Positions 1 through 64,000 of a stretch of 64,000 nt of DNA are shown here, piece by piece (within the stretch, counting starts at the first letter, position 1; every line of letters begins with the position of its first letter). The translations under genes were made by a program, and so were the position numbers. Source of the stretch: an uncultured Flavobacteriales bacterium (GTDB lineage: Bacteria; Bacteroidota; Bacteroidia; Flavobacteriales_G; Salibacteraceae). The notes below the pieces were generated by a model. It ran no database searches, was not told the DNA's origin, and saw only the letters and a program-made list of their open reading frames with translations. The stretch covers positions 62,001-126,000 of the forward strand of contig CALSPD010000014.1 in NCBI GenBank assembly GCA_943788145.1. Reading direction: 5' to 3'.

Positions 1-545
1 TTGGTCAGGGGACCTAATTTGGCATCGACCGTAACTTCCAATTCTTTGGCGATTTTTTCGCGAACGGTGTTCGGAATTTCGATCTTGTAATCGTCCGGAT
101 TAACCATGAACTTAGAACTCAAGTGATACTCTTCTCCTGTTTTGCTCATTGTTCCTGGAATCTCCACTTCCTTAGAAACCCCGTGAATGGACATTGTTCC
201 AACCGCCATCACTTTTGTTTCGCTGCCATAAGCACCCGTTTTAAAATCTTTAATCGAACCTTTGAATGTGGCCTTCGGATAGGTTTGAGACTCCATATAG
301 TTCTCATTAAAATGCTCTTCCATCAACGCCTTTTCAAATTCGAAGGACTTGATTAGAGCCGAAAATTCGACTTTACCCGTTGCTTCATCCAACACGACCG
401 TCACTTTGTGATTGTCAGCCTCGATGTCTTCGATTGGTGTAGAACTAAAGAACTTGATGTGTCCATCGCGAGAAAAATATTTCCCTTGAGAAAAACCTGC
501 TCCTGCGATTAGCAAGGTCACGGCTAGTATGCTAAATTGTTTCAT
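1..545 (-). CDS. YceI family periplasmic protein, C-terminus cut by window edge
   Basis: The reading frame starts at an ATG at 543-545 and stays open to the window edge, so the C-terminal end is missing. The first 20 residues (MKQFSILAVTLLIAGAGFSQ) form a clear signal peptide. The rest matches the YceI-like lipocalin-fold family as I know it: an early KxFSxTP stretch, a long SFEFEKALMEEHFNENY segment, then a YPKATFKG motif and an HGVSKEVEIPGT strand. YceI proteins bind isoprenoid or other amphiphilic ligands in the periplasm. It is the last readable gene of a minus-strand operon, 19 nt behind an OB-fold protein and behind two haem lipoproteins. The exact ligand is unknown. Confidence 0.88.
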   Translation of the reverse strand, partial: MKQFSILAVTLLIAGAGFSQGKYFSRDGHIKFFSSTPIEDIEADNHKVTVVLDEATGKVEFSALIKSFEFEKALMEEHFNENYMESQTYPKATFKGSIKDFKTGAYGSETKVMAVGTMSIHGVSKEVEIPGTMSKTGEEYHLSSKFMVNPDDYKIEIPNTVREKIAKELEVTVDAKLGPLT

Positions 546-564
546 TTGTTTGTTTGGTTTTATG

Positions 565-990
565 TTATTTGACTAAAGCGCCTCTTTTTAACTCTACGGT
601 TCCGCCTGGAAGCATGGACTCACTGTCGCCAATGAAGCCAGAACAAACCCCTTTGATTTTAATTTCGCCTTCAGTCATTGCTTCAGGACTCGATTGAAAT
701 GTGCAATTCACAATGGCAAATTCATCGGAAGAAATTTTCACTCCAGAAATGTGGCCATCGGCCTTCACAATTTCAAATACCGGGCCGCTTACTTCAATTA
801 CTTGATCGATGTATTTAGCTGAAGCGGCTGCTTCATCATCTAAAAATTCTTGCACAATGGCATCAGCCGACAGCGAAAATGCCGCTTCTACATCAGCTGT
901 TTCATCATGTCCTTTCTGCGACATATAAAAGCCTATTCCACCGCCAACAATGGCAAGCGCAACAACGGCAATGAGTATTTTCTTCATCAT
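565..990 (-). CDS. OB-fold (tRNA_anti-like) membrane-anchored protein
   Basis: A 141-residue protein with an N-terminal hydrophobic segment (residues 4-22) that could be a membrane anchor or uncleaved signal. After it comes a helical stretch, then a compact beta-rich region with a VIEVSGPVFEI strand, a VKISSDEFAIVNCTF strand and GEIKIKGVCSGF. These are typical of the tRNA_anti-like OB-fold domain found in Bacteroidota envelope proteins. No enzyme motif is visible. It sits 13 nt downstream of the small haem lipoprotein and 19 nt upstream of the YceI gene, so it is co-transcribed with envelope redox proteins. Function unknown; the fold is an inference from sequence pattern. Confidence 0.75.
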   Translation of the reverse strand: MMKKILIAVVALAIVGGGIGFYMSQKGHDETADVEAAFSLSADAIVQEFLDDEAAASAKYIDQVIEVSGPVFEIVKADGHISGVKISSDEFAIVNCTFQSSPEAMTEGEIKIKGVCSGFIGDSESMLPGGTVELKRGALVK

Positions 991-1003
991 AATCTAGGTT
1001 GGT

Positions 1004-1375
1004 TTAGTCGTTTAAAGCTCCGTTATTTATCCACCGTTGCAAGTCGTCCAGTTGTTTTTGGGTTGGCTGTGGGCTTCCAGAAGGAGGCATAGACTTATCG
1101 GTTATCGCTCTGGCTTCAATTCTTGAAACTTGCAGCTTTATGTCATCATAGGACACCAGTTCTGGATTATTCGCCCCAACGGCATGACAACCCGAAGAAG
1201 TAGCGCACGATGTGGCAATCATCGGTTGAATATCAGCAGCAAAACCAACGATGGTATCTGCTACGACCACAGGCGGATCTGGATAGAGTTTATCGGCATT
1301 ATCGTAATAGCATCCTTGCAAGGAAACGGCTACTAGGAATAGAAAAAGGCCAGCAACATAAAAATGCTTTTTCAT
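1004..1375 (-). CDS. Small c-type-cytochrome-like lipoprotein with CX5CH motif
   Basis: A 123-residue protein with a lipoprotein signal (VAVSLQGC, lipid Cys near residue 22). A single cytochrome-like domain follows: an FAADIQPMIATSC start, a CATSSGCH motif where class I cytochromes have CXXCH, a likely axial Met in SMPPSG, and a C-terminal helix with RWINNGALND. The Cys-Cys spacing is five residues rather than two, so covalent haem attachment is expected but not certain. The domain resembles each half of the two-domain protein encoded 7 nt upstream. Probably periplasmic electron transfer; partner unknown. Confidence 0.78.
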   Translation of the reverse strand: MKKHFYVAGLFLFLVAVSLQGCYYDNADKLYPDPPVVVADTIVGFAADIQPMIATSCATSSGCHAVGANNPELVSYDDIKLQVSRIEARAITDKSMPPSGSPQPTQKQLDDLQRWINNGALND

Positions 1376-1382
1376 ACGTTAA

Positions 1383-2078
1383 TTAATTGTTTGGCGTTCC
1401 GCCATTAACCCAATTAGCAATAATATCAATTTCTTCTTGAGTTAAGGCTGTGCTCCCTGACGGAGGCATTGTTTTCGCAGTAGTTCGAGCTTTCACCCGG
1501 GCCCCTTGTGCGCTTATTTGGTCATAAGTCGACAAGGTTGGACTCTGACCGCCAGCGGCATGACAATAAGGAAGTTCACAGTTTGCTTGAAAAATTGGCT
1601 GCACCTCAGCTGAAAACGAAGGAGCAGGAATTGTTGTCGTATCGTTATCTGCACAGCTCAAATCCAAAGCGCCTTGGTTGATCCACGTTTTGATTAAATC
1701 GATGTCACTTTCACTCAACGCAGGTAATCCTTGAGGCATACGTTCATCATCAGATCTCGCGAGGGATTTATAGAGTTCGCTCTCTGAGGCAATTCCTGCT
1801 TTCACTCCACCTGTAGCTATTGTTGTTTCATACGAAGTGAGATTTACCCCTTCCGCCTTTGTCGATGCATTATGACAGCCTTGCATTCCACAGTTTCCAT
1901 CCAAAATAGGTTGGATTTGTGCGTAATATTTAACGGCATTTACATCACAAGAATCGGCACTTGAAACAGGGAGATCAAAAGGTTGATGTTCACAGGAAGA
2001 ATTCAAAGCGGCCAAGGCACAAGAACCGAACACCAACAATACAAGAAGTGGTCTAAAAGAAAAGGAAGGTAGAATCAT
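1383..2078 (-). CDS. Two-domain c-type-cytochrome-like lipoprotein (CX4CH motifs)
   Basis: I place the start at the ATG at 2076-2078; a TTG nine bases upstream is possible but weaker. The 231-residue product has a signal peptide and a likely lipid Cys (LNSSC). Two tandem domains of about 85 residues follow. The first has IQPILDGNC-GMQG-CH and a later RMPQG; the second has VQPIFQANC-ELPY-CH and TMPPSG. Both keep a CH haem ligand and a probable axial Met, but with four residues between the Cys pair. The second domain is closely similar to the single-domain lipoprotein just downstream, suggesting duplication. It heads the operon and has a TAGATTTG -7 box 20 nt upstream of the start. Confidence 0.8.
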   Translation of the reverse strand: MILPSFSFRPLLVLLVFGSCALAALNSSCEHQPFDLPVSSADSCDVNAVKYYAQIQPILDGNCGMQGCHNASTKAEGVNLTSYETTIATGGVKAGIASESELYKSLARSDDERMPQGLPALSESDIDLIKTWINQGALDLSCADNDTTTIPAPSFSAEVQPIFQANCELPYCHAAGGQSPTLSTYDQISAQGARVKARTTAKTMPPSGSTALTQEEIDIIANWVNGGTPNN

Positions 2079-2097
2079 TTTACTCAATCGTATTTGA

Positions 2098-2105
2098 CAA
2101 ATCTA
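2098..2105 (-). promoter_or_regulatory. Bacteroidota -7 box (TAGATTTG)
   Basis: On the minus strand this reads TAGATTTG, an exact match to the TAnnTTTG -7 consensus of the Bacteroidota primary sigma factor. It lies about 20 nt upstream of the ATG of the two-domain haem lipoprotein. No good TTTG -33 box is seen at the usual distance, so strength is uncertain. Confidence 0.5.
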
Positions 2106-2335
2106 ATTTTTTCCATTGTGCCGCATAATTCAATTTTTTATTTCACACCATTATTCCTACCTAAGCTACCTCACTCCTAGTTTATTAAGTCGAATAAAGC
2201 CCATATTCGTTTGGTCGCTAACGGATATAAAACCAATGTTTTTAAACAAAATTCACACGTAGAGTAAACCGTTCTCAAAAAAGCGCGTCTTTCGACTGAT
2301 ATCGACTAATATTGTAAGAACTCTATTTTTTACTG

Positions 2336-5300
2336 ATGCGCCAACTCATTTCATTACTCGCTCTGATTGCTCTTTTTCAGATTTCAAGTGCCCAATCCCC
2401 TGCCGATTGGTGGTATTTTGGAGCAAATGCTGGTTTACATTTTACTGGGAGCGGTCCTGTTGCCGTTACGAACGGACAAACCGTAACCCAAGAAGGATGC
2501 GCATCGATATCGGATAATAATGGCAACTTGCTTTTTTACACCGATGGAAGTACCATTTGGAATGCCAATCATAACACGATGACGAATGGTACGGGTTTAT
2601 TGGGAAATAACTCATCCACACAATCTGCCATTATTGTTCCCTACCCAGGTGTTTTGACAAAATATTACGTATTCACAGTTCCTGTTACTAGCTCTGTTGG
2701 TCTCCGTTATTCTGTTGTCGATATGACCTTAAGTAGCGGTCTTGGAGCGGTTACCGCGATAAAGAATGTACTAGTTAGCACTCCTGTTGGAGAGAAAGTA
2801 ACTGCCGTTGCGCATGCCAACAATCAAGATTATTGGGTCATGTGTGTAAAAGCAAATGCAGATACAGTTCGTGCTTTTCATGTTTCTGGCTCAGGAGTCA
2901 ACACAACCCCGGTGAATTCTCCTTCTATGGTGAATTTTTCATCCGGCATCGGTTACTTAAAGGCTTCTCCAAATGGTTCGAAAGTGGCCGCTGGAATTTA
3001 TCAGGGAACGAGTGGCGGTTTATCGCTTTGGCAATTTAACAATGCTACGGGAGTACTATCCAATCAAATCCATATCGGATCAACCTATTTAACCAACGGC
3101 TACAACATATACGGAGTTGAATGGGCGCCCAATGACACCTTGGTTTATGCTGCCGCGAGCAGCGCGATTTATCAAATGTCTACAGCCACTTGGACCACAG
3201 CTGGCGTTGGAAATTCGAAATATGTTGTCCACACAGGCAGCAATCAAGGTTGGGCATTGCAGCTTGGTCCCGATGAAAAAATCTACAATACAAATTACCT
3301 TCAAACGAATCTAGGTAGGGTCGCGAATCCAAATATTTCTGGTTCGGGATGTAGCTATACGAATAACGCCATTTCACTCTCAACTGGCGTTGCGCGAATT
3401 GGGCTCCCAACTTTTATGCAAAGCTTTTTTAGCATCAATGTTTCCTACGAAGGATTGTGCTTTGGCGATCAAACTTGGTTCGAAGCCGACTCTGCCAACA
3501 TCGATTCTATCTTTTGGAATTTTGATGACCCCAGTACAGGGGCTTTAAACACATCGTCAGAATTTGCGCCTTTCCATGTTTTCTCAGACACGGGAACCTA
3601 TAACGTGTTGGTTGTGGCGTATTCAGACTCCGCTGCGCTTGTCGATTCCAGCTATCATGAAGTTTACATTTATCCACGTCAAACGGTTGATTTGGGTCCA
3701 GACCAAACCCTTTGCGTAGGCTTGGAAACAACGTTCTCAGCCGATCAAGAATTTGCATCCTTCGAATGGTCAACAGGAAGTACGGATTCTGCCATAGTTG
3801 TCACTTACCCCGACTCCATAATTATGGTAACGGTTACAGGATTCTGCGATACGGTTTCCGACACGGTTATCGTGCATTGGTTCTATCCCTTTGTAGTTGA
3901 TCTAGGAAATGACACCAGCTTATGCACGTACGACACCGATGTGATCACGACAGGGTTGAGCAACTCATTGCAGTTTCAGTGGCATTCTGGAAGCACCCAA
4001 CCCAATCATAATGTGCTCGATACCGGTTTGTATTCAGTTACTGTAACAGATGGAACGTGCACCTATTCGGACTCAGTACATTATAGTTATTATCCTGAAG
4101 TCTTAGTAAATCTGGGTAACGACAGTAATTTCTGTTACGAACCCTTAGTGACGCTTGCGCCAAAATCTCAAAGCAATGTGGTCAGTTATCATTGGTCAAC
4201 AAACTCGACCAACTCATCTATTCCTATCGTTCAAACTGGTGTTTATACCGTGACAGTATCTGGCATTGGCGGACACTGCCAAGCGGAAGATGAAGTAGAA
4301 TGGTCGCTGTGGTTTGAACCTATGGTAGAATTTCCGCAAGACACGTATAAGTTTTGCAATAACGGCAATGTGACGCTCTACCCTGAATTGACTTCTCAGT
4401 TCCAGATGGAGTATTTGTGGAACAACAACAGTCAAGGAACATCAACGACAACAAATCAATCTGGGCTTTACTGGATTCAGGCAAGCGATGAACATTGCAC
4501 CATGCGCGACTCTGCTATTGTTGCCATGCACCCACTTTTAACTGTGACCTTAGGTGAAGACATTCAATCATGTGAAGGCAAAACAGTAAACCTACGCCCA
4601 ATAAGCAACCAGCCTTTGGTTGACTTCCATTGGAGCGATGGCAGTCAAAACACCACTTACTTGGTTTCGGAACATGGCACTTATGGCATCACGGTTTACG
4701 ATGAGTTTTGTTCGGCTAATGACCAAGTGAATGTGTTCATGTTTAAATATCCGGAAGTTGACCTTGGGCCAGATACGAGTGTTTGTCAAGACACGGAGTT
4801 CACCTTCGACATGTCATCCACAGAAATTTATAATTACGCATGGTATGACGGTTCAAATCAGCCCGTGAAAATAGAAGCGGCAGACAAGAAGAAAACGATT
4901 TGGCTGTCAGTAACAAACGTGGTTTGCACGACCACCGACAGCATTTCCATTTTCCTTTTTGAAAAGCCACAAATCAGCTTGACCGAAGACACCAATTTGT
5001 GTGAAGATCAAACCATACTTATAACCGCAGAAGGTCAAGGTGAATACAGCTATCGCTGGTCGAACGGAAACGAATCGGCAAGCACGCTCATTCGCACCCC
5101 AGGAATTTTCACTGTAACGGCAAGCGATGGCCATTGCGAGGCTCAAGCATCAATTGATGTGCATGGTGTAGCCATTCCAACCCTTAATCTCGAAGCTCCA
5201 GAATTTATTTGCTTAGGCGAAGAAATTGTGTTGGACGCAAAAACTGAAAAAATTCAATTCTATCGTTGGGATGATGGTTCAACTCAACCCACGCGAACAG

Positions 5301-5668
5301 TTGACGCGCCAGGTATTTATTATGTAGAGGCTAATCACGAATGCGCGAAACTGACCGCTACGGTGCTCATTTGGGATTGCGAATGTTTTGTTCGCCTGCC
5401 AAATGCCTTCCATCCAAATGGCGATGCCAACAATGAAGTATATGGTCCTTCGGTTGACTGTCAGTTCATAAGCTATCACTTTGAAGTATGGAATCGCTGG
5501 GGCGAATTGATGTTCGAGACGGACGATGCTACTAAAGGCTGGGATGGCACGCATAATGGCTATGAAGTAGAACCAGGAGCCTACGTTTGGAAGCTTGAAT
5601 ACGAAGCCATTTTAAATGGTGAAATCGTATTTAGAAACGAACAAGGATCGGTTGCTTTGTTGCGATAG
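2336..5668 (+). CDS. Giant surface protein: beta-propeller-like N-domain, PKD, Ig-like repeats, type-B T9SS C-terminus
   Basis: An 1110-residue secreted protein. Residues 1-19 are a signal peptide ending SSAQ. Residues 24-370 begin with WWYFGANAGLHF and form a WWYFG-type domain that I read as a beta-propeller. A PKD-like segment follows (IFWNFDDP, HVFSDTGTYNV). Then come eight repeats of about 70 residues, each with an LGxDxxxC strand, a central W-x-G/N-S motif and a closing C-x4-D strand, consistent with Ig-like folds closed by one disulfide. The last 90 residues (LPNAFHPNGD, WNRWGELMF, GWDGTHNG, GAYVWKLEY) are a gliding-motility-associated type-B T9SS sorting domain. Likely a surface adhesin or secreted matrix protein. 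It is the first of three tandem paralogues and shares its N-domain with the third. Confidence 0.9.
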   Translation: MRQLISLLALIALFQISSAQSPADWWYFGANAGLHFTGSGPVAVTNGQTVTQEGCASISDNNGNLLFYTDGSTIWNANHNTMTNGTGLLGNNSSTQSAIIVPYPGVLTKYYVFTVPVTSSVGLRYSVVDMTLSSGLGAVTAIKNVLVSTPVGEKVTAVAHANNQDYWVMCVKANADTVRAFHVSGSGVNTTPVNSPSMVNFSSGIGYLKASPNGSKVAAGIYQGTSGGLSLWQFNNATGVLSNQIHIGSTYLTNGYNIYGVEWAPNDTLVYAAASSAIYQMSTATWTTAGVGNSKYVVHTGSNQGWALQLGPDEKIYNTNYLQTNLGRVANPNISGSGCSYTNNAISLSTGVARIGLPTFMQSFFSINVSYEGLCFGDQTWFEADSANIDSIFWNFDDPSTGALNTSSEFAPFHVFSDTGTYNVLVVAYSDSAALVDSSYHEVYIYPRQTVDLGPDQTLCVGLETTFSADQEFASFEWSTGSTDSAIVVTYPDSIIMVTVTGFCDTVSDTVIVHWFYPFVVDLGNDTSLCTYDTDVITTGLSNSLQFQWHSGSTQPNHNVLDTGLYSVTVTDGTCTYSDSVHYSYYPEVLVNLGNDSNFCYEPLVTLAPKSQSNVVSYHWSTNSTNSSIPIVQTGVYTVTVSGIGGHCQAEDEVEWSLWFEPMVEFPQDTYKFCNNGNVTLYPELTSQFQMEYLWNNNSQGTSTTTNQSGLYWIQASDEHCTMRDSAIVAMHPLLTVTLGEDIQSCEGKTVNLRPISNQPLVDFHWSDGSQNTTYLVSEHGTYGITVYDEFCSANDQVNVFMFKYPEVDLGPDTSVCQDTEFTFDMSSTEIYNYAWYDGSNQPVKIEAADKKKTIWLSVTNVVCTTTDSISIFLFEKPQISLTEDTNLCEDQTILITAEGQGEYSYRWSNGNESASTLIRTPGIFTVTASDGHCEAQASIDVHGVAIPTLNLEAPEFICLGEEIVLDAKTEKIQFYRWDDGSTQPTRTVDAPGIYYVEANHECAKLTATVLIWDCECFVRLPNAFHPNGDANNEVYGPSVDCQFISYHFEVWNRWGELMFETDDATKGWDGTHNGYEVEPGAYVWKLEYEAILNGEIVFRNEQGSVALLR

Positions 5669-5747
5669 AACAGGTCATCGGCACAATTCTTTCCTTCTGT
5701 GCGTAAAATTCATTGAATTACTCGCAACCTAAAAATGCTCTGTGCGT

Positions 5748-5777
5748 TTTGTAGGTGAACCCAATGATTTAAATTTG
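5748..5777 (+). promoter_or_regulatory. Primary-sigma promoter TTTG-N18-TAAATTTG
   Basis: TTTG (5748-5751) and TAAATTTG (5770-5777) are separated by 18 nt, matching the Bacteroidota -33/-7 consensus. The -7 box ends only 4 nt before the ATG at 5782, so transcription would start at or just after that ATG. The transcript may be almost leaderless. Confidence 0.65.
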
Positions 5778-5781
5778 ACGC

Positions 5782-8685
5782 ATGACGCTAAATCTCAGAA
5801 CCTTAACCGGCCTTGTATTTGTACTATCAAGTGTAGTGGCTTTTGGTCAAGCAAACCTTGTCAGTAATCAAAGTTTAGAGACATATACAACCTGTCCAAC
5901 TTCCTTAAGTCAATTGAACAATGCGACTGGTTGGGGACAACCTACGTTGCACATTGGATCACCAGATTATTTTAACGCTTGCCAAACCAATACAACCGCT
6001 GGAGTTCCTACGAACACCTTTGGCACCACAAACGCAAATGCAGGTCAAGCCTACGCTGGTGGTTACACCTTTTTGAATTACACGGGAACCTATGCCGCAT
6101 ATCGCGAGTATGTTGTTGCGACCTTAACTAGCGCGCTTGTTGCTGGTCAATCCTATGTGGTTTCCTTCCAATATGCGCGTTCAACCAATTGCAAATTTGC
6201 TTCTGACGCCTACGGTTTTTATTTAAGTAGCGCCTGGCCTTCATTGGGATCTTCAGGTTTTGGGACTTTACCTGTCACCCCGACCAGTGTAAATCCAACC
6301 AATAATTTCCTTACTTCCACTTCATGGAACACTTATTCGGATACAATTATCGCTCAAGGAGGTGAATTATATCTTACAATTGGCAGTTTCACTCAACTTG
6401 CAACTGGTGTGCTGGTGAATAATAGTGCAAGCATCAACGGTGCTTATATGTATGTGGATGACGCAACTGTCGTGATTTACAACGGGATTTTTGGTGATTC
6501 GAATATTTGCGCGGGTGACACAGCTTTGATCTATGCCGTTTTAGATACAAACCATGTCTGGGTAGATTCAGCATATCCAAATGTGGTTTTAGGAACGAAT
6601 GATTCCCTTTTTGTAACGCCTTCCCAAAACACGACCTATTGGGCCATAACTTATAACGACACATTCGCATTTACGGTCAACGTCCATAATCCACCAACAG
6701 TTTTTGTTGGGAACGACACTACGGTGTGCGGTGGCGATACCTTTATGCGCCTCAACAACTTAACTGGATACGGCTTCTTGTGGTCGGACAACGAAACCGA
6801 TTCTGCCTTGACGGCCACAGACAGTGGTTATCATTGGCTTGAAATTTCGATCTATGGATGTACCAAGCGAGATTCCTTCCATGTGGCTTATCACGATTTC
6901 CCAGAATTTGAACTCATTAATGACTCCACATTGTGCCATTACGACTCCTATTACCTTTCCACAGGTTTAACATCGCCCCTGCTCTTTCAATGGAATACGG
7001 GAGCGAGCACGCCTGGCATATCCATCATTGATTCTGGATATTATTCCGTGACGGTTACGAACGAATATTGTTCATACAGCGATGACGTTTCCTTTGATTA
7101 CTACCCCGAAATCACGGTTAATCTTGGGCAAGACAAAGACTTCTGCTACACGGTTAGCGGAACCATTACTCCTGTTGTGACGAATGCCAATCAATATACT
7201 TGGTCAACCAACCAAACTGGCCAGAGCATAACGGTGAATACGTCTGGAATGTATTATTTGACCGTTTCCAATGGTGGTTTCTGTGAAGCGGTTGACTCGG
7301 TTGAATACAACTTCCATTTTGATCCTACGGTTGAATTTGGAGATGATACAGCGCGCTTCTGTATTGGAGAAAAAGTTGAGCTTAATCCAGAAGTTTACTC
7401 TTCTTTAAATGTGGAATACCTGTGGAATACTGCGGACAACAGCTCCAGTATTTTGACAAATCAAATCGGATTATTTTGGGTAGAAGTTTCGAATGAAAAC
7501 TGTTCTACTCGAGATTCCATCATCATCGAAATGCACGATGTTATTGGTGTAACGCTGGGCGAAGACATTAAAATTTGTGAAGGTAACTCAGTTACGCTTC
7601 AGCCTAAAACTAACGTAATGGTCAATCAATTCACTTGGAGCGATGGATCTCAAGGATCATCGCTTGTAGTGTCGGAACACGGAACTTATTCCGTTTCTGT
7701 TTCGAATGGTATTTGTTCTGATGTAGATCAGGTCAATGTGTTTGTTTTAGAATACCCTGTGGTTGATTTAGGCAATGACACCTTGATTTGCCCAGGCGAT
7801 GAATTGACACTTGATGCAACACAAGATGCGGAAGTGATGAACTATAATTGGAGTAATGGTGGAAATGCATCCGTGCAAACCTTCCAAGCAAGCGGCTCGA
7901 GCTATTGGGTTCAAGTTTCGAATGAACATTGCCGAACAACGGACTCCATCAACATTGGCGAACATCAAGGACCTTCAGCTTACATAGGCGAGGATACGGT
8001 CATTTGTTCGAATGAAGACTTAACGCTAGCTGTAAGTGAAGATCCAAACATCGTTTCGATTTTATGGAACACGGGGGACGAAACTTCAGAAATCTTGGTG
8101 CGCAGCGAAGGTGAATATGCCGTCAGCGTGACCGATGCAAAATGTACGTTGACGGATCAAATTACCGTCACCTACGTTAGTGAGCCAACGCAAGAAGATG
8201 TAGCGTTTGACATACCAAACACCATCTGTTTGGGTGAAAAGCATCATGTTGATTTAGACCACAATTTATTCTCGGCTTTCTTATGGCAAGATGGTTCTAC
8301 CAGCTCAAATTACACGATTGAGAAAGAAGGACTTTATTGGGTAAAAGCTTCGCATGAATGTGGCAGTTTATCAGACAGCATTCACGTCACAAGATGCGAG
8401 TGTCCACTTTGGGTTCCAAATGCATTTAATCCAAATGGCGATGAAAACAACGAGCGTTTTGCGCCTAAACTTGACTGTAATCCAATTGACTATCAGTTTA
8501 GAGTTTTTGACCGTTGGGGTGAGTTGATTTTTGAAACCACAGATATCAACGGTTCGTGGGACGGAATGTATCGCGGAGTGCTCGCTGATGGTGGCGCCTA
8601 CGCATGGTATGTGACCTTTACAGTTAACGATCATGGCGATATCATTAAGGCCGAAGAAAGCGGGATGGTCTTATTGTTGAAATAA
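5782..8685 (+). CDS. Giant surface protein: distinct N-domain, Ig-like repeats, type-B T9SS C-terminus
   Basis: A 967-residue secreted protein with a signal peptide ending near VVAFGQA. The N-terminal domain (about residues 25-235; SLETYTTCPTSLSQLN, GYTFLNYTGTYAAYREYV, SYVVSFQYARS) differs from that of its two neighbours and resembles the carbohydrate-binding-like N-domains seen in many Bacteroidota surface proteins. About nine Ig-like repeats follow, each with a conserved Cys pair and central Trp, aligning position by position with those of the flanking paralogues. The C-terminus (VPNAFNPNGDENN, FDRWGELIFET, GSWDGMYRG, GAYAWYVTF) is a type-B T9SS domain. It has its own promoter just upstream. 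Probable adhesin or surface glycan-binding protein; the ligand is not predictable. Confidence 0.9.
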   Translation: MTLNLRTLTGLVFVLSSVVAFGQANLVSNQSLETYTTCPTSLSQLNNATGWGQPTLHIGSPDYFNACQTNTTAGVPTNTFGTTNANAGQAYAGGYTFLNYTGTYAAYREYVVATLTSALVAGQSYVVSFQYARSTNCKFASDAYGFYLSSAWPSLGSSGFGTLPVTPTSVNPTNNFLTSTSWNTYSDTIIAQGGELYLTIGSFTQLATGVLVNNSASINGAYMYVDDATVVIYNGIFGDSNICAGDTALIYAVLDTNHVWVDSAYPNVVLGTNDSLFVTPSQNTTYWAITYNDTFAFTVNVHNPPTVFVGNDTTVCGGDTFMRLNNLTGYGFLWSDNETDSALTATDSGYHWLEISIYGCTKRDSFHVAYHDFPEFELINDSTLCHYDSYYLSTGLTSPLLFQWNTGASTPGISIIDSGYYSVTVTNEYCSYSDDVSFDYYPEITVNLGQDKDFCYTVSGTITPVVTNANQYTWSTNQTGQSITVNTSGMYYLTVSNGGFCEAVDSVEYNFHFDPTVEFGDDTARFCIGEKVELNPEVYSSLNVEYLWNTADNSSSILTNQIGLFWVEVSNENCSTRDSIIIEMHDVIGVTLGEDIKICEGNSVTLQPKTNVMVNQFTWSDGSQGSSLVVSEHGTYSVSVSNGICSDVDQVNVFVLEYPVVDLGNDTLICPGDELTLDATQDAEVMNYNWSNGGNASVQTFQASGSSYWVQVSNEHCRTTDSINIGEHQGPSAYIGEDTVICSNEDLTLAVSEDPNIVSILWNTGDETSEILVRSEGEYAVSVTDAKCTLTDQITVTYVSEPTQEDVAFDIPNTICLGEKHHVDLDHNLFSAFLWQDGSTSSNYTIEKEGLYWVKASHECGSLSDSIHVTRCECPLWVPNAFNPNGDENNERFAPKLDCNPIDYQFRVFDRWGELIFETTDINGSWDGMYRGVLADGGAYAWYVTFTVNDHGDIIKAEESGMVLLLK

Positions 8686-8752
8686 CAATATTACTCCTTA
8701 GCTCTCCTTTAGGTAAACGGTTGGAAAATAGACGAATCAACGTGTTTTATAG

Positions 8753-8784
8753 TTTGGACAAACAGATTAATAAGACTAAATTTG
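8753..8784 (+). promoter_or_regulatory. Primary-sigma promoter TTTG-N20-TAAATTTG
   Basis: TTTG (8753-8756) and TAAATTTG (8777-8784) are separated by 20 nt. The -7 box is identical to that upstream of the preceding paralogue. Transcription would start about 50 nt before the ATG at 8846, supporting that start over an in-frame TTG at 8801. Confidence 0.65.
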
Positions 8785-8845
8785 GCTTCGCAGATTTTTT
8801 TTGATCCAAAAGGCTGCTAAACGACAACTTATACGTCATACAATC

Positions 8846-11800
8846 ATGATGAAAAAATTACTCCTTTTACTATCTGTAATTTTTATTACAAATGCCTTGC
8901 AAGCCCAAGTGCAGCAGGCTCGATGGTGGTACTTTGGTAGCGGTGCAGGTGTTGACTTCAACCCCACCCCAAGCGCTGACCCGAATGGCGTGCTTCAAAC
9001 CTATGAAGGTTGCTCATCCATTTCTTCCCCTATTGGAAGTTTGTATTTCTATACAGATGGCAGCGTTGTAGTCAATGCAAACCACAGCACCATGACGAAT
9101 GGCTCGGGGCTTACTGGCGGTGGATCATCAACTCAATCTGGTCAAGTTATCCCTTACACAGGGTCAAGTACGAAATATTATGTATTCACTCAAGCCCAAA
9201 ATGTCGGAACCAATGGTCTCCGCTATTCTGTTGTTGATATGACTCTTTCGAGCGGTCTTGGCGCAGTAACGGCAACAAAAAATATTTTTCTAGGAAACAG
9301 TTTCGCTGAGAAGGTAACCGGTGTGAAAAAGTCCAATGGATATTGGGTTTGCGCATTGAAACTGCCTGGTGATACCCTTTATGCATACGAAGTGACCGCT
9401 AGTGGGGTGAATCCAGTTCCTGTAAAAAGTAACACGGGTATCAATTTAAGCACAAACAATTTCTATGGTTGCATGAAAGCGAACACGCAGGGAACCCAAC
9501 TAGCTGCTGTCCATCAAGGTTGGACAAGTGCTGTACACGTATTCAACTTCAACAAACAAACAGGAATGGTAACAAGTACCATGACCTTAACTACAACAAC
9601 TGGTGGAGCTGGTGGAAATACACCATACGGAGTTGAGTTTTCTCCAAATGGAAATTTACTCTATATCCAAAGCTGGAACGTAGGCGATTTAAAGCAATAT
9701 AACCTTACTGCAGGAACTGCAGCGCAAATTTCATCCTCTCAAGTTTTCTTAGGAAGTAACAGCAATGCTGGTGGTGGTTCCATTCAAATGGGCCCAGATG
9801 GAAAAATGTACGCAGCTCGATTTGGACAAACTTTTATCAGCTCGATCACCAATCCGGATGTTCAAGGAACAGGATGTGGTTACACCGCAAATGCAGTTTC
9901 ACTTTCCTCGGGTGATTATTGTCGCTGGGGACTTCCCCTGTTCTTAGGTGCTTTCTTTGGTGCATCTGTTGAAGTTGAAGACAACTGCTATGGCGACACC
10001 ACTTATTTCACGGCAGATACAACAAACGTAGACTCCATGATTTGGGAATTTGGTGACACTGCTTCTGGATTAAATAATTATGCCGAAGGCCTGCTTAGTG
10101 TAGGACACCTTTATACTGATACAGGAACCTATACCGTGACCTTAGTAGTTTTTAATAACAACTATTCAGACACGGTTACCGAAGTTGTTTATATCTATCC
10201 TCGACAATATGCTGATTTGGGTCCTGATGATACAACTCTTTGCGTAGGTCTGGAGTTCACGCTGGACGTAGGCCAACCCCATGCCACCTACGAATGGCAT
10301 GACGGCACGACCGACTCAGCTTATACTGTGGCTTATCCTGATTCACTGGTTTATGTTACCGTTTTTGGAGTCTGCGATACCGTTGCCGATACCATGGTTG
10401 TTAATTATTTCTATCCTTTCGATTTGGATATTCAGGACGACACTTCTATGTGTACGTACGACAACATGAATATTTCAACCGGACTTCCTTTGAATCAATA
10501 CACGCATCAATGGAGCAATGGAAGTACACAGAACAACATAAACATTACAACTCCAGGAACATACGGAGTTACTGTATCGGAAGGAATATGTGTTTACACG
10601 GATTCGGTAAACATTGATTATTATCCTGAAGTAACCGTGGAGTTAGGAAATGACAGTAGTTTCTGCTATGAACCACTGGTAAATCTGGCACCTAAGTCCA
10701 TTACAAATGTCGTTTCATACAAATGGTCAACAAACGCCACATCTTCAAACATTAACGTTGCTCAAACTGATGTTTACACCGTTACTGTGAAAGGAGTTGG
10801 AAACTATTGCCAAGCGATTGACTCGGTCAAATGGAGTCTTTGGTTTGAACCACTTGTGGATCTAGGGAACGATACATCGTTTTGCCATGATGACATTCTG
10901 AAATTAACTCCTTACGCCAATTCAGCGTTTCCGATCAATTATTTATGGAATGACAACAGCAACAATCCTTCTCTAAATGTCAATCTAGTTGGCCTTTATT
11001 GGGTGGAAGTGAGCGATGAAAACTGCGCTATTCGCGATACCATTATTGTGAATCAATATCCAAAGCTGGATGTATCGTTAGGCGAGGACATTAATACCTG
11101 CGTTGGAAAATCAGTAACCTTGACTCCGCTGACTACCATTCCTGTCATTAACTATTATTGGAATGATGGTTCTACAAATACATCTTTAAACATCAACGGG
11201 CATGGTACTTACACAGTATCTGTTGATAACGGACTTTGTGATGCAAGAGATGAAATCAACGTTTTCTACTTTGACTATCCTGAAGTTGAAATAGGAAATG
11301 ACACCGCCATGTGTCCTGGAACGACCTTATTACTCGATGCGAGTTCACCATTTGAAATCGTAAACTATCATTGGAATACAGGAAACAATGCAGCCGTTCA
11401 ACAAGTTCAGGCAATAGACAGCGTATGGTATTGGGTTGAAGCTACAAACGTAGTTTGTCGTTCTACGGACTCCATTTTCATTACACTAAGAGATGTTCCT
11501 AACACCTTTATAGGAAAAGACACTGCAATCTGCTACGGTGACGAACTCACGCTCAGCGTAATTGAAGATCCCGCAAATCAGTCCTTCTCTTGGAACACTG
11601 GCGATTCGACACAATCCATTACTGTTTCAGACACAGGACTAATCGTGGTTCACGTAAATGATGAATTCTGTTCAACGCCAGGAAAGATTAGGGTTTCTTA
11701 TAAGTCTGAGCCAACAGTTGCTAATGTTAAACTTGAAGCACCGGAAACCATCTGTGTAGGAGAATCCATTGATTTTGATGTGTATGACCCACGATTCAGA

Positions 11801-12211
11801 TCATATTTATGGCAAGATGGATCAACTTCTGCTAAATTCAATGTAAAGTCAGAAGGTCTCTATTGGATTAAAGCTACGCATGATTGTGGAGTAGTAACAG
11901 ACACGGTATTTATCGATAAATGTGAATGTCCTATATGGGTACCAACAGCGTTCAATCCAGATGGAAATGACATTAACGATGGCTTTGCGCCACGTTCAGA
12001 CTGTAAGTTCATCGAATACAAATTCTTTGTGTACAACCGTTGGGGAGAGGAGATTTTCTACTCTGAAACACCTGAAGCTACTTGGGATGGAATGCACTTA
12101 GGCTCTAAGGCTAATGCAGGTACTTACACTTGGCGAATGATCTATACCGCAGAACACGAAGGTGAACGCATTGAAGATCAAAAATCGGGTGCTGTGCTTC
12201 TCATGAGATAA
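8846..12211 (+). CDS. Giant surface protein: beta-propeller-like N-domain, PKD, Ig-like repeats, type-B T9SS C-terminus
   Basis: About 1121 residues from the ATG at 8846 (MMKKLLLLLSVIFITNALQAQ is a textbook signal peptide; upstream in-frame codons would spoil it). The N-terminal WWYFGSGAGVDF domain is clearly homologous to that of the gene at 2336, including the block GLRYSVVDMTLSSGLGAVTA, identical in both. It is followed by a PKD-like segment (IWEFGDTASG, GHLYTDTGTYTV), eight Ig-like Cys-pair repeats and a type-B T9SS domain (VPTAFNPDGNDIND, YNRWGEEIFY, TWDGMHLGS, GTYTWRMIY). Downstream is a strong intrinsic terminator, so the three-gene array ends here. Likely surface-exposed; role in adhesion or gliding is inferred from the sorting domain only. 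Confidence 0.9.
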   Translation: MMKKLLLLLSVIFITNALQAQVQQARWWYFGSGAGVDFNPTPSADPNGVLQTYEGCSSISSPIGSLYFYTDGSVVVNANHSTMTNGSGLTGGGSSTQSGQVIPYTGSSTKYYVFTQAQNVGTNGLRYSVVDMTLSSGLGAVTATKNIFLGNSFAEKVTGVKKSNGYWVCALKLPGDTLYAYEVTASGVNPVPVKSNTGINLSTNNFYGCMKANTQGTQLAAVHQGWTSAVHVFNFNKQTGMVTSTMTLTTTTGGAGGNTPYGVEFSPNGNLLYIQSWNVGDLKQYNLTAGTAAQISSSQVFLGSNSNAGGGSIQMGPDGKMYAARFGQTFISSITNPDVQGTGCGYTANAVSLSSGDYCRWGLPLFLGAFFGASVEVEDNCYGDTTYFTADTTNVDSMIWEFGDTASGLNNYAEGLLSVGHLYTDTGTYTVTLVVFNNNYSDTVTEVVYIYPRQYADLGPDDTTLCVGLEFTLDVGQPHATYEWHDGTTDSAYTVAYPDSLVYVTVFGVCDTVADTMVVNYFYPFDLDIQDDTSMCTYDNMNISTGLPLNQYTHQWSNGSTQNNINITTPGTYGVTVSEGICVYTDSVNIDYYPEVTVELGNDSSFCYEPLVNLAPKSITNVVSYKWSTNATSSNINVAQTDVYTVTVKGVGNYCQAIDSVKWSLWFEPLVDLGNDTSFCHDDILKLTPYANSAFPINYLWNDNSNNPSLNVNLVGLYWVEVSDENCAIRDTIIVNQYPKLDVSLGEDINTCVGKSVTLTPLTTIPVINYYWNDGSTNTSLNINGHGTYTVSVDNGLCDARDEINVFYFDYPEVEIGNDTAMCPGTTLLLDASSPFEIVNYHWNTGNNAAVQQVQAIDSVWYWVEATNVVCRSTDSIFITLRDVPNTFIGKDTAICYGDELTLSVIEDPANQSFSWNTGDSTQSITVSDTGLIVVHVNDEFCSTPGKIRVSYKSEPTVANVKLEAPETICVGESIDFDVYDPRFRSYLWQDGSTSAKFNVKSEGLYWIKATHDCGVVTDTVFIDKCECPIWVPTAFNPDGNDINDGFAPRSDCKFIEYKFFVYNRWGEEIFYSETPEATWDGMHLGSKANAGTYTWRMIYTAEHEGERIEDQKSGAVLLMR

Positions 12212-12230
12212 AGCGATTTAACAACACAGA

Positions 12231-12275
12231 ATCCCAATAACAAGAAATCATTTCTAGTTATTGGGATTTTTTTTT
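12231..12275 (+). terminator. Intrinsic terminator after the giant-protein array
   Basis: ATCCCAATAAC (12231-12241) pairs perfectly with GTTATTGGGAT (12257-12267). Inside the loop AGAAA and TTTCT can extend the stem. A run of nine T follows (12267-12275). It lies between convergent genes and best serves the plus-strand gene. Confidence 0.9.
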
Positions 12276-12301
12276 ATCCGATGATTATAGAAAATCTGTG
12301 G

Positions 12302-13138
12302 TTACTCACCAATAAACGCTACAACTCGAGTGATCACATTAGCGTCCTTTAATATTCTTCTATGTCCCAACTTCGGTACACGCATGACTTCCATTTCGGG
12401 CTTGATTTCAATCAACCGATCTAAATGAAAAATTCCGACATCTATATCTTCTTCGCCATGAATGGCAAGTACTTGAGATTTCACGGTATGGAATGTTTCT
12501 GACATCGAAAACGAGTCAAAAGCTCTACCATATTGTTCTATCGATGCAACGCGAATGGCATCTTTGATCTTTGGACTTCCATTAATCGTTTGACGAAAGG
12601 TCTCCAAAATATCCTCCCCGATGGATGGAGCCCCAAGACAAACAAACTTCGGTATTGCAATACCCTCTGATGCGACAACCGGTATTGTAGCTGCACCTAA
12701 GGAATGACCGATAATTGCTTTGGTATTTGGAAACATTTTCAGCAATGACTGAACCGCAGCTGCAAAATCTAATAAGCTGGACTGCTTGCCTTCAGATTGA
12801 CCGTGTCCCCATGCATCAAAGCTTATGAAAGTAAATCCTGCATTAACAATAGCCTCTGAAATGGCAGCAAACTGCGAAGCCTTACCTGCCCAGCCGTGTA
12901 CGCAAATAACTTCAGGTCCCGAACCTCTTCGATAACCAACAACTTCATGTTCTCCCGCCCTAAACTTGAATGATTCAACCTGGTTCAAGAACCGATTACC
13001 TTTTTCGGTATATGGCAACCGAATCGGAGACAAGAAAAGTTTAACTGCCCATTTATAGGCATATTTAGGATACACGGCTTCTGTAAAACCAAAGGCTATT
13101 TGAATTGTGCGAAGTGATAATGGAACTTTTCTGGCCAT
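12302..13138 (-). CDS. Alpha/beta hydrolase
   Basis: A 278-residue alpha/beta-hydrolase. Visible motifs: the oxyanion-hole strand VICVHGWAGKASQF, the nucleophile elbow IGHSLGAAT (Ser near residue 145), a probable acid Asp in IHGEEDIDV and the catalytic His in KLGHRRIL near the C-terminus. There is no clear signal peptide, though the first 50 residues are amphipathic and may form a cap or membrane contact. The family includes esterases and lipases, and the substrate cannot be told. The start ATG (13136-13138) lies back to back with the EamA transporter gene on the other strand. Confidence 0.85.
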   Translation of the reverse strand: MARKVPLSLRTIQIAFGFTEAVYPKYAYKWAVKLFLSPIRLPYTEKGNRFLNQVESFKFRAGEHEVVGYRRGSGPEVICVHGWAGKASQFAAISEAIVNAGFTFISFDAWGHGQSEGKQSSLLDFAAAVQSLLKMFPNTKAIIGHSLGAATIPVVASEGIAIPKFVCLGAPSIGEDILETFRQTINGSPKIKDAIRVASIEQYGRAFDSFSMSETFHTVKSQVLAIHGEEDIDVGIFHLDRLIEIKPEMEVMRVPKLGHRRILKDANVITRVVAFIGE

Positions 13139-13185
13139 TTCACAATGATCGGCATTTCCTATGTCATTTAGCTAATTTCGCGATC

Positions 13186-14055
13186 TTGCAGTATCAGGGA
13201 ATCGTATATATTTTGCTCTCATCATTGACTTACGCTGTGGTCAATTTTTGCGTAAAATTCCTTCATCACATTCCTACACATGAGATTGTGTTCTTTCGAT
13301 CCGTAATCTCCTTCACCATTTGTGTTTTCTGGATTAGAAAATTGGGTATTCCATTTTTTGGCAAAAACATCAAATGGCTTTTAATTCGAGGAGCTACAGG
13401 CATGACAGCACTTTTTCTTTTCTTTTTAACGATTAAAGAAATGCCCTTGGCAAGTGCCACGACTATCCAATACATTTCTCCCATTTTCACGGTCTTATTA
13501 GCTACTCAGTTATTGCGAGAAAAAGTTAGACCCATTCAATGGCTACTCTTTTTCGTTGCCTTCATCGGTGTCTTAATGATTAAAGGTTTTGATGAGCGTG
13601 TATCATACTTTTACCTTGGCATTGGTGTTGTGTCAGCCTTTATTTCGGGCATTGCCTATAACGCGATTATGAAATGCCGGGAAACGGATCATCCCATTAC
13701 TGTTGTGCTCTATTTCCCTATGATCGCAACACCTATTATGGGCACAGCCTGCATTACGGTGGAATGGGTAATGCCTATAGGTTATGAATGGTTGTTGCTT
13801 TTACTGCTTGGTATCTTCACACAAATTGCTCAGATATACATGACAAAAGCGTTACATGCTGATCACAGTAGTCGTATTATGCCATTCAAGTATTTTGGAG
13901 TGATCTACGCCTTAGTAATTGGCTTCTTCTTTTTTAACGAAGAACTTCCTTGGCTGAGTTTTCTAGGAATTGCAATTGTGATATCGGCAGTAATCCTGAA
14001 TTCATTTTTGAAGAACCCAAATAAGCAACTTCCACCTACCCAAGGAGTTGTTTAG
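13186..14055 (+). CDS. EamA/DMT-family transporter
   Basis: The product is almost entirely hydrophobic with about ten predicted membrane helices in two EamA halves: GIVYILLSSLTYAVVNFCVKF begins helix 1, LASATTIQYISPIFTVLLA ends the first half, and a FLGIAIVISAVIL helix closes the second. Members export metabolites or drugs; substrate unknown. The start is uncertain. No ATG gives a sensible N-terminus; a TTG at 13186 starts just before helix 1 and lies 6 nt after a -7-like box (TAATTTCG, 13173-13180). A TTG at 13105 would overlap the divergent hydrolase gene. It converges on the lectin adhesin gene, overlapping its stop by a few bases. Confidence 0.83.
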   Translation: MQYQGIVYILLSSLTYAVVNFCVKFLHHIPTHEIVFFRSVISFTICVFWIRKLGIPFFGKNIKWLLIRGATGMTALFLFFLTIKEMPLASATTIQYISPIFTVLLATQLLREKVRPIQWLLFFVAFIGVLMIKGFDERVSYFYLGIGVVSAFISGIAYNAIMKCRETDHPITVVLYFPMIATPIMGTACITVEWVMPIGYEWLLLLLLGIFTQIAQIYMTKALHADHSSRIMPFKYFGVIYALVIGFFFFNEELPWLSFLGIAIVISAVILNSFLKNPNKQLPPTQGVV

Positions 14056-17043
14056 AATCCAGTAACCTCACCGGTAATGGCGATGTTGATTTCATCTTGA
14101 ATCACCCGTTCGATATTCTCATCATCCCGATAGTGCATGATGAAATGATAAGTCCCGATTGGAACCAAAGCCCCTCCGGGATTGCGTCCATCCCAGCCTT
14201 GAGTTTGACGAACCGTTCTGAACACTTGTTCACCCCAACGATTGTAAATTTCAAGATTGAAATCTTTCAATTGAACTCCTTCGCTCAGTACGAAAAACAA
14301 ATCATTGTCTCCATCTCCATTCGGGCTAAAACTATTCGGATAATAAATAATCGTCTCTTCCTTATAGTCTAGAAACACCCTCGCTGAATCCAAACACCCC
14401 TGCTCGGATAAAACAAACAGATCAACTTGATATTGATCTTCTCTTTCGTAGAATTCATAGCTCATAACCGTATCATTCCACATTGTGTCACGATCGATAG
14501 TCCAATAGAGTCTTTTGCCAGAGGTTGACGTATTGGTGAAAGTCAGAAATGGTTGAATGTTACTCGGATTCAATGGCTCATATACAAAACTCGCTTTCGG
14601 ACTTCGCAGAATCTCGATTGCACATTCATACGGAACTTGGGTTTTACAACCAAAATCAGTTTCTACCAATAGTGTAAAATCGTAACATCCCGCGTTCGCA
14701 AAACGATAGTTTAATGAATCGTATTGATAGTCCGTGTACACGTCAAACGTATCCACTATCCAAGTGTAATTGTGACGAGCGTTATAATCATCAATTGAAA
14801 TAACAACATCAGCCTGCTTACAGGCAATTGGCGGAGTAAAAGACATAGTTGGATGGGCGGTGTCACCAACGTAAACTACCAAGGTGTCCCATCCTGGCTT
14901 CGAGAGACACTTGTCTTCAATTTTGACCACATATTTGGTGGTTTTTAAAGGACGAATAAACTGAACGTTATCATGGCTTTGGTTGAACTGCCAAGTAAAA
15001 ATAAACTCTTGAGGACCGTGGAATCCTCCCTTGCCTGTAGCAATCATATAGATTGACTTACCCGCGCATATAGAGTCATCCTCAACTCGGATCGAAGCAC
15101 GAATATCATCATAGCCACCAACCTGAACCTTCACGCTGTCGATGGCATACGGGAGTGCCACAAAAATCTGTAACGGTTACCACGTAATACCTTGTTTCGT
15201 CCGGGCTAACGATAATATTCGGGCCGAAATTTCCAATTTCCCATGCAAAGCTGTAAATGCTATCTCCTCCTATTCCGATCGCTGAAATATCGATGGTATC
15301 GTAAGGACAAATGGTATCGACATGAGTAAAATCGATGTCTAAAGGTGGTCGAACTTTAACCTCTACTTTGGAGGTATCGCCAAAGCACCCATTTCCATCA
15401 TATGATTCAACAAAATAGGTTGTTGTCACAGATGGAGTTACCGCATCTGCTGATGAAATCGAGACTACAGGACCATTCAACTTCCCTTTATGCCAGATGT
15501 ATGAAAAAGGCGGTGTGCCTCCACTCGATGCTGCAACGATAGCGGCTACACTATTAATGCAAATCATCGTGTCGCCATAACCCGTAGTTATGATAGTATC
15601 CGGAACTTCAATTTCCACAGAATCGATTGCTGTGCAACCCTTGTTATCCGTAACAGTCACAAAATTCCAACCAGCACAAAGCGTCATAGCTTGTTGCACA
15701 TTTTCATTTCCTGTCCAGTGATAACTGTAGGGAACTGTTCCACCAGTCGGAATGGCCCTTGCTTCAGCATCGCAATTGCTGCTTTTAGGACATTTTGTTT
15801 TTGTTTCATTAATAATGTTTACCCCAAGTAACGTTGGTTCGGTCACAAAAAAGGTGTCAATTCGATAACAGAGGTAATTCGGAGAACTGCTCGACACATC
15901 CTGTACCGTAACGATGTACATATCATCACAAAGCGACTGCAAATCTTGAGAGGTACTCGAGGTATTCCAATTATAGGCGTACGTTCCTGTGCCACCTCCA
16001 ATGGTCAAGTCAATCTCACCATCGCACACATTCTTACAGGAAGCATTAGTGACTAGGCCGTTTATCTGAAAATTAGGCGGAATTACTTGAACTATGACAG
16101 AATCATAATTTGTATCGCATTGATAAATCCTCCGTACTTTATACTTTGTTGTGTCTGGAGGATAGGCCATTGGGTCCTTAATATTCGTCCCGCTAAGACC
16201 AAGTCCTGGACTCCAGAGATAGTTGACGCCATTATCTCCAGCGTCTAATTGTACGGTATCTCCTTTACACATATTGATTGTAGCAGGTAAAGGATTCGAA
16301 ACGCTATCAATTGGAGTTCCGATACAAAACTGCTGTAAGTTGAAAAGGCTACTTGTCGTCCCTAAAAATCCCCAGTAGACATGTGCATCTCCGCCAAAGA
16401 CATTATTGATCAAATCGCCAGTATACATAACCCGCATGCTGCAATCTAGATAGACTTTTAGCTTTTGAGTTGAAGGATTCCATTTAATGTGCATCGTGTG
16501 GTAGTTCCCATCTTCAATATTGTTGTTGCCAGCTAGAGCCTGAACTGGTGCCGCCAACACATTCGCGCCAGTGTGAGCCACCGAACCATTTTTTTGAATA
16601 CCAATATGATCAGAACTAGGATCTCCAGAATTTTGATAAGTATCAACCTCAATTCCTAAAGAATTTGTGGTCATGCTGGACGCATCGAAACCTAGTGCGC
16701 CCCCATTCGATCCGATTAATGGCGCAACCAAGCTATCTCTCAATACGAACATAATTCCATCCGCACCTTGCGCATTGGTTGAACCCAAGTTGATTCTAAA
16801 CTTGAAGTTGATCGTATCGTTCAAATTGATCGGAACGCTGTTATAAACATATCCCGCTTTATTCGTGGCTCCTTGCGTTAATCGAAAGCATCCGTTGGCA
16901 AGTGTGGCCGCGTTTCCACCAACCGTATATTGCGCAACAAGTGTCGAGTTAAACCCTAGGGTAATAAGACACGCCAATAAAATTTTTAAACTTGATTTCA
17001 ATCCTGAATTTCTTTTCTCGAATAGAGACGTTATTCGCATCAT
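14052..17043 (-). pseudogene. L-type-lectin/SprB-repeat surface protein with type-B T9SS C-terminus, one +1 frameshift
   Basis: Read as one gene of about 996 residues interrupted by one extra base. The 5' frame (17043-15109) gives a signal peptide, an L-type-lectin-like domain (GCFRLTQGATNKAGY, NAQGADGIMFVLRDS, HIGIQKNGS; residues about 40-240), then PKD/Ig-like and SprB-type repeats (CDGEIDLTIGGGTGTYAYNW). It falls out of frame after TVTDFCGTP. Dropping one base from the three-base run at 15151-15153 (CCC on the coding strand) restores YAIDSVKVQV and the 3' frame (to 14052). That frame carries a further PKD-like region and the type-B T9SS domain (YYPNSFSPNGDGDND, YNRWGEQVF, GWDGRNPGG). The corrected length is a whole number of codons. 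Likely a surface glycan-binding adhesin; the frameshift may be a sequence error. Confidence 0.85.
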
Positions 17044-17151
17044 TAAAGTAAGCGCGCGAAGTTAAGGAAACAACGCTTTGTTCCGTAAAAAGACGCACTA
17101 TTGCTTTAAGGTTGGCATCAATATCACATATTCGTGAAAATTGTAGTAGAA

Positions 17152-17523
17152 ATGCGGATTGATAAATTTATTTGGTGCGTTCGCTTGGCAAAAACACGAA
17201 GTCTCGGTGCAGACTTGTGTAATCGAAACCAAATTAAAATCAACAATTACGAACAAAAGCCTTCAAAGGAAGTAGCGTCAGGCGATATCATTTCCGTGCG
17301 AGCCACTCCTATATGGCGCGTATACACGGTCATTGATTTACCTAAAAGTCGGGTTGGCGCCAAGCTTGTCAAAGATTATTTGAAGGAAATCACTCCAGAA
17401 AAAGACTTGATGCAGTTGGCTGAACTGCGGAGATTAAACCAACAAAATCGGCTGGTTGGATTAATTGGCAGACCGACAAAAAAGGACAGAAGAGATCTCG
17501 ATGAATTTAACAAAACCAAATAG
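17152..17523 (+). CDS. Hsp15-like S4-domain RNA-binding protein
   Basis: The ATG at 17152 (MRIDKFIWCVRLAKTRSLGADLC) gives the canonical S4 start; an in-frame GTG 18 nt upstream is less likely. The 123-residue protein begins with an S4 RNA-binding domain (residues 1-60) of the Hsp15/HslR type and ends in a basic tail (GRPTKKDRRDLDEF) typical of that family. Hsp15 binds stalled 50S ribosomal subunits that carry nascent chains and helps recycle them. The gene is transcribed away from the lectin adhesin gene. Confidence 0.85.
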   Translation: MRIDKFIWCVRLAKTRSLGADLCNRNQIKINNYEQKPSKEVASGDIISVRATPIWRVYTVIDLPKSRVGAKLVKDYLKEITPEKDLMQLAELRRLNQQNRLVGLIGRPTKKDRRDLDEFNKTK

Positions 17524-17535
17524 TTCATTTCATCC

Positions 17536-17560
17536 ATTCGCTCAGCGTTGTAAAGCGAAT
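17536..17560. repeat. Intergenic inverted repeat ATTCGCT/AGCGAAT
   Basis: ATTCGCT (17536-17542) and AGCGAAT (17554-17560) form a 7-bp stem with an 11-nt loop just after the Hsp15-like gene. There is no T-run, so it is a weak terminator candidate at best or a small regulatory hairpin. Confidence 0.3.
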
Positions 17561-17605
17561 AAATCTGTTGTCAGTTAAACGAATTTAAAGACCTTCGCAG
17601 CCGCA

Positions 17606-18691
17606 ATGAAGAGCCTTGTTTTTACTGTTACGAATGACTTAAGTTTCGATCAAAGAATGAATCGAATCTGCAGCACCCTTGCTGATAATGGGTTTCAAGT
17701 AACACTTATCGGTCGTAGAAAGTGGGGTTCGCTCAAACTAATCCCACAGAATTTTAAGCAAGTTCGTATTCCGTGTCTTTTCCAATCTGGAAAGCTGTTC
17801 TATTTGGAATATAACTTCAAGCTTTTTATTCGCCTGTTGCTCACTCGATTCGATACGGTATGCGCGATTGACTTAGATTCCATTTTGCCGGCCTACTTAG
17901 CTTCTTTTTTAAAGGGAAAAAAACTTGTTTATGACGCCCACGAATATTTCACCGAAATGGAAGAAATCGTCCATCGTCCTATGATCAAAAAAGCATGGCT
18001 GGGTCTGGAACGATTCATTATGAAACGCATCGATCATGCCTATACGATCAGTGAAGGCTACGCCTCACTTTTCAGAAAGCATTACGACAAAGAATTTGCT
18101 GTTATTCGAAATGTTCCTGTTTTACAACCCGTAACCAATGTGACCCCACAAATTGAACGTTACATTCAGTATCAAGGGGTGCTGAATGTTGGTCGAGGAT
18201 TGGAAGAAGCCATCGATGCGATGCGTGATTTGGATGAATGTCAACTTAGAATCTTTGGCGATGGTCCCTTCGCTGGAGTATTGAAAGATCGCGTTCGCGC
18301 AGCATCATTACGAAGTAAGGTTTCATTTATGGGAATGGTGCGACCAACAGAATTGCGGGAACAAACGGCAAATGCTTGGGTTGGACTGACTCTTTTCTCT
18401 GAAACCGGTCTTCATCATCGACACTCACTTGCCAATCGCTTTTTTGATTATCTCCATGCCGGCATTCCACAAATAGCAATGGATTACCCAGAATACAGGG
18501 CATTCAATGATAAGTATGGCGTTGCCATTTTAATCACTGAACTAACTCCTGCAGCCATCGTGGCGGCTGTAAAATCACTTTACTATGATCCGCTTCATTA
18601 TCAACGTATGAAGGAAAACTGTCTTTGGGCAAGTCGGGAGAATTGTTGGGAACGAGAGTCCGCTAAATTGATTTCATTTTACAAGTCATGA
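17606..18691 (+). CDS. Glycosyltransferase (GT4-like, GT-B fold)
   Basis: A 361-residue cytoplasmic enzyme. An N-terminal Rossmann half (KSLVFTVTNDLSFDQRMNRICSTL, LVYDAHEYFTEMEE) is followed by a GT1/GT4-type C-terminal half with YQGVLNVGRGLEEAIDAM, LRIFGDGPF and SLANRFFDYLHAGIPQIAMD, the donor-binding region. Such enzymes add sugars to lipid carriers or proteins for envelope polysaccharide or glycoprotein. The acceptor is unknown and no polysaccharide cluster surrounds it. It overlaps the next gene by 4 nt (ATGA), indicating translational coupling. Confidence 0.85.
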   Translation: MKSLVFTVTNDLSFDQRMNRICSTLADNGFQVTLIGRRKWGSLKLIPQNFKQVRIPCLFQSGKLFYLEYNFKLFIRLLLTRFDTVCAIDLDSILPAYLASFLKGKKLVYDAHEYFTEMEEIVHRPMIKKAWLGLERFIMKRIDHAYTISEGYASLFRKHYDKEFAVIRNVPVLQPVTNVTPQIERYIQYQGVLNVGRGLEEAIDAMRDLDECQLRIFGDGPFAGVLKDRVRAASLRSKVSFMGMVRPTELREQTANAWVGLTLFSETGLHHRHSLANRFFDYLHAGIPQIAMDYPEYRAFNDKYGVAILITELTPAAIVAAVKSLYYDPLHYQRMKENCLWASRENCWERESAKLISFYKS

Positions 18692-19182
18692 TTAGGTATA
18701 GTGCCATTTTATTGTCCATTCTGCTTTTTGGATTTATGGTTCCAAAACATGAGTTCTACGTAACAATTACAGATTTAATTGTTTCAAACGATACGCTTCA
18801 AGTTGCGATTAAAGTATTCACCCACGATTTTGAAGAGGTGATTAAAGAAGAAGGCGGAGAATTCGTTTTTTTAGATCAATCCACAAATCAGGATATCGCT
18901 TTTAGGAAAATAAAAAACTATTGTGCCGAGCATCTACAACTTGCAAACCCGACCAATGTATACGACCTTCAGTGGGTTGGACATGAGTATGATGATGATG
19001 TTACTTGGATTTACGCTTATACCATTCTTGATCCAGATTCAAAAATGCTCTTTGTGAAAAACACCCTTTTTAGCAGCAAGTTTCATAATCAAAGTAACAT
19101 GATTCACTTGAGTAAGGACGGGACGGTGCAATCTGAATTATGCACTTCTGATCGACCTGAAGTTCGATTCTTGATCAAATAA
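18688..19182 (+). CDS. DUF6702 family exported protein
   Basis: A 164-residue protein with a short signal peptide (IRYSAILLSILLFGFMV) and the opening KHEFYVTITDLIVSNDTLQVAIKVFTHDFE, which is characteristic of the DUF6702 family of Bacteroidota. A QWVGHEYDDDVTWIYAYT strand region lies in the second half. No catalytic motif is visible. In other Bacteroidota such proteins are often found beside peptidase or envelope genes, but the function is unknown. Its start overlaps the glycosyltransferase stop by 4 nt. Confidence 0.78.
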   Translation: MIRYSAILLSILLFGFMVPKHEFYVTITDLIVSNDTLQVAIKVFTHDFEEVIKEEGGEFVFLDQSTNQDIAFRKIKNYCAEHLQLANPTNVYDLQWVGHEYDDDVTWIYAYTILDPDSKMLFVKNTLFSSKFHNQSNMIHLSKDGTVQSELCTSDRPEVRFLIK

Positions 19183-19185
19183 AAA

Positions 19186-19213
19186 ATGCAGACCGATAGG
19201 ATCCGCATTCATT
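19186..19213. terminator. Possible bidirectional terminator hairpin
   Basis: ATGCAGA (19186-19192) pairs with TCCGCAT (19202-19208) with one mismatch, preceded by a run of A and followed by TCATTT. It sits between convergent genes (DUF6702 and DUF5606), so it could end transcription from both sides. The stem is short. Confidence 0.4.
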
Positions 19214-19232
19214 TGTATTTTGAATCGATATG

Positions 19233-19811
19233 CTAGCTTCCTCGCTGTGACCCGCCCGCTTTTCGCGGTGCAGCTCCTCCTGCAGATTTCGCTTTTGCCG
19301 CAGCTTTAGGCGCTGCCTTTTTCGTTGCTGGTTTAGCCGCTGCTTTTTTAGCCGTTGACTTCTTTGGTTTCGCTTCTTTCGATTCTGATTCTTCTGTTTC
19401 GGCCTCCTTTTTCTCCTCCTCAGCCTCTTTCGGATCGTAAGCGTTGTTTTCAATAAGTATGTTATACCATTTAACAACTTTGGCCATGTCGCTTATGTAA
19501 ACGCGCTCCTTATCGTAATTCGGCAAAATGGTCTCAAAGAATTTCTTTACCTCCTTTTGATCGCCTTTATGATCAGGGCCTGCTTTACCGCCTTGCTTTT
19601 CAAATATATTTTTGAAAATATCCTTCAGCGGAACTTCTTCCTCGTCCGTATATATGCTGATTTCTTCCAATGCACTCACCTTGGCCGAGCCATGCACCGG
19701 AAATCGTTTTCCATCGGCAATGCCTTCAACGATGATTCCGTTCTTCATTTGACCAACTAATCGATAGAGTCCTGGTTTCCCAGATACAGAAAGTATTTCT
19801 TCAAGCGCCAT
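19233..19811 (-). CDS. DUF5606 protein with histone-H1-like Lys/Ala-rich tail
   Basis: A 192-residue cytoplasmic protein. Residues 1-125 match the DUF5606 family of Bacteroidota (MALEEILSVSGKPGLYRLVGQ start, ALEEISIYTDEEEVPL, FFETILPNYDKERVYISDMAKVVKWYN). After an acidic linker (EAEEEKKEAETEESE) the last 55 residues are a low-complexity Lys/Ala/Pro tail with repeated KKAAAKP/KKAAPKA units, like eukaryotic H1 or bacterial histone-like tails. Such tails bind nucleic acid in other proteins; that is inference here. A good promoter lies immediately upstream. Confidence 0.82.
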   Translation of the reverse strand: MALEEILSVSGKPGLYRLVGQMKNGIIVEGIADGKRFPVHGSAKVSALEEISIYTDEEEVPLKDIFKNIFEKQGGKAGPDHKGDQKEVKKFFETILPNYDKERVYISDMAKVVKWYNILIENNAYDPKEAEEEKKEAETEESESKEAKPKKSTAKKAAAKPATKKAAPKAAAKAKSAGGAAPRKAGGSQRGS

Positions 19812-19833
19812 GTGTTGTTTTAAAAATGGTGGG

Positions 19834-19863
19834 CAAAAATAGTTTTATTATATAATCTTCAAG
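19834..19863 (-). promoter_or_regulatory. Primary-sigma promoter CTTG-N18-TATTTTTG
   Basis: On the minus strand CTTG (19863-19860) and TATTTTTG (19841-19834) are 18 nt apart. The -7 box is an exact TAnnTTTG match and the -33 box is 3 of 4. It lies 22 nt before the DUF5606 start and overlaps the stop codon of the upstream subtilase gene, so DUF5606 has its own promoter. Confidence 0.6.
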
Positions 19864-22651
19864 GCTTGATAAGATCGACCGTGAGCGTTCGTTCAAAATT
19901 CTCCGAGTGAACTTTTAAAAAATATACTCCAGAAGCTTGATTCTTTATTTCCATGTCATGAATATTCGGACCGGCATAAAAGTATTGATCTGCAAAGCTA
20001 TCGACTAAAACTCCTTGTCTATTGTATAATGTAAAGCTCAAATTGCTTTCTACTTTCAAGTCAAAACTTATACGAAATCGACCTGTTGTCGGATTAGGAG
20101 ATAATGATACGAGTTGAAACTCTTTAAAAATTAGATCTGCTGGATTGAACCCATTGTGACGTTTGAAAGCTGAATCGGCAACAATAAGTACGTTTTCAAT
20201 CGAATTATCGGACATAAAAGCAAATGCGACTTTAGTGGAATCACCCCTTTCGATGTTTATTCCACCCGTGGAAACTACGTGACTAACATCCGTTCCAAGT
20301 TCATCCATTCCCATTTGAAATTGATTGGTCGTTAAGGATATAAATTTCTCTTCCGTGCTGTAACCATCTGTTGAAATATCGATACCACCGCTACCATTAT
20401 TTGAATTATCAATCATGTAGCTGTAAAATGGTTTATCCGAGTTTAATTGCTGAATTCCACCAACCAATTGATTTTCGGAACTTGAATAAACGTATCCCAG
20501 TCGCTTTCCATATGCCGTTTCTCCACGATTCTCGATGGCATTTACAACATCCCAATCTGCATACATTCCGACAAAAACGTCCGTTAAATCCTTCTCACTC
20601 ACATTCTTAATAGTGTATTCTACAATCACATAGTTTCGATGTCCTTCATCGTCAAATGCCGTAACTTTTTGAGCTATTTCCAACCCAATCTCATCAATAA
20701 TGGCCGAGGTATCGTTAAACTGACCATAAGCTCGAAACGCTTCTAATCCTTGGTTTGGTTTGATTCGAACGGCAGACATTGGCCAAAAATCGCGATCTAC
20801 ATTTTCGGTGCCCCGCACACGGTCGGTGACTTTGGTATATCCGTAAGATTGGGTTCCGATCATTAAGCCCGCTTCATACAAAAGACTTCCTTGATCTTTG
20901 AATTCAAATCCTAAACCATAGGTTCTAGCATTGTTTGCATAGCCCACATGTCCCGTACTGCTGATGGTTGTAGCCACATCATTGACCGTAACATTAACAA
21001 AGTCAGGATTGATGAGCATTCGAATGAACTCATGCTTGATATAGCTACCTGACACGATTGTTAGTTTCAAATCGACAATTTCATTATAACCCCGCAAGGC
21101 ATTGATCTCAAAACGGAATGGATTCGTCAAGTTATTCGTTCTGCTGTTTTGACCCAGTGCAGGAAACTCTCTTTCGCCTTCGGTGATGGTCACAATCGAA
21201 TCGAGTGAAGTTAAGGTCACATGAATGGCATCGGTTGAACCCAAATAATTGATTAGCTCAATACCAAGTTCTAATTGATCGCCTTGCACAAAAACTAAAT
21301 CGCCATTGTCCGTTAAATCATAGTTCTCCATTCCTAAGGCAATTGTTGCCAACGCGTTGACTGAACCGAACATATTTAAGAGTCCTGAACCCAGCCGATT
21401 TTGATAATTCATATTATCGCCTACCGTGTCAATATTGGTTGCAGTCTCCATCAACTGCGCCTTGATTTGCGCTGGAGACAATGTTGGAAATCGACTTTTC
21501 ACTAAGGCTGCTGCTCCGGCAACAATTGGTGACGACATGGATGTTCCATTGTCATAATCATAGGTTCCATTCTTGGTACTGAAAACATGTTGACCCGGTG
21601 CCGAAATGTCAACTCGGTAATTGTAGCTGGAAAAAATAGCTTTCCCGTCTAGCGAATCTGTTGCGGCAACGCTCATAGCAACTGGAAACGATGCCGGGTA
21701 AAAATCATAATCGTTGTTATTGTTACCCGCACCGCAAACCACTAACTTCCCTTTTTCAGTGGCATATTTCACGATGTCATGTCCGAACTCAGTATATGAA
21801 GTGCTTCCCCATGAACAATTAATGATGTCAACATCTCGGGAAACGGCATATACAATGCCCTCATAACCATGCGTTAATTCTAATTTATCGCCTGCTTTTA
21901 TGGGTAAAATGCTACACGAATAACTTGAACCTGCCCCACCGACCCCATTGTTGGCAGAAGCTGCTGCTAAACCGCTCACGTGTGTGCCGTGCGACCAACT
22001 ACGCTCATCTGGATCATTGTTGTTATCATAGAAATTCCAGCCTCTATAATCATCCGTATAGCCATTGCTATCGTTGTCTTCGCCATCAATTGGATCGAGG
22101 TCGTTGTATTTGATTGCATTAACCAAATCTGGATGATCCCAGTCGGTTCCGGTATCAATTATTCCGATTACAACATCTGAATCACCTGTGTCAACATCCC
22201 AAGCTTCATACGCATGAATGGCTTCTAGGTGCCATTGTTTGAATAACAAAGGATCGTTTGGTTCAAATAAAACTTGTGAGATGAACGCTGGTTCCGCGTA
22301 TGCGACAAGCCCGGTTTGTTTTAGGATATAAATTGCCTTTCTCATATCCAATTTCGCGCTATAATGTAATTCATAAATCAACGAAATATCCGTTACCTTA
22401 TAGGTATTCGGGAGAACTCGATCGGCCTTTTCAATTGGAATTTGCTGGAATTTTCGTTGCAAATCATCCGCTTGCAATCGATCCATTACTTCAAGCATTT
22501 TACGATGATCAATAGAACCGTCTGAACAAGCGGAACGGTGTTCGTTTTTCACCTTAAAAATTATGGTATTGGAGCGAAATGTCGATTGCTGAGCCATCAA
22601 ATCCTGAAATGGTAAAATCGCTACCCAAATGAAAACGAGTAGGTACCTCAT
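19859..22651 (-). CDS. Secreted subtilisin-like S8 protease with type-A T9SS C-terminus
   Basis: A 930-residue protein with a signal peptide (residues 1-20, ending LMAQQ), a propeptide-like region (about 21-130) and an S8 catalytic domain. The triad is clear: Asp in IGIIDTGTDWDHPD, His in WSHGTHVSGLAA, Ser in GTSMSSPIVAGAAAL; the oxyanion Asn region is CGAGNNNND. A beta-rich region with a DVFVGMYADWDV stretch follows, then a type-A T9SS domain at the end (SLSPNPTTGRFRISF, LYNRQGVLVDSF, SGVYFLKVHSENFERTLTVD). Exported by T9SS as a surface or extracellular protease. It overlaps the preceding S8 gene by 4 nt (ATGA), so the two are made together. Confidence 0.93.
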   Translation of the reverse strand: MRYLLVFIWVAILPFQDLMAQQSTFRSNTIIFKVKNEHRSACSDGSIDHRKMLEVMDRLQADDLQRKFQQIPIEKADRVLPNTYKVTDISLIYELHYSAKLDMRKAIYILKQTGLVAYAEPAFISQVLFEPNDPLLFKQWHLEAIHAYEAWDVDTGDSDVVIGIIDTGTDWDHPDLVNAIKYNDLDPIDGEDNDSNGYTDDYRGWNFYDNNNDPDERSWSHGTHVSGLAAASANNGVGGAGSSYSCSILPIKAGDKLELTHGYEGIVYAVSRDVDIINCSWGSTSYTEFGHDIVKYATEKGKLVVCGAGNNNNDYDFYPASFPVAMSVAATDSLDGKAIFSSYNYRVDISAPGQHVFSTKNGTYDYDNGTSMSSPIVAGAAALVKSRFPTLSPAQIKAQLMETATNIDTVGDNMNYQNRLGSGLLNMFGSVNALATIALGMENYDLTDNGDLVFVQGDQLELGIELINYLGSTDAIHVTLTSLDSIVTITEGEREFPALGQNSRTNNLTNPFRFEINALRGYNEIVDLKLTIVSGSYIKHEFIRMLINPDFVNVTVNDVATTISSTGHVGYANNARTYGLGFEFKDQGSLLYEAGLMIGTQSYGYTKVTDRVRGTENVDRDFWPMSAVRIKPNQGLEAFRAYGQFNDTSAIIDEIGLEIAQKVTAFDDEGHRNYVIVEYTIKNVSEKDLTDVFVGMYADWDVVNAIENRGETAYGKRLGYVYSSSENQLVGGIQQLNSDKPFYSYMIDNSNNGSGGIDISTDGYSTEEKFISLTTNQFQMGMDELGTDVSHVVSTGGINIERGDSTKVAFAFMSDNSIENVLIVADSAFKRHNGFNPADLIFKEFQLVSLSPNPTTGRFRISFDLKVESNLSFTLYNRQGVLVDSFADQYFYAGPNIHDMEIKNQASGVYFLKVHSENFERTLTVDLIKP

Positions 22652-25479
22652 AATTTGACTAATTGGATATGTACAGAAGTTGTTTCGGTATACAAGTTCA
22701 AAATATAGACACCTGCATTCAAATAAGAAAGGTCAAAGATTTGGGAGTCGGATACCAATTCGCCAGTTTTCACTAGCGCACCACTTAGGGAAAATAGTTT
22801 CCAAGAGCTGTTCACCGCTTGAATTGGTGCGGTTATGATGATGGCGTCCTTAAATGGATTTGGTGAAATTTGCCAATCCATGCGCGTTAAATCATCTGTA
22901 TTCAGAATGCCTATTTCTACTGGATTTGACAACCATTCGCATCCATTTTTATCTATTAACGATGCGATATACGTTCCAATTTCAGTGGCTTGATACGAAG
23001 AGTCCGTTTCGCCATCAATAATTTCATTGTTCCAATACCAAGCATACATGCTGTTTGTGCCGCTATCTGTTTCAATAACAAGGACGTCATCGAATTTGTG
23101 CCAAAGATTGGGACGAGCCATTTCTGGGAAAAACTGAAGGTCGATCGAATCCGAATAATTAATGCAGCCATAACTGTTCTTAACGGCACAGTAGTAGAGT
23201 CCATTTTGAAGAGCTTCAATGCTATTAGTAGTCCTGCCATTTGACCATAGATACGATCCATAATTGTTTGCTACACTCAATGCTAAAGTTTCATTTGGGC
23301 ACGAAGGGTTGCTCCCGGATACCAACAGAATAGGCTTTAGTGGCAAAGGACGCCTGAAAACATCGACCGAGTCGGAGTTTCCTAGGCAACCCATTTCGTT
23401 GGTTACTTGAGCAAAGTATTGGCCGCTTTGTGTAGCAAAGATTCCCGGGTTAGTTTGACCTGATATCCATTCATAGGCATTGTAATTTCCATTAACGGCA
23501 ATTGAAACCGAATCGCCAGCGCAAAACGCTTCGGTTTCTACCGATAAGCTAGGATGAGGCGTATGAAAACGTAAGGTTTTTACTGCATCTACTTTTCCAT
23601 TTCCCCATAGATCGTTTGGAACCGTCCCGGTGAAAGCGTCTGAAACAGAACCTTGAGCTAAGGCCGTTTTAAAATCCAGCCAGTTTCCATTTGGACATTT
23701 TTCTAAAAAAAGTGCGGCCAATCCTGCAATCACAGGAGAAGCGCTACTAGTCCCTCCCGCTCTGTTGTGTAAGCCTCCAATGGCTACACGATTTCGCTGG
23801 CTCAAATTCACCAATTGAGCCTCGATTTGGAACGATGCCCCTGCTGTCAATGTAATGTCTCCGGGGGCTACGACTTCAGGTTTTAAGTCTCCAAGTCTGT
23901 TCGGCCCAGAACTGCTGGTCGAAGCTATGGCCCCAGCAGTTAACGATGCGAAGGTTACTGTTGCCCCATCCACATCGATGTAGTTTTTGCGATTGGTGAA
24001 ATTTCCCACTGTAATAACATGATCTGAACAAGCCCAATTGCTCACAATTTGTTGCTTATAGTCCGGCAATTTGTAATTTGATATTGCGGGGAAATCCAAC
24101 GTTGAAGGCAAGTTTTGATAAACCATATCATACAAGTTGATGATATCATCGGATGTACTCCACACATCTATTCGACCTTGCCCAGTGGTTGAAAGTCTGA
24201 AGTTATATTGAACCGAATCAATATGATGGGCATAAATCTGCAGTCTGTATGTGCCGTTTATCGAATCTGCCCAAGTTTCTACAACGCCTAAATAGGTTCC
24301 ATTGATGCTCCAAAGCGTGTCTGTAACATTGATAAATAGCCTATTTTCTATGCTATCGAATGGGGTTGAACCTCGGAATTCATACGATGGATTCACCTTA
24401 TCTGCACCAATTGAAAACTGAAGCGACTCCATTTCGCCAACATTGCCAAAGCCTTCGAAAAACACCACGCCATTGCCAGCTGATGCACTGGAAGCTGTTT
24501 TAAACCAAGTAAAGCTTGTATCGTTTGTTGCCTCATAGCCTAAATGATATGGATGCGCTTCTCCAGAATTTCCAGCTGCGCACACCATGATGCGACCTGA
24601 CGATTCATCAAGTTTATCATTAATAAGCTGTGTCGGAATATCTCGCCCATCGTGCGACCCCAAGTAGGAACCGATCGAAGCGTTTATCACACATGGTTTG
24701 CCATAAAACTCGGCACGCTCGAAAATGTAATCAACGGCATCAGCCACAGTCGAAGTCCAACTGAAGGAAGTGAATTTTGATGAAACAATAATGAGATCAG
24801 CTTGGGGAGCACAACCGGTAAATTGGGCATTGGAAAGTCCGTTGCCCGCGGCTATCCCGGATGTATTCGTTCCATGACCATAATAATTGGTTTGATCTTC
24901 ATGAGGACAGTTATTGGCGTTGATATCCGTGCTATCGAAAACCTGACCATAGCCATAGCTTGGCGTGCGCAGGGCATTATATCCCATAGTTTGATCCCAT
25001 AATTCAAGGATGCGCGTTGATCCATTTTCAAATTGAAAATCCGGGTGTTGTAAGTCTATACCAGCATCGATGACGCCCATAATAACGCCATTCCCTTTAT
25101 AGGCTGCTGGAAGATTTGCTGTTCCATCGTGCACCGCTTTTATCCGACTATGAATCCTTGATTCATTCAATAAAACTTGACCCTGGCCCAATTCAAAATG
25201 AATCGCTTCAACTTGGTCAAAATCGTTCAAAAGTTGTAGGTTTTGAAATGGAATTATTGCTGCTGTGTATTGCTTATGTGTGTATTTATAATGTCCTTCT
25301 AATGCAGTGATTATAAGTTTCAGCTCATTTACATCGCCTTTGAGGAATAGATGCATTTCTTCATTTTCCGGAATTTGATCCTTAAAAACCTCAAGTGATA
25401 ATGGCAGTTTTGTCATTCGGTTTTGACCAAATGAATTGCCGAAATACAATAAAAAAAGAAAGAGGCAAATTCGGTTCAC
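22648..25479 (-). CDS. Secreted subtilisin-like S8 protease with Ig-like and type-A T9SS domains, GTG start
   Basis: A 943-residue protein starting at GTG (25477-25479), which overlaps the TGA of the upstream gene as GTGA. Signal peptide residues 1-18. The S8 triad: Asp in GVIDAGIDLQHPDF, His in YYGHGTNTSGIAAG, Ser in GGTSSASPVIAGLAALF. There is a long insert between His and Ser, as in the C5a/lactocepin-like subgroup. Two Ig-like segments follow (CAGDSVSIAVNG, ETLALSVANNYGSYLWSNG) and a type-A T9SS domain closes it (QISPNPFKDAIIIT, FSLSGALVKTGEL, AGVYILNLYTETTSVHIQLVKL). Likely an extracellular protease used in peptide nutrition together with its 3' neighbour. Confidence 0.92.
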   Translation of the reverse strand: MNRICLFLFLLYFGNSFGQNRMTKLPLSLEVFKDQIPENEEMHLFLKGDVNELKLIITALEGHYKYTHKQYTAAIIPFQNLQLLNDFDQVEAIHFELGQGQVLLNESRIHSRIKAVHDGTANLPAAYKGNGVIMGVIDAGIDLQHPDFQFENGSTRILELWDQTMGYNALRTPSYGYGQVFDSTDINANNCPHEDQTNYYGHGTNTSGIAAGNGLSNAQFTGCAPQADLIIVSSKFTSFSWTSTVADAVDYIFERAEFYGKPCVINASIGSYLGSHDGRDIPTQLINDKLDESSGRIMVCAAGNSGEAHPYHLGYEATNDTSFTWFKTASSASAGNGVVFFEGFGNVGEMESLQFSIGADKVNPSYEFRGSTPFDSIENRLFINVTDTLWSINGTYLGVVETWADSINGTYRLQIYAHHIDSVQYNFRLSTTGQGRIDVWSTSDDIINLYDMVYQNLPSTLDFPAISNYKLPDYKQQIVSNWACSDHVITVGNFTNRKNYIDVDGATVTFASLTAGAIASTSSSGPNRLGDLKPEVVAPGDITLTAGASFQIEAQLVNLSQRNRVAIGGLHNRAGGTSSASPVIAGLAALFLEKCPNGNWLDFKTALAQGSVSDAFTGTVPNDLWGNGKVDAVKTLRFHTPHPSLSVETEAFCAGDSVSIAVNGNYNAYEWISGQTNPGIFATQSGQYFAQVTNEMGCLGNSDSVDVFRRPLPLKPILLVSGSNPSCPNETLALSVANNYGSYLWSNGRTTNSIEALQNGLYYCAVKNSYGCINYSDSIDLQFFPEMARPNLWHKFDDVLVIETDSGTNSMYAWYWNNEIIDGETDSSYQATEIGTYIASLIDKNGCEWLSNPVEIGILNTDDLTRMDWQISPNPFKDAIIITAPIQAVNSSWKLFSLSGALVKTGELVSDSQIFDLSYLNAGVYILNLYTETTSVHIQLVKL

Positions 25480-25943
25480 GACACGGTAAATTCTGGTAGA
25501 TCGTTTATGAAGACGTATTTATTCAATTCAGGTCGAAACTCGGAAAAAATATGCGTCAAACCATTGGAAAGGCCAATATACTTTGGTTTTAAAACGGAAC
25601 CATAGGTTAGTGCTTGCTGCCAAACGTTTTCATCTATGGCAACATCACTCGCTTTTAATTCAACCACCAACCAAATGGAATTGTTCATATTGACAACACT
25701 TATATCTGGCCGCTTTCTCACCTTGCCATATTTTATCTCTGATTCCAGCATAAGTGCTGATTCGGGTACCATTTTATGGGAAAGCAAGTAATGCGCAAAA
25801 TGTTGCCGAACCCACTCTTCGGGAGTTAATACAATAAATTTTTTACGAAATCGATCGAAGATTTGAATCTGCTCCGAAGCCCTTTTAACTTTGGCCTCCA
25901 TTGGAGGTAAATTCAGAGGTGGAAACTTCTTACGATCTATCAA
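25476..25943 (-). CDS. HsdR-N-terminal-like (PD-(D/E)XK) protein
   Basis: A 155-residue protein resembling the N-terminal nuclease domain of type I restriction HsdR subunits. It has a VRQHFAHYLLSHK helix, then RKRPDISVVN and a WLVVELKA strand, giving the D...ExK metal-site pattern of the PD-(D/E)XK fold. It lacks any helicase part, so it is not a restriction subunit; stand-alone versions are common beside holA in Bacteroidota. It is transcribed divergently from holA with about 20 nt between the genes, which suggests a shared regulatory region and perhaps a DNA-repair role (inference). Confidence 0.82.
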   Translation of the reverse strand: MIDRKKFPPLNLPPMEAKVKRASEQIQIFDRFRKKFIVLTPEEWVRQHFAHYLLSHKMVPESALMLESEIKYGKVRKRPDISVVNMNNSIWLVVELKASDVAIDENVWQQALTYGSVLKPKYIGLSNGLTHIFSEFRPELNKYVFINDLPEFTVS

Positions 25944-25964
25944 TGTTTAAATTCATTTGATGCT

Positions 25965-26984
25965 ATGGCGAAATTAAAGCAGTACATGGACATATTAGTA
26001 AGCCTGAAAAAAGGCGACTATAAACCATTGTATTTGCTGCATGGTGATGAACCTTATTACATTGACAAAGTCAGTAAATTCATTGAAAAGCATGCGTTAG
26101 AGGAGCATGAAAGGGACTTCAACCTCAACATTTTATACGGCCGCGATCTGAAGAAAGACGATCTATTGGATACGGTGAGGCGATTTCCGATGATGGCACA
26201 GCGGCAGGTTGTGATTGTTCGCGAAGCGCAAGATTTTTCAGGAAGATGGGCTGATTTAGAGGGCTATTTTCAAAACCCAATGCCTTCAACTGTCCTTGTA
26301 ATCGACTATAAATACAAATCGGCAGATGCCAAAACAAAATGGTATAAAGCCATTCAAGCCAACGGTACAATTCTTCAATCTTCGAAGCATTATGACAACG
26401 AATTACCGGAAGTGATATCTGGATTTGTTCGTGAGATGAAGTATCGTATCAATCCGAATGCGGCCCACTTAATGGCCGAATATCTCGGAAATGATTTGGA
26501 AAAGATTGAGATGGAATTGGGTAAACTGACTATTACCGTTCCGCTTTCTAAGGAAATTAGCGTTGATGACATCCATCGACTTATCGGTGTGAGCAAAGAA
26601 TACAATGTATTTGAATACCTCAATGCGGTTTCGTCAAGGGATGCATTTCGAAGTTATAAGATCGCTCAATTTCTCGGGAAGAACGAGAAAAACAATCCAT
26701 TTATACTGATAATAGGCACACTATTCGCACACTTCTCAAAAGTGATGATCTATCATAGTTTGAAATCAAAAGACCTTAATTCTGTGGCGGAGGCCTTAGG
26801 TATGCGCAGCACATACGCGGCTCGTTCTATTCTGGAATCGGGTCGGCATTTTACCTTCGCTCAAGTGGCGCAAATCATCAACCTACTTAGAGAATTTGAC
26901 GCTCGAAATAAAGGTGTGAATGTGGCTTACGGACAATCGTCAGAAGATATGTTGAAGGAATTAACCTTTCGAATGTTGAATTAA
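25965..26984 (+). CDS. holA: DNA polymerase III subunit delta
   Basis: A 339-residue protein of normal length for HolA. The N-terminal YLLHGDEPYYIDKVSKFIEKHAL, the YGRDLKKDDLLDTVRRFPMMAQRQVVIVREAQ segment and the C-terminal helical region (EYNVFEYLNAVSSRDAFRSYKI, RSTYAARSILESGRHF) are characteristic. Delta opens the beta sliding clamp within the clamp-loader complex. The gene is intact, converges with rsmG and overlaps its stop by 4 nt. Confidence 0.92.
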   Translation: MAKLKQYMDILVSLKKGDYKPLYLLHGDEPYYIDKVSKFIEKHALEEHERDFNLNILYGRDLKKDDLLDTVRRFPMMAQRQVVIVREAQDFSGRWADLEGYFQNPMPSTVLVIDYKYKSADAKTKWYKAIQANGTILQSSKHYDNELPEVISGFVREMKYRINPNAAHLMAEYLGNDLEKIEMELGKLTITVPLSKEISVDDIHRLIGVSKEYNVFEYLNAVSSRDAFRSYKIAQFLGKNEKNNPFILIIGTLFAHFSKVMIYHSLKSKDLNSVAEALGMRSTYAARSILESGRHFTFAQVAQIINLLREFDARNKGVNVAYGQSSEDMLKELTFRMLN

Positions 26985-27610
26985 CGTGCTATGTCAAGCC
27001 AAACGATCTTTTTCGTTTCAAAGAAGGGATCTTCAAAGCATTCATCCACGTACCAAATTCGGTAATTGCAACCCAATTCATCCAATTCATTTTGGAAGTC
27101 GCCTCCTTTAATATATATGAGTCCATTTGGAAGCTCACACTCCCTGCCTTTTTTGATTTTCCGATTCAACCAGGCTGTCATGGTGGGCAAACTGCTCACG
27201 GCACGACTGACCACAAAATCAAAGCGTTGGTTTACTTCTTCCATTCGAACATTCATCGCCTTGACGTTCTTTATGCCCAAAGTATCACACATGTTTTGAA
27301 CCGCTCGTATTTTCTTTCCAATTGAATCAATCAAAACAAACTGTGTTTCAGGAAACAAGATGGCTAAAGGTATTCCAGGTAGTCCACCGCCAGTACCAAC
27401 ATCAGCCACAAGCATTCCAGCCTTAAACTGAACCACTTTAGCAATGGAAATGGAATGTAAGATGTGCCTCGTCCAGACAAATTCAGTTTCCTTACGAGAA
27501 ATTAAATTAATCTGCTGATTGGTTTCGAGCAGCAATTGCTCAAATGCAAGCATTTTTTGTTCCTTTTCTGGAGTTATCCAGTCGAGGTATTTTTTAAGGG
27601 ATTTATCCAT
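26981..27610 (-). CDS. rsmG: 16S rRNA (guanine-N7)-methyltransferase RsmG
   Basis: A 209-residue SAM-dependent methyltransferase. Motif I is VADVGTGGGLPGIPLAIL, followed by FVLIDSIGKKIRAVQNM and the family motif DFVVSRAVSSLPTM. RsmG makes m7G527 in 16S rRNA; loss gives low-level streptomycin resistance in other bacteria. It is the last gene of a minus-strand operon: small membrane protein, GT2, ECF sigma, rsmG, with only 5 nt between the sigma gene and rsmG. Confidence 0.94.
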   Translation of the reverse strand: MDKSLKKYLDWITPEKEQKMLAFEQLLLETNQQINLISRKETEFVWTRHILHSISIAKVVQFKAGMLVADVGTGGGLPGIPLAILFPETQFVLIDSIGKKIRAVQNMCDTLGIKNVKAMNVRMEEVNQRFDFVVSRAVSSLPTMTAWLNRKIKKGRECELPNGLIYIKGGDFQNELDELGCNYRIWYVDECFEDPFFETKKIVWLDIAR

Positions 27611-27615
27611 TTCGA

Positions 27616-28221
27616 TTAAATGCCCTTTCCAGCATGTTTAAGGATTTCAAACATCAACTCGCGCGCACGAAAAAGCTGTGCTTTCAAGGTACCTAGAGGT
27701 AAATCGAGTTCAATAGCTATTTCTTCATAGCTCAATTCTTTGAAATAACGCAATTGAACCAGATACTGATATTTCGGTTTGAGTTGTTCCACAATACGGT
27801 GCATTTCCTCAACGCGTTGATCTTTCATAAGCACCTCTTCCGGATTGAGGCCTTCAGATTCAAAATCGATACTCCGTTCTTCGCCATCCGCGCCAATCGA
27901 TCCCGTGTCGATAGAGATAGTCATTGACTTTTTCTTTTTTCGCAAGAAATCAATGCAATTATTTGAGGCTATTTTGAAAAGCCAAGTGCTAAATGCATAA
28001 TCTGGTCGGTATTGATCGAGACGCTTAAACGCCTTTCCGAATGCCTCAATGGTCAAATCGTCTGCGTCATCCTTATTCATGACCATTTTCATCATCATGA
28101 AATAAATATTATCTCGATAGACAGCCATGAGTTTGGTATAGGCCCGCTGATCTCCACCTAGTGCTTTATCCACTAAATCAAGGTCTCTTTTGGCGCTATC
28201 ACTTATGTTCTGCTGATCCAT
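27616..28221 (-). CDS. ECF-type RNA polymerase sigma factor
   Basis: A 201-residue sigma-70 family protein with region 2 (DADDLTIEAFGKAFKRLDQY, FSTWLFKIASNNCIDFLRKKKK) and region 4 (YFKELSYEEIAIELDLPLGTLKAQLFRARELMFEIL). A 30-residue acidic linker (GADGEERSIDFESEGLNPEEV) lies between them. No anti-sigma gene adjoins. It overlaps the end of the GT2 gene by 19 nt. Its targets are unknown. It belongs to a different group from the sigma factor at 50.5 kb, which has an anti-sigma partner. Confidence 0.9.
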   Translation of the reverse strand: MDQQNISDSAKRDLDLVDKALGGDQRAYTKLMAVYRDNIYFMMMKMVMNKDDADDLTIEAFGKAFKRLDQYRPDYAFSTWLFKIASNNCIDFLRKKKKSMTISIDTGSIGADGEERSIDFESEGLNPEEVLMKDQRVEEMHRIVEQLKPKYQYLVQLRYFKELSYEEIAIELDLPLGTLKAQLFRARELMFEILKHAGKGI

Positions 28222-29300
28222 TCCGATGGTTTGCTAAGCTGACTAGCCACCGAAAATACGGGATTCATAAGAGACAAAATTATTTCCCATAAAAAAAGCC
28301 GCGACAAGCCTGACTTGTAGTTGGTTAGGCTTTCTAACCGTCTAATAGAAAGAAAATAGAGTGCCAAACGGAGGGATATAATGGCAATGAAGTATGGAAA
28401 GAATTCATCGTTAAACAACAACGGAGAAACAAGTAAGCCCAACGCAGCAATAAAGGCCGATAATTCAATGACTGCTAAAACTACTAGGCTAGTAAAGGAA
28501 TAGCTGGACCCAGTGCTTAAGTGGCGCTTCTTTTGAAGGAACCAAGCCCAAATTGAAACTGGAGCATCAGACAGTGTTAGTGCCTGTGGAACTGCAGCCA
28601 CTTGTACCGTTTTTGGTAATGATTGAATGAATAAATCATCATCTCCACTGGCAATGCCAAGGTGGCCTGAAAACCCATTTACTTTTTGGAATACTTCTCT
28701 AGTATAACCCATCGATCGCCCAACACCCATGTATGGTTTCTTTAGCATTGCTGCCGTCAAATAGAAACTTAAAATCCGAAAGGAATCAAGTCGATAAAGG
28801 GCATTCAGCATACCAGATTTATGATTAAACATTCCACTTCCTAGAACGACATCATTCTTCTTATAAAACGCATATCCAAACCGCCTCAGCCACTGATCGT
28901 CCGATGGTTGACAATCGGCATCTGTAAACACGAAATAATCTCCTTTTGCCTGTGTAATTCCAAAGGAAAGGGCAGCTTTCTTCCCTTTTCTGTCCGAATC
29001 ATTGGCATAGGAAAATGATCGCAATAATGGATGGTCGGCCTTTTGCAAAACGACCTCTGAATCGTCCGTGCTGTCATTGTTTACAACAATAACTTCGAAA
29101 TCTGGATAGTCCTGTTCCAACACAAAGGGCAGGAATTTCTTTAAATTATCGCCTTCATTCCGCGCAGCAATGATGATCGAAAGAAAAGGTAATTCATTGT
29201 CCGCACAGTTTGGATAAGCGGAAACACGACTCATGGCCCCAAGTATAATGGTGGTTAGCAGCAGTTGTAAGACAGCACAGATAATAAAAAGCCAAATCAA
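28203..29300 (-). CDS. Family 2 glycosyltransferase, membrane-bound
   Basis: A GT2 enzyme with an N-terminal membrane helix, then FLSIIIAARNEGDNLKKFL (nucleotide-sugar binding), VIVVNNDSTDDS, the DxD-type FVFTDADCQPSD, a GDDDLFIQSL acceptor motif and a QKKRHLSTGSSY segment, ending in two or three membrane helices. It probably transfers a sugar at the inner membrane face onto a lipid or growing glycan. Start: an ATG at 29420 would overlap the small conserved upstream gene by 110 nt. A TTG at 29300 lies 10 nt after that gene's stop and just before the first helix, so I prefer it, with moderate certainty. Confidence 0.83.
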   Translation of the reverse strand: MIWLFIICAVLQLLLTTIILGAMSRVSAYPNCADNELPFLSIIIAARNEGDNLKKFLPFVLEQDYPDFEVIVVNNDSTDDSEVVLQKADHPLLRSFSYANDSDRKGKKAALSFGITQAKGDYFVFTDADCQPSDDQWLRRFGYAFYKKNDVVLGSGMFNHKSGMLNALYRLDSFRILSFYLTAAMLKKPYMGVGRSMGYTREVFQKVNGFSGHLGIASGDDDLFIQSLPKTVQVAAVPQALTLSDAPVSIWAWFLQKKRHLSTGSSYSFTSLVVLAVIELSAFIAALGLLVSPLLFNDEFFPYFIAIISLRLALYFLSIRRLESLTNYKSGLSRLFLWEIILSLMNPVFSVASQLSKPSEWISRT

Positions 29301-29310
29301 GGCGAATGAC

Positions 29311-29589
29311 TTATTTAAAGAAAATAAGGTAGGCCACAAAGAATAGCAGCAAAGTGATGTAGATGACCGTCCTATTAGACTCGATGATGGATTTTCTTCT
29401 GTTTTTGGTTTGCCAAGCATTATTCAGCTGATTCCTAAATGGATCAGCTTGACGCCCAGATTGGTCATCACGAATTTCTTGCTCTATAACCGCTTTTCGT
29501 GCTTCTAGAAATTCACGAGACTCGTCATATATCCTAGGTCGGAAACTGAAGCGTTTTGGCTGGGGCTGTTTGAAGAGAAATCGAATCAT
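29311..29589 (-). CDS. Small conserved membrane protein
   Basis: A 92-residue protein with a basic, aromatic-rich N-terminus (KQPQPKRFSFRPRIYDESREF), a central charged helix and one C-terminal membrane helix (TVIYITLLLFFVAYLIFF). Proteins with this KRFxxxPRxYDxxxE opening and a tail anchor are widespread in Bacteroidota, sometimes misnamed riboflavin synthase subunit. There is no sign of enzymatic function. It heads the GT2-sigma-rsmG operon. Confidence 0.75.
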   Translation of the reverse strand: MIRFLFKQPQPKRFSFRPRIYDESREFLEARKAVIEQEIRDDQSGRQADPFRNQLNNAWQTKNRRKSIIESNRTVIYITLLLFFVAYLIFFK

Positions 29590-29784
29590 TTGGACAAACC
29601 TACATCAAAATTTACGGCTATTAAAACGAACGAAGGCAAGTGCTAGATATTGTCCAATTCTGGTTTTGACAGTAGGGAGAATTTCACATTAAATGTCGGT
29701 ATAATGATTTATAACAAATCTTTATGGATAAGTACCTAAATCGCGGAACCAGCGTTGGTTTGAGTCCGATACCTTTACATTTCT

Positions 29785-32682
29785 ATGCAATACGCAACCA
29801 TATTACGAGCAAAGGCAGTTTTAACTGTTGGCATTGTCGGCATGTTGATGCTGTCGGGAAGTCCCGTTTCGGAAATGGATGCTCGGCTCCATCCTTTTTC
29901 ACCAATATCCATAGATGAAGCAGATTCGCTCATGGCACGATTGGATGATCAGGAGCGCATTGCCCAGCTTTTTGTTTCTCGCTCGGTTGATTCAGTCGAT
30001 GTTTTTTGCGCAGGATACTTATACTCTTCAGCTTCAAATTTGATGCATAGGAGCGAAACAGATCCAAATGGAATCCCTTATTTCATTGGACTTGACTTAA
30101 TTGAATCAAAAGACTTTTCGATTAGCGAAGAACAACTATCAGCGACCAATGATTTAAACCTTGTTGGAAAATATGCTCGTGCCATTGGAGTAAATTTGAA
30201 AGCAAAGGGATTCAATTTCATAGTTGGTCCTTCGCTCGATCTGCACACCAATGATTTCAATCCTTATACGCTAAAACACTCCTTTAGTGATGATCCTGAG
30301 GTGGTCGCCAGGTTTGCAAATGCATATGTCAACGGATTGCGTTCGGCTGGACTATTCTCAGTAGTTGGTAGTTTTCCAGGAATTGGAAATATGGAACATG
30401 TTAGCGATCAAGAAACGCCACTGATTGCATCGAAAAAATCGCAACTTTTTGGTCATGACTTAATCCCATTCAAAACACTAATTAATGCTGGCATTCAAAA
30501 CATAATGGTAGCCAATGCCTATGCTCCAGCACTTGATTCGAGCTTTCAGGCTTTAGCTTCATCTTCGATTAGAGTTCATAATGCTTTGCGGGGCGATCTA
30601 GGATTCAATGGGTTAGCTTGGTCAGATTTGACTTATGTTCAAACTGGAAAAAAAACGCAAGAAATGGTGGTGAACCATTTGAAAGCTGGGACTGATGTAT
30701 TAATTGTTGAGGGCGATGTTCGAGAAAACATTCGATATATAGAAGAAGCAATAGAGAAAGGTTTGATTACGCAAACCTTGATCGATGCAAAATGTAAACG
30801 AGTGATTCAATCGAAGCTTTGGTCTGAACTCAACGCATCAAAATCAAAACCAGCAAAGCGCCCAGAATTGGATCAAGTTCTACGCGAGCGTGAAGTCATC
30901 CAAAACTCGCTAACCCTTCTGCGAAACGATGATAACCTTATCCCTTTAAAACGACTTGACACGCTAAGCATGGCTATCGTTCGGATAGGTGACCAACCTG
31001 ACCCAAACTTGGTAGAACATCATTATCGATACAGCGATATTCCTGTTTTTGAGCTGGGATTTGAAAACCTCGAATCTGATTTTTCTAAATTCCAAAAGCT
31101 TCAAAGTCAATATAATTTGGTGATAATCATCGCCAATCCAGAACTTGAAACAGAACGCAAAGGTTTTGGTATAGGAGCTCATTATCAAAGTGTAATAGAA
31201 CGACTTGCCTATCCCCAACAATCCATTTTTGTTTGGAATGGAAATCCTAAGGCGTTGCTTTATGTGAGCAACATTCCATCTATCCGGGCAATCATTAGTG
31301 GTTATCGAGAGACCGATTTATCCAGCGATTTCACTATTCAAGCAATTTTTGGTGGTCGCCCTTTCACGGGACGCCTAAAGCGTAAAATCGGAGATGAGTT
31401 TGAACGCGAATTTGGTATTAGCACAACCAAATCTAGACTGTCATACGGCATTCCTGAGGAAGTTGGGATTTTAAGTGAATACTTGGTGGACATTGATAAA
31501 ACCGTTTACCTAGCCATATCTAGCAAAGCTACACCAGGAGCGCAAGTATGGTTTGCCAAAGATGGAATGGTGGTCGTGGACGAAGCTTATGGATATCATC
31601 GCTATGATGATGAGCCGATGGACACCGTCCTTAAATCCGATTTATACGATTTGGCTTCGATTACGAAGATTGCTGGATCGGTGGCTGGTTTAATGAAACT
31701 TTCGCAAGATTCATTGTTCGACCTCAACGACAATCTATGCGACTACCTTTCTGAATGGGTGGATACTACAGAATATATGAATATGGGTTTGCGCGACATG
31801 CTCGCTCATCAAGCAGGCCTTCCCTCCTTCATACCCTTTTATCAGGCCACATTAAACAAGGGGATACCACGATACGATATTTATAGCATAGCACAAAACG
31901 ACATCTATCCATATCGTGTTGCTCGCGAATTGTACATAAACAAGGCTCAGCCAGACAAAATGTTCCGACAAATTTTGGCGCACAAAATCAAGCCCGATAA
32001 GAAGTATTTATACAGCGATGTCGGTTATTATTTCATGCTTCGAATCATCGAGAAGCAAAGCGGAATGAAGATGGAAGACTACCTCGACCAGGTCTATTAC
32101 CGACCGCTTGGTTTGTCGACTATGACATACCGACCATTATTGAAATTTGATAAATCACGCATTACCCCAACGGAATATGATCGCTATTTCAGAAAGCAAC
32201 TGATTCAAGGTGATGTGCATGATCCTGGCGCAGCCATGCTAGGAGGTGTAGGTGGACATGCTGGATTATTTTCAAATGCAAATGATTTAGGCATTCTTAT
32301 GCAGATGTATTTAAACGGTGGAATCTATGGTGGTGAACGCTATTTTGATAGCACCATTATTGCCGACTTTGTGCGTTGCCAGTTTTGTGAAAATGACAAT
32401 CGTAGAGGTGCAGGTTTTGACAAACCGCTTACCAGTGGAAAAGCGGGTCCATCCTGCGGATGCACAGATTTAGAAGCATTTGGTCACCAAGGATTTACTG
32501 GAACGGTTACTTGGGCTGACCCACGAGACCAGGTTGTGTATGTTTTTCTCTCAAACCGAGTTTATCCAGATGCGGAGAATCGAAAGCTTGCTGAAATGAA
32601 CATTCGAACTGACATTCAACAAATCTTTCACGATGCTGTTAAAAAGAGCAAGAACCAACTTGAGGCAGGAACGCAATTATGA
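29785..32682 (+). CDS. GH3-like domain fused to serine beta-lactamase-type hydrolase
   Basis: A 965-residue exported protein. Residues about 35-350 follow the GH3 N-domain of NagZ-type N-acetylglucosaminidases (YFIGLDL, NFIVGPSLDLHTNDF, a NLEGDLGF-like RGDLGFNGLAWSDL), with a linker and GH3-C-like part to about 540. Residues 560-955 are a class C beta-lactamase/DD-peptidase-type domain with SITK (Ser near 624), YSD (near 742) and HQG (near 900) active-site motifs. The GH3 part lacks the usual KH(F/I)PGHG...DSH: the sequence reads GSFPGIGNMEHVSDQE, so the catalytic His is absent. The serine hydrolase part looks active. Probably acts on peptidoglycan fragments in the periplasm. Confidence 0.9.
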   Translation: MQYATILRAKAVLTVGIVGMLMLSGSPVSEMDARLHPFSPISIDEADSLMARLDDQERIAQLFVSRSVDSVDVFCAGYLYSSASNLMHRSETDPNGIPYFIGLDLIESKDFSISEEQLSATNDLNLVGKYARAIGVNLKAKGFNFIVGPSLDLHTNDFNPYTLKHSFSDDPEVVARFANAYVNGLRSAGLFSVVGSFPGIGNMEHVSDQETPLIASKKSQLFGHDLIPFKTLINAGIQNIMVANAYAPALDSSFQALASSSIRVHNALRGDLGFNGLAWSDLTYVQTGKKTQEMVVNHLKAGTDVLIVEGDVRENIRYIEEAIEKGLITQTLIDAKCKRVIQSKLWSELNASKSKPAKRPELDQVLREREVIQNSLTLLRNDDNLIPLKRLDTLSMAIVRIGDQPDPNLVEHHYRYSDIPVFELGFENLESDFSKFQKLQSQYNLVIIIANPELETERKGFGIGAHYQSVIERLAYPQQSIFVWNGNPKALLYVSNIPSIRAIISGYRETDLSSDFTIQAIFGGRPFTGRLKRKIGDEFEREFGISTTKSRLSYGIPEEVGILSEYLVDIDKTVYLAISSKATPGAQVWFAKDGMVVVDEAYGYHRYDDEPMDTVLKSDLYDLASITKIAGSVAGLMKLSQDSLFDLNDNLCDYLSEWVDTTEYMNMGLRDMLAHQAGLPSFIPFYQATLNKGIPRYDIYSIAQNDIYPYRVARELYINKAQPDKMFRQILAHKIKPDKKYLYSDVGYYFMLRIIEKQSGMKMEDYLDQVYYRPLGLSTMTYRPLLKFDKSRITPTEYDRYFRKQLIQGDVHDPGAAMLGGVGGHAGLFSNANDLGILMQMYLNGGIYGGERYFDSTIIADFVRCQFCENDNRRGAGFDKPLTSGKAGPSCGCTDLEAFGHQGFTGTVTWADPRDQVVYVFLSNRVYPDAENRKLAEMNIRTDIQQIFHDAVKKSKNQLEAGTQL

Positions 32683-32737
32683 GTGAAACTAATCCTAAAA
32701 TCCATTCAATAAATCGTTCATTTGCCCATTGTGATTG

Positions 32738-33877
32738 ATGGATAAAATGCGCATTGGAATAGTTTGTTACCCAACCTTTGGTGGCAGTGGCGTTGTAGCT
32801 ACAGAACTCGGTCTCGAAATGGCCGCACTTGGTCATTCAGTTCATTTTATCAGCTATTCTCAACCCGTAAGGTTAGACCTGTATGCACCGAATATTTACT
32901 ATCATGAAGTCGTAGTCACGGATTATCCGCTTTTCGATTATTCGCCTTATGAGCTCGTTTTGACTTCAAAGTTGGTGAGCGTTGTCAAAAACGAAAACCT
33001 CGATATTCTTCACGTTCATTACGCCATACCTCATGCTTCTGCCGCCTTCATGGCGAAAAAAATTCTGCAATCAGAAGGAATAGAGATACCAATTGTCTGC
33101 ACCTTACATGGCACCGATATTACCTTGGTGGGCAAGGATGCTTCGTTTGAACCTGTTATCACATTTGCCATTAATGAAAGTGATGCGGTAACTGCAGTTT
33201 CGCAAAGTCTCAAAGACGATACACTCAAATTCTTCAACATCAATCGCAACATTGACGTTATTCCAAATTTTATAAATCTTGATCGATACAAGGACCTCAA
33301 ACCTAATGGTCTGAGAGATCGGTTTTCACCAGATGGTGACCCACTCATTATGCACGTTTCAAATTTCAGGAAGGTCAAACGAGTGGATGATGTAGTGCGT
33401 GTTTTCATTGGAATTCGTTCAAAAATCAAGTCGAAACTATTGCTGATTGGCGATGGTCCTGAACGGTATAATGTGGAACAAATGTGTCGCGAACTAGGTT
33501 TTTGTAACGACATCCACTTTTTAGGTAAATCAAAAAACGTAGAGCGCTTTTTAGCAAATGGCGATCTGTTCATTTTACCTTCAGAAACAGAAAGTTTTGG
33601 ACTGGCTGCGTTGGAAGCTATGGCGGCTGGCATGCCTGTTATATCGACCAATACGGGTGGCCTTGCAGAAGTCAATGCGCATGGGTTCAGTGGTTTCTTG
33701 AGTGATGTGGGCGATATTGAAGATATGAGCCGCAACGCGCTAAGAATTCTTTCCACACCGTCATCATTAGAGCACTACAAGGCCAATGCTAGGATTCAGG
33801 CTGCAAAATTCGATCTTCCAATGATTTTACCGTTGTATATCAAACTATACCAAGACTTGGTTTTACCTTTGGTATGA
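32738..33877 (+). CDS. bshA: N-acetyl-alpha-D-glucosaminyl L-malate synthase BshA
   Basis: A GT4 enzyme that joins UDP-GlcNAc and L-malate in the first step of bacillithiol synthesis. BshA hallmarks: MRIGIVCYPTFGGSGVVATELG, HVHYAIPHASAAFMAKKI, TLHGTDITLVG, the donor-site SETESFGLAALEAMAAGMPVISTNTGG. The start is ATG 32738, or ATG 32747 which fits the family even better; a TTG directly before is ignored. No bshB or bshC lies in the window. Bacillithiol is the main low-molecular-weight thiol of many Bacteroidota, fitting the nearby redox genes. Confidence 0.94.
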   Translation: MDKMRIGIVCYPTFGGSGVVATELGLEMAALGHSVHFISYSQPVRLDLYAPNIYYHEVVVTDYPLFDYSPYELVLTSKLVSVVKNENLDILHVHYAIPHASAAFMAKKILQSEGIEIPIVCTLHGTDITLVGKDASFEPVITFAINESDAVTAVSQSLKDDTLKFFNINRNIDVIPNFINLDRYKDLKPNGLRDRFSPDGDPLIMHVSNFRKVKRVDDVVRVFIGIRSKIKSKLLLIGDGPERYNVEQMCRELGFCNDIHFLGKSKNVERFLANGDLFILPSETESFGLAALEAMAAGMPVISTNTGGLAEVNAHGFSGFLSDVGDIEDMSRNALRILSTPSSLEHYKANARIQAAKFDLPMILPLYIKLYQDLVLPLV

Positions 33878-33905
33878 TCCTTGGCTAAAAGCAAATAAAT
33901 TGACC

Positions 33906-34106
33906 ATGAAAAATTTAATGATTCTACTTGCCGTTTGCGCGGCTTTGACAAGTTGTTCAACCTGTTATGAATGCACTGAAGATGTTGTAATCTATAATGG
34001 CAACACCCCGACCGACACAACTACTACAAGCGATGAATTTTGCACAGCAGACCAAACCGAAATTGATGCTCGCGAAAGTGCTGGTGCCACCTGTATCGCT
34101 AACTAG
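33906..34106 (+). CDS. Small Cys-rich lipoprotein
   Basis: A 66-residue protein with a lipoprotein signal (LMILLAVCAALTSC). Directly after the lipid Cys comes CSTCYEC, giving a tight Cys cluster, then a Thr-rich stretch and two further Cys (EFCTADQTE, GATCIAN). Three similar small lipoproteins lie on the other strand at 35.8-37.5 kb. The pattern (Cys cluster, a -EFC- or -EMC- near the middle, a Cys near the end) recurs in Bacteroidota. Function unknown; metal or disulfide chemistry is possible. It lies 28 nt after bshA, probably co-transcribed. Confidence 0.75.
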   Translation: MKNLMILLAVCAALTSCSTCYECTEDVVIYNGNTPTDTTTTSDEFCTADQTEIDARESAGATCIAN

Positions 34107-34708
34107 TTTAAAATAATCCCGTTTTCGGTTTTTGTCTCTTGATAAAAGAGAAAACGCAAATATTCTATAAGCCCGACAATCATTTTTTGTTGGGCTTTTA
34201 CATTTTTCGCCTTCGCAAATCGAACCTTATTCTCATTGCTCAATGCTAAGCAGGCAGCGACATCTGTCAAGCTATAGTTTTTAATTTCAATCAGTTTTGG
34301 CCTTCTTCCAAACCTCAATTCAATGTAATCTGCAAATAACTCTAGGACTTCAACGGAAGCGGTGGTATTCATATCGAACTCAATCAAAGAACCGACTTCA
34401 CCTCCTGGATAGAGTTTTCCGCTCATTTGATCATCGATTCGAAAAAGCTCCGCAACTTGTATACATTCAATAATCACATCTCGTTCACCATTATCTTTTT
34501 GTTTCGTAACCTCATTCAATTTACAAATCGAAACGAGGTTTGCTCCATCGGGTTCCGTAATTGGCAGCCCAAATCGTGTATCTCCTTGAGCCAAATCATC
34601 AAACAATTGCTTAAACCTAGGTTCAAAAATGTGCAAGGGAATTTGCTCATGCGGTAGCATGAAAATACCTAGCGGAAACATGGGGAGATATTGAATTGGT
34701 GTAGACAT
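34103..34708 (-). CDS. LON substrate-binding-domain protein
   Basis: From the ATG at 34706-34708 the product is 201 residues: MSTPIQYLPMFPLGIFMLPHEQIPLHIFEPRFKQLFDDL is the typical start of the LON N-terminal domain, followed by RFGLPITEPDGANLVSICKL. No ATPase or protease domain is present. Stand-alone LON-N proteins occur widely; their role is unclear but substrate recognition for proteolysis is assumed. It lies directly behind the serine hydrolase gene and overlaps the end of the small lipoprotein gene on the other strand by 4 nt. Confidence 0.85.
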   Translation of the reverse strand: MSTPIQYLPMFPLGIFMLPHEQIPLHIFEPRFKQLFDDLAQGDTRFGLPITEPDGANLVSICKLNEVTKQKDNGERDVIIECIQVAELFRIDDQMSGKLYPGGEVGSLIEFDMNTTASVEVLELFADYIELRFGRRPKLIEIKNYSLTDVAACLALSNENKVRFAKAKNVKAQQKMIVGLIEYLRFLFYQETKTENGIILN

Positions 34709-34744
34709 GAATGCTATAACGTCTTCAAGTATAAAAGAGTTCAA

Positions 34745-35878
34745 TCAGAATAAAGACCAAATCTCCTCCTTAGAAAGGTAACCTCCACGAATTGAGTTGG
34801 TTAATATTATTGCACACTTGTTATTGTTTTTCAACATCCAGAAATAAGTACGAAATCCCCCCCACCAACCATTGTGATAAATCAGGGTATCATTTTCCTG
34901 AGGCATGGGTTGAATTCTAAATCCATATCCGTAAAATCCTCTTGATGAATACTTGGCTCTTGGGCTTTTGGCTTCATTCCATAGCGAATCGCTGAGTAAG
35001 GTGCCTTTTTTGCTCTCCATATAAAACTTATAGAGGTCAAAAACCGAGCTATACATGCCTTTATCTCCGACAATGCCATCGAGGTAAGAAATCGATTTCG
35101 CATCGCCATTTGGATAATGACCCAACACGGAGTATTCACTTGGGTTCTTTGAGAATGCATCAATTATTTCGGATGAACTCATTCCCATTTTTTCAAATAC
35201 CTCTTCCTTCATGTATTGCTGAAAAGGTTTTCCACTAACTTCTTCAATGATATCGGCAAGCAAGACATAATTTGTATTGCAATAATCAAAAGCACGACCA
35301 GGTTCAAAATAGAGGGGGATTTCCTCACACTCCATCATGGTCAACAAGTCGCCATTGCTCATTAGGCATTCTGGCTGTCCCCATAATCCATCGGTGACAT
35401 AAGCATAATAGCCAATTCCGCTCGTGTGCGTTAACAACTGTTCAATAGTTACATTATCGTAGGGTGTGCAGTTCAGATATTTACTAACTGGGTCTTGAAG
35501 CTGAATGAGCCCTTTTTGAACCAATAACAATATTCCAAAGGATGTGAATGGTTTTGAAACGGAAGCCAATTGAAACTGATCGTTCACCGCAAGCGAATCC
35601 TTTGATTCCATGTTTTTATATCCCAATGCAAGCGTATGTATGGCATCATTTGAGGCAAATAATGCTACACCGTTAAAATGCCGATGCGCGTATAGCTCTT
35701 GAAAATAATCGTCAATTTGTGCAGCCGATGAAGCATCGAACTTTGGCATCGAATCCGCTTCTATAATAACTTCAGGGATAGTTTCATGCTCAATTTTTCG
35801 CTCACACGATAATAGCACCAAACCAAGGAAAAAAAGAAAAAGGCTAAAGCGATTCGCCACAAGCGCACGTGTAATCAT
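34745..35878 (-). CDS. Serine hydrolase lipoprotein (beta-lactamase family)
   Basis: From ATG 35878 the protein is 377 residues with a lipoprotein signal (FSLFLFFLGLVLLSC). The class C beta-lactamase-like active site is complete: SVSK (QLASVSKPFTSF), YCN (FDYCNTNYVLLADI) and HNG (IYHNGWWGGFRTYF). The family covers DD-peptidases, esterases and D-aminopeptidases; an envelope peptidase or esterase is likely. It lacks the GH3 part of the enzyme at 29.8 kb. Starts at GTG 35860 or ATG 35911 are also possible; all overlap the end of the small lipoprotein gene upstream. Confidence 0.88.
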   Translation of the reverse strand: MITRALVANRFSLFLFFLGLVLLSCERKIEHETIPEVIIEADSMPKFDASSAAQIDDYFQELYAHRHFNGVALFASNDAIHTLALGYKNMESKDSLAVNDQFQLASVSKPFTSFGILLLVQKGLIQLQDPVSKYLNCTPYDNVTIEQLLTHTSGIGYYAYVTDGLWGQPECLMSNGDLLTMMECEEIPLYFEPGRAFDYCNTNYVLLADIIEEVSGKPFQQYMKEEVFEKMGMSSSEIIDAFSKNPSEYSVLGHYPNGDAKSISYLDGIVGDKGMYSSVFDLYKFYMESKKGTLLSDSLWNEAKSPRAKYSSRGFYGYGFRIQPMPQENDTLIYHNGWWGGFRTYFWMLKNNNKCAIILTNSIRGGYLSKEEIWSLF

Positions 35879-36068
35879 ACTTGCCGTATTCCGTTTCACA
35901 TTGGTCGGCATAGCTACTTAATTCCTTTTTAGTTCCGCACATTTCGGGATATTGATAGCGTTGCACACCATCTTGATCTTTGGCAATGCAAACGTGACAT
36001 TTTTGACATGAAGTCATAAATACTATCGATCCGAATAAGATAACTAATGATACTCCTATCGTTTTCAT
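35844..36068 (-). CDS. Small Cys-rich lipoprotein
   Basis: A 74-residue lipoprotein (signal GVSLVILFGSIVFMTSC) with CQKCHVC at the lipid site, then PEMCGTKKELSSYADQCE and a C-terminal YTCACGESL, eight Cys in the mature part including the lipid one. It is clearly related to the next upstream gene (CKRCYQC ... YCDCGEDISLE) and less so to the one at 33.9 kb. Only 4 nt separate it from that gene. Function unknown. Confidence 0.75.
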   Translation of the reverse strand: MKTIGVSLVILFGSIVFMTSCQKCHVCIAKDQDGVQRYQYPEMCGTKKELSSYADQCETEYGKYDYTCACGESL

Positions 36069-36072
36069 TCGA

Positions 36073-36321
36073 TTATTCTAAACTGATGTCTTCTCCACAA
36101 TCGCAATAAAAACGCACCGTTGTTGCGTTTGAATCGACAATGGAAGCTTCACAAACCGATTTATAGTCTTCGTATGCCGACTTGCTTGCGCATACTTGTT
36201 TATATGCCCATTGCAATTCATCAGTACTTGAATCTTTCACTGCGCATTGATAACAACGTTTGCATGAAAGAGTCGATAACGACACAACAACAAGGGATAA
36301 AAAAAGAAGTCTATAACTCAT
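36073..36321 (-). CDS. Small Cys-rich lipoprotein
   Basis: From ATG 36321 an 82-residue lipoprotein (LLFLSLVVVSLSTLSC). The lipid Cys is part of CKRCYQC; then come KQVCASKSAYEDYKSVCEAS and a closing FYCDCGED. The spacing of Cys residues and the -AYEDYKSVCE- helix resemble those in the neighbouring 74-residue lipoprotein, so the pair arose by tandem duplication. It sits 43 nt behind the MauE/thioredoxin-like gene. Confidence 0.75.
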   Translation of the reverse strand: MSYRLLFLSLVVVSLSTLSCKRCYQCAVKDSSTDELQWAYKQVCASKSAYEDYKSVCEASIVDSNATTVRFYCDCGEDISLE

Positions 36322-36364
36322 ATTTTGATTTCTAGGCAAACGTACATAATCACACGATGGAATA

Positions 36365-37297
36365 TTAATCTAACAAGATCTTGCTTAACAAATCCATGTT
36401 AACGCCTCTTCCAGACCAATTTGAAACAACACTGCCATTTTCTACAAAAATTGCCGAGGGGAATGTTCCATTAATTCCTTGCATCAATTGATGTTCTGTT
36501 GTTCTTCGATAGGGAAGGTGTTCAATGCCAGTTTGCTCGACAAATTCCTTGATAGAATCTTCTTTTCCAAATAGTAATATTCTCAACTTATTATCAGCTT
36601 GTTCCGTTGAAATAGTTGATAAAAGTGTGGCCAATTGCTTGCAATGAATGCATTCAGAATACATTACGATGATGAGCCTATCATCCGTTTCTAAATCCCA
36701 ATTCTGTGTATGGTTAATCTTCGAAATAAGCGTGGAATCAAGCGTTGCCTCTTGATCAAAATCACCCTCTGGCAAGGGAAGTAGTAAGAACAGCACAGGT
36801 ATTGAGATGATAGCTAAAACTGGTCCAGCCCACTTAAAACTAAAGCGATTCACCAAGTCATTTTTCCAAATTAAAACAAGGCCCAGTGCCATCATGATGA
36901 GGTTTTTACCAACGCTTGTCGGTCCATCCATTGGAATAAGTTCACCAAAACATCCGCAATTTTCATCGCCCTCACCAGTGGCAATTAGTAAGAGTAAATA
37001 GCCCGTAAAAACTGCAAGCATCGCTAAACTGGCATAAACCATTTTCTTAGTCCAAAAGCCGAATCCTATGCAAACACCAAGTGCAAATTCAAAGAGAATG
37101 AGCAAACGTGCCAACAATGGAGCTAGACCCCAGGAAACACCGACTTGCTTTATCAAAATCATTTCGAATGCATCGATGGGAAAAAGCTTCAACACCGCTG
37201 AGCCAATAAATAAAAGGCCAAAAAGGATGCGTAAAATGGGAATGAATACTTTGATAACGATTTTACTTTTTAGATGAATATTTTCCTTGAAGTACAC
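36365..37297 (-). CDS. MauE/DoxX-like membrane protein with C-terminal thioredoxin-like domain
   Basis: A 310-residue protein. Residues 15-185 contain about five membrane helices of the DoxX/MauE type, with the family motif ENCGCFGELIPM in a periplasmic loop. Residues 195-310 form a thioredoxin-like domain with a CIHC redox site (IIVMYSECIHCKQLATLL) and a cis-Pro-like GTFPSAIF. MauE-type proteins move reducing power across the membrane to periplasmic thiols. No ATG fits; the GTG at 37297 is the only reasonable start and overlaps the upstream lipoprotein gene by 35 nt. The flanking Cys-rich lipoproteins may be its clients (inference). Confidence 0.82.
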   Translation of the reverse strand: MYFKENIHLKSKIVIKVFIPILRILFGLLFIGSAVLKLFPIDAFEMILIKQVGVSWGLAPLLARLLILFEFALGVCIGFGFWTKKMVYASLAMLAVFTGYLLLLIATGEGDENCGCFGELIPMDGPTSVGKNLIMMALGLVLIWKNDLVNRFSFKWAGPVLAIISIPVLFLLLPLPEGDFDQEATLDSTLISKINHTQNWDLETDDRLIIVMYSECIHCKQLATLLSTISTEQADNKLRILLFGKEDSIKEFVEQTGIEHLPYRRTTEHQLMQGINGTFPSAIFVENGSVVSNWSGRGVNMDLLSKILLD

Positions 37298-37508
37298 ATT
37301 TATTTACCTCACTGTTGTTCATAGGTAAGTCAGCGCGTTTGGTACACACTTCTTCGGCTTCCTTTTCCTTCGCCTTCTTGATAATTACATAAACATCTCC
37401 ATCTTTAACCGTTTGACATTTGCACACCCATTCCTTGTCGCAACTTGAAGCAAGGATAAAAAAGCTAAATGCAAGGATAAAATGTTGGCCACGAATCATT
37501 TTTGGCAT
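37263..37508 (-). CDS. Small Cys-containing lipoprotein
   Basis: An 81-residue lipoprotein (HFILAFSFFILASSC) with WVCKCQTV soon after the lipid Cys, a Lys/Glu-rich helix, EEVCTKRADLP and VNKCVLQG. It is more divergent than its relatives but has the same layout of early Cys cluster, middle Cys and late Cys. Its end overlaps the start of the MauE/thioredoxin-like gene, so the two are coupled. A TAACTTTG -7 box lies 14 nt upstream. Confidence 0.7.
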   Translation of the reverse strand: MPKMIRGQHFILAFSFFILASSCDKEWVCKCQTVKDGDVYVIIKKAKEKEAEEVCTKRADLPMNNSEVNKCVLQGKYSSKK

Positions 37509-37521
37509 ATTTGAAGTGCAG

Positions 37522-37529
37522 CAAAGTTA
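37522..37529 (-). promoter_or_regulatory. Bacteroidota -7 box (TAACTTTG)
   Basis: The minus strand reads TAACTTTG, an exact TAnnTTTG match, 14 nt before the lipoprotein ATG at 37508. It likely drives the minus-strand redox and lipoprotein operon down to about 34.1 kb. No clear -33 box is seen. Confidence 0.45.
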
Positions 37530-37581
37530 AAGCTATAATCGCTTTTTCTCAGCAGTAATTGAACTAGAAACAAGTATTAAC

Positions 37582-38016
37582 ATGGCTCTATTATCGAACA
37601 AAGGATTGGAAAAATACGATGCTAAAATTTTACTGGCATGGGGAGAAAGTATTGATGGCAACAGTAAAATCACCCAATGGTTTATGAAAAACAGTTATAT
37701 TGAATTGGGCTTGTTTCATTACGCACTGCGCAATGAAAAGCGTTCGCGTGAATGGTTGTTAAACAATGGATACCCTCACCTTATGGCGCTAATCAATGGT
37801 ATTGAGGGCCGTCAAAATGCATTGGTTTGGCTCAAAACGCATGGATATGATATTTTACATGAAATGGCGCTGATTGGCGATAACGATGACAATGCCTTCC
37901 GCACACTCATGCGACCTGAAACACAAGTTTACGCCATGCTCGCAAAAAAAATGGCCTTTATTAAAAACGAAATTGAAGAGAACAACCGCGACATTCACAA
38001 ATTCGATCCGAACTAG
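37582..38016 (+). CDS. Conserved hypothetical alpha-helical protein
   Basis: A 144-residue soluble protein, not recognised beyond being of a type seen in Bacteroidota. It appears to consist of short helical repeats with the pattern W-(F/L)-x3-(S/G)Y-x2-L/h followed by an Ala-rich helix: ITQWFMKNSYIELGLFHYAL, SREWLLNNGYPHLMALI and ALVWLKTHGYDILHEMAL. Such an array could be a small protein-binding scaffold, similar in spirit to ankyrin or HEAT units. The C-terminus is a charged helix. It converges on the MORN gene and overlaps it by 4 nt. Confidence 0.65.
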   Translation: MALLSNKGLEKYDAKILLAWGESIDGNSKITQWFMKNSYIELGLFHYALRNEKRSREWLLNNGYPHLMALINGIEGRQNALVWLKTHGYDILHEMALIGDNDDNAFRTLMRPETQVYAMLAKKMAFIKNEIEENNRDIHKFDPN

Positions 38017-38471
38017 TCTTTAAGCGCTTTCCCCGCCTCAAACTGACCCTTCCAAACTGTGCCATCAGGGTATTTGATCTTACCCTTGCCATTCATTTTA
38101 CCTCGCTCGAAATGTCCGCGGTAGATTTGACCATTGGGCCATTCCATTTGACCTTTACCGTGCGGATCATCATTCTTCCATCGCCCAAAATATTTACGTC
38201 CATTCGGCCATTCCATTGTTCCCTTTCCATGCCGCATTCCATTTTGCCATCGGCCTTCGTAGTAAATACTGTCCGACCATATCATGGTGCCTTTTCCGCT
38301 AAACTCTCCTTCGAAAATTTCACCATAATACTTAGATCCATTTTCCCAGAAAACGGTATGATATCCATCCGTCAACAGCCGCATATCTTCAGGTTTTGTT
38401 ACCTGAGAATGAACTTGACCAGCAACAAAAACACTCAAACCGACAGTAACAACAATAGACTTTATCTTCAT
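38013..38471 (-). CDS. Exported MORN-repeat protein
   Basis: A 152-residue protein with a signal peptide (VVTVGLSVFVAGQVHSQ) and about five MORN repeats of about 23 residues (for example YYEGRWQNGMRHGKGTMEWPNG, then KYFGRWKNDDPHGKGQMEWPNG). MORN units form an elongated beta-sheet and bind lipids or proteins. The exported location points to an envelope role. It overlaps the upstream head-GIN gene by 4 nt (ATGA), so both are made from one message. Confidence 0.88.
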   Translation of the reverse strand: MKIKSIVVTVGLSVFVAGQVHSQVTKPEDMRLLTDGYHTVFWENGSKYYGEIFEGEFSGKGTMIWSDSIYYEGRWQNGMRHGKGTMEWPNGRKYFGRWKNDDPHGKGQMEWPNGQIYRGHFERGKMNGKGKIKYPDGTVWKGQFEAGKALKD

Positions 38472-39163
38472 TTAATTTGCTTCAATTCCCCCGCCCCACT
38501 TATGTCCTGATTAATGCTTGGACTTCCTTTGTATTTAACTTCACCTGCTCCCGAAATATCGACATTCAATTCGTCCGATACCGACAATTCGACTTCGCTG
38601 GCTCCAGAAATGTCAATATCCGCAGTTTTAGACGCCAAATCAAAAGCGTCAACTTCAGCCGCACCTGAAAGTTCGAGGATTAAATGATCGGCTCGACCCT
38701 TCAACTTCACTTCACCACCTCCACTTAAATCAAGTTCAAACTCATCAACATCAACCGCCATATCGGCTTCAGCTGCCCCAGAAATATCTAAATCGAATTT
38801 TCCAGCTTTCAAAGTTCCTGATGTCTTTACGGTACTCGCACCAGACAAGGAAACGGCCGTCATTGTTTCATAGTAAACAGTGACTATTAGGTCGTCCGTG
38901 TTCAACATTTTGTTTTCAGAGGAAATGATTAATTCTCCTGATTTTACTTCGACTAATATGTGCTCATGAATGTTCTCATCCGTTTCTATGACCACTTTAG
39001 GTTCACCGTGAATGAGCACCACCTCGAACACACCTGATGTACTAATGCGCTCAAATGCTTCTACTTCATGATTCTTGCTGATCACTTTTCCATTGCCCGT
39101 TATCGTTTCTCCACAGGCATTTAAAACGAAACTTAATAAGGTTAGAAGTAAAAGATTTCTCAT
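38468..39163 (-). CDS. Head-GIN (DUF2807) lipoprotein
   Basis: A 231-residue lipoprotein (LLLLTLLSFVLNAC) of the head-GIN/DUF2807 family. The opening ITGNGKVISKNHEVEAFERISTSGVFEVVLIHGE is diagnostic. It is followed by a beta-helix built from repeats such as VSLSGASTVK, LDISGAAEAD, LDLSGGGEVK and DISGASEVE. These proteins are predicted to sit in the periplasm or at the surface; function unknown. A second head-GIN protein lies in the sigma-linked cluster at 55.4 kb. A CRP-type palindrome lies 29 nt upstream. Confidence 0.88.
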   Translation of the reverse strand: MRNLLLLTLLSFVLNACGETITGNGKVISKNHEVEAFERISTSGVFEVVLIHGEPKVVIETDENIHEHILVEVKSGELIISSENKMLNTDDLIVTVYYETMTAVSLSGASTVKTSGTLKAGKFDLDISGAAEADMAVDVDEFELDLSGGGEVKLKGRADHLILELSGAAEVDAFDLASKTADIDISGASEVELSVSDELNVDISGAGEVKYKGSPSINQDISGAGELKQIK

Positions 39164-39191
39164 TTGATGTAGATTTGGTGAGGTTCAAAAG

Positions 39192-39207
39192 TGTGAAATG
39201 TTTCACA
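39192..39207. promoter_or_regulatory. CRP/FNR-type palindrome TGTGA-N6-TCACA
   Basis: The 16-bp sequence TGTGAAATGTTTCACA is a perfect inverted repeat and fits the TGTGA-N6-TCACA consensus of Crp/Fnr-family regulators. It is centred in the divergent gap between the head-GIN gene (ATG 39163) and pepE (ATG 39230). It overlaps a candidate -7 box for the head-GIN gene (CACTTTTG on the minus strand, 39193-39186). Confidence 0.55.
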
Positions 39208-39229
39208 TTTAACTCGAAAAACTATCTAA

Positions 39230-39919
39230 ATGAAGCTTCTTTTATTGAGTAACTCGACCAATCCGGGTCAACCATACCTCGAATGGCCGATGGGTTACAT
39301 TGATCGCTTTTTAGGCGAAGTCCGTTCTGTTTTATTCATTCCATATGCTGCTGTAAACTTTAGTTATGACGACTATGAGCGCAAAGTAGCTGACGCCATG
39401 AGCGCAGCTGGGATTACTGTTCGGTCCATTCATCATGAGGCTTCGCCTAAAGATGCGATTGCCAGTGCAAGAGCGATAATAGTTGGGGGTGGAAATACCT
39501 TCCACTTGCTGAAAACATTGCAAGAATTGGATTTAATCGATCCAATCCGCACTAAAGTTCAATTAGGAACTCCATACATTGGATGGAGTGCAGGTTCGAA
39601 CTTGGCGTGCCCTACGATCAGAACAACGAACGACATGCCAGTGGTTGAACCTCAAAATTTCGATGCACTGAACTTAATTTCGTTTCAAATCAACCCACAT
39701 TTTACGGAACGTACCATAGCCGGACACGGGGGTGAATCGCGCCTACAGCGCTTGTTGGAATATAGCGCGGTCAATGAATATCCAGTTGTTTGTCTTCCAG
39801 AAAATTGTGGAATTCGAATGGATGAAAGTGGCATGCGCCTGCTTTCTGCTGAACCGGTAAAGATGATTCGAAAAGGTGGCGAAATCACTACGCTGCACCA
39901 CGGAATGATTACGATTTAA
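39230..39919 (+). CDS. pepE: Dipeptidase E (peptidase family S51)
   Basis: A 229-residue protein of family-typical length. PepE hallmarks: MKLLLLSNSTNPGQPYLEW, a SVLFIPYAAV strand, AIIVGGGNTFHLLKTL, the nucleophile in YIGWSAGSNLACPTI (Ser near residue 119), and FQINPHFT containing the likely catalytic His. The enzyme hydrolyses dipeptides with N-terminal Asp. It is cytoplasmic, single-gene, and divergent from the head-GIN gene. With the Asp/Glu-specific S46 peptidase downstream it would suit use of acidic peptides. Confidence 0.9.
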   Translation: MKLLLLSNSTNPGQPYLEWPMGYIDRFLGEVRSVLFIPYAAVNFSYDDYERKVADAMSAAGITVRSIHHEASPKDAIASARAIIVGGGNTFHLLKTLQELDLIDPIRTKVQLGTPYIGWSAGSNLACPTIRTTNDMPVVEPQNFDALNLISFQINPHFTERTIAGHGGESRLQRLLEYSAVNEYPVVCLPENCGIRMDESGMRLLSAEPVKMIRKGGEITTLHHGMITI

Positions 39920-39923
39920 TCGT

Positions 39924-40241
39924 TTATTTCTTTCCTTTCTGTTTCGCTTGCTTGATGCTGTCAATTTTACTTTGATCGTAAGATTGATGCTTGGGTGCTT
40001 CCTTTTTTACCGATGACTCTGAAACAACTTCCGTCTCTGTTTTTATTTCATCAGCCGGAACAACTTTTTCTGCTTCCTGAGTTTCCGAAACGGATCCATT
40101 ATGCGCTTCAATCTTCGTTTCGGGCTTGTTCTCAGATTTCGTTTCCTCTACTTGGGCATTCTCGCTGTGATTCGTTTCGGGCTTTTGGCTTGAGCATCCT
40201 ACAAAAACTAGGATGCTAGCGCTGAATAATAATTTTCTCAT
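39924..40241 (-). CDS. Low-complexity Glu/Lys-rich lipoprotein
   Basis: A 105-residue lipoprotein (LLFSASILVFVGC, lipid Cys near 16). The mature part is almost entirely Glu, Lys, Ser, Thr and Val (VEETKSENKPETKIEA, ESSVKKEAPKHQ) and is probably disordered, ending SKIDSIKQAKQKGKK. No domain is visible. It overlaps the end of the upstream T9SS gene by 26 nt, suggesting a joint message. It may be a flexible tether or linker protein of the envelope; that is a guess from composition. Confidence 0.65.
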   Translation of the reverse strand: MRKLLFSASILVFVGCSSQKPETNHSENAQVEETKSENKPETKIEAHNGSVSETQEAEKVVPADEIKTETEVVSESSVKKEAPKHQSYDQSKIDSIKQAKQKGKK

Positions 40242-42432
40242 TGATCAAAATTTCGGAATCCGATTTCACTTGTAAAAAATATTGTCCTGAGGCTAAGGCA
40301 AGCTTATTGAAGCCCAATTCATGTTTACCTGGCTTCACATAGTCCGTAAATAAAGTTTTCACTTCCCGTCCTTGCATGTCAAAGATCACCCCGGTTAGCA
40401 CTTTCCCTTCGACTAATTCAATCTGAACATACATCATGTCAGCACTTGATAGCGGATTAGGGAAAACACGGTTATTGATGCTTGCTATTTCTTCTTGTCC
40501 CAACGGCACGATTTCTCCATTAAACAATTGATACGTGTCGCCATCAACAATATAAACGATGAACCCACCAAGGTTTACCGTGTCGGTATCGCCAGGAATA
40601 AATTCAACGACCTGAATCATATCTTCCACAGTTAGTGAGTCAAAGCAGTCGTCATTCCAAGCAATAAGCCTAACATCAAAGCTGCCTGTGTCTAGATAGC
40701 TAACCAATGGGTTTTGTTGAGTCGAAACGTTCGGAATACCTCCTTCAAATGTCCATTCCCACGCGATTGGATTGTTTGTTGAGTTATCGTAGAAGTTCAC
40801 AAAATAGGTTGGAATACCGATAGAATCATTTGAATAAAAATCAACCCCCGGTCCCTCTGCAGGCACATAATCGCCCTTAATTTCAGCCAATCTCGTTACA
40901 TATCTATTGGAGCTTGAAGTGTGGCATCCACCCATCCAAACTTCTGGCGAAGAAGCACTATGTTTTCGCTGCATGGCTGTGTAATCGCCCCATCTTTCTG
41001 GACTTCCGATAAAACTAATGGGTGATGCACCAGACACTATTTGAGTTGAGCTCGACCATTGCATCTCTTGATCGCAATTCATAACGCGCATTTGGGGATA
41101 GATGGTGCTGCCTGTTCGAAGCGCCCCGACCATCACACTTTTATCGCACTCATTCATGCCAAAAGAAGCAAGACTTGGATAAGCATAGTCAAATCCAGAT
41201 TGACCAAAGACGGCCTCTTCTGTTTGACTTGTGTTATCCACAGGAATTCGATAATAGAAAACACCACAATAGCCCGTTCCCAGATAATCACCGGCATGAA
41301 CCGTATGCACGATGCCATTCAAATAAAACGCATTTTGCATTCTACAATCTCCTACATCCATCAAACTAGATGATCCAAGTTGGTTACCATCGGCTGCTAC
41401 TTCATAATCAGCTAGAATATCGTCAGCCGTGAGCTGTGGATTTCCATTCATATTGTCCGTAATCTCATAGAGGTATATTCGAGTCGAACCACCTGGCCTT
41501 GAGCTGGTGAAATACATATTCGGTCCATAACTTCCCTGCTGTCCATATGACGCAGGCACAACGGTGAACGCTTTGGCCCCGTTTCCGTCAAACACGTCAT
41601 CCCAAACCGAATAGCTCACGGTTGAGTTGCCATTGTATCCATCAAACTTGTCGATTTGATAAATCACGGACTGGTTGAAACTGTTGTTGCTGTAAAAAAG
41701 ATTGGTAGTGATGAAAAGTTCATCTCCAGAAACACCAATGTTTGGATAGTCTGTCCAACTCTGATCGTTTAGGGGATTACCTGGCAGTGAATAAATGTCC
41801 CAACCATCGTTTTCAGGATCGTTGGTTTTTGAAAAACACACAAAGATTTTCGAGTTGGTATAATTTGTTCCGTGTAATAAAACATAGATAAAGCGGTCTT
41901 CTTCGCTATCGTATAACACCCTTGGATCGAATAAGTATGAACTTGTCGTCAATCCACTGAAAAAACTTGTATGTGTGGTAACACCCGTTTGGGTTCCAGT
42001 TTCATTGAAGTAAGAAATATCTTCATTATCAACCGCCACCAGTCGTCCATTATTGGAAATCGCCATGGTGTTATCTGGCGGTGTGTAGCTGTTCATGGTC
42101 GTTCCCGTGATTCCAGTGCCGATGGTTGGTGTAACGGCTCGTCCACCATTTTCATTTCCTATTCCTAAAGAAGCACTCGCTTTTACCGGGCGTTTATCCA
42201 TTTTCATCACATCAATAGAATCGCCTTTTGTGTGGTAAATGGCCGTTTTCTTTAGGACTGTCATCCACTCGTCTTGAGCGGGCACGCCAACAACACTTGC
42301 AACCTTTTGTGCTGATTTGATTTCACTTCTCTTGCCTACTTGAACCTTTTCTCCGTCCACAATGGACTGAGCTTTTAGACCTAAAGAAAATGTAAAAAAG
42401 AGCAAACTGCTCAGGATAACCGCTTGTTTCAT
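40216..42432 (-). CDS. Secreted protein with PKD domain and type-A T9SS C-terminus
   Basis: From ATG 42432 the protein is 738 residues with a signal peptide (VILSSLLFFTFSLGLKAQ). Residues about 95-520 form a large region that looks propeller-like (TSYLFDPRVLYDSEEDRFIYVLL, WTDYPNIGVSGDELFITTNLF). A PKD domain follows (YFVNFYDNSTNNPIAWEWTFEGG), then a type-A T9SS domain (NNRVFPNPLSSADMMYVQI, GVIFDMQGREVKTL, LASGQYFLQVKSDSEILINEKIII). No catalytic motif is seen. Likely extracellular; an upstream in-frame ATG at 42495 would put 21 residues before the signal peptide and is less likely. Confidence 0.87.
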   Translation of the reverse strand: MKQAVILSSLLFFTFSLGLKAQSIVDGEKVQVGKRSEIKSAQKVASVVGVPAQDEWMTVLKKTAIYHTKGDSIDVMKMDKRPVKASASLGIGNENGGRAVTPTIGTGITGTTMNSYTPPDNTMAISNNGRLVAVDNEDISYFNETGTQTGVTTHTSFFSGLTTSSYLFDPRVLYDSEEDRFIYVLLHGTNYTNSKIFVCFSKTNDPENDGWDIYSLPGNPLNDQSWTDYPNIGVSGDELFITTNLFYSNNSFNQSVIYQIDKFDGYNGNSTVSYSVWDDVFDGNGAKAFTVVPASYGQQGSYGPNMYFTSSRPGGSTRIYLYEITDNMNGNPQLTADDILADYEVAADGNQLGSSSLMDVGDCRMQNAFYLNGIVHTVHAGDYLGTGYCGVFYYRIPVDNTSQTEEAVFGQSGFDYAYPSLASFGMNECDKSVMVGALRTGSTIYPQMRVMNCDQEMQWSSSTQIVSGASPISFIGSPERWGDYTAMQRKHSASSPEVWMGGCHTSSSNRYVTRLAEIKGDYVPAEGPGVDFYSNDSIGIPTYFVNFYDNSTNNPIAWEWTFEGGIPNVSTQQNPLVSYLDTGSFDVRLIAWNDDCFDSLTVEDMIQVVEFIPGDTDTVNLGGFIVYIVDGDTYQLFNGEIVPLGQEEIASINNRVFPNPLSSADMMYVQIELVEGKVLTGVIFDMQGREVKTLFTDYVKPGKHELGFNKLALASGQYFLQVKSDSEILINEKIIIQR

Positions 42433-42513
42433 AAATTTCTGATTCAAAAGTGTCGATGCTTTTCTTCCTTGCAAATATGCTTCTTTTGCATTCATACACT
42501 AAGCAATAGACGC

Positions 42514-44682
42514 ATGACATTTAAAATAGTGAGAACAATCACCTTTTCTTTTTTCTTCAGTTTCATTCTAACTGCATCGGCTACGGAAGGTATGTGGATT
42601 CCTTCCATGATTAAGCAATTGGTTTCAGACGACATGGCCTCCATGGGCATGAAAATCAGCGCAGATGATCTATACAGCATTAACCACTCAAGCATTAAGG
42701 ACGCAGTTGTGCACTTCAATGGAGGCTGCACATCGGTGTTGGTGAGCGATCAGGGTTTGCTTCTTACAAATCACCATTGTGGTTACAGTCGAATTCAAGC
42801 CCACAGTTCTTTGGAACACAATTATTTAGAAGATGGATTTTGGGCCGCGACTAAAAAGGACGAATTGGCAAATCCCGAAATGGAAGCCACCATCATCAAA
42901 GAAATTAGAGATGTGACAAAAGAAATATTGGCCGATTTACCGGAAAATGCAACTGAGATCCAACGGTCTGAATGGATTGCAGCAAAGACCAAAGAAATCG
43001 TTGCTACGGCTAAAGAAGGAACGCATTTCAGTGCTTACATCAGGCCTTTCTACCATGGCAATCAATTCTTGTTATTTATTGTTGAGGTATTTGAAGATGT
43101 TCGATTGGTAGGTGCTCCACCATCGAGTATTGGGAAATATGGATTTGATACGGATAATTGGGTTTGGCCTAGACACACGGGCGACTTCAGTGTCTTTCGT
43201 ATTTATGCCGATAAGGATAATAAGCCCGCGGCATTCAATGAGGAAAATGTACCTTACAAACCGGCTTACCACTTGCCGGTCAGTCTCGAAGGTGTTGATC
43301 AGGATGACTTCACTTTAGTATATGGCTTTCCGGGCACCACGGAAAACTACATTACAAGTTCGGATGTGGAAGATGTGCTTCAAACAATCAATCCTTTGCG
43401 ATTAAAAATGCGCCAAGCATCCCTCGGTATTATTGACGCAGCCATGCGCCAAGATGAATTGACCAAAATTCAATATGCCGCCAAGCAGAGCCGCATCAGC
43501 AATGCATACAAAAAATGGATAGGTCAATCGAAAGGCCTTATTCGACACCGAGCGGTTGAAAAGAAGGACAGCTTGGAACGCGTTTTTCAAGCGCGTGTAG
43601 AGACCAACCCCGATTGGAATGAAAAATATGGAAGCTTATTGCTTAATATGTCTTCCATGTCTGTTTTAATTGAACCTCAAACCATTAGCCGAGAGTATTT
43701 CATCGAATTCTATTTCATGGGACCTGAAATTCTCCGCTACGCTGGAGGATACACGGAGTTGATCAATATGTGTAAAGACAAGACTGTATCTGATGCTGAA
43801 ATAGCCGCTTGGGTTGACGATAGAAAATCTAAAATGGGCTACTTCAAAAACTATGACGCACAAGTCGATAAAGACATCATGCAGGCTCAAATCAAGTACT
43901 TTATTGAAGGCCAACCGCAAGCTTTTTTCCTAAGAGACTTAAAAAAGAAAAATGAAAGTTTAGCTCAGTTTGTCGATCGATTGTTTGATGAAACTATCAT
44001 GGCTGATGAAGAAAAAATTACTGCCTTTTTAGAAAATTTTAGCCGGGGCAAAGCCAAAAAAATAGAAAAGGATTTGGCCTATGCTTTTAGCAAACGGATA
44101 TATGATTACTACTTCGAAGTGACCAAACCCAATATGCAAAAAGTGGCAACACGGCAAGACAGCTTACAGCGCGTTTGGATGTCAGCGCTCATGGAAGTTG
44201 TTCCGGAAAAAACCTATTATCCGGATGCGAATGGTACGCTTCGTATAACTTTTGGAAAGGTCGATGGTTATGTGCCCTTTGATGGCGCTGAATACGCCCA
44301 CTACACTACATTGAAAGGCGTTTTGGAAAAAGAAGACGCAACGAATCCAGAATACAACTTACCACCAAAACTGCGCGAACTATATGATGCCAAAGACTAT
44401 GGCGATTATGCAGATGCTTCAGGCGAAATGCGAGTCTGTTTTATTGCTAGCAATCACACATCAGGTGGCAATAGCGGCAGCCCCGTATTCAACGCGAATG
44501 GCGAATTAATTGGTTTGAATTTCGATCGAACATGGGAAAGCACCATGAGTGACATCATGTTCAATCCGACCATTTGCCGAAACATTACGGTTGATATTCG
44601 TTACGTGCTTTTCATTATGGACAAATTTGCCAATGCAGGTCATTTGGTGGTTGAAATGGATTTGGTAAAAGCGTCTAAGTAA
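42514..44682 (+). CDS. S46 dipeptidyl-peptidase, DPP11-like
   Basis: From ATG 42514 the protein is 722 residues with a signal peptide ending ASATEG. Family S46 features: GMWIPSMIKQL, TSVLVSDQGLLLTNHHCGY (catalytic His near residue 85), WPRHTGDFSVFRIYAD (contains the likely Asp), and the nucleophile in SGGNSGSPVFNANGELIGLNFDRTWE (Ser near 653). The residue that separates DPP7 (Gly) from DPP11 (Arg) is Arg here, near 671 in FDRTWE, as in Porphyromonas DPP11, which cuts dipeptides after Asp or Glu. A periplasmic exopeptidase for peptide nutrition. The true start is chosen because upstream in-frame codons precede the signal peptide. Confidence 0.92.
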   Translation: MTFKIVRTITFSFFFSFILTASATEGMWIPSMIKQLVSDDMASMGMKISADDLYSINHSSIKDAVVHFNGGCTSVLVSDQGLLLTNHHCGYSRIQAHSSLEHNYLEDGFWAATKKDELANPEMEATIIKEIRDVTKEILADLPENATEIQRSEWIAAKTKEIVATAKEGTHFSAYIRPFYHGNQFLLFIVEVFEDVRLVGAPPSSIGKYGFDTDNWVWPRHTGDFSVFRIYADKDNKPAAFNEENVPYKPAYHLPVSLEGVDQDDFTLVYGFPGTTENYITSSDVEDVLQTINPLRLKMRQASLGIIDAAMRQDELTKIQYAAKQSRISNAYKKWIGQSKGLIRHRAVEKKDSLERVFQARVETNPDWNEKYGSLLLNMSSMSVLIEPQTISREYFIEFYFMGPEILRYAGGYTELINMCKDKTVSDAEIAAWVDDRKSKMGYFKNYDAQVDKDIMQAQIKYFIEGQPQAFFLRDLKKKNESLAQFVDRLFDETIMADEEKITAFLENFSRGKAKKIEKDLAYAFSKRIYDYYFEVTKPNMQKVATRQDSLQRVWMSALMEVVPEKTYYPDANGTLRITFGKVDGYVPFDGAEYAHYTTLKGVLEKEDATNPEYNLPPKLRELYDAKDYGDYADASGEMRVCFIASNHTSGGNSGSPVFNANGELIGLNFDRTWESTMSDIMFNPTICRNITVDIRYVLFIMDKFANAGHLVVEMDLVKASK

Positions 44683-44729
44683 TCCGAATTTGATCGGTAG
44701 TTTAATTTCTTAAAACCATTATCGCCACA

Positions 44730-44755
44730 TTCCGAAACTTGATAGACGTTCGGAA
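44730..44755. repeat. Inverted repeat TTCCGAA/TTCGGAA between convergent genes
   Basis: TTCCGAA (44730-44736) and TTCGGAA (44749-44755) give a 7-bp stem in the 139-nt gap between the S46 and SpmAB genes. There is no T-run on either side; it could still be a weak bidirectional terminator. Confidence 0.3.
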
Positions 44756-44821
44756 CGCTCGAATGGAGATGGCGGTGTGGTTGACGATTACTGGCACTTA
44801 GCGGACCCTTTAAATGAGGCT

Positions 44822-46045
44822 TCAACCAAAAAACACATAGGAAATAGCAATCGCTGAGAGGATGCCGATAAGATCGGCAAACAAGCCCGCACCAAGCGCA
44901 TAGCGTGTTTTGCGGATGCCCACTGAACCGAAGTAGACGGCAAGGGTGTAAAAGGTGGTTTCAGTGGAACCTTGAAAGACACTGGCCAAACGACCCGTAA
45001 ATGAATCTGCTCCATGCACTTGCATTGCCTCGACCATCATGCCTCTTGCTCCGCTCCCACTGAGCGGCTTCATAAATGCTGTTGGTAAAGCATCGATCAA
45101 GGCAGAATCTAATTGAAATAATGCCGCGAATCCGACCAACAAGTAGTCCATGGCGCCACTTGCTCTGAACAAGCCGATAGCAACTAAGATGGCAACTAAA
45201 TAGGGAATGATTTTGATGGAAATGCTGAAACCATCCTTCGCTCCAGCAATAAATGCATCATAAACATTGATGCGCTTGCGAACGGCCATTAAAATAAATG
45301 CGATGATGATGGAGAGTATGATTCCATTTCCAAACACACTGGAAACCGAGGCTAATTGATCCTGCGACATGCTAGAAAACCACCATAGCAATCCGCCTAT
45401 CATGGCCGTTATGCCCCCTATCCATCCCATCAAAACAGGTTGAAATAAATTGATGCGCTGTCGAAGGCAAACGAAGATCAATCCGGCAAGCGTAGCGAAA
45501 TAAGTAGCTAATAGAATGGGCAGAAAGACGTCTGATGGATTTACCGCGCCATTAGCAGCACGAAGCGCCATAACGCTCACGGGAACTATAGTCAAGCCAG
45601 ACGTGTTCAAAACAATGAACATAATCATGGCATTTGAGGCCGATTCTTTAGTTGCATTCGCCTCCTGCAATTCTTGCATGGCTTTTAGGCCGAGTGGAGT
45701 TGCCGCATTGTCCAACCCAAGCATATTGGCACTAAAATTCATCATCATCGAACCTATGGCGGGATGATTTTTTGGTAGCTCTGGAAACAATTTGCCGAAA
45801 AATGGCGATACAATTCGAGTTAACAGCCCAACCGAACCTCCATCCTCCCCTACTTTCATGATGCCTTGCCATAGTGTGATAACACCGATGAGATAGATGG
45901 AAATGCTCACGCTGGTCTCCGCCATATCGAAGGTGCTCTGAACCATCGCCCCAAACACTTCTGTATCACCGAGCAAAATGAGCCGCAACACGGCTACAAC
46001 AAAGGCCACTATAAAAAACGCTACCCAAATGTAGTTGAACACCAT
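44822..46045 (-). CDS. SpmA-SpmB fusion (nucleoside-recognition domain) membrane protein
   Basis: A 407-residue integral membrane protein. The first half is SpmA-like (MAETSVSISIYLIGVITLWQGIMKV, MMMNFSANMLGLDNAATPLGLKAM), the second SpmB-like (YDAFIAGAKDGFSISIKIIPYLVAILVAIGLF, LMKPLSGSGARGM-like FMKPLSGSGARGMM, FQGSTETTFYTLAVYFGSVG). Both halves carry the Gate/nucleoside-recognition motif. In Bacillus the two are separate sporulation proteins; the fused form is common in non-sporulating Bacteroidota and is presumed to be a transporter or channel. A CAAATTTG -7-like box lies 5 nt before the ATG. Confidence 0.88.
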   Translation of the reverse strand: MVFNYIWVAFFIVAFVVAVLRLILLGDTEVFGAMVQSTFDMAETSVSISIYLIGVITLWQGIMKVGEDGGSVGLLTRIVSPFFGKLFPELPKNHPAIGSMMMNFSANMLGLDNAATPLGLKAMQELQEANATKESASNAMIMFIVLNTSGLTIVPVSVMALRAANGAVNPSDVFLPILLATYFATLAGLIFVCLRQRINLFQPVLMGWIGGITAMIGGLLWWFSSMSQDQLASVSSVFGNGIILSIIIAFILMAVRKRINVYDAFIAGAKDGFSISIKIIPYLVAILVAIGLFRASGAMDYLLVGFAALFQLDSALIDALPTAFMKPLSGSGARGMMVEAMQVHGADSFTGRLASVFQGSTETTFYTLAVYFGSVGIRKTRYALGAGLFADLIGILSAIAISYVFFG

Positions 46046-46123
46046 GCCAGCAAATTTGACCTAATTTTTAGGATGAACTTAAACCGAAGAGGAAATCTAT
46101 GAACGAAGTAAGGTTAGTGATGA

Positions 46124-46211
46124 GATAATGGGATAATGGGATAATGGGATAATGGGATAATGGGATAATGGGATAATGGGATAATGGGATAATGGGATAA
46201 TGGGATAATGG
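46124..46211. repeat. Eleven perfect copies of GATAATGG (8-bp VNTR)
   Basis: The 88 bp are exactly eleven identical 8-bp units, followed by a partial GA. The copies are perfect, which points to recent slippage expansion. It lies about 80 nt upstream of the SpmAB start codon, so copy number could affect its promoter spacing, though no function is shown. Confidence 0.95.
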
Positions 46212-46270
46212 GAAGTTAGAGACCTCGGACCTTCAACTTTCCCTTCAAACACAAAACTTTCAACTTCGAC

Positions 46271-46291
46271 TATGGACTATGGACTATGGAC
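46271..46291. repeat. Heptamer repeat TATGGAC x3
   Basis: Three perfect TATGGAC units followed by TTTCAACTT. The same layout with TCTGGAC units occurs at 49159-49186, and CTGACGG units at 60951-60964, so these belong to one class of intergenic heptamer repeats. Confidence 0.85.
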
Positions 46292-46351
46292 TTTCAACTT
46301 CCGAATGTGGACTTTCGACTGTGAACCGCGGACATAGGCAAGCACTTAGAA

Positions 46352-47113
46352 TCAACCGCGTACAAAAACCCACTCAGAATCTGTGCTCAATGGCTCGCTA
46401 AAAGAATATTCCTCAAAACCTTTGATTTGCTCGGAATCAGTTAGTCTGTTTCGAACGATGTAACTAGTCATCATGCCTCGCGCAAGTTTTGCCCAAGTCA
46501 TCACCACTTTGTATTCCCCATTTTTCAAATCCTTGAACACCGGAGTGATTACTTTTCCTTTGATTCGTGAAAAATCTACCGCCTTAAAATACTCTGATGA
46601 CGCTAGGTTAACTAAGGTATCTGATTGTGCATTAACCAAAGCCGTGTTCAGCGTTTCAGTGATTTTATCCGCCCAGAATTGATACAAATTTTTCTTTCGG
46701 CCAATGGCAATACTCGTTCCCATTTCCAATCGATATGCCTGCAATCGATCCAACGGTTTTAACACGCCATAAAGTCCGCTTAAAATGCGGAGATGGTCAT
46801 TTGCGAAATCAAGGTCTTCCTTTGTAAAATTCTTATTGTCCATACCACGATAAACATCGCCTCCAAAAGCCAAAAGCGCTGGTCGCGAGTTTTCATCCGT
46901 GAAATTCGGTGACCATTCATGATAACGCTGAACGTTAAGGTCAGCTAAATCCTTGCTTAGGTTCATGAGTTTGGCAACCTTTTTCGAGCTCAACTTTCTC
47001 AGCTTGTGGATAATTGCTTCTGATTCAGAAATAAACGCTGGATCGTATAAGTTTAACCCTTCGTATTTATTTGAGAAATCAAGCGTTTTTGCTGGAGAAA
47101 TTATCGTAATCAT
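46352..47113 (-). CDS. yaaA: Peroxide stress protein YaaA
   Basis: From ATG 47113 (MITIISPAKTLDF, the family's fixed opening) a 253-residue protein. Further YaaA motifs: FTDENSRPALLAFGGDVYRGMD, LRILSGLYGVLKPLDRLQAYRLEMGT, VNLASSEYFKAVD and MMTSYIVRNRLTDSEQIKGF. YaaA lowers free iron and so DNA damage under hydrogen peroxide stress. A TAGATTTG -7 box precedes it. It stands alone with repeats downstream. Confidence 0.93.
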   Translation of the reverse strand: MITIISPAKTLDFSNKYEGLNLYDPAFISESEAIIHKLRKLSSKKVAKLMNLSKDLADLNVQRYHEWSPNFTDENSRPALLAFGGDVYRGMDNKNFTKEDLDFANDHLRILSGLYGVLKPLDRLQAYRLEMGTSIAIGRKKNLYQFWADKITETLNTALVNAQSDTLVNLASSEYFKAVDFSRIKGKVITPVFKDLKNGEYKVVMTWAKLARGMMTSYIVRNRLTDSEQIKGFEEYSFSEPLSTDSEWVFVRG

Positions 47114-47129
47114 AGCCACAATTAATAAA

Positions 47130-47137
47130 CAAATCTA
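47130..47137 (-). promoter_or_regulatory. Bacteroidota -7 box for yaaA (TAGATTTG)
   Basis: The minus strand reads TAGATTTG, an exact TAnnTTTG match, 16 nt before the yaaA ATG. It is identical to the box in front of the haem lipoprotein operon at 2.1 kb. Confidence 0.5.
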
Positions 47138-47186
47138 AACCCATTGCCATAAAGATTGTTTATCTTTTCTAGAACAAATCATTACC

Positions 47187-47727
47187 ATGAAAAAAACAAA
47201 AATCTTCTTTCAATTTATCATTTTCATTGCCTTTCTCAGCGCTTGCAGCAGCATTCCTGATGATGTGACACCCGTTAAATCTTTCGATTTAAAAAAATAC
47301 ACTGGAACTTGGTATGAAATAGCACGAATGGATAGCCGTTTCGAAAAAAACCTAGTGCATGTTACGGCAACCTATGGTCTTAACGATGATGGTAGCATTA
47401 GTGTTAAAAATCGTGGCTTAGATACTAATTCCAATAAATGGAGCGACATTGAGGGCAAGGCTCGAGCTGCAAGTGATGAATATTCTTCTATGATAGAAGT
47501 AAGCTTTTTCGGGACCATTCTATGCGGGCTACAACGTCATAGCCTTAGACACTGTCGATTATTCTTACGCTATGGTTTGTGGGTCGGATAAAGACTACTT
47601 GTGGATTTTGGCTCGCTATCCTAAATTTTCCTACGCAAAGACAACCGAATTGATCGCCCAAGCAAAAGCCCTTGGTTTTGATACAGACGCTTTAGTAATG
47701 GTGCCAAAGGATGGCGATGTGGAATAG
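47187..47727 (+). pseudogene. Lipocalin (Blc-like) lipoprotein, one +1 frameshift
   Basis: A lipoprotein signal (FFQFIIFIAFLSAC) leads to a bacterial lipocalin: VKSFDLKKYTGTWYEIARMDSRFEKNL is the lipocalin GxWY motif, then VTATYGLNDDGSISVKNRG. The frame is lost at EVSFFG. Removing one base from the GGG at 47511-47513 restores PFYAGYNVIALDTVDYSYAMVCGSDKDYLWILAR, the third lipocalin block, to a stop at 47727. The corrected gene is 179 codons, normal for Blc. Blc binds lysophospholipids at the outer membrane. As read, the product ends at 47591 after 134 residues and would not fold. Real decay and sequence error cannot be told apart here. Confidence 0.85.
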
Positions 47728-48354
47728 TTTTATTCCAGCATTTTCAGCTGCTCCTAATCCTTCACGAACAATAACCGTTTCGCCTTCTGAACAATCTACA
47801 ATGGTGGAAGGAATTTGATTGCCATATCCGCCATCGATGACACAATCGACCAGGTTTTCAAATTTCTCATGAATCAATTCGGGGTCGGTACTGTATTCAA
47901 TAATGTCGTCTTCATCGCGAATCGATGTCGTCACAATCGGATTTCCGAGCAAACGAACCAACTCTCGTGGAATGTTGTGATCAGGAACGCGAATGCCTAT
48001 GTTTTTTTTCTTCATCATAAAAAACCTTCGGCATGTTGTTGCTCGCTTCTAAAATAAAGGTAAAAGGCCCTGGCAAACAGCGCTTCATGATTTTAAACGT
48101 GCGATTATCTACATGCTTGGCGTAGTCGGTAATGTGACTTAGATCGTAACAAATGATGGACAAATTGGCCTTTTCGGGTTTAATACCCTTAATCTTAGCT
48201 ATACGCTCGAACCGCCTTTCTATTCATGATGTCGCAGCCAATTCCATAAACCGTATCCGTTGGATAGATAATGACCCCACCATCACGCAGGATATCAACG
48301 ACCTTAAGCAAGTCTCGTTCTGGAGGGGTTTTCAGGATGGATTCTGATTATCAT
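47692..48354 (-). pseudogene. Sua5/YciO/YrdC family protein, three +1 frameshifts
   Basis: Read in three pieces. The start (ATG 48354) gives [10 protein letters not shown]. Dropping one base from the four-base run at 48325-48328 gives [38 protein letters not shown], the family's KxxR/YPTDTVYG core. Dropping one at 48209 gives [23 protein letters not shown]...LPGPFTFILEA. Dropping one of eight T at 48002-48009 gives KNIGIRVPDHNIPRELVRLLGNPIVTTS to the end. The corrected length is 219 codons, right for YciO, a relative of the threonylcarbamoyl-AMP synthase TsaC. It is not the only possible member in the genome. The 3' end overlaps the lipocalin gene by 36 bp. Confidence 0.85.
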
Positions 48355-48505
48355 AAGTTGGCTGTTGAAGATACAAGATTATTCAATGCACATCAGCTAC
48401 AGCGCAACTTGGAAAGAAAAATCATGAAGAACTTAGCTCATATTCTAACTTCCTCGTCTCTAATGCGTCTAAAATTTCTATTATCGCTTTCATAAACCAT
48501 ATATC

Positions 48506-49109
48506 ATGAAGAAATTATACGTTCTGATCGCAATCGCCACTCCACTATTGTTTGTTTCATGCGCCAAAGAAGGCTGCACCGATAAAATTGCCAAAAATTA
48601 CGACAAGGATGCGAAGAAGGATGATGGCACGTGTAAGTATGTTTATGGCTGCACCGATCCCGTCTCCGTGAATTACGATGCGGAAGCAACGTTAGATGAT
48701 GAGTCCTGCATGTCGTTCGTGAATTGGGACAAATGGGTACTTGAAATCACCAAAACTGGAATCGACACCAACTTAGCCGTTGCACACGCTGGAAACGATA
48801 GCACATCAACACGTGATGTCTATTTCATGGATGGAAAAGCTCCTGAAAACGGTGTTTACCCAGAGGGCACCATGATTTTTAAATACAGTCGAAGTGCCGA
48901 TGGAGTGACCAATGAGTACGTTGGCATGGTAAAACAAGAAGTAGGTTTTAATGCCGAAAGCAACGATTGGGAGTGGTTTATGCTCAATGAAGGACGGTTC
49001 CATTGCAAAAGATGCCGATGAGCTTGACCTTCGAGGAGGAAACTTGCTTGGCGGTTCGTGCATCGCATGCCACCAATATGCCACCACCGATATGGTATTT
49101 TCTAAGTGA
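48506..49109 (+). pseudogene. Cytochrome P460-like lipoprotein with two GCTD repeats, one +1 frameshift
   Basis: A lipoprotein signal (IAIATPLLFVSC) is followed by two copies of a 20-residue motif (EGCTDKIAKNYDKDAKKDDGTC and YGCTDPVSVNYDAEATLDDESC), often seen in Bacteroidota surface proteins. A P460-type domain follows (VYFMDGKAPENGVYPEGTMIFKY). The frame breaks after DWEWFMLNE; removing one G of the pair at 48992-48993 gives DGSIAKDADELDLRGGNLLGG then SCIACHQYATTDMVFSK to a stop at 49109. The restored CIACH is the haem-binding site. As read, the product lacks it. Corrected length is 200 residues. Confidence 0.85.
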
Positions 49110-49158
49110 GCATAATGATTCGTGTAGAATTAGGAAAAGAAGTCATAGACCTGTAGAC

Positions 49159-49186
49159 TCTGGACTCTGGACTCTGGACTCTGGAC
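49159..49186. repeat. Heptamer repeat TCTGGAC x4
   Basis: Four perfect TCTGGAC units in the gap between the P460-like and NAGPA genes, followed by related degenerate units (CTAGGACTTAGGACTTCGCA). The class matches the TATGGAC repeat at 46271. Confidence 0.85.
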
Positions 49187-49265
49187 TTTGCACTCAGAAC
49201 CTAGGACTTAGGACTTCGCATTTCCAACTTTGACTGAATGATTAGCTAGAACTACGCCTGAAAGC

Positions 49266-50000
49266 ATGAAACAAATCGCGGCCTATTTATCCATTACTCT
49301 ATTCCTCTTTTTAGGAGCAAGCGCCTTTACATTGAAGGCTTTCAATGAGCCCACACCAGAACCGGTAAGCATTCTATCCCATATAGTTGATCCTAAAACC
49401 GAACAGATTCAAATGTTCCTAAAGGATAAAAATGGCAAGCATTACCAAAACATCGGAAAGCTAAAAACGGCTTTAAAAGGTCAGGGCCGCACCTTGACTT
49501 TTGCTATGAACGGTGGCATGTACATGGAAGACTTAAATCCGCTAGGACTTTTCGTGGAAGGCGGCAAGACCATCCGAAATTTGAATTCTGTACAAGAAGC
49601 CCACGGCAACTTTTACATGCAACCCAACGGTGTGTTCGCTGTTTATGAAAATGGCAAGGCGCTGGTGGTTCAAACTCCAGATTTCACTTTAACAAATGAA
49701 GTTCAATACGCCACGCAGTCTGGCCCAATGTTGCTAATTAATGGTAAGATACATTCAGCTTTTAATGAAGGTTCAGAAAACGTAAATATTCGGAACGGAG
49801 CGGGCATTCTTCCTGATGGTCGCGTTCTTTTTGCCATGAGTAAAGGGCTTATCAATTTCTATGACTTCGCTTCATTTTTTAAGGAACAAGGTTGCTCCAA
49901 CGCACTCTATTTAGACGGTTTTGTTTCGAAAGCTTACATGCCAAATCAAGGTTGGGAACAACTCAATGGCAAGCTCGGAGTGTTGATTGGGGGTAGTTGA
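49266..50000 (+). CDS. Phosphodiester glycosidase (NAGPA-like) family protein
   Basis: A 244-residue exported protein with a signal peptide (AAYLSITLFLFLGASAFTLKA). The NAGPA fold is recognisable by LTFAMNGGMYMEDLNPLGLFVEGGK, FYMQPNGVFAVYENGKALVV, YATQSGPMLLINGKIHSAFNEGSENVNIRNGAG and a C-terminal CSNALYLDGFVSKAYMP. Family members remove GlcNAc from phosphodiesters in exopolysaccharide or act on other glycans. It is intact, unlike its neighbours. Monocistronic by context. Confidence 0.88.
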   Translation: MKQIAAYLSITLFLFLGASAFTLKAFNEPTPEPVSILSHIVDPKTEQIQMFLKDKNGKHYQNIGKLKTALKGQGRTLTFAMNGGMYMEDLNPLGLFVEGGKTIRNLNSVQEAHGNFYMQPNGVFAVYENGKALVVQTPDFTLTNEVQYATQSGPMLLINGKIHSAFNEGSENVNIRNGAGILPDGRVLFAMSKGLINFYDFASFFKEQGCSNALYLDGFVSKAYMPNQGWEQLNGKLGVLIGGS

Positions 50001-50070
50001 ATAATTGAACAATGAAAGACATCCAGTCGCCCAAAAACCAAATTTGAATCCCTATTTTGTTTGATGAAAT

Positions 50071-50499
50071 ATGAGTCAAAAACCGAAGACGATAAAAAAC
50101 GAGGACAGCGTAAGCGACTTTATTGCTGCCATTGAAGACAGTCAAAAGCGCGCTGATAGCCAAGCCATACTCGATTTGATGGAACGCCTTACGGGCTGCA
50201 AAGGCGAAATGTGGGGGCCATCTATTGTTGGTTTTGGCACCTATACCTACAAATATGCTTCCGGACGAGAAGGAGATTGGATGTTGACCGGATTTTCCCC
50301 TCGAAAACAGGCTTTAACACTTTACATCATGAGCGGCTTCAAACGTTATGATGACTTATTACAAAAGTTAGGCAAACACAAAACGGGCAAGTCTTGCCTT
50401 TATGTAAAGCGCCTTGCCGATCTGGATATGGATGTGTTGGAAGAACTCATTTCAGAGTCCGTAATTTGGATGAAGTCGCACAATCATCGACATGCTTAA
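50071..50499 (+). CDS. DUF1801 (YdhG-like) domain protein
   Basis: A 142-residue cytoplasmic protein of the DUF1801 family: RADSQAILDLMERLTGCKGEMWGPSIVGFGTYTYKYASGREGDWMLTGFSPRKQALTLYIMSGF is the conserved core, with SCLYVKRLADLDMDVLEELI at the end. The family is of unknown function and shares the iron-chaperone frataxin-like fold of YdhG. It lies just upstream of the sigma gene and may or may not be co-transcribed. Confidence 0.87.
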   Translation: MSQKPKTIKNEDSVSDFIAAIEDSQKRADSQAILDLMERLTGCKGEMWGPSIVGFGTYTYKYASGREGDWMLTGFSPRKQALTLYIMSGFKRYDDLLQKLGKHKTGKSCLYVKRLADLDMDVLEELISESVIWMKSHNHRHA

Positions 50500-50535
50500 G
50501 TGTAATTTTACATTTGCTCGACTAAGTAGCCTACG

Positions 50536-51141
50536 TTGAATCCTAGCTTTTCCAATAAAATCGAATTCGAACAGATGTTTCGAGCGCACTACGCACCGCT
50601 GGTTGGCTACGCTGCAAAAATCATTCGAGACCGTGAAAACGCGGCCGATATTGTGCAGCAACTCTTCGTAAACCTTTGGGAAAAGCGAGAATCTATTGAG
50701 GTGGAAGGCAGTTTAAAAAGCTATTTATTGCGCAGCACGCACAATCATTGCTTGAATTTCATCAAGCATGAAAAGGTAAAAAACGAACATGCTAGCCATG
50801 CCTTGGCGACAGAACCAACACACGATTATAGGGATGCATTGGAAACGGAGGAATTTCAACAACGGGTAAAATCTTCCGTTCAAGAACTTCCGAGTCAATG
50901 TCGTAAAATCTTCTTGATGAGTCGTTTACAAGGAAAATAATATCAACAAATAGCCGATGAACTCGATTTAAGCGTCAATACGGTAGAAAACCAAATGGGT
51001 AAGGCATTAAAAACGCTTCGATCATCTTTAAACGTAGAAGCAAAAACAACGCTTCGCATCCTAAAAACAATTTTTTTGGTTCCTCATAGGGGTAAACGTC
51101 TTTTCAATTGTCATGAAATAAGCAATGGAAGCATCAAATGA
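50536..51141 (+). pseudogene. ECF sigma factor (FecI-like), in-frame TAA in region 4
   Basis: A Bacteroidota-type ECF sigma factor. The start is a TTG at 50536, the only codon that keeps region 1.2/2 (FEQMFRAHYAPLVGYAAKII). Region 2 ends NAADIVQQLFVNLWEKRESIEVEGSLKSYLLRSTHNHCLNFIKH. Region 4 begins LPSQCRKIFLMSRLQGK, then TAA (50938-50940), then continues in the same frame as YQQIADELDLSVNTVENQMGKALKTLRSSL, a full helix-turn-helix. No frame change is needed; one base change of TAA (to AAA or TTA, say) would restore it. As read, the sigma lacks promoter -35 recognition. The frame runs to a stop at 51141, overlapping the anti-sigma start. Confidence 0.85.
51087..51114 (+). promoter_or_regulatory. 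Candidate ECF promoter, copy A
   Basis: A 28-bp element beginning TAGGGGTAAA and ending CAATTGTCAT, 10 nt upstream of the anti-sigma ATG (51125) and within the sigma gene's 3' end. A run of seven T ends 9 nt before it. It is identical at 24 of 28 positions to a second copy at 55320-55347. GGGGTAAA would be the -35 and GTC the -10 of an ECF-type promoter. This suggests autoregulation of the anti-sigma gene by the adjacent sigma factor. Confidence 0.65.
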
Positions 51142-52102
51142 TCATATCGACTACGACTTAGCCGCCAAATATTTGGCTGGTGAGTGCGCTCCTGTTGAGG
51201 TTGAGCGTTTCGAAACATGGATTGATGCATCTGATTCGAATCGTGCGGCTTTCGAAGAACTACGCGCCCTTTGGAATGTCGATTTGGAAGAAACCAATGT
51301 TATCGATACGGATGCAGCCTGGCGAACCGTGGATTCAAAAATTGACTTTAGTGAGACCGCTTCCACTAAAACTTCGTTCAAATTTTACCGAATAGCTGCC
51401 GCCATTGTGCTCTTGATGGGTATCGGTGCTGCACTGTGGTGGTCATCGGGCAATGGCAATCGCGTGCTCGAATCAGGTGCTGAAATGGCTACGCTCATAC
51501 TGAAAGATGGCAGTACGGTAACATTAAGTCCACACAGCCGCCTCGAATATCCCGAGACATTTGATGCGCAAACTCGATCAGTCGCGTTAAACGGACAAGC
51601 CTTTTTTGAAATCGCGAAGGATAAGGAACACCCTTTCATCATCGTAACCGATGGTGGCGAAGTCAAAGTCGTAGGAACGGCCTTCGAAGTCAATACCCGA
51701 GATGATAATATGTCCTTGACTGTAGAAGTTGCCGAAGGAATCGTTGAGGTTTCGAATAAAAACTTGAAAAACTCGGCTCGTGTCTCCGCAGGCGAAGTGT
51801 GCTCTATCTCAAAGGCTCAAACCGAAATCGAGGTAACCGATATCGTAGATGCCGCGCCATTTTATTGGAAAGACAAAACCATCAAATTCAGAAGAACGGA
51901 ATTGAAACAGGTCGTTCAAACCCTTCACGATCTCTTGCAACTGGATATTCAACTCGAATCAGATAGCATAGAAGGCTGCGAGTTGACGGTGACTTTCACC
52001 AATGAAAACCCTGAAACCATCCTAGAAATCATCGCCATGACACTCGGGCTAGATTTGACAAAAAATAATGGCGTTTATATGCTTTCAGGTTCAGGCTGTT
52101 AA
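51125..52102 (+). CDS. FecR-family anti-sigma factor
   Basis: A 325-residue inner-membrane protein. The cytoplasmic N-terminus (YDLAAKYLAGECAPVEVERFETWI, the anti-sigma helix bundle with conserved WxxxD-like ALWNVDLEET) is followed by one membrane helix (IAAAIVLLMGIGAALWW). A periplasmic FecR domain comes next (LKDGSTVTLSPHSRLEYPETF, GQAFFEIAKDKEHPFIIVTDGGEVKVVGTAFEVN), then a DUF4974 domain at the end (TELKQVVQTLHDLLQLDIQLE, TVTFTNENPETILEIIAMTLGLDL). It senses a signal through an outer-membrane partner and holds the sigma factor. It is intact, though the sigma is not. The next gene starts 2 nt later. Confidence 0.92.
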   Translation: MEASNDHIDYDLAAKYLAGECAPVEVERFETWIDASDSNRAAFEELRALWNVDLEETNVIDTDAAWRTVDSKIDFSETASTKTSFKFYRIAAAIVLLMGIGAALWWSSGNGNRVLESGAEMATLILKDGSTVTLSPHSRLEYPETFDAQTRSVALNGQAFFEIAKDKEHPFIIVTDGGEVKVVGTAFEVNTRDDNMSLTVEVAEGIVEVSNKNLKNSARVSAGEVCSISKAQTEIEVTDIVDAAPFYWKDKTIKFRRTELKQVVQTLHDLLQLDIQLESDSIEGCELTVTFTNENPETILEIIAMTLGLDLTKNNGVYMLSGSGC

Positions 52103-52104
52103 CC

Positions 52105-54046
52105 ATGCGCTTCCTCCTTTCCATCCTATTTTGTGTTTCTTCTCTAAGCATCAGCGCAGCATGCCTGAATCAGCCCGTAAGTATTTCCTGCTCGAAATGT
52201 TCCCTCGAGGAAGTGCTGGATCGGCTAGAAAGTAAGATAAGTTGTTCCTTCAGTTACAGCTCCGACCAGCTCGACCCCGAGCAACAAATTTCCGTTGACT
52301 TCCGCGAGACTGCACTCATCGACATCCTCAAATCCATAACCAACGAGGAATTCAACATCCAACAGAAAGGTCGCTATGTGTTAATGACAGCTAAAAGGGA
52401 TGACAATACCTCTAAAACCTCAAAAAAGGAATACATCATAGAAGGTTATGTGAAGAATGCGTCAACAGGCGAAATGATTCAAAAAGCCACCGTTTATGCC
52501 GTTGGTAATAAATACAGCGCCCTGACCAACGAAAAGGGTTATTACAAACTAGCACTTAATACGGAAAAGGAATTTGTTGGATTGAGTTACAGCAAACGCG
52601 ACTATTTCGATACCATCATTGTCGTTAAACCGATTGAAAACAAGGTTCGCCAAGACATCATCTTAGACCCGCGAGAGGCAGCGCCCGATAAAATGCCGAT
52701 TCGAACTTCGCTAGCCACCACACCGCGAGAAGTAGAAGAATTGACCATGGTGAAGTTTCTGGTACCTGAACCGCAACGTGACGTTGCCATTAATTTGGAT
52801 TTTCTAGAACAAATCCCCGTTCAGTTTTCGCTCGTGCCAAGTATAGGTACGAACCGATTTTCGAGTGGTATGAAGACAAACGTAGCGTCCATCAATTTAC
52901 TCGCTGGATATAACGCGGCCATCGAAGGTGTTGAGGTTGGCGGCTTGGTGAATATAACCCGAACACACATGCATGGCCTTCAGGCGAGTGGTTTGGGAAA
53001 TATTGTCGGTGGCGAAGTGCGTGGCATTCAAGCCGCGGGACTGTTTAACAACGTTAGAGGCAGTGTTTATGGCGTGCAAGCCGCAGGACTTTACAACATC
53101 GTATTGGACACAGTAAAAGGCGTTCAAGCAGCTGGATTCTTTAACGTGTTGCGCGGAACGAGTCAAGGTGGACAACTTAGTGGCTTTTTAAATGTAGCCA
53201 CCGAAAACATGACCGGATTGCAGGCCGCAGGTTTTTTGAATTACACCAAAAAGGACGTAAAATTCGTACAAGCGGGTGGATTCATGAACGTGGCAGGCAG
53301 CGTTTCTGGAGCGCAGACAGGTGGGTTTGCAAATTTCTGCAAAGGTGAAGTCACGGGAGTACAGGCGGCTGGTTTCATGAATATTGCCGAAACCATAACA
53401 GGCGTTCAAGCCCGCAGGATTCATGAACATAAGTGGTGACGCCAGCAGCCAGATTTCAGGTTTTCTGAACGTAGGTAAAACGATCGATAAAATTCAGGTC
53501 GGTATTTTCAATTTCAGTGATTCAAGTGCATTGAGTATTGGACTGTTTTCCTTTTCGCTAAAAGGCCTAAACCGTTTCGACTTTCACAGCGATGAAATTC
53601 ACCCATATAACATTAGCTATCGCACGGGCAACCAAGCCTTTTACAACATCCTTCAAGTGAGTTATGGGCTCCTATGTAGGGTTGCCAATTTACAGCTTAG
53701 GATATGGCATTGGAACGGAAATCGGCAAGCCAGAAAAACGTGTTCACACCAACCTTGAAGTGTTGGCGCGACAAGTGCGCGATCCTAATAATAAAAGTAC
53801 TCCCTTCAATTTAGACTGGAAGTTTGAACCGAGTCTGAGTGTTCGAATTGGCAAAAAAACGGCCAAGCATTGTTTTCGGACCATCTCTTCATATAATGTT
53901 TTCAAATGGTAACACTGGCCAACACAAACTCAGCCGATGATAAGACCTTTAGGCCACGAAGCTCGTACCCGCCAATTTATGATGCGGTTAGCGGCCCGCT
54001 TGAGGCCGATTTTTGGGTAGGGGCAAAATTTGGCGTTCGGATTTAG
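52105..54046 (+). pseudogene. STN + carboxypeptidase-regulatory + 16-residue-repeat surface protein, four +1 frameshifts
   Basis: Read as one 645-residue protein broken by four extra bases (CCC 53411-53413, GGG 53666-53668, A7 53853-53859, GG 53908-53909); the corrected length is an exact number of codons. Signal peptide 1-19. An STN domain (residues about 25-95; CSLEEVLDRLESKISCSFSYSS, LMTAKRDD) would touch FecR in the periplasm. A CarboxypepD-regulatory-like Ig domain (EGYVKNASTGEMIQKATVYAVG) follows. From about residue 270 come some eleven repeats of 15-16 residues of the form G-x-Q-A-A-G-F-x-N-h, then a C-terminal beta-rich, porin-like domain ending FWVGAKFGVRI. It resembles LA_2272-type surface repeat proteins. 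It probably takes the place of the usual TonB receptor for this sigma/anti-sigma pair. Confidence 0.82.
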
Positions 54047-54128
54047 CCATTTTCCAGACCGCCTCATGCATTGAGTTTACCTTTGTGGAACATTCTCCAT
54101 CATCCAAGCTTCGATAAAGCCGCTATTC

Positions 54129-55301
54129 ATGACCTTCGAACAACTTAAACTTTCCAAAAACCTTCAACAAACGTTAGCTGAGCAGGGTTACAACAAGCCT
54201 TATCCCATACAGGTGCAGGCCATTCCCGCCATTTTACAACGAAAAGATGTATTGGGAATAGCACAAACAGGTTCTGGAAAAACGGCCGGCTATGTGTTGC
54301 CAATTCTGAGTTTACTCGAAAAAGCTGAGTTGGGAAAAAACCGACACATCGATGCGCTTATTGTCGTTCCGACACGCGAGTTAGCCGTTCAAGTTCAAGA
54401 GGTGGTGAAAATTTTCGCACAAGGATTAAATGCCCCGATGAAGTCAATGGCAGTTTTCGGTGGTGTGTCCATCAATCCTCAAATGATTGGCATGCAAGGC
54501 GTTCGCATCTTGGTTGCGACTCCCGGTCGATTGATCGAATTGGTTGAATCAAAAGCCATGAGTCTCGCGGAAATCAAAATGTTGGTTTTGGATGAAGCCG
54601 ATAAAATGCTCAACCTCGGATTTGAAGAGGAAATGAAGAAAATCTTATCGTTTTTACCTAAAAAGCGTCAAAACTTACTCTTTTCAGCCACTCTAAGTCC
54701 AGAATTGAAGGAAATTCAACAAATGATGTTGGACAATCCCGAGGTGATAAAAGTCGAGGCTGAAACCGAAAACATCGAGTTGATTCAACAAACGGCCTAT
54801 CATGTTTTGGATGAAAAGAAAGGACCACTTTTGCGCTATTTGATCTTGTCGGGCAACTTCAATCAAGTGCTCATCTTCACATCATCGGTTTACAAAGCCG
54901 ATCAAGTGGCCGACAAACTCGCTAAACACGGCATTGACGCACGCGCCACCCACAGCAAGAAAAGCCATAAAGCTAGAACAGAGGCCTTGCGAGACTTCAA
55001 GTCAGGAGACCTTCGCGTGTTGGTTGCAACCGATTTGCTTTCACGGGGTATCGACATTGAGTTTTTGCCCTATGTCATCAACTATGAATTGCCACGTTCG
55101 CCAAAAGATTACATCCATCGAATCGGAAGAACGGGTCGGGCCGAATCACCAGGTGAAGCCATTTCGTTTATCACGCCCGAAGATTTACACCATTTTAAAA
55201 TCATACAGAAAAAGATGGGAAAATGGGTGAAACTCACCTATACAGAGGATATGGACCTCACCCCGCCCCCTCCTAAATATACCTTGACCAAAGAAGAATA
55301 A
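54129..55301 (+). CDS. DEAD-box ATP-dependent RNA helicase (RhlE-like)
   Basis: A 390-residue helicase with all motifs: Q motif (YPIQVQAIPAI), motif I AQTGSGKT, Ia VPTRELAVQV, II DEADKML, III SATL, IV (QVLIFTSSVYKADQV), V (VLVATDLLSRGIDIE) and VI (YIHRIGRTGRA). The short Lys/Pro-poor C-terminus fits the RhlE group used in ribosome assembly and cold response. It is intact and lies between two members of the repeat-protein cluster, with which it has no evident link. Its TAA stop is directly followed by the T-run of promoter copy B. Confidence 0.93.
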   Translation: MTFEQLKLSKNLQQTLAEQGYNKPYPIQVQAIPAILQRKDVLGIAQTGSGKTAGYVLPILSLLEKAELGKNRHIDALIVVPTRELAVQVQEVVKIFAQGLNAPMKSMAVFGGVSINPQMIGMQGVRILVATPGRLIELVESKAMSLAEIKMLVLDEADKMLNLGFEEEMKKILSFLPKKRQNLLFSATLSPELKEIQQMMLDNPEVIKVEAETENIELIQQTAYHVLDEKKGPLLRYLILSGNFNQVLIFTSSVYKADQVADKLAKHGIDARATHSKKSHKARTEALRDFKSGDLRVLVATDLLSRGIDIEFLPYVINYELPRSPKDYIHRIGRTGRAESPGEAISFITPEDLHHFKIIQKKMGKWVKLTYTEDMDLTPPPPKYTLTKEE

Positions 55302-55319
55302 GTTTTTTTTCAGATCGCG

Positions 55320-55347
55320 TAGGGGTAAATGATTTTACAATTGTCAT
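55320..55347 (+). promoter_or_regulatory. Candidate ECF promoter, copy B
   Basis: Begins TAGGGGTAAA and ends CAATTGTCAT, 20 nt before the head-GIN ATG (55368). A run of eight T (55303-55310) ends 9 nt before it, the same distance as in copy A. It matches copy A in 24 of 28 positions. It likely drives the head-GIN, second repeat-protein and TonB-receptor genes, which have no other such element between them. Confidence 0.65.
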
Positions 55348-55367
55348 AGAGGTATAAAACAAAATAA

Positions 55368-56105
55368 ATGAAAACTTCAAACACCCTACTCTTTTCCATC
55401 GCACTCAGCGCACTTGCTTTAGCATCCACTTCATGCGGTAAAGACCACTGGCCAAATTGCATCAAGGCCAACAAGAAAAACGCCACTGAAACTCGAAGCC
55501 TTGAAAACTTTACAGAAATTCAGTTGGACGGCAGCGGTGATGTCTATTTATATCAACTCACCGATTCTTCCCTGCCTACGGTCGAAATTGAAACCAGTGA
55601 AAATGTTATGGATCGCGTGACTACTGAGGTTAAAGGAAACAAATTGGTCTTATCTACCGAATGCATTCGTGGCACTTACGACTTAACCTACACCATTCGC
55701 GTTGCCGACTTAAGCAAAGTGAAAATATCCGGATCGGGAAACGTAACTACCATGACTCCATTCAACTTGAACGATGTCAATCTTGAAATTGACGGCAGTG
55801 GTAACATGGATTTTGAAACAGACGCGACAAATGTAGCCTGCCATATCAGTGGCAGCGGAAATATCGAATTGGACGGAACGTGCGATGACCTCGATCTTGA
55901 AATTGACGGAAGCGGAGACATTCACGCCTTCGACATGCCAACAACCGATTGCTTCATCAACATCAGCGGAAGTGGAAACTGTGAGGTTTATGTGAACGGG
56001 ATTCTGAACGTCACCGTGAGCGGAAGTGGCGATGTCATTTATGACGGAACTCCAACCGAATTCAGTACAAACAGCAGCGGATCCGGAACGGTAAGAAAGC
56101 GCTAA
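55368..56105 (+). CDS. Head-GIN (DUF2807) lipoprotein
   Basis: A 245-residue lipoprotein (SIALSALALASTSC) of the head-GIN/DUF2807 family. The opening TETRSLENFTEIQLDGSGDVYLYQ is typical and the body is a beta-helix of short repeats with ISGSGN or IDGSGD turns (VKISGSGNVTT, CHISGSGNIELDG, LEIDGSGDIHAF). Intact. First gene after promoter copy B, so it is probably a main output of the sigma factor. It is a distant paralogue of the head-GIN protein at 38.5 kb. Function unknown, possibly a structural or binding protein at the surface. Confidence 0.88.
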   Translation: MKTSNTLLFSIALSALALASTSCGKDHWPNCIKANKKNATETRSLENFTEIQLDGSGDVYLYQLTDSSLPTVEIETSENVMDRVTTEVKGNKLVLSTECIRGTYDLTYTIRVADLSKVKISGSGNVTTMTPFNLNDVNLEIDGSGNMDFETDATNVACHISGSGNIELDGTCDDLDLEIDGSGDIHAFDMPTTDCFINISGSGNCEVYVNGILNVTVSGSGDVIYDGTPTEFSTNSSGSGTVRKR

Positions 56106-56170
56106 AACCTACCGCTAACCTGGGAATCATCTGGGTTGGCATTCCTATTCTCCAATAAAATACCATCATT

Positions 56171-57453
56171 ATGAAAACAAGGATATTGACCTTGCTGGCA
56201 ATCGTATTGCCTTTATTTTCCAGTATTTACGCCAACGAATCTGATAGTATAAAGACGAAAGACAGCGTTAGTACTATGCCCTTTCAATTCACCTTCATCT
56301 CGCCCATCGGCACCAATGGATTGTTGAGTTCAAAAACAACAAATTACTTGTCCGTCAATTTGATTGCAGGATATAACGGAGGCGTCAATGGCGTTGAAGT
56401 GGGAGGTTTTGCCAATGTGTTGGAATACGACATGAAGGGCAGCCAGTTTGCCGGATTTGCCAACGTAGTTCGTGGTAATGTACAAGGACTTCAGGCGGCA
56501 GGATTTTCAAACTATGCCCATGGAAACACAGACGGAATCATGCTGGCTGGGTTTACCAATCACAGCAATAAATCGTCCAACTCCTTCCAAGCCGCTGGAT
56601 TCTCCAATCAAGTATTGGGTTCGGTGAAAGGGGCGCAACTGGCTGGTTTCGCAAACTTTTGTCAAGATAGCTTGATTGGTTTTCAGGCGGCTGGATACGC
56701 CAATTATTCAGGCGATAAAACCTTGGCCATTCAAGCCGCTGGGTTTAGTAATACAGCCAAAGGCGATGTGACAGGCTCACAGATAGCAGGATTCGGTAAC
56801 GTAGCTGTGGGCGACCTACAGGGGAGTCAAATCGCTGGGTTCGGAAACGCTGCAAAAGATGTTGATGGCGCACAAATCAGTGGTTTTATCAATTTGGCCA
56901 AAACCGTTTCGGGAACACAAATCAGCCTCATCAATGTTGCCGACTCCTTTTCGCATGGTGTGCCAGTCGGATTCATCAGTTTTGTTCGATCGGGTTACCG
57001 CAATTATTCCTTTGGTGTGAACGAACTCGCGTGGGCAGAATTTCAATACCGAACAGGCACAGATCGCTTGCACAATGTATTCGCTTTAGCCCTCAACCCC
57101 ATTCCAAATACATCGAGCTGGGCATTTGGTTACGGACTTGGATCGAAGGTGTTGGACACAGAAAATCGGATGTGTTAATCGATTTGATGTCTTATCAAGT
57201 GCAAGAAAAAGAACTGTTCACCATTGCGTACAATGCTCTATACCGATTCAGCGCGCGATACGAATACCATCCTTCGGCTCAACGGTTTGCCATCTGGGGC
57301 GGACCATCGCTCAATTTACATCAAAGTTCATACACGCGAGGCGATGGAACTGCCTTCACCAGTAAGCTTTCACCCTACTCCTTACTAGAAGACAAAGGAA
57401 CTTATGTTCATTCAGAATTTTGGGTAGGCGCCCAAATCGGAGTGAGTTTCTAA
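56171..57453 (+). pseudogene. 16-residue-repeat surface protein with porin-like C-terminus, one frameshift
   Basis: A paralogue of the gene at 52105 without the STN and regulatory domains. A signal peptide (ILTLLAIVLPLFSSIYA) is followed by FTFISPIGTNGLLSSKTTNYLSVNLIAGYNGGVNGVEVGGFANV, a segment closely matching the paralogue. About twelve repeats follow (GLQAAGFSNYAHGNTD, GAQLAGFANFCQDSLI, GSQIAGFGNVAVGDLQ). The C-terminal beta-rich part (FQYRTGTDRLHNVF) loses frame near 57145-57155; a 1-nt deletion or 2-nt insertion there would explain it. The second frame continues HRKSDVLIDLMSYQVQEKELFTIAYNAL and ends FWVGAQIGVSF, like the paralogue. Corrected about 427 residues. Confidence 0.8.
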
Positions 57454-57478
57454 TCCACCAAAAAAACAAACCAACATC

Positions 57479-59818
57479 ATGAAAACACTACTTACCTCTT
57501 TGATCTTGCTATGCGCTTTCGTCAGCGTTTCGCAAGAAAATCAGCCCACGCAAACGGTCCGCGGCATCATCGTAGATCAGCAGTCTGAATCGCCCCTGAT
57601 TGGTGCTAATGTTGTCGTCATGGGCAGCGATCCCTTCCTTGGCGCTAGTACCGACCTTGACGGTAATTTCCGATTGGAAAATGTACCAACTGGACGACAA
57701 ACCTTACGCATTACCTATCTTGGATACGAGCCGCGAGAAATGCCTAACATGCTAGTCAATTCGGGCAAGGAAATGATTCTATCCATCGGTTTACAAGAGT
57801 CTTTCCAGTCGCTGGCAGAAGTAGTGATCGATGGCGAAGCCGAACGCGGTGAAAACATCAATAAAATGGCCACAGTCAGTGCGCGAACATTCTCAGTAGA
57901 AGAAACAAAACGCTATGCTGGTTCCATAGACGATCCTGCGCGTATGGCATCGAGCTATGCAGGTGTGGGTGTGGGCGTAGTAGATGGGAATAACGACCTG
58001 GTCATTCGAGGCAATTCTCCACGAGGCATGCTTTGGCGTATGGAAGGTCTAGAAATTCCCAACCCTAACCATTTTAGTTCGCAAGGCGCCAGTGGTGGAC
58101 CCATTTCTATGCTCAGCACAAACATGATGGCAAATTCTGAGTTCTTCACAGGTGCTTTCCCTGCCGAATATGGAAATGCCTATTCGGGCATTTTCGACAT
58201 CAATTTGCGCAAGGGCAACAACGAACAACGGGAATACACATTGGGGATAGGTATTCTAGGCACAGACTTGGCGGTTGAAGGGCCGTTCAGCAAAAACTAC
58301 AAAGGATCGTATTTGGTCAACTATCGCTACTCTACCCTGTCCGTGTTTAGCTTGGTAGGATTGGATATTGTTGGTGACGTCATTCCAAAGTTTCAGGACT
58401 TGAGCTACAACTTCAACCTCCCCGCAGGAAAAGCTGGAACCTTCAGCATTTTCGGGGTTTTGGGTAATGGGGTCGCCACCGAAGCCTGGGAATGGCAAGG
58501 CTTGAAATACGATGATATTTACACCACCAACATGGGCGTCACAGGGTTGAAACATACTTACCTCTTAGGTGAAAAAACCTTGATCAAAACCACCATAGCA
58601 GCGATGGGAACCGAGCGTAAATACCATGCCGACACCTACGATACAAACGATGTTTTTGTGCGAACCGACTATGAGTCTAAAATGCAAGACATGGCCATCA
58701 GAGCGAATACCACATTGAATCACAAATTCAACTCAAGACACTCGCTGCGATTGGGAGCAACTTACAACAAGCTCTTTTACGATTTCTTCGAAGAGTATTA
58801 TCACAGTGAGTTGAACAAAATGATCCGCGATCAAGACGATGCCGGCAATGCCGACCGCTTTGAAAGCTTTGCGCAATGGCAGTTTCGAGCCACAGAAAAA
58901 CTGACCTTAAACACGGGGCTACACCAGACCTGCTTCAACCTGAATCAACAAAATGTCATCGAACCGCGGGCTGGGGCTCGCTATGCACTTGGGCGTTCAA
59001 AATGGATCAATGCAGGATTTGGCATACACAGTTCAACCCACGATTTGTCGGTGTATAGCGCCAAAGCTACCTTGGCCGATGGCAGCACCTATCAGCCGAA
59101 TAAAAAGCTCGGTATGACTCGCGCTGCACACTATGTGTTGGGCTATGAACAAATGATAACGCCAAGCCTTCGAACAAAGGCGGAAGTGTATTATCAAAGC
59201 TTGTTTGATGTGCCCATCATCGACTCTGCCAACAGCAGTATATCGGGCATAAATTCTTACGATGGTTATGCCGATGTACCGATGAAAAACAATGGCACGG
59301 GTTACAATTATGGCGCTGAGCTTACCATAGAGAAATACTTCACCAACCAATGGTTTATGATGGTAACATCATCTGTCTATCAATCGAAATATGTGGCTGG
59401 CGATGGTAAGGAGCGCAACACGATGTGGAATGGCAACTATGTGAACAATTTCCAAGGCGGCAAGGAGTTTAACCTCCGCAAACCCGGTCGAGTCATCAGC
59501 GTAAGCTAAAAATTGGTGTGGGCTGGCGGTCAGCGCTATACACCTATTTTGCTAAGCGAGTCGCAGGAAGCAGGATACACCGTCCGCGACAACAACAAAA
59601 TATTTGATGAAAAAATGCCCGACTTTCTGCGACTTGATGCGCAGCTCACTTACCGCATAGATCGGCCTAAAACCACACATTCCTTTAAGATTGATGTGCA
59701 AAATGCGACCAATCGGCAGAACTATTTCAACGAGTATTACAACTCCGAAACACAAAAAATTGAACGCGCAACGCTTTTAGGGATATTACCTATCATGACG
59801 TACAAGGTGCAGTTCTGA
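57479..59818 (+). pseudogene. TonB-dependent outer-membrane receptor, in-frame TAA near the end
   Basis: A 779-codon frame with one in-frame TAA at 59507-59509. Signal peptide 1-18. A CarboxypepD-regulatory-like domain follows (TVRGIIVDQQSESPLIGANVVVMGSDPFLGASTDLDGNF, GRQTLRITYLGYEPRE), then a plug (ARMASSYAGVGVGVVDGNNDLVIRGNSPRGMLWRMEGLEIPNPNHF, EFFTGAFPAEYGNAYSGIFDINLRKG) and a beta-barrel. After GRVISVS the TAA interrupts; the same frame goes on KLVWAGGQRYTPILLSESQ to a C-terminal strand TYKVQF. As read, the barrel lacks its last five or so strands and would not insert. No SusD partner. Probably under promoter copy B. Substrate unknown. Confidence 0.88.
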
Positions 59819-60100
59819 TAGATTGCTGTTTAGTTAGGTTGAAAGCGGTATTGACTTTGGTTGATGCCGCTTTTGTTTTTAAATGTCTTATTAGTTGCTT
59901 TTACCGCAAAGGGCGCGAAGGAGACGCAGAGGAAGCTGATCGCACCAGTGGCGGTTAGGTCGAAGCAGACACGGTTCGCACATCGTCTTCGACCATGCTG
60001 CTGCGCAGAAGCTCAGACTGACGTGCCTGATGTATTCGGGCTAATTCAAAGTCCACGAGGCCTTGATTTTTTCGTTCTTTGGAACTTGTGCTGAGTTTAA

Positions 60101-60404
60101 CAAAAGGAAGATAACAATCCGTAAAAGCAAGTTTATTGTATCCTGTCCTTTTTTGATGGCAAAAAAGAACGGAAAAACCATTTTGAGCTTCAAAGGTGCT
60201 TCCTTCAGATTCTAACCGAATCTAAAGCACCGCAAGTGGTCTTGCGCTGCATGCTGATTTCCGATTCAATAGGTTGAAGGATTATGGCGATAGGTTGATT
60301 TATAAATCAAAGCTTTTAAACCTCAGCCTCGCGCAAATCGGAACGCAATTCCGCTGGACCATTGCTAGCACTGGTGAAGCTCTAACGTAACATTTATGGT
60401 TTAT
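60101..60404. repeat. 304-bp direct repeat, copy 1
   Basis: Begins at CAAAAGGAAG and ends TTTATGGTTTAT. It aligns without length change to 60622-60925 with scattered substitutions (about nine in ten bases the same by eye). It contains hairpin CTTTTTTG-ATGG-CAAAAAAG (60148-60167) and GATTC-TAACC-GAATC. Confidence 0.88.
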
Positions 60405-60469
60405 CGCTTCGATGAACGAAACAACGCAACGATTTAGGCTTGTCGCCAAATCGAAGTCCAGGAGGCCTT

Positions 60470-60587
60470 GAAGAAAATTCATCGCTTAGATGGAAGTAGC
60501 GACTTAGTGAAACTGGGAAGTTCCGCGAATAGCGGAAATCACCCAGCTGAACTTAGTCGGAACAACAGATTGCGATGAATTTTCTTC
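60470..60587. repeat. 16-bp long-range inverted repeat around nested hairpins
   Basis: GAAGAAAATTCATCGC (60470-60485) is the exact reverse complement of GCGATGAATTTTCTTC (60572-60587). Between them CTGGG and CCCAG flank a perfect TTCCGC-GAATA-GCGGAA hairpin. The whole 118 nt could fold into a nested stem. Confidence 0.85.
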
Positions 60588-60604
60588 ACAGCCTTGCCCT
60601 TTTG

Positions 60605-60630
60605 TTCCTTTTGTGGCAAGACAAAAGGAA
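60605..60630. repeat. REP-like hairpin TTCCTTTTGT-GGCAAG-ACAAAAGGAA
   Basis: Ten-base perfect arms (60605-60614 and 60621-60630) and a six-base loop. A related hairpin with loop ATGG occurs once in each 304-bp copy. Confidence 0.8.
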
Positions 60631-60925
60631 GATACGAATCCGTAATAGTATGTTTAATACATCCTGTCCTTTTTTGATGGCAAAAAAGAACGAAAAAACC
60701 ATTTTGAGCTTCAAACGTGCTTCCTTCAGATTCTAACCGAATCTAAAGCACCGCAAGTGTTCTTGCGCTTCATGCTGATTTCCGATTCAAAAGGTTGAAG
60801 GATTGCATCCGTAAATGGATTTATAACTCAAAGCTTTTAAACCTCAGCCTCGGACAAATCGGAACGCAATTCCGCTGGACCATTGCTAGCACTGGTGAAG
60901 CTCTAACGTAACATTTATGGTTTAT
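60622..60925. repeat. 304-bp direct repeat, copy 2
   Basis: The second copy of the element at 60101-60404, same length and orientation. Its left edge overlaps the REP-like hairpin at 60605-60630. Hairpin CTTTTTTG-ATGG-CAAAAAAG at 60669-60688. Confidence 0.88.
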
Positions 60926-60950
60926 AGCGCTGATGCCTTAAGCCTGATAG

Positions 60951-60964
60951 CTGACGGCTGACGG
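60951..60964. repeat. Heptamer repeat CTGACGG x2
   Basis: Two perfect CTGACGG units plus a partial third, just beyond the rseP stop codon. Same unit length as the heptamers at 46271 and 49159. Confidence 0.7.
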
Positions 60965-60971
60965 CTGATCA

Positions 60972-62312
60972 CTATTGAAACAACCTCAAAATATCGTTGC
61001 CATTGGCAAAGACCAACAGCCCTAATAACAAGATCATTCCAACTGTTTGAGCGTATTCTAAGAATTTATCTCCCGGAGATTTACCCGTGACGATTTCCCA
61101 AAGCAAGAACAACACGTGACCTCCATCCAAAGCTGGAATAGGTAGGATGTTCATAAAGGCTAGGATGAGCGATAAAAAGGCCGTCATAGACCAAAATGAC
61201 TTCCAGTCCCATGTTGGGGAAAACATGCCACCAATGGCGCCAAATCCACCAATTTTCGATGCACCCTCTTTGGTGAACACCAAACTCAAACTGGAAATGT
61301 ATTTCCCAAGGTTGTCGCCTGTTTTGATGAAGGCCGCAGGGAAGGCTTCAAAAAAGCCGTATCGGAAGGTATCTACATCTAAAAAGGCGTATTCCAGGAT
61401 GCGGAAACCAATGTGGCCGGCCGTATCAACTTGTGCCGTTTTGTTGATCACTTCATCCTTTCGGTGGATTTCCAGTTCTACGCTCTTGCCTTTGTTTTCG
61501 CGGATGATTTCAACGCCTTTTCTATAGTCATTAATCACCACACCGTTGACGGCATAAAGGCGGTCGCCCGGTTCTAAACCAATCTTTTCGGCTTCCATGC
61601 CCTTTTCTACTCCGGCCACACCCAGTGGGAAGATGGGGAAGAAAGGCGCTCGCACTTCTTCGTTCATCAAAACCGCCTGAATGGTATCTGGCAAGGTGAT
61701 GGTCAAAGTTTCGCCACCGCGCTCAAATTCAATTTGTCGCGCTTTGTTGATCAAGATGTCGCCACCAATTTCATTGAAATACTGGGCGCTGCCATCTGGA
61801 ATGGAAAGGATGCGATCGCCATCTTGGAAACCGTGTGCCACCATGACGCTGTCTGGAATGCTGCCAAAACTGTTGTTCTGTATCGGAAGGCGCTCTTCGC
61901 CCCAAACGAACAACACCATACTGTAAATTAAGAAACCTAAGATAAGGTTGACCACTACACCGCCCACCATGATGATGAGGCGCTGCCAAGCCGGCTTGCT
62001 TCTAAACTCCCAAGGCTGTGGCGGTTTTGCCAACGCTTCGGTGTCCATACTTTCATCGACCATGCCGTCAATTTGCACGTAACCTCCCATTGGGAACCAG
62101 CCGATGCCGTATTCCGTTTCGCCTCGCTTGATTTTAAACAAGGAGAAATTCATCACGTTGGGAAGTGGAAAAAGGAAGTCGAAAAAGAGGTAAAATTTCT
62201 TCACCCGCGTTTTGAACAAACGGGCTGGAATGAAGTGACCCAATTCGTGCAGGGTTACTAAAATTGATAAGCTGAGTAGCAGCTGGGCTGCTTTAATCCA
62301 AAATTCTGTCAT
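60972..62312 (-). CDS. rseP: Site-2 RIP metalloprotease RseP
   Basis: A 446-residue inner-membrane zinc protease. The first helix carries HELGH (VTLHELGHFIPARLF; His 22, Glu 23, His 26). PDZ-like domains follow (GVEKGMEAEKIGLEPGDRLYAVNGVVIND) and the third metal ligand motif is NILPIPALDGGHVLF near residue 390. RseP cuts anti-sigma factors and leftover signal peptides in the membrane. It overlaps the dxr stop by one base, so the two form an operon. It may process the FecR-type anti-sigma of this organism (inference). Confidence 0.94.
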   Translation of the reverse strand: MTEFWIKAAQLLLSLSILVTLHELGHFIPARLFKTRVKKFYLFFDFLFPLPNVMNFSLFKIKRGETEYGIGWFPMGGYVQIDGMVDESMDTEALAKPPQPWEFRSKPAWQRLIIMVGGVVVNLILGFLIYSMVLFVWGEERLPIQNNSFGSIPDSVMVAHGFQDGDRILSIPDGSAQYFNEIGGDILINKARQIEFERGGETLTITLPDTIQAVLMNEEVRAPFFPIFPLGVAGVEKGMEAEKIGLEPGDRLYAVNGVVINDYRKGVEIIRENKGKSVELEIHRKDEVINKTAQVDTAGHIGFRILEYAFLDVDTFRYGFFEAFPAAFIKTGDNLGKYISSLSLVFTKEGASKIGGFGAIGGMFSPTWDWKSFWSMTAFLSLILAFMNILPIPALDGGHVLFLLWEIVTGKSPGDKFLEYAQTVGMILLLGLLVFANGNDILRLFQ

Positions 62313-63478
62313 TATTTCTTGGTCAATTCGCGAGCAATGGCGCGCGTTTCTGAGTCTGTTTCTAAATATTCGTCCAGCGAAGGATGGGCAACAAACGAGG
62401 CCTTTTCCATCGAAGCTTCAATGATGCATTGAATGTCTAAGAACTTGATTTCATCTTTTAGGAAGGCCGCAACGGCAATTTCATTGGCTGCATTCAAAAT
62501 GCACGGCATGTTCCCTCCTCTGTCCATGGCTTCAAACGCGAGTGCAAGATTACGGAAGGTCTCGGTGTCGGGCTTTTCAAATGTGAGGGAAGGGTAATCC
62601 ATGAAGTTGAACCGCGGAAAATCACTTGATAAGCGGTTGGGATAACCCAGCGCATATTGAATGGGCAGTTTCATGTCGGGCAGTCCCATCTGCGCCTTCA
62701 TGCTGCCATCGGTAAATTGAACAATGCTGTGGATGATGCTCTGCGGATGCACGATGACATCAATTTGATCGGGCTTGAGGTTGAACAACCACTTTGCTTC
62801 GATCACTTCCAAACCTTTGTTCATGAGCGATGCCGAGTCGATGGTGATTTTGGCGCCCATTTCCCAATTGGGATGTTTTAAGGCCTGCGCCTTGGTCACT
62901 CCTTCCAGCTCTGCGCGGGTCTTTCCTCGGAAAGGACCACCCGAAGCCGTTAGGTAAATTTTTTCAATGGGGTTGTGAAACTCACCCGCCAAACATTGGA
63001 AGATGGCGCTGTGTTCCGAATCCACCGGATAAATGTTTACGCCCTTTTCGCTGGCCGCCTTGGTGACCAACTCACCAGCAACCACCAAAGTTTCTTTGTT
63101 GGCAAGGGCAATTTGCTTGCCTGCGGCAATGGCTTTGAGTGTAGGTTTTAAACCGGCAAAACCGACCATGGCTGTAAGCACCATGTCGATGTCTTCCATT
63201 TCCACCACTTGCTCGAGGGCAGCAGCGCCAGCGTAGGTCTTGATGTCGTGGCTCCAGAGGGTTTCTTTGACGTATTCGTATTTGCTTTCATCACCAATGA
63301 CAACAGCGTTGGGCTTGAAGAGCAGGGCTTGTTTGATGAGCAGATCGGCATTGAAACCGGCCGTTAACACCTCTACGCGAAAGTGCTCAGGATTATTGGC
63401 AATCACATCCAATGCCTGTGTGCCGATGGATCCTGTTGATCCACAAATTGCTATGCCTCTGCGTTTGTCTTCCGTCAT
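62312..63478 (-). CDS. dxr: 1-deoxy-D-xylulose-5-phosphate reductoisomerase
   Basis: From ATG 63478 the enzyme is 388 residues, the usual size. Motifs: RGIAICGSTGSIGTQALDVI (NADPH site), LANKETLVVAGELV, YPVDSEHSAIFQCL, LTASGGPFRGKTR, KITIDSASLMNKGLEVIEAKWLF (metal and substrate) and HPQSIIHSIVQFTDGSMKAQMG. It catalyses the second, committed step of the MEP isoprenoid pathway. An in-frame ATG at 63538 exists, but a promoter lies between it and 63478, so I favour the shorter form. Confidence 0.95.
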   Translation of the reverse strand: MTEDKRRGIAICGSTGSIGTQALDVIANNPEHFRVEVLTAGFNADLLIKQALLFKPNAVVIGDESKYEYVKETLWSHDIKTYAGAAALEQVVEMEDIDMVLTAMVGFAGLKPTLKAIAAGKQIALANKETLVVAGELVTKAASEKGVNIYPVDSEHSAIFQCLAGEFHNPIEKIYLTASGGPFRGKTRAELEGVTKAQALKHPNWEMGAKITIDSASLMNKGLEVIEAKWLFNLKPDQIDVIVHPQSIIHSIVQFTDGSMKAQMGLPDMKLPIQYALGYPNRLSSDFPRFNFMDYPSLTFEKPDTETFRNLALAFEAMDRGGNMPCILNAANEIAVAAFLKDEIKFLDIQCIIEASMEKASFVAHPSLDEYLETDSETRAIARELTKK

Positions 63479-63490
63479 TTTTTGCGCGCG

Positions 63491-63520
63491 CAAAGATGCG
63501 TGTTCGGTTTGACTTACAAA
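63491..63520 (-). promoter_or_regulatory. Primary-sigma promoter TTTG-N18-CATCTTTG for dxr
   Basis: On the minus strand TTTG (63520-63517) and CATCTTTG (63498-63491) are 18 nt apart; the -7 box differs from TAnnTTTG only in the first base. It lies 12 nt upstream of ATG 63478 and downstream of the alternative ATG, deciding the start. Confidence 0.55.
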
Positions 63521-63540
63521 CCCTTCGTTCGCATTCATTG

Positions 63541-64000
63541 TGAGAATTCAAAGGCGCAATTGCATTTTGATCATTTCTCCGTTTCCGGAAGCGTTCAAAA
63601 CTTTAGCCCTACGTGGAAAACAATTGCAAACTTTAATGCACAGACACTAATGGACATGGTTTACTTTAGTTTGGAATAAAATCAGAAGAAGTGAGATTTA
63701 GAAATTGGAAAGGATGAAGGTTTACGAATCGGTTGTTGCAACACTTATGAAACTCGCCATTGTCATTATTGTGGATAATATACCCTTGAACAAGCCTTTG
63801 ATGTGCATATTGACGTCAACACTTTAAACTATCTAAACACTAAATTGACTTTATTTAAAGTTACCTGCAAGCCTAAAAGACGACACAACAAATATGAACG
63901 ACAGAAATAAACATAAAGAAACGGGACAAATAAACCTGTAATACCCCCCATCTTTAGGACAGGAATCAGTCAAAGTTAAGATATGATTTGGTTCATTATT
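63541..64000. other. Gene-free end of window
   Basis: No reading frame longer than about 60 codons has coding character. The region is AT-rich. It includes the palindrome ACTTTA-TT-TAAAGT (63848-63861) and a run of six C near 63944. It may be the promoter region of a gene beyond the window. Confidence 0.6.

Follow-up and report, generated by a model that had tools for sequence, protein, structure and literature searches.

A candidate promoter shared by FecI-like sigma factor, anti-sigma and surface-protein genes of Bacteroidota

Two near-identical 28-bp elements in the window (the whole 64-kb stretch of DNA analysed here) are very probably recognised as promoters by a single ECF sigma factor of the FecI-like (TIGR02985) kind found in Bacteroidota. 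Comparison of genomes points to sigma-dependent promoters in front of the target genes, and argues from the conservation of the sites, the genes that keep them company and the single clade of sigma factors beside which they lie.

The two elements

The elements at 51087-51114 (TAGGGGTAAACGTCTTTTCAATTGTCAT) and 55320-55347 (TAGGGGTAAATGATTTTACAATTGTCAT), both on the plus strand, are identical at 24 of 28 positions. Each is preceded on the same strand by a T-tract, of 7 T (51071-51077) and 8 T (55303-55310), respectively, that ends exactly 9 nt upstream; these tracts are taken as UP-element-like from the sequence and the A/T content of family sites. This much agrees with the initial annotation, as does its claim that the window holds no third copy: the degenerate pattern TAGGGGTAAA-N8-CAATTGTCAT, with up to three mismatches allowed, matches twice in the window compared to never in 100 dinucleotide shuffles. 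Since the pattern was derived from both copies, only other genomes can test it independently. The proposed distance of about 16 nt between box and GTC had to be corrected, as GGGGTAAA lies 13 nt from GTC in both copies and a search for 14-18 nt between them gave zero matches.

On the evidence of sequence, shuffles and relatives, promoter 1 would consist of the -35 box TAGGGGTA and the -10 box TTGTC, with GTC at 51110-51112, and promoter 2 has the same boxes in an intergenic position. Promoter 2 ends 20 nt before the ATG of the head-GIN gene. The anti-sigma ATG comes 12 nt past the GTC of promoter 1, for which the predicted RNA start is about 51120-51122. The annotation had placed the first copy before the anti-sigma gene, and it does adjoin that ATG, but its position is not purely intergenic: it is overrun by the sigma frame, within the 3' end of which promoter 1 lies.

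Genes of the locus

All genes described here are on the plus strand. The ECF sigma factor gene region (TIGR02985/FecI-like, 50536-51117, from profile matches and tblastn) carries Sigma70_r2 in 50536-50937 and Sigma70_r4_2 in 50941-51078. It is interrupted by an in-frame TAA (50938-50940) and, according to tblastn, a frame shift near 51075, and the frame continues over promoter 1. The first piece reaches 122.6 bits with TIGR02985, under the cut-off of 126.4 because it is truncated, while intact relatives reach 162.8 (P0001) and 171.8. Beside the sigma factor is encoded an intact FecR-type anti-sigma (51125-52102), with both Pfam models above cut-off (PF04773, E 4.2e-17; PF16344, E 2.3e-08).

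The next gene (52105-53910, from profiles and a model of the G014 protein) encodes, in broken frames, a protein with STN-like, carboxypeptidase-regulatory, GxQxAGxxN repeat and C-terminal strand parts; its breaks lie near 53409, 53668 and 53848, plus one stop (tblastn). It matches the LA_2272 repeat family (NF047436, 41.8 bits, cut-off 25), which is named after a Leptospira gene, and falls below cut-off for PF13715 (28.2 bits, cut-off 32.2) and for PF07660 STN (18.6 bits, cut-off 28.4). The STN model has no match in the repeat proteins of three relatives. In the G014 model, strands and helices at 25-97 follow an STN-like order, N0 (4ar0) is matched weakly at E 0.12, and the carboxypeptidase-regulatory domain is clear (5aq0_A, TM 0.77).

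Between the two promoters is a DEAD-box helicase gene (54129-55301; PF00270, E 4.2e-45) that, judged from related loci, is a bystander and not a constant part of the locus. No DEAD-box match at E 1e-4 is present in the loci of G021, G014 or G030, and in G014 and G030 the head-GIN gene and its site are directly 3' of the STN-repeat gene. Promoter 2 is followed by an intact head-GIN (DUF2807) gene (55368-56105; PF10988, E 2.3e-43), a second GxQxAGxxN repeat protein gene with a frame shift near 57164 (56171-57450; NF047436 at 25.5 bits, cut-off 25; tblastn) and the gene for a TonB-dependent receptor with a carboxypeptidase-regulatory domain (57479-59818, from ORF ends and tblastn; PF13715, E 6.4e-17). 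The receptor gene contains one in-frame stop (59507-59509), its Plug match (E 7e-4) is below cut-off, and an STN match at E up to 0.001 is absent from its piece 57479-59509. Among the ten proteins and pieces of 50.5-59.8 kb, Pfam gave neither a SusD nor a glycosidase match.

Of the six genes proposed as the regulon, four are broken in the assembly (sigma, STN-repeat, second repeat and TonB), and the anti-sigma and head-GIN genes are intact. The assembly of this genome (2.89 Mb) is 86.6% complete, and errors in it may account for the breaks. The regulon that the initial annotation had put under the sigma factor at 50.5 kb is supported in relatives with intact genes, but with the sigma gene interrupted, such control is no more than a prediction for this strain.

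Distribution of the sites

In its own genome, the element is rare. The only exact sites of TAGGGGTA-N13-TTGTC are the two window copies, compared to one site for the reversed control. The TTGTCAT version with at most two mismatches gives six matches (two exact, one with one mismatch, three with two mismatches) and the reversed control also gives six, so only the exact sites stand out. A third match to the first pattern (G000:C2:101770, one mismatch) was dismissed as chance; it lies within a frame that we take to resemble ATP synthase gamma.

Among 35 family genomes, 19 sites were found in 11, compared to 4 with the reversed pattern. Twelve of these are in the orthologous locus and five more precede head-GIN, repeat or TonB-type genes; in G012, the gene after one site is small, lipoprotein-like and unrelated, and in G006 a site precedes a mere fragment resembling the C-terminal end of the receptor. 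An orthologous sigma gene (best E 6e-27 or lower) is present in 12 family genomes, and in 10 of them the sigma/anti-sigma junction has a GGGG...TGTC site with the 13-nt spacing, which in G009 is formed by the last four of five Gs. A second site before head-GIN, repeat-protein or TonB genes is also present in 10 of the 12. Such second sites lie before head-GIN in G021, G014 and G030, TonB in G014 and G009, and a repeat gene in G001, and G004, G008, G027 and G034 have exact sites elsewhere before relatives of these genes. G030 also has a one-mismatch site before a TonB gene. In G002 and G003, the junction has only GGGGAAAA-N13-GTA, and the patterns used gave no second site. Positions -10 to -17 of the 19 family sites, which were not chosen for A/T, are 89-100% A/T.

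With up to two mismatches, four genomes gave 28 sites and the reversed control 27, and two-mismatch sites were therefore left out of account. The one-mismatch sites L179 and L191 and the two-mismatch site L181 were inspected individually, and L181 lies within a frame on the opposite strand. Family matches L004, L005, L007 and L010 to the first, looser pattern, which are within or across unrelated frames, were set aside.

A scan of 84,980 species genomes with the pattern T5-N8..12-TAGGGGTA-N13-TTGTCAT returned 102 stretches, 95 of them from Bacteroidota, with 118 sites inside; the tallies include records equal to family genomes, and the stretches are not all independent, many being from close relatives. 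The gene assigned to a site was the best downstream ORF with its start between 10 nt before and 260 nt after the end of the site. By this rule, 82 of the 118 sites precede one of five gene types, namely the TIGR02985 sigma (21), GxQxAGxxN-type repeat protein (20), head-GIN (17), FecR anti-sigma (14) and TonB/carboxypeptidase-regulatory (10) genes. In the 20 repeat-cluster proteins, the word GxQx(A/S/T/G)GxxN occurs at least once in 19 and at least twice in 18. The Pfam and NCBIfam tallies cover the 115 downstream proteins of at least 60 aa (ORFs of 9, 16 and 33 aa at L122, L159 and L123 were dropped), and in Pfam these include 21 sigma, 17 DUF2807 and 13 FecR proteins. The 36 sites outside the five gene types comprise 13 before outer-membrane barrel genes, three at one Bacillota dapH locus and 20 single cases. 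Judged by gene content alone, the dapH sites (L099, L105, L164) are regarded as chance matches, and so are the stretches from Omnitrophota, Endozoicomonas and Helicobacter.

These sites have the traits of ECF promoters, with -35 and -10 boxes, a fixed spacing and a GTC-type -10, but for the 19 family and 116 distinct scan sites, the box letters and the spacing were preset by the search patterns, so the support comes from where the sites are located. The base nine nt past the C of GTC is A at 77%, which bears only indirectly on a start just after the -10 box. The earlier reading of the element as an ECF-type promoter, and of the genes as one regulon, is supported, the sites being kept beside the same gene kinds in relatives with few elsewhere.

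The sigma factors beside the sites belong together as well. A tree was built from 64 of 69 sigma-like ORFs, leaving out the interrupted copy of the window (L014), two rows of L028 and the duplicates L102 and L138; adjacent sites were called with the looser pattern TAGGGG(T/A/G)(T/A/G)-N13-(T/G)TGTC. A branch with support 99/97 separates all 43 site-adjacent sigmas from 14 site-less paralogues. Within the clade, the family also has a more distant sigma, L025 of G026 (E 9e-22), that is without a site.

Overlap with the sigma gene and alternative explanations

At 14 of 21 junction loci, the promoter is inside the 3' end of the sigma gene or contributes its TAG as the sigma stop codon, the latter in 8 of the 21. 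This overlap is absent from the initial annotation. Among cultured bacteria, Marinoscillum sp. MHG1-6 (L088) has a site of the junction type, and in Algoriphagus zhangzhouensis (L089) and Pseudochryseolinea flava (L150) the site stands before the sigma gene. Copy 1 could be kept as code for a hydrophobic C-terminal tail of the sigma factor, with copy 2 a coincidence or duplication. The junction site is indeed in-frame sigma code with related tails in G021 (tail WFLIGVNVFSIVMK), G014 and G030, and hydrophobic tails are general in the clade (42 of 43 sigmas). However, no sigma code is involved in the second copy or in the sites that precede head-GIN, repeat and TonB genes, the G004 site is 3' of the sigma stop, the TAG is the stop in the 8 junction loci just named, and the junction sites are kept whether or not they are sigma code (10 of 12 family genomes). 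Inside the boxes (ATA/GTA, GGG, GTA, ATT/GTT, GTC), the three intact relatives have identical third codon positions; of the four codons between the boxes, three differ, two of them at the third position, a weak indication from three sequences. Tail codons as the sole cause of conservation are refuted by the non-coding copies, and the explanation as a whole is very improbable.

The element could also work as an RNA element, or as an operator bound by a repressor or a two-component regulator; promoter and operator are not separable from sequence alone. Against this very unlikely alternative are the two boxes at fixed spacing, the GTC -10, the upstream A/T tract and the company of one sigma clade, as well as the 21 sites that immediately precede a sigma gene. 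That two unrelated sites are alike by chance has in its favour the few copies in the own genome and nothing else; it is refuted by the absence of matches in 100 shuffles and by conservation at the same places in other genera, and is scarcely credible. Decay in this strain is a quite possible, if still doubtful, prospect: the sigma factor would be dead, and the sites recent relics or read by another sigma. Breaks affect four of the six regulon genes at 50.5-59.8 kb, compared to one visible split gene in 29.7-48 kb set against G021, and only 3 of 13 same-genus genomes, several of them incomplete, have a near-full-length sigma orthologue, with a fragment kept in two of the other ten. On the other side, both sites are at consensus and the anti-sigma and head-GIN genes are undamaged, G021 too has a split anti-sigma gene and a split second repeat gene (tblastn), and the breaks may stem from the assembly.

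Proposed mechanism

In the preferred reading, that of promoters for one FecI-like sigma factor, a surface signal would reach the periplasmic part of the FecR-type anti-sigma, probably via the STN-like domain of the adjacent repeat protein. The signalled anti-sigma would then free the sigma factor to pair with RNA polymerase and bind the -35 TAGGGGTA and the -10 TTGTC, 13 nt apart, with the A/T tract about 9 nt upstream perhaps acting like an UP element. Promoter 1 is predicted to yield an mRNA for the anti-sigma and the STN-repeat protein that, given its position at the sigma 3' end, would be almost leaderless, and promoter 2 an mRNA for the head-GIN protein, the repeat protein and the TonB receptor. 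The sigma factor would boost its inhibitor and the effectors and not itself, which would amount to negative feedback.

A broader proposal, given an even chance here, is an envelope-stress system found throughout Bacteroidota, in which a single sigma clade goes with a single promoter word, the cast is fixed and the wiring takes one of two mutually exclusive forms. The cast would be the anti-sigma, an STN-like repeat sensor with a small barrel, and the head-GIN, surface-repeat and TonB proteins. In one wiring, a promoter before the sigma gene would give self-activation. In the other, the promoter would lie in the sigma end, with the -35 box serving as stop or tail codons, and the sigma factor would drive only its own inhibitor from an almost leaderless mRNA, making a pulse generator.

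Relation to known systems

The locus resembles FecI/FecR/FecA of E. coli in its FecI-like ECF sigma, FecR-type anti-sigma, TonB-dependent receptor and ECF-type promoter. In the published account of that system, fecIR is described as having no autoregulation (PMC9249621). Unlike in E. coli, a separate ECF promoter for the anti-sigma gene would lie in the end of the sigma gene, and the STN-like domain, if real, is on the repeat protein and not on the TonB receptor. In Leptospira, the FecI/FecR-like pair LIC12757/LIC12756 is reported to have an autoregulated promoter (PMC13118517), but this is the sigma gene's own promoter, and in another phylum.

Within Bacteroidota, Bacteroides polysaccharide loci are described as having a sigma and a membrane anti-sigma beside TonB-linked outer-membrane genes (PMC3878776), and the window locus is like them in this arrangement, but is without SusD-type or glycosidase models in Pfam. 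The SM6 motif of Flavobacterium psychrophilum, also an ECF-type promoter in flavobacteria, has mapped starts and is also reported before a sigma/anti-sigma pair; it differs in its CGT box at -10 and its type IX secretion genes, and the text examined gives no GGGGTA -35 (PMC9723704). In B. thetaiotaomicron, the pairs of Das1/Dma1 and Dma2 are reported to act on the envelope (PMC13088901; PMC12596196). Dma differs in being described as a dual membrane-spanning anti-sigma, and the examined Das/Dma text has no mention of FecR, DUF2807 or a native promoter motif (PMC13088901).

No description of this promoter was found in the literature searched, the predicted group motifs of the 2021 ECF reclassification lying outside the comparison. 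Predicting ECF promoters has been called "a challenging task" (PMC3878776); the window promoter, by contrast, was derived from comparison. B. thetaiotaomicron is reported to have 50 ECF sigma factors, and a 2025 study of it gave a non-significant motif for one of them (PMC12596196). Bacteroidota may carry many such factors with poorly known promoters, and in this case, the sigma clade, promoter and targets all appear readable from sequence throughout the phylum. This provides a likely regulator for head-GIN and GxQxAGxxN surface-repeat proteins, and the two proposed wirings would make the feedback design testable in natural variants.

Predicted promoter pair and its family distribution

The 28-bp sequences at 51087-51114, the sigma/anti-sigma junction, and at 55320-55347, before the head-GIN gene (55368-56105), are, judged by comparison, a real pair of predicted ECF promoters with a regulon at 50536-59818 (+). 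The initial annotation had proposed ECF promoters serving a single regulon, and this is borne out across the family genomes and in a phylum scan. The copies agree at 24 of 28 positions, as described there, and T-runs of 7 and 8 each end 9 nt before their site. The spacer from GGGGTAAA to GTC, put at about 16 nt, measures 13 nt. The absence of a third copy from the window, first judged by eye, holds with up to three mismatches, as the pattern matches both copies only (0 in 100 shuffles). The genome-wide search that had been proposed was also run, and exact TAGGGGTA-N13-TTGTC occurs twice in the 2.89 Mb of the window's own genome (G000), at these two copies (reversed control 1); the TTGTCAT version has the same two exact sites.

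A possible third target is a 1-mismatch site at G000:C16:79695 (L179). A T10 run ends 9 nt upstream of it and doubles as the tail of a terminator-like hairpin, and about 75 nt downstream begins a gene that, by eye, we take to resemble an FKBP-type isomerase. No such 1-mismatch site was found in the family genomes G014 or G021.

The 35 family genomes (G-numbers here) were searched with GGGGTAAA-N11-TTGTC, and copies with nearly the same spacer were found in G021, which belongs to the same genus, and in G030, from another one, both at the sigma/anti-sigma junction. Twelve family genomes have an orthologous sigma factor (best E 6e-27 or lower), and in 10 of these (G000, G021, G014, G030, G004, G009, G001, G008, G034 and G027) a GGGG...TGTC site of the same spacing lies at the junction. 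In G009, for example, the junction reads TGGGGGTT. The junctions of G002 and G003 have only GGGGAAAA-N13-GTA, and G026, with a thirteenth, more distant sigma factor (E 9e-22), has no site. Second sites precede the head-GIN gene (G021, G014 and G030), the TonB gene (G014 and G009) and the repeat gene (G001). The site remains with head-GIN although its upstream neighbor changes: in the window this is the DEAD-box gene, in G014 and G030 it is the STN-repeat gene, and in G021 a different frame.

Exact matches to the pattern in the 35 genomes number 19, spread over 11 of them, compared to 4 for the reversed control. Twelve are within the orthologous locus, and five precede the same kinds of genes elsewhere in the genome, so that the element travels with these genes when they relocate. 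The off-locus sites stand before a repeat gene and then a TonB gene in G004, a TonB gene in G008, and head-GIN genes in G027 and G034; G034 also has one before a TonB-type gene that is more distantly related (27-28% identity). Of the remaining two, the G006 site stands before a fragment that resembles the end of the receptor, and the G012 site before a small lipoprotein-like gene. The exact TTGTCAT sites of G014, G021 and G030 (3, 2 and 2) are all in the locus, and a 1-mismatch site in G030 precedes an off-locus TonB gene 43-49% identical to the locus receptors of G014 and G009.

Distribution across the phylum

A scan of 84,980 species genomes with T5-N8..12-TAGGGGTA-N13-TTGTCAT yielded 102 stretches (L-numbers here stand for these and for loci of the family genomes), 95 of them Bacteroidota by taxonomy; about 2 chance matches are expected by our estimate, which assumes equal base use. 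These stretches contain 118 core sites. Clustering their downstream genes by blastp gave counts that are not independent, as many stretches come from near relatives: sigma genes (21 sites), a repeat-protein cluster (20), head-GIN (17), FecR (14), carboxypeptidase-regulatory/TonB genes (10), two outer-membrane barrel groups (7 and 6), one Bacillota dapH locus (3) and single genes (20). Pfam matches for 115 of the 118 agree with the clusters (21 sigma, 17 DUF2807, 13 FecR and 10 carboxypeptidase-regulatory).

In three rumen or gut Bacillota (L099, L105 and L164), a common site lies within the end of another frame, about 105 nt upstream of a dapH-type gene; these were rejected as targets and taken as one chance match. 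A gammaproteobacterial chromosome record, L148 (Glaciecola amylolytica CP034120, 2847-2891), carries a site and a head-GIN gene closely resembling L082, a Flavobacteriales record, through either transfer or contamination.

Promoter layout and proposed wiring

In the 19 family sites, which were unselected for A/T, the A/T content before TAGGGG is 89-100% at -10 to -17 and 74-89% at -18 to -24. Closer to the site, it is 74-79% at -6 and -7, about 50% at -8 and -9, and 37-53% at -1 to -5. In 77% of 135 pooled sites (some duplicates), an A stands nine nt past the C of GTC and is a likely start of the RNA. The window's anti-sigma ATG lies 12 nt after GTC, so the predicted leader is about 3-5 nt; for head-GIN, a leader of about 14 nt is predicted. 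Of the 14 scan sites that precede FecR, 10 have the start codon 8-14 nt past their end.

Among 21 distinct junction loci, the site falls within the sigma frame in 6, and in 8 (L022, L023, L088, L121, L128, L132, L160 and L161) the sigma stop codon coincides exactly with the TAG of the -35 box; the site follows the stop by 10 nt or less in 3 and lies farther in 4. A before-sigma site is present in 22 rows and a junction site in 23 (21 after removing two duplicates). Since none of the 69 sigma-like rows has both, we read this as two wirings, in which the sigma factor would activate itself or feedback would act on the anti-sigma alone.

The system is a variant of the FecI/FecR kind, in which the promoter word is found across the phylum and the junction, unusually, has the promoter inside the sigma gene. 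In E. coli, fecIR is not autoregulated, according to a passage of one report (PMC9249621); extracts of others give SM6, an ECF-type CGT motif, in F. psychrophilum (PMC9723704) and leave ECF promoters open in a comparative Bacteroides study (PMC3878776). No description of this promoter or regulon was recognized in the literature searched, with the main ECF classification outside the comparison.

Sigma clade

A tree was built from 64 of the 69 sigma-like ORFs. All 43 site-adjacent sigmas and 7 others fall on one side of a branch with support of 99/97 (bootstrap not fully settled). The 7 others comprise variant junctions (L018, L020 and L021), stretches with the site elsewhere (L092, L109 and L156) and one with none (L025). 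On the other side are 14 paralogues, the best matches from family genomes without an orthologue, none with a site. Nearly all sigmas with sites have in common a KTVE(N/I)(Q/H)(M/I)-type region-4 helix.

In clade sigmas, region 4 is followed by a short terminal tail that is strongly hydrophobic, such as YLPLFLIFMNNWMP or WFLIGVNVFSIVMK (observed over window 50536-51117 and L013, L015-L024 and L074-L175). A strongly hydrophobic stretch occurs in the last 30 residues of 42 of the 43 site-adjacent sigmas versus 1 of 16 paralogue rows, and perhaps makes membrane or anti-sigma contact.

Genes of the locus and their state

By Pfam and NCBIfam, the sigma factor is an ECF sigma of the Bacteroidota family TIGR02985, and the anti-sigma (51125-52102) is of the FecR type. 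The first repeat protein has carboxypeptidase-regulatory and STN matches, both below cut-off; the head-GIN protein is DUF2807, the second repeat protein is LA_2272 type, and the receptor combines a carboxypeptidase-regulatory domain with a weak plug match. A DEAD-box helicase gene sits between the locus halves. The STN-repeat protein of G014 was modeled with AlphaFold2 (mean pLDDT 80.8, pTM 0.59), and the model shows strands and helices in an STN-like pattern along with a long run of two-strand repeats. Its carboxypeptidase-regulatory domain matches 5aq0_A (TM 0.77 by target), and its C-terminal strands bear a weak resemblance to small barrels (OprF N-terminal domain, E 0.03). This protein could relay a surface signal to FecR.

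In this assembly, an in-frame TAA and a frameshift interrupt the sigma gene. The STN-repeat gene is broken in several places and the second repeat gene in one, and the TonB gene contains one stop; the anti-sigma and head-GIN genes are intact. The breaks may reflect decay, phase variation or assembly error. A near-full-length sigma orthologue is present in only 3 of 13 same-genus genomes, G000 included, with fragments in 2 more, making loss plausible, though the breaks may also be assembly errors. The frame breaks cluster in four of the six regulon genes (50536-59818), and the neighbors are nearly intact; from 29.7 to 48 kb, comparison with G021 shows a single visibly split gene. The anti-sigma and second repeat genes of G021 are likewise split, and in G014 and G030 the frames of the genes found are open.

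A second head-GIN-like gene lies at 38468-39184 (-), with no exact promoter site before it in the genome-wide exact-pattern search. Its G021 relative is 53% identical to it and shares 30% identity over 240 aa with the protein encoded at 55368. Upstream of sigma, a small gene (50071-50499), with no NCBIfam match, adjoins the sigma gene in G021 too (72% identical).
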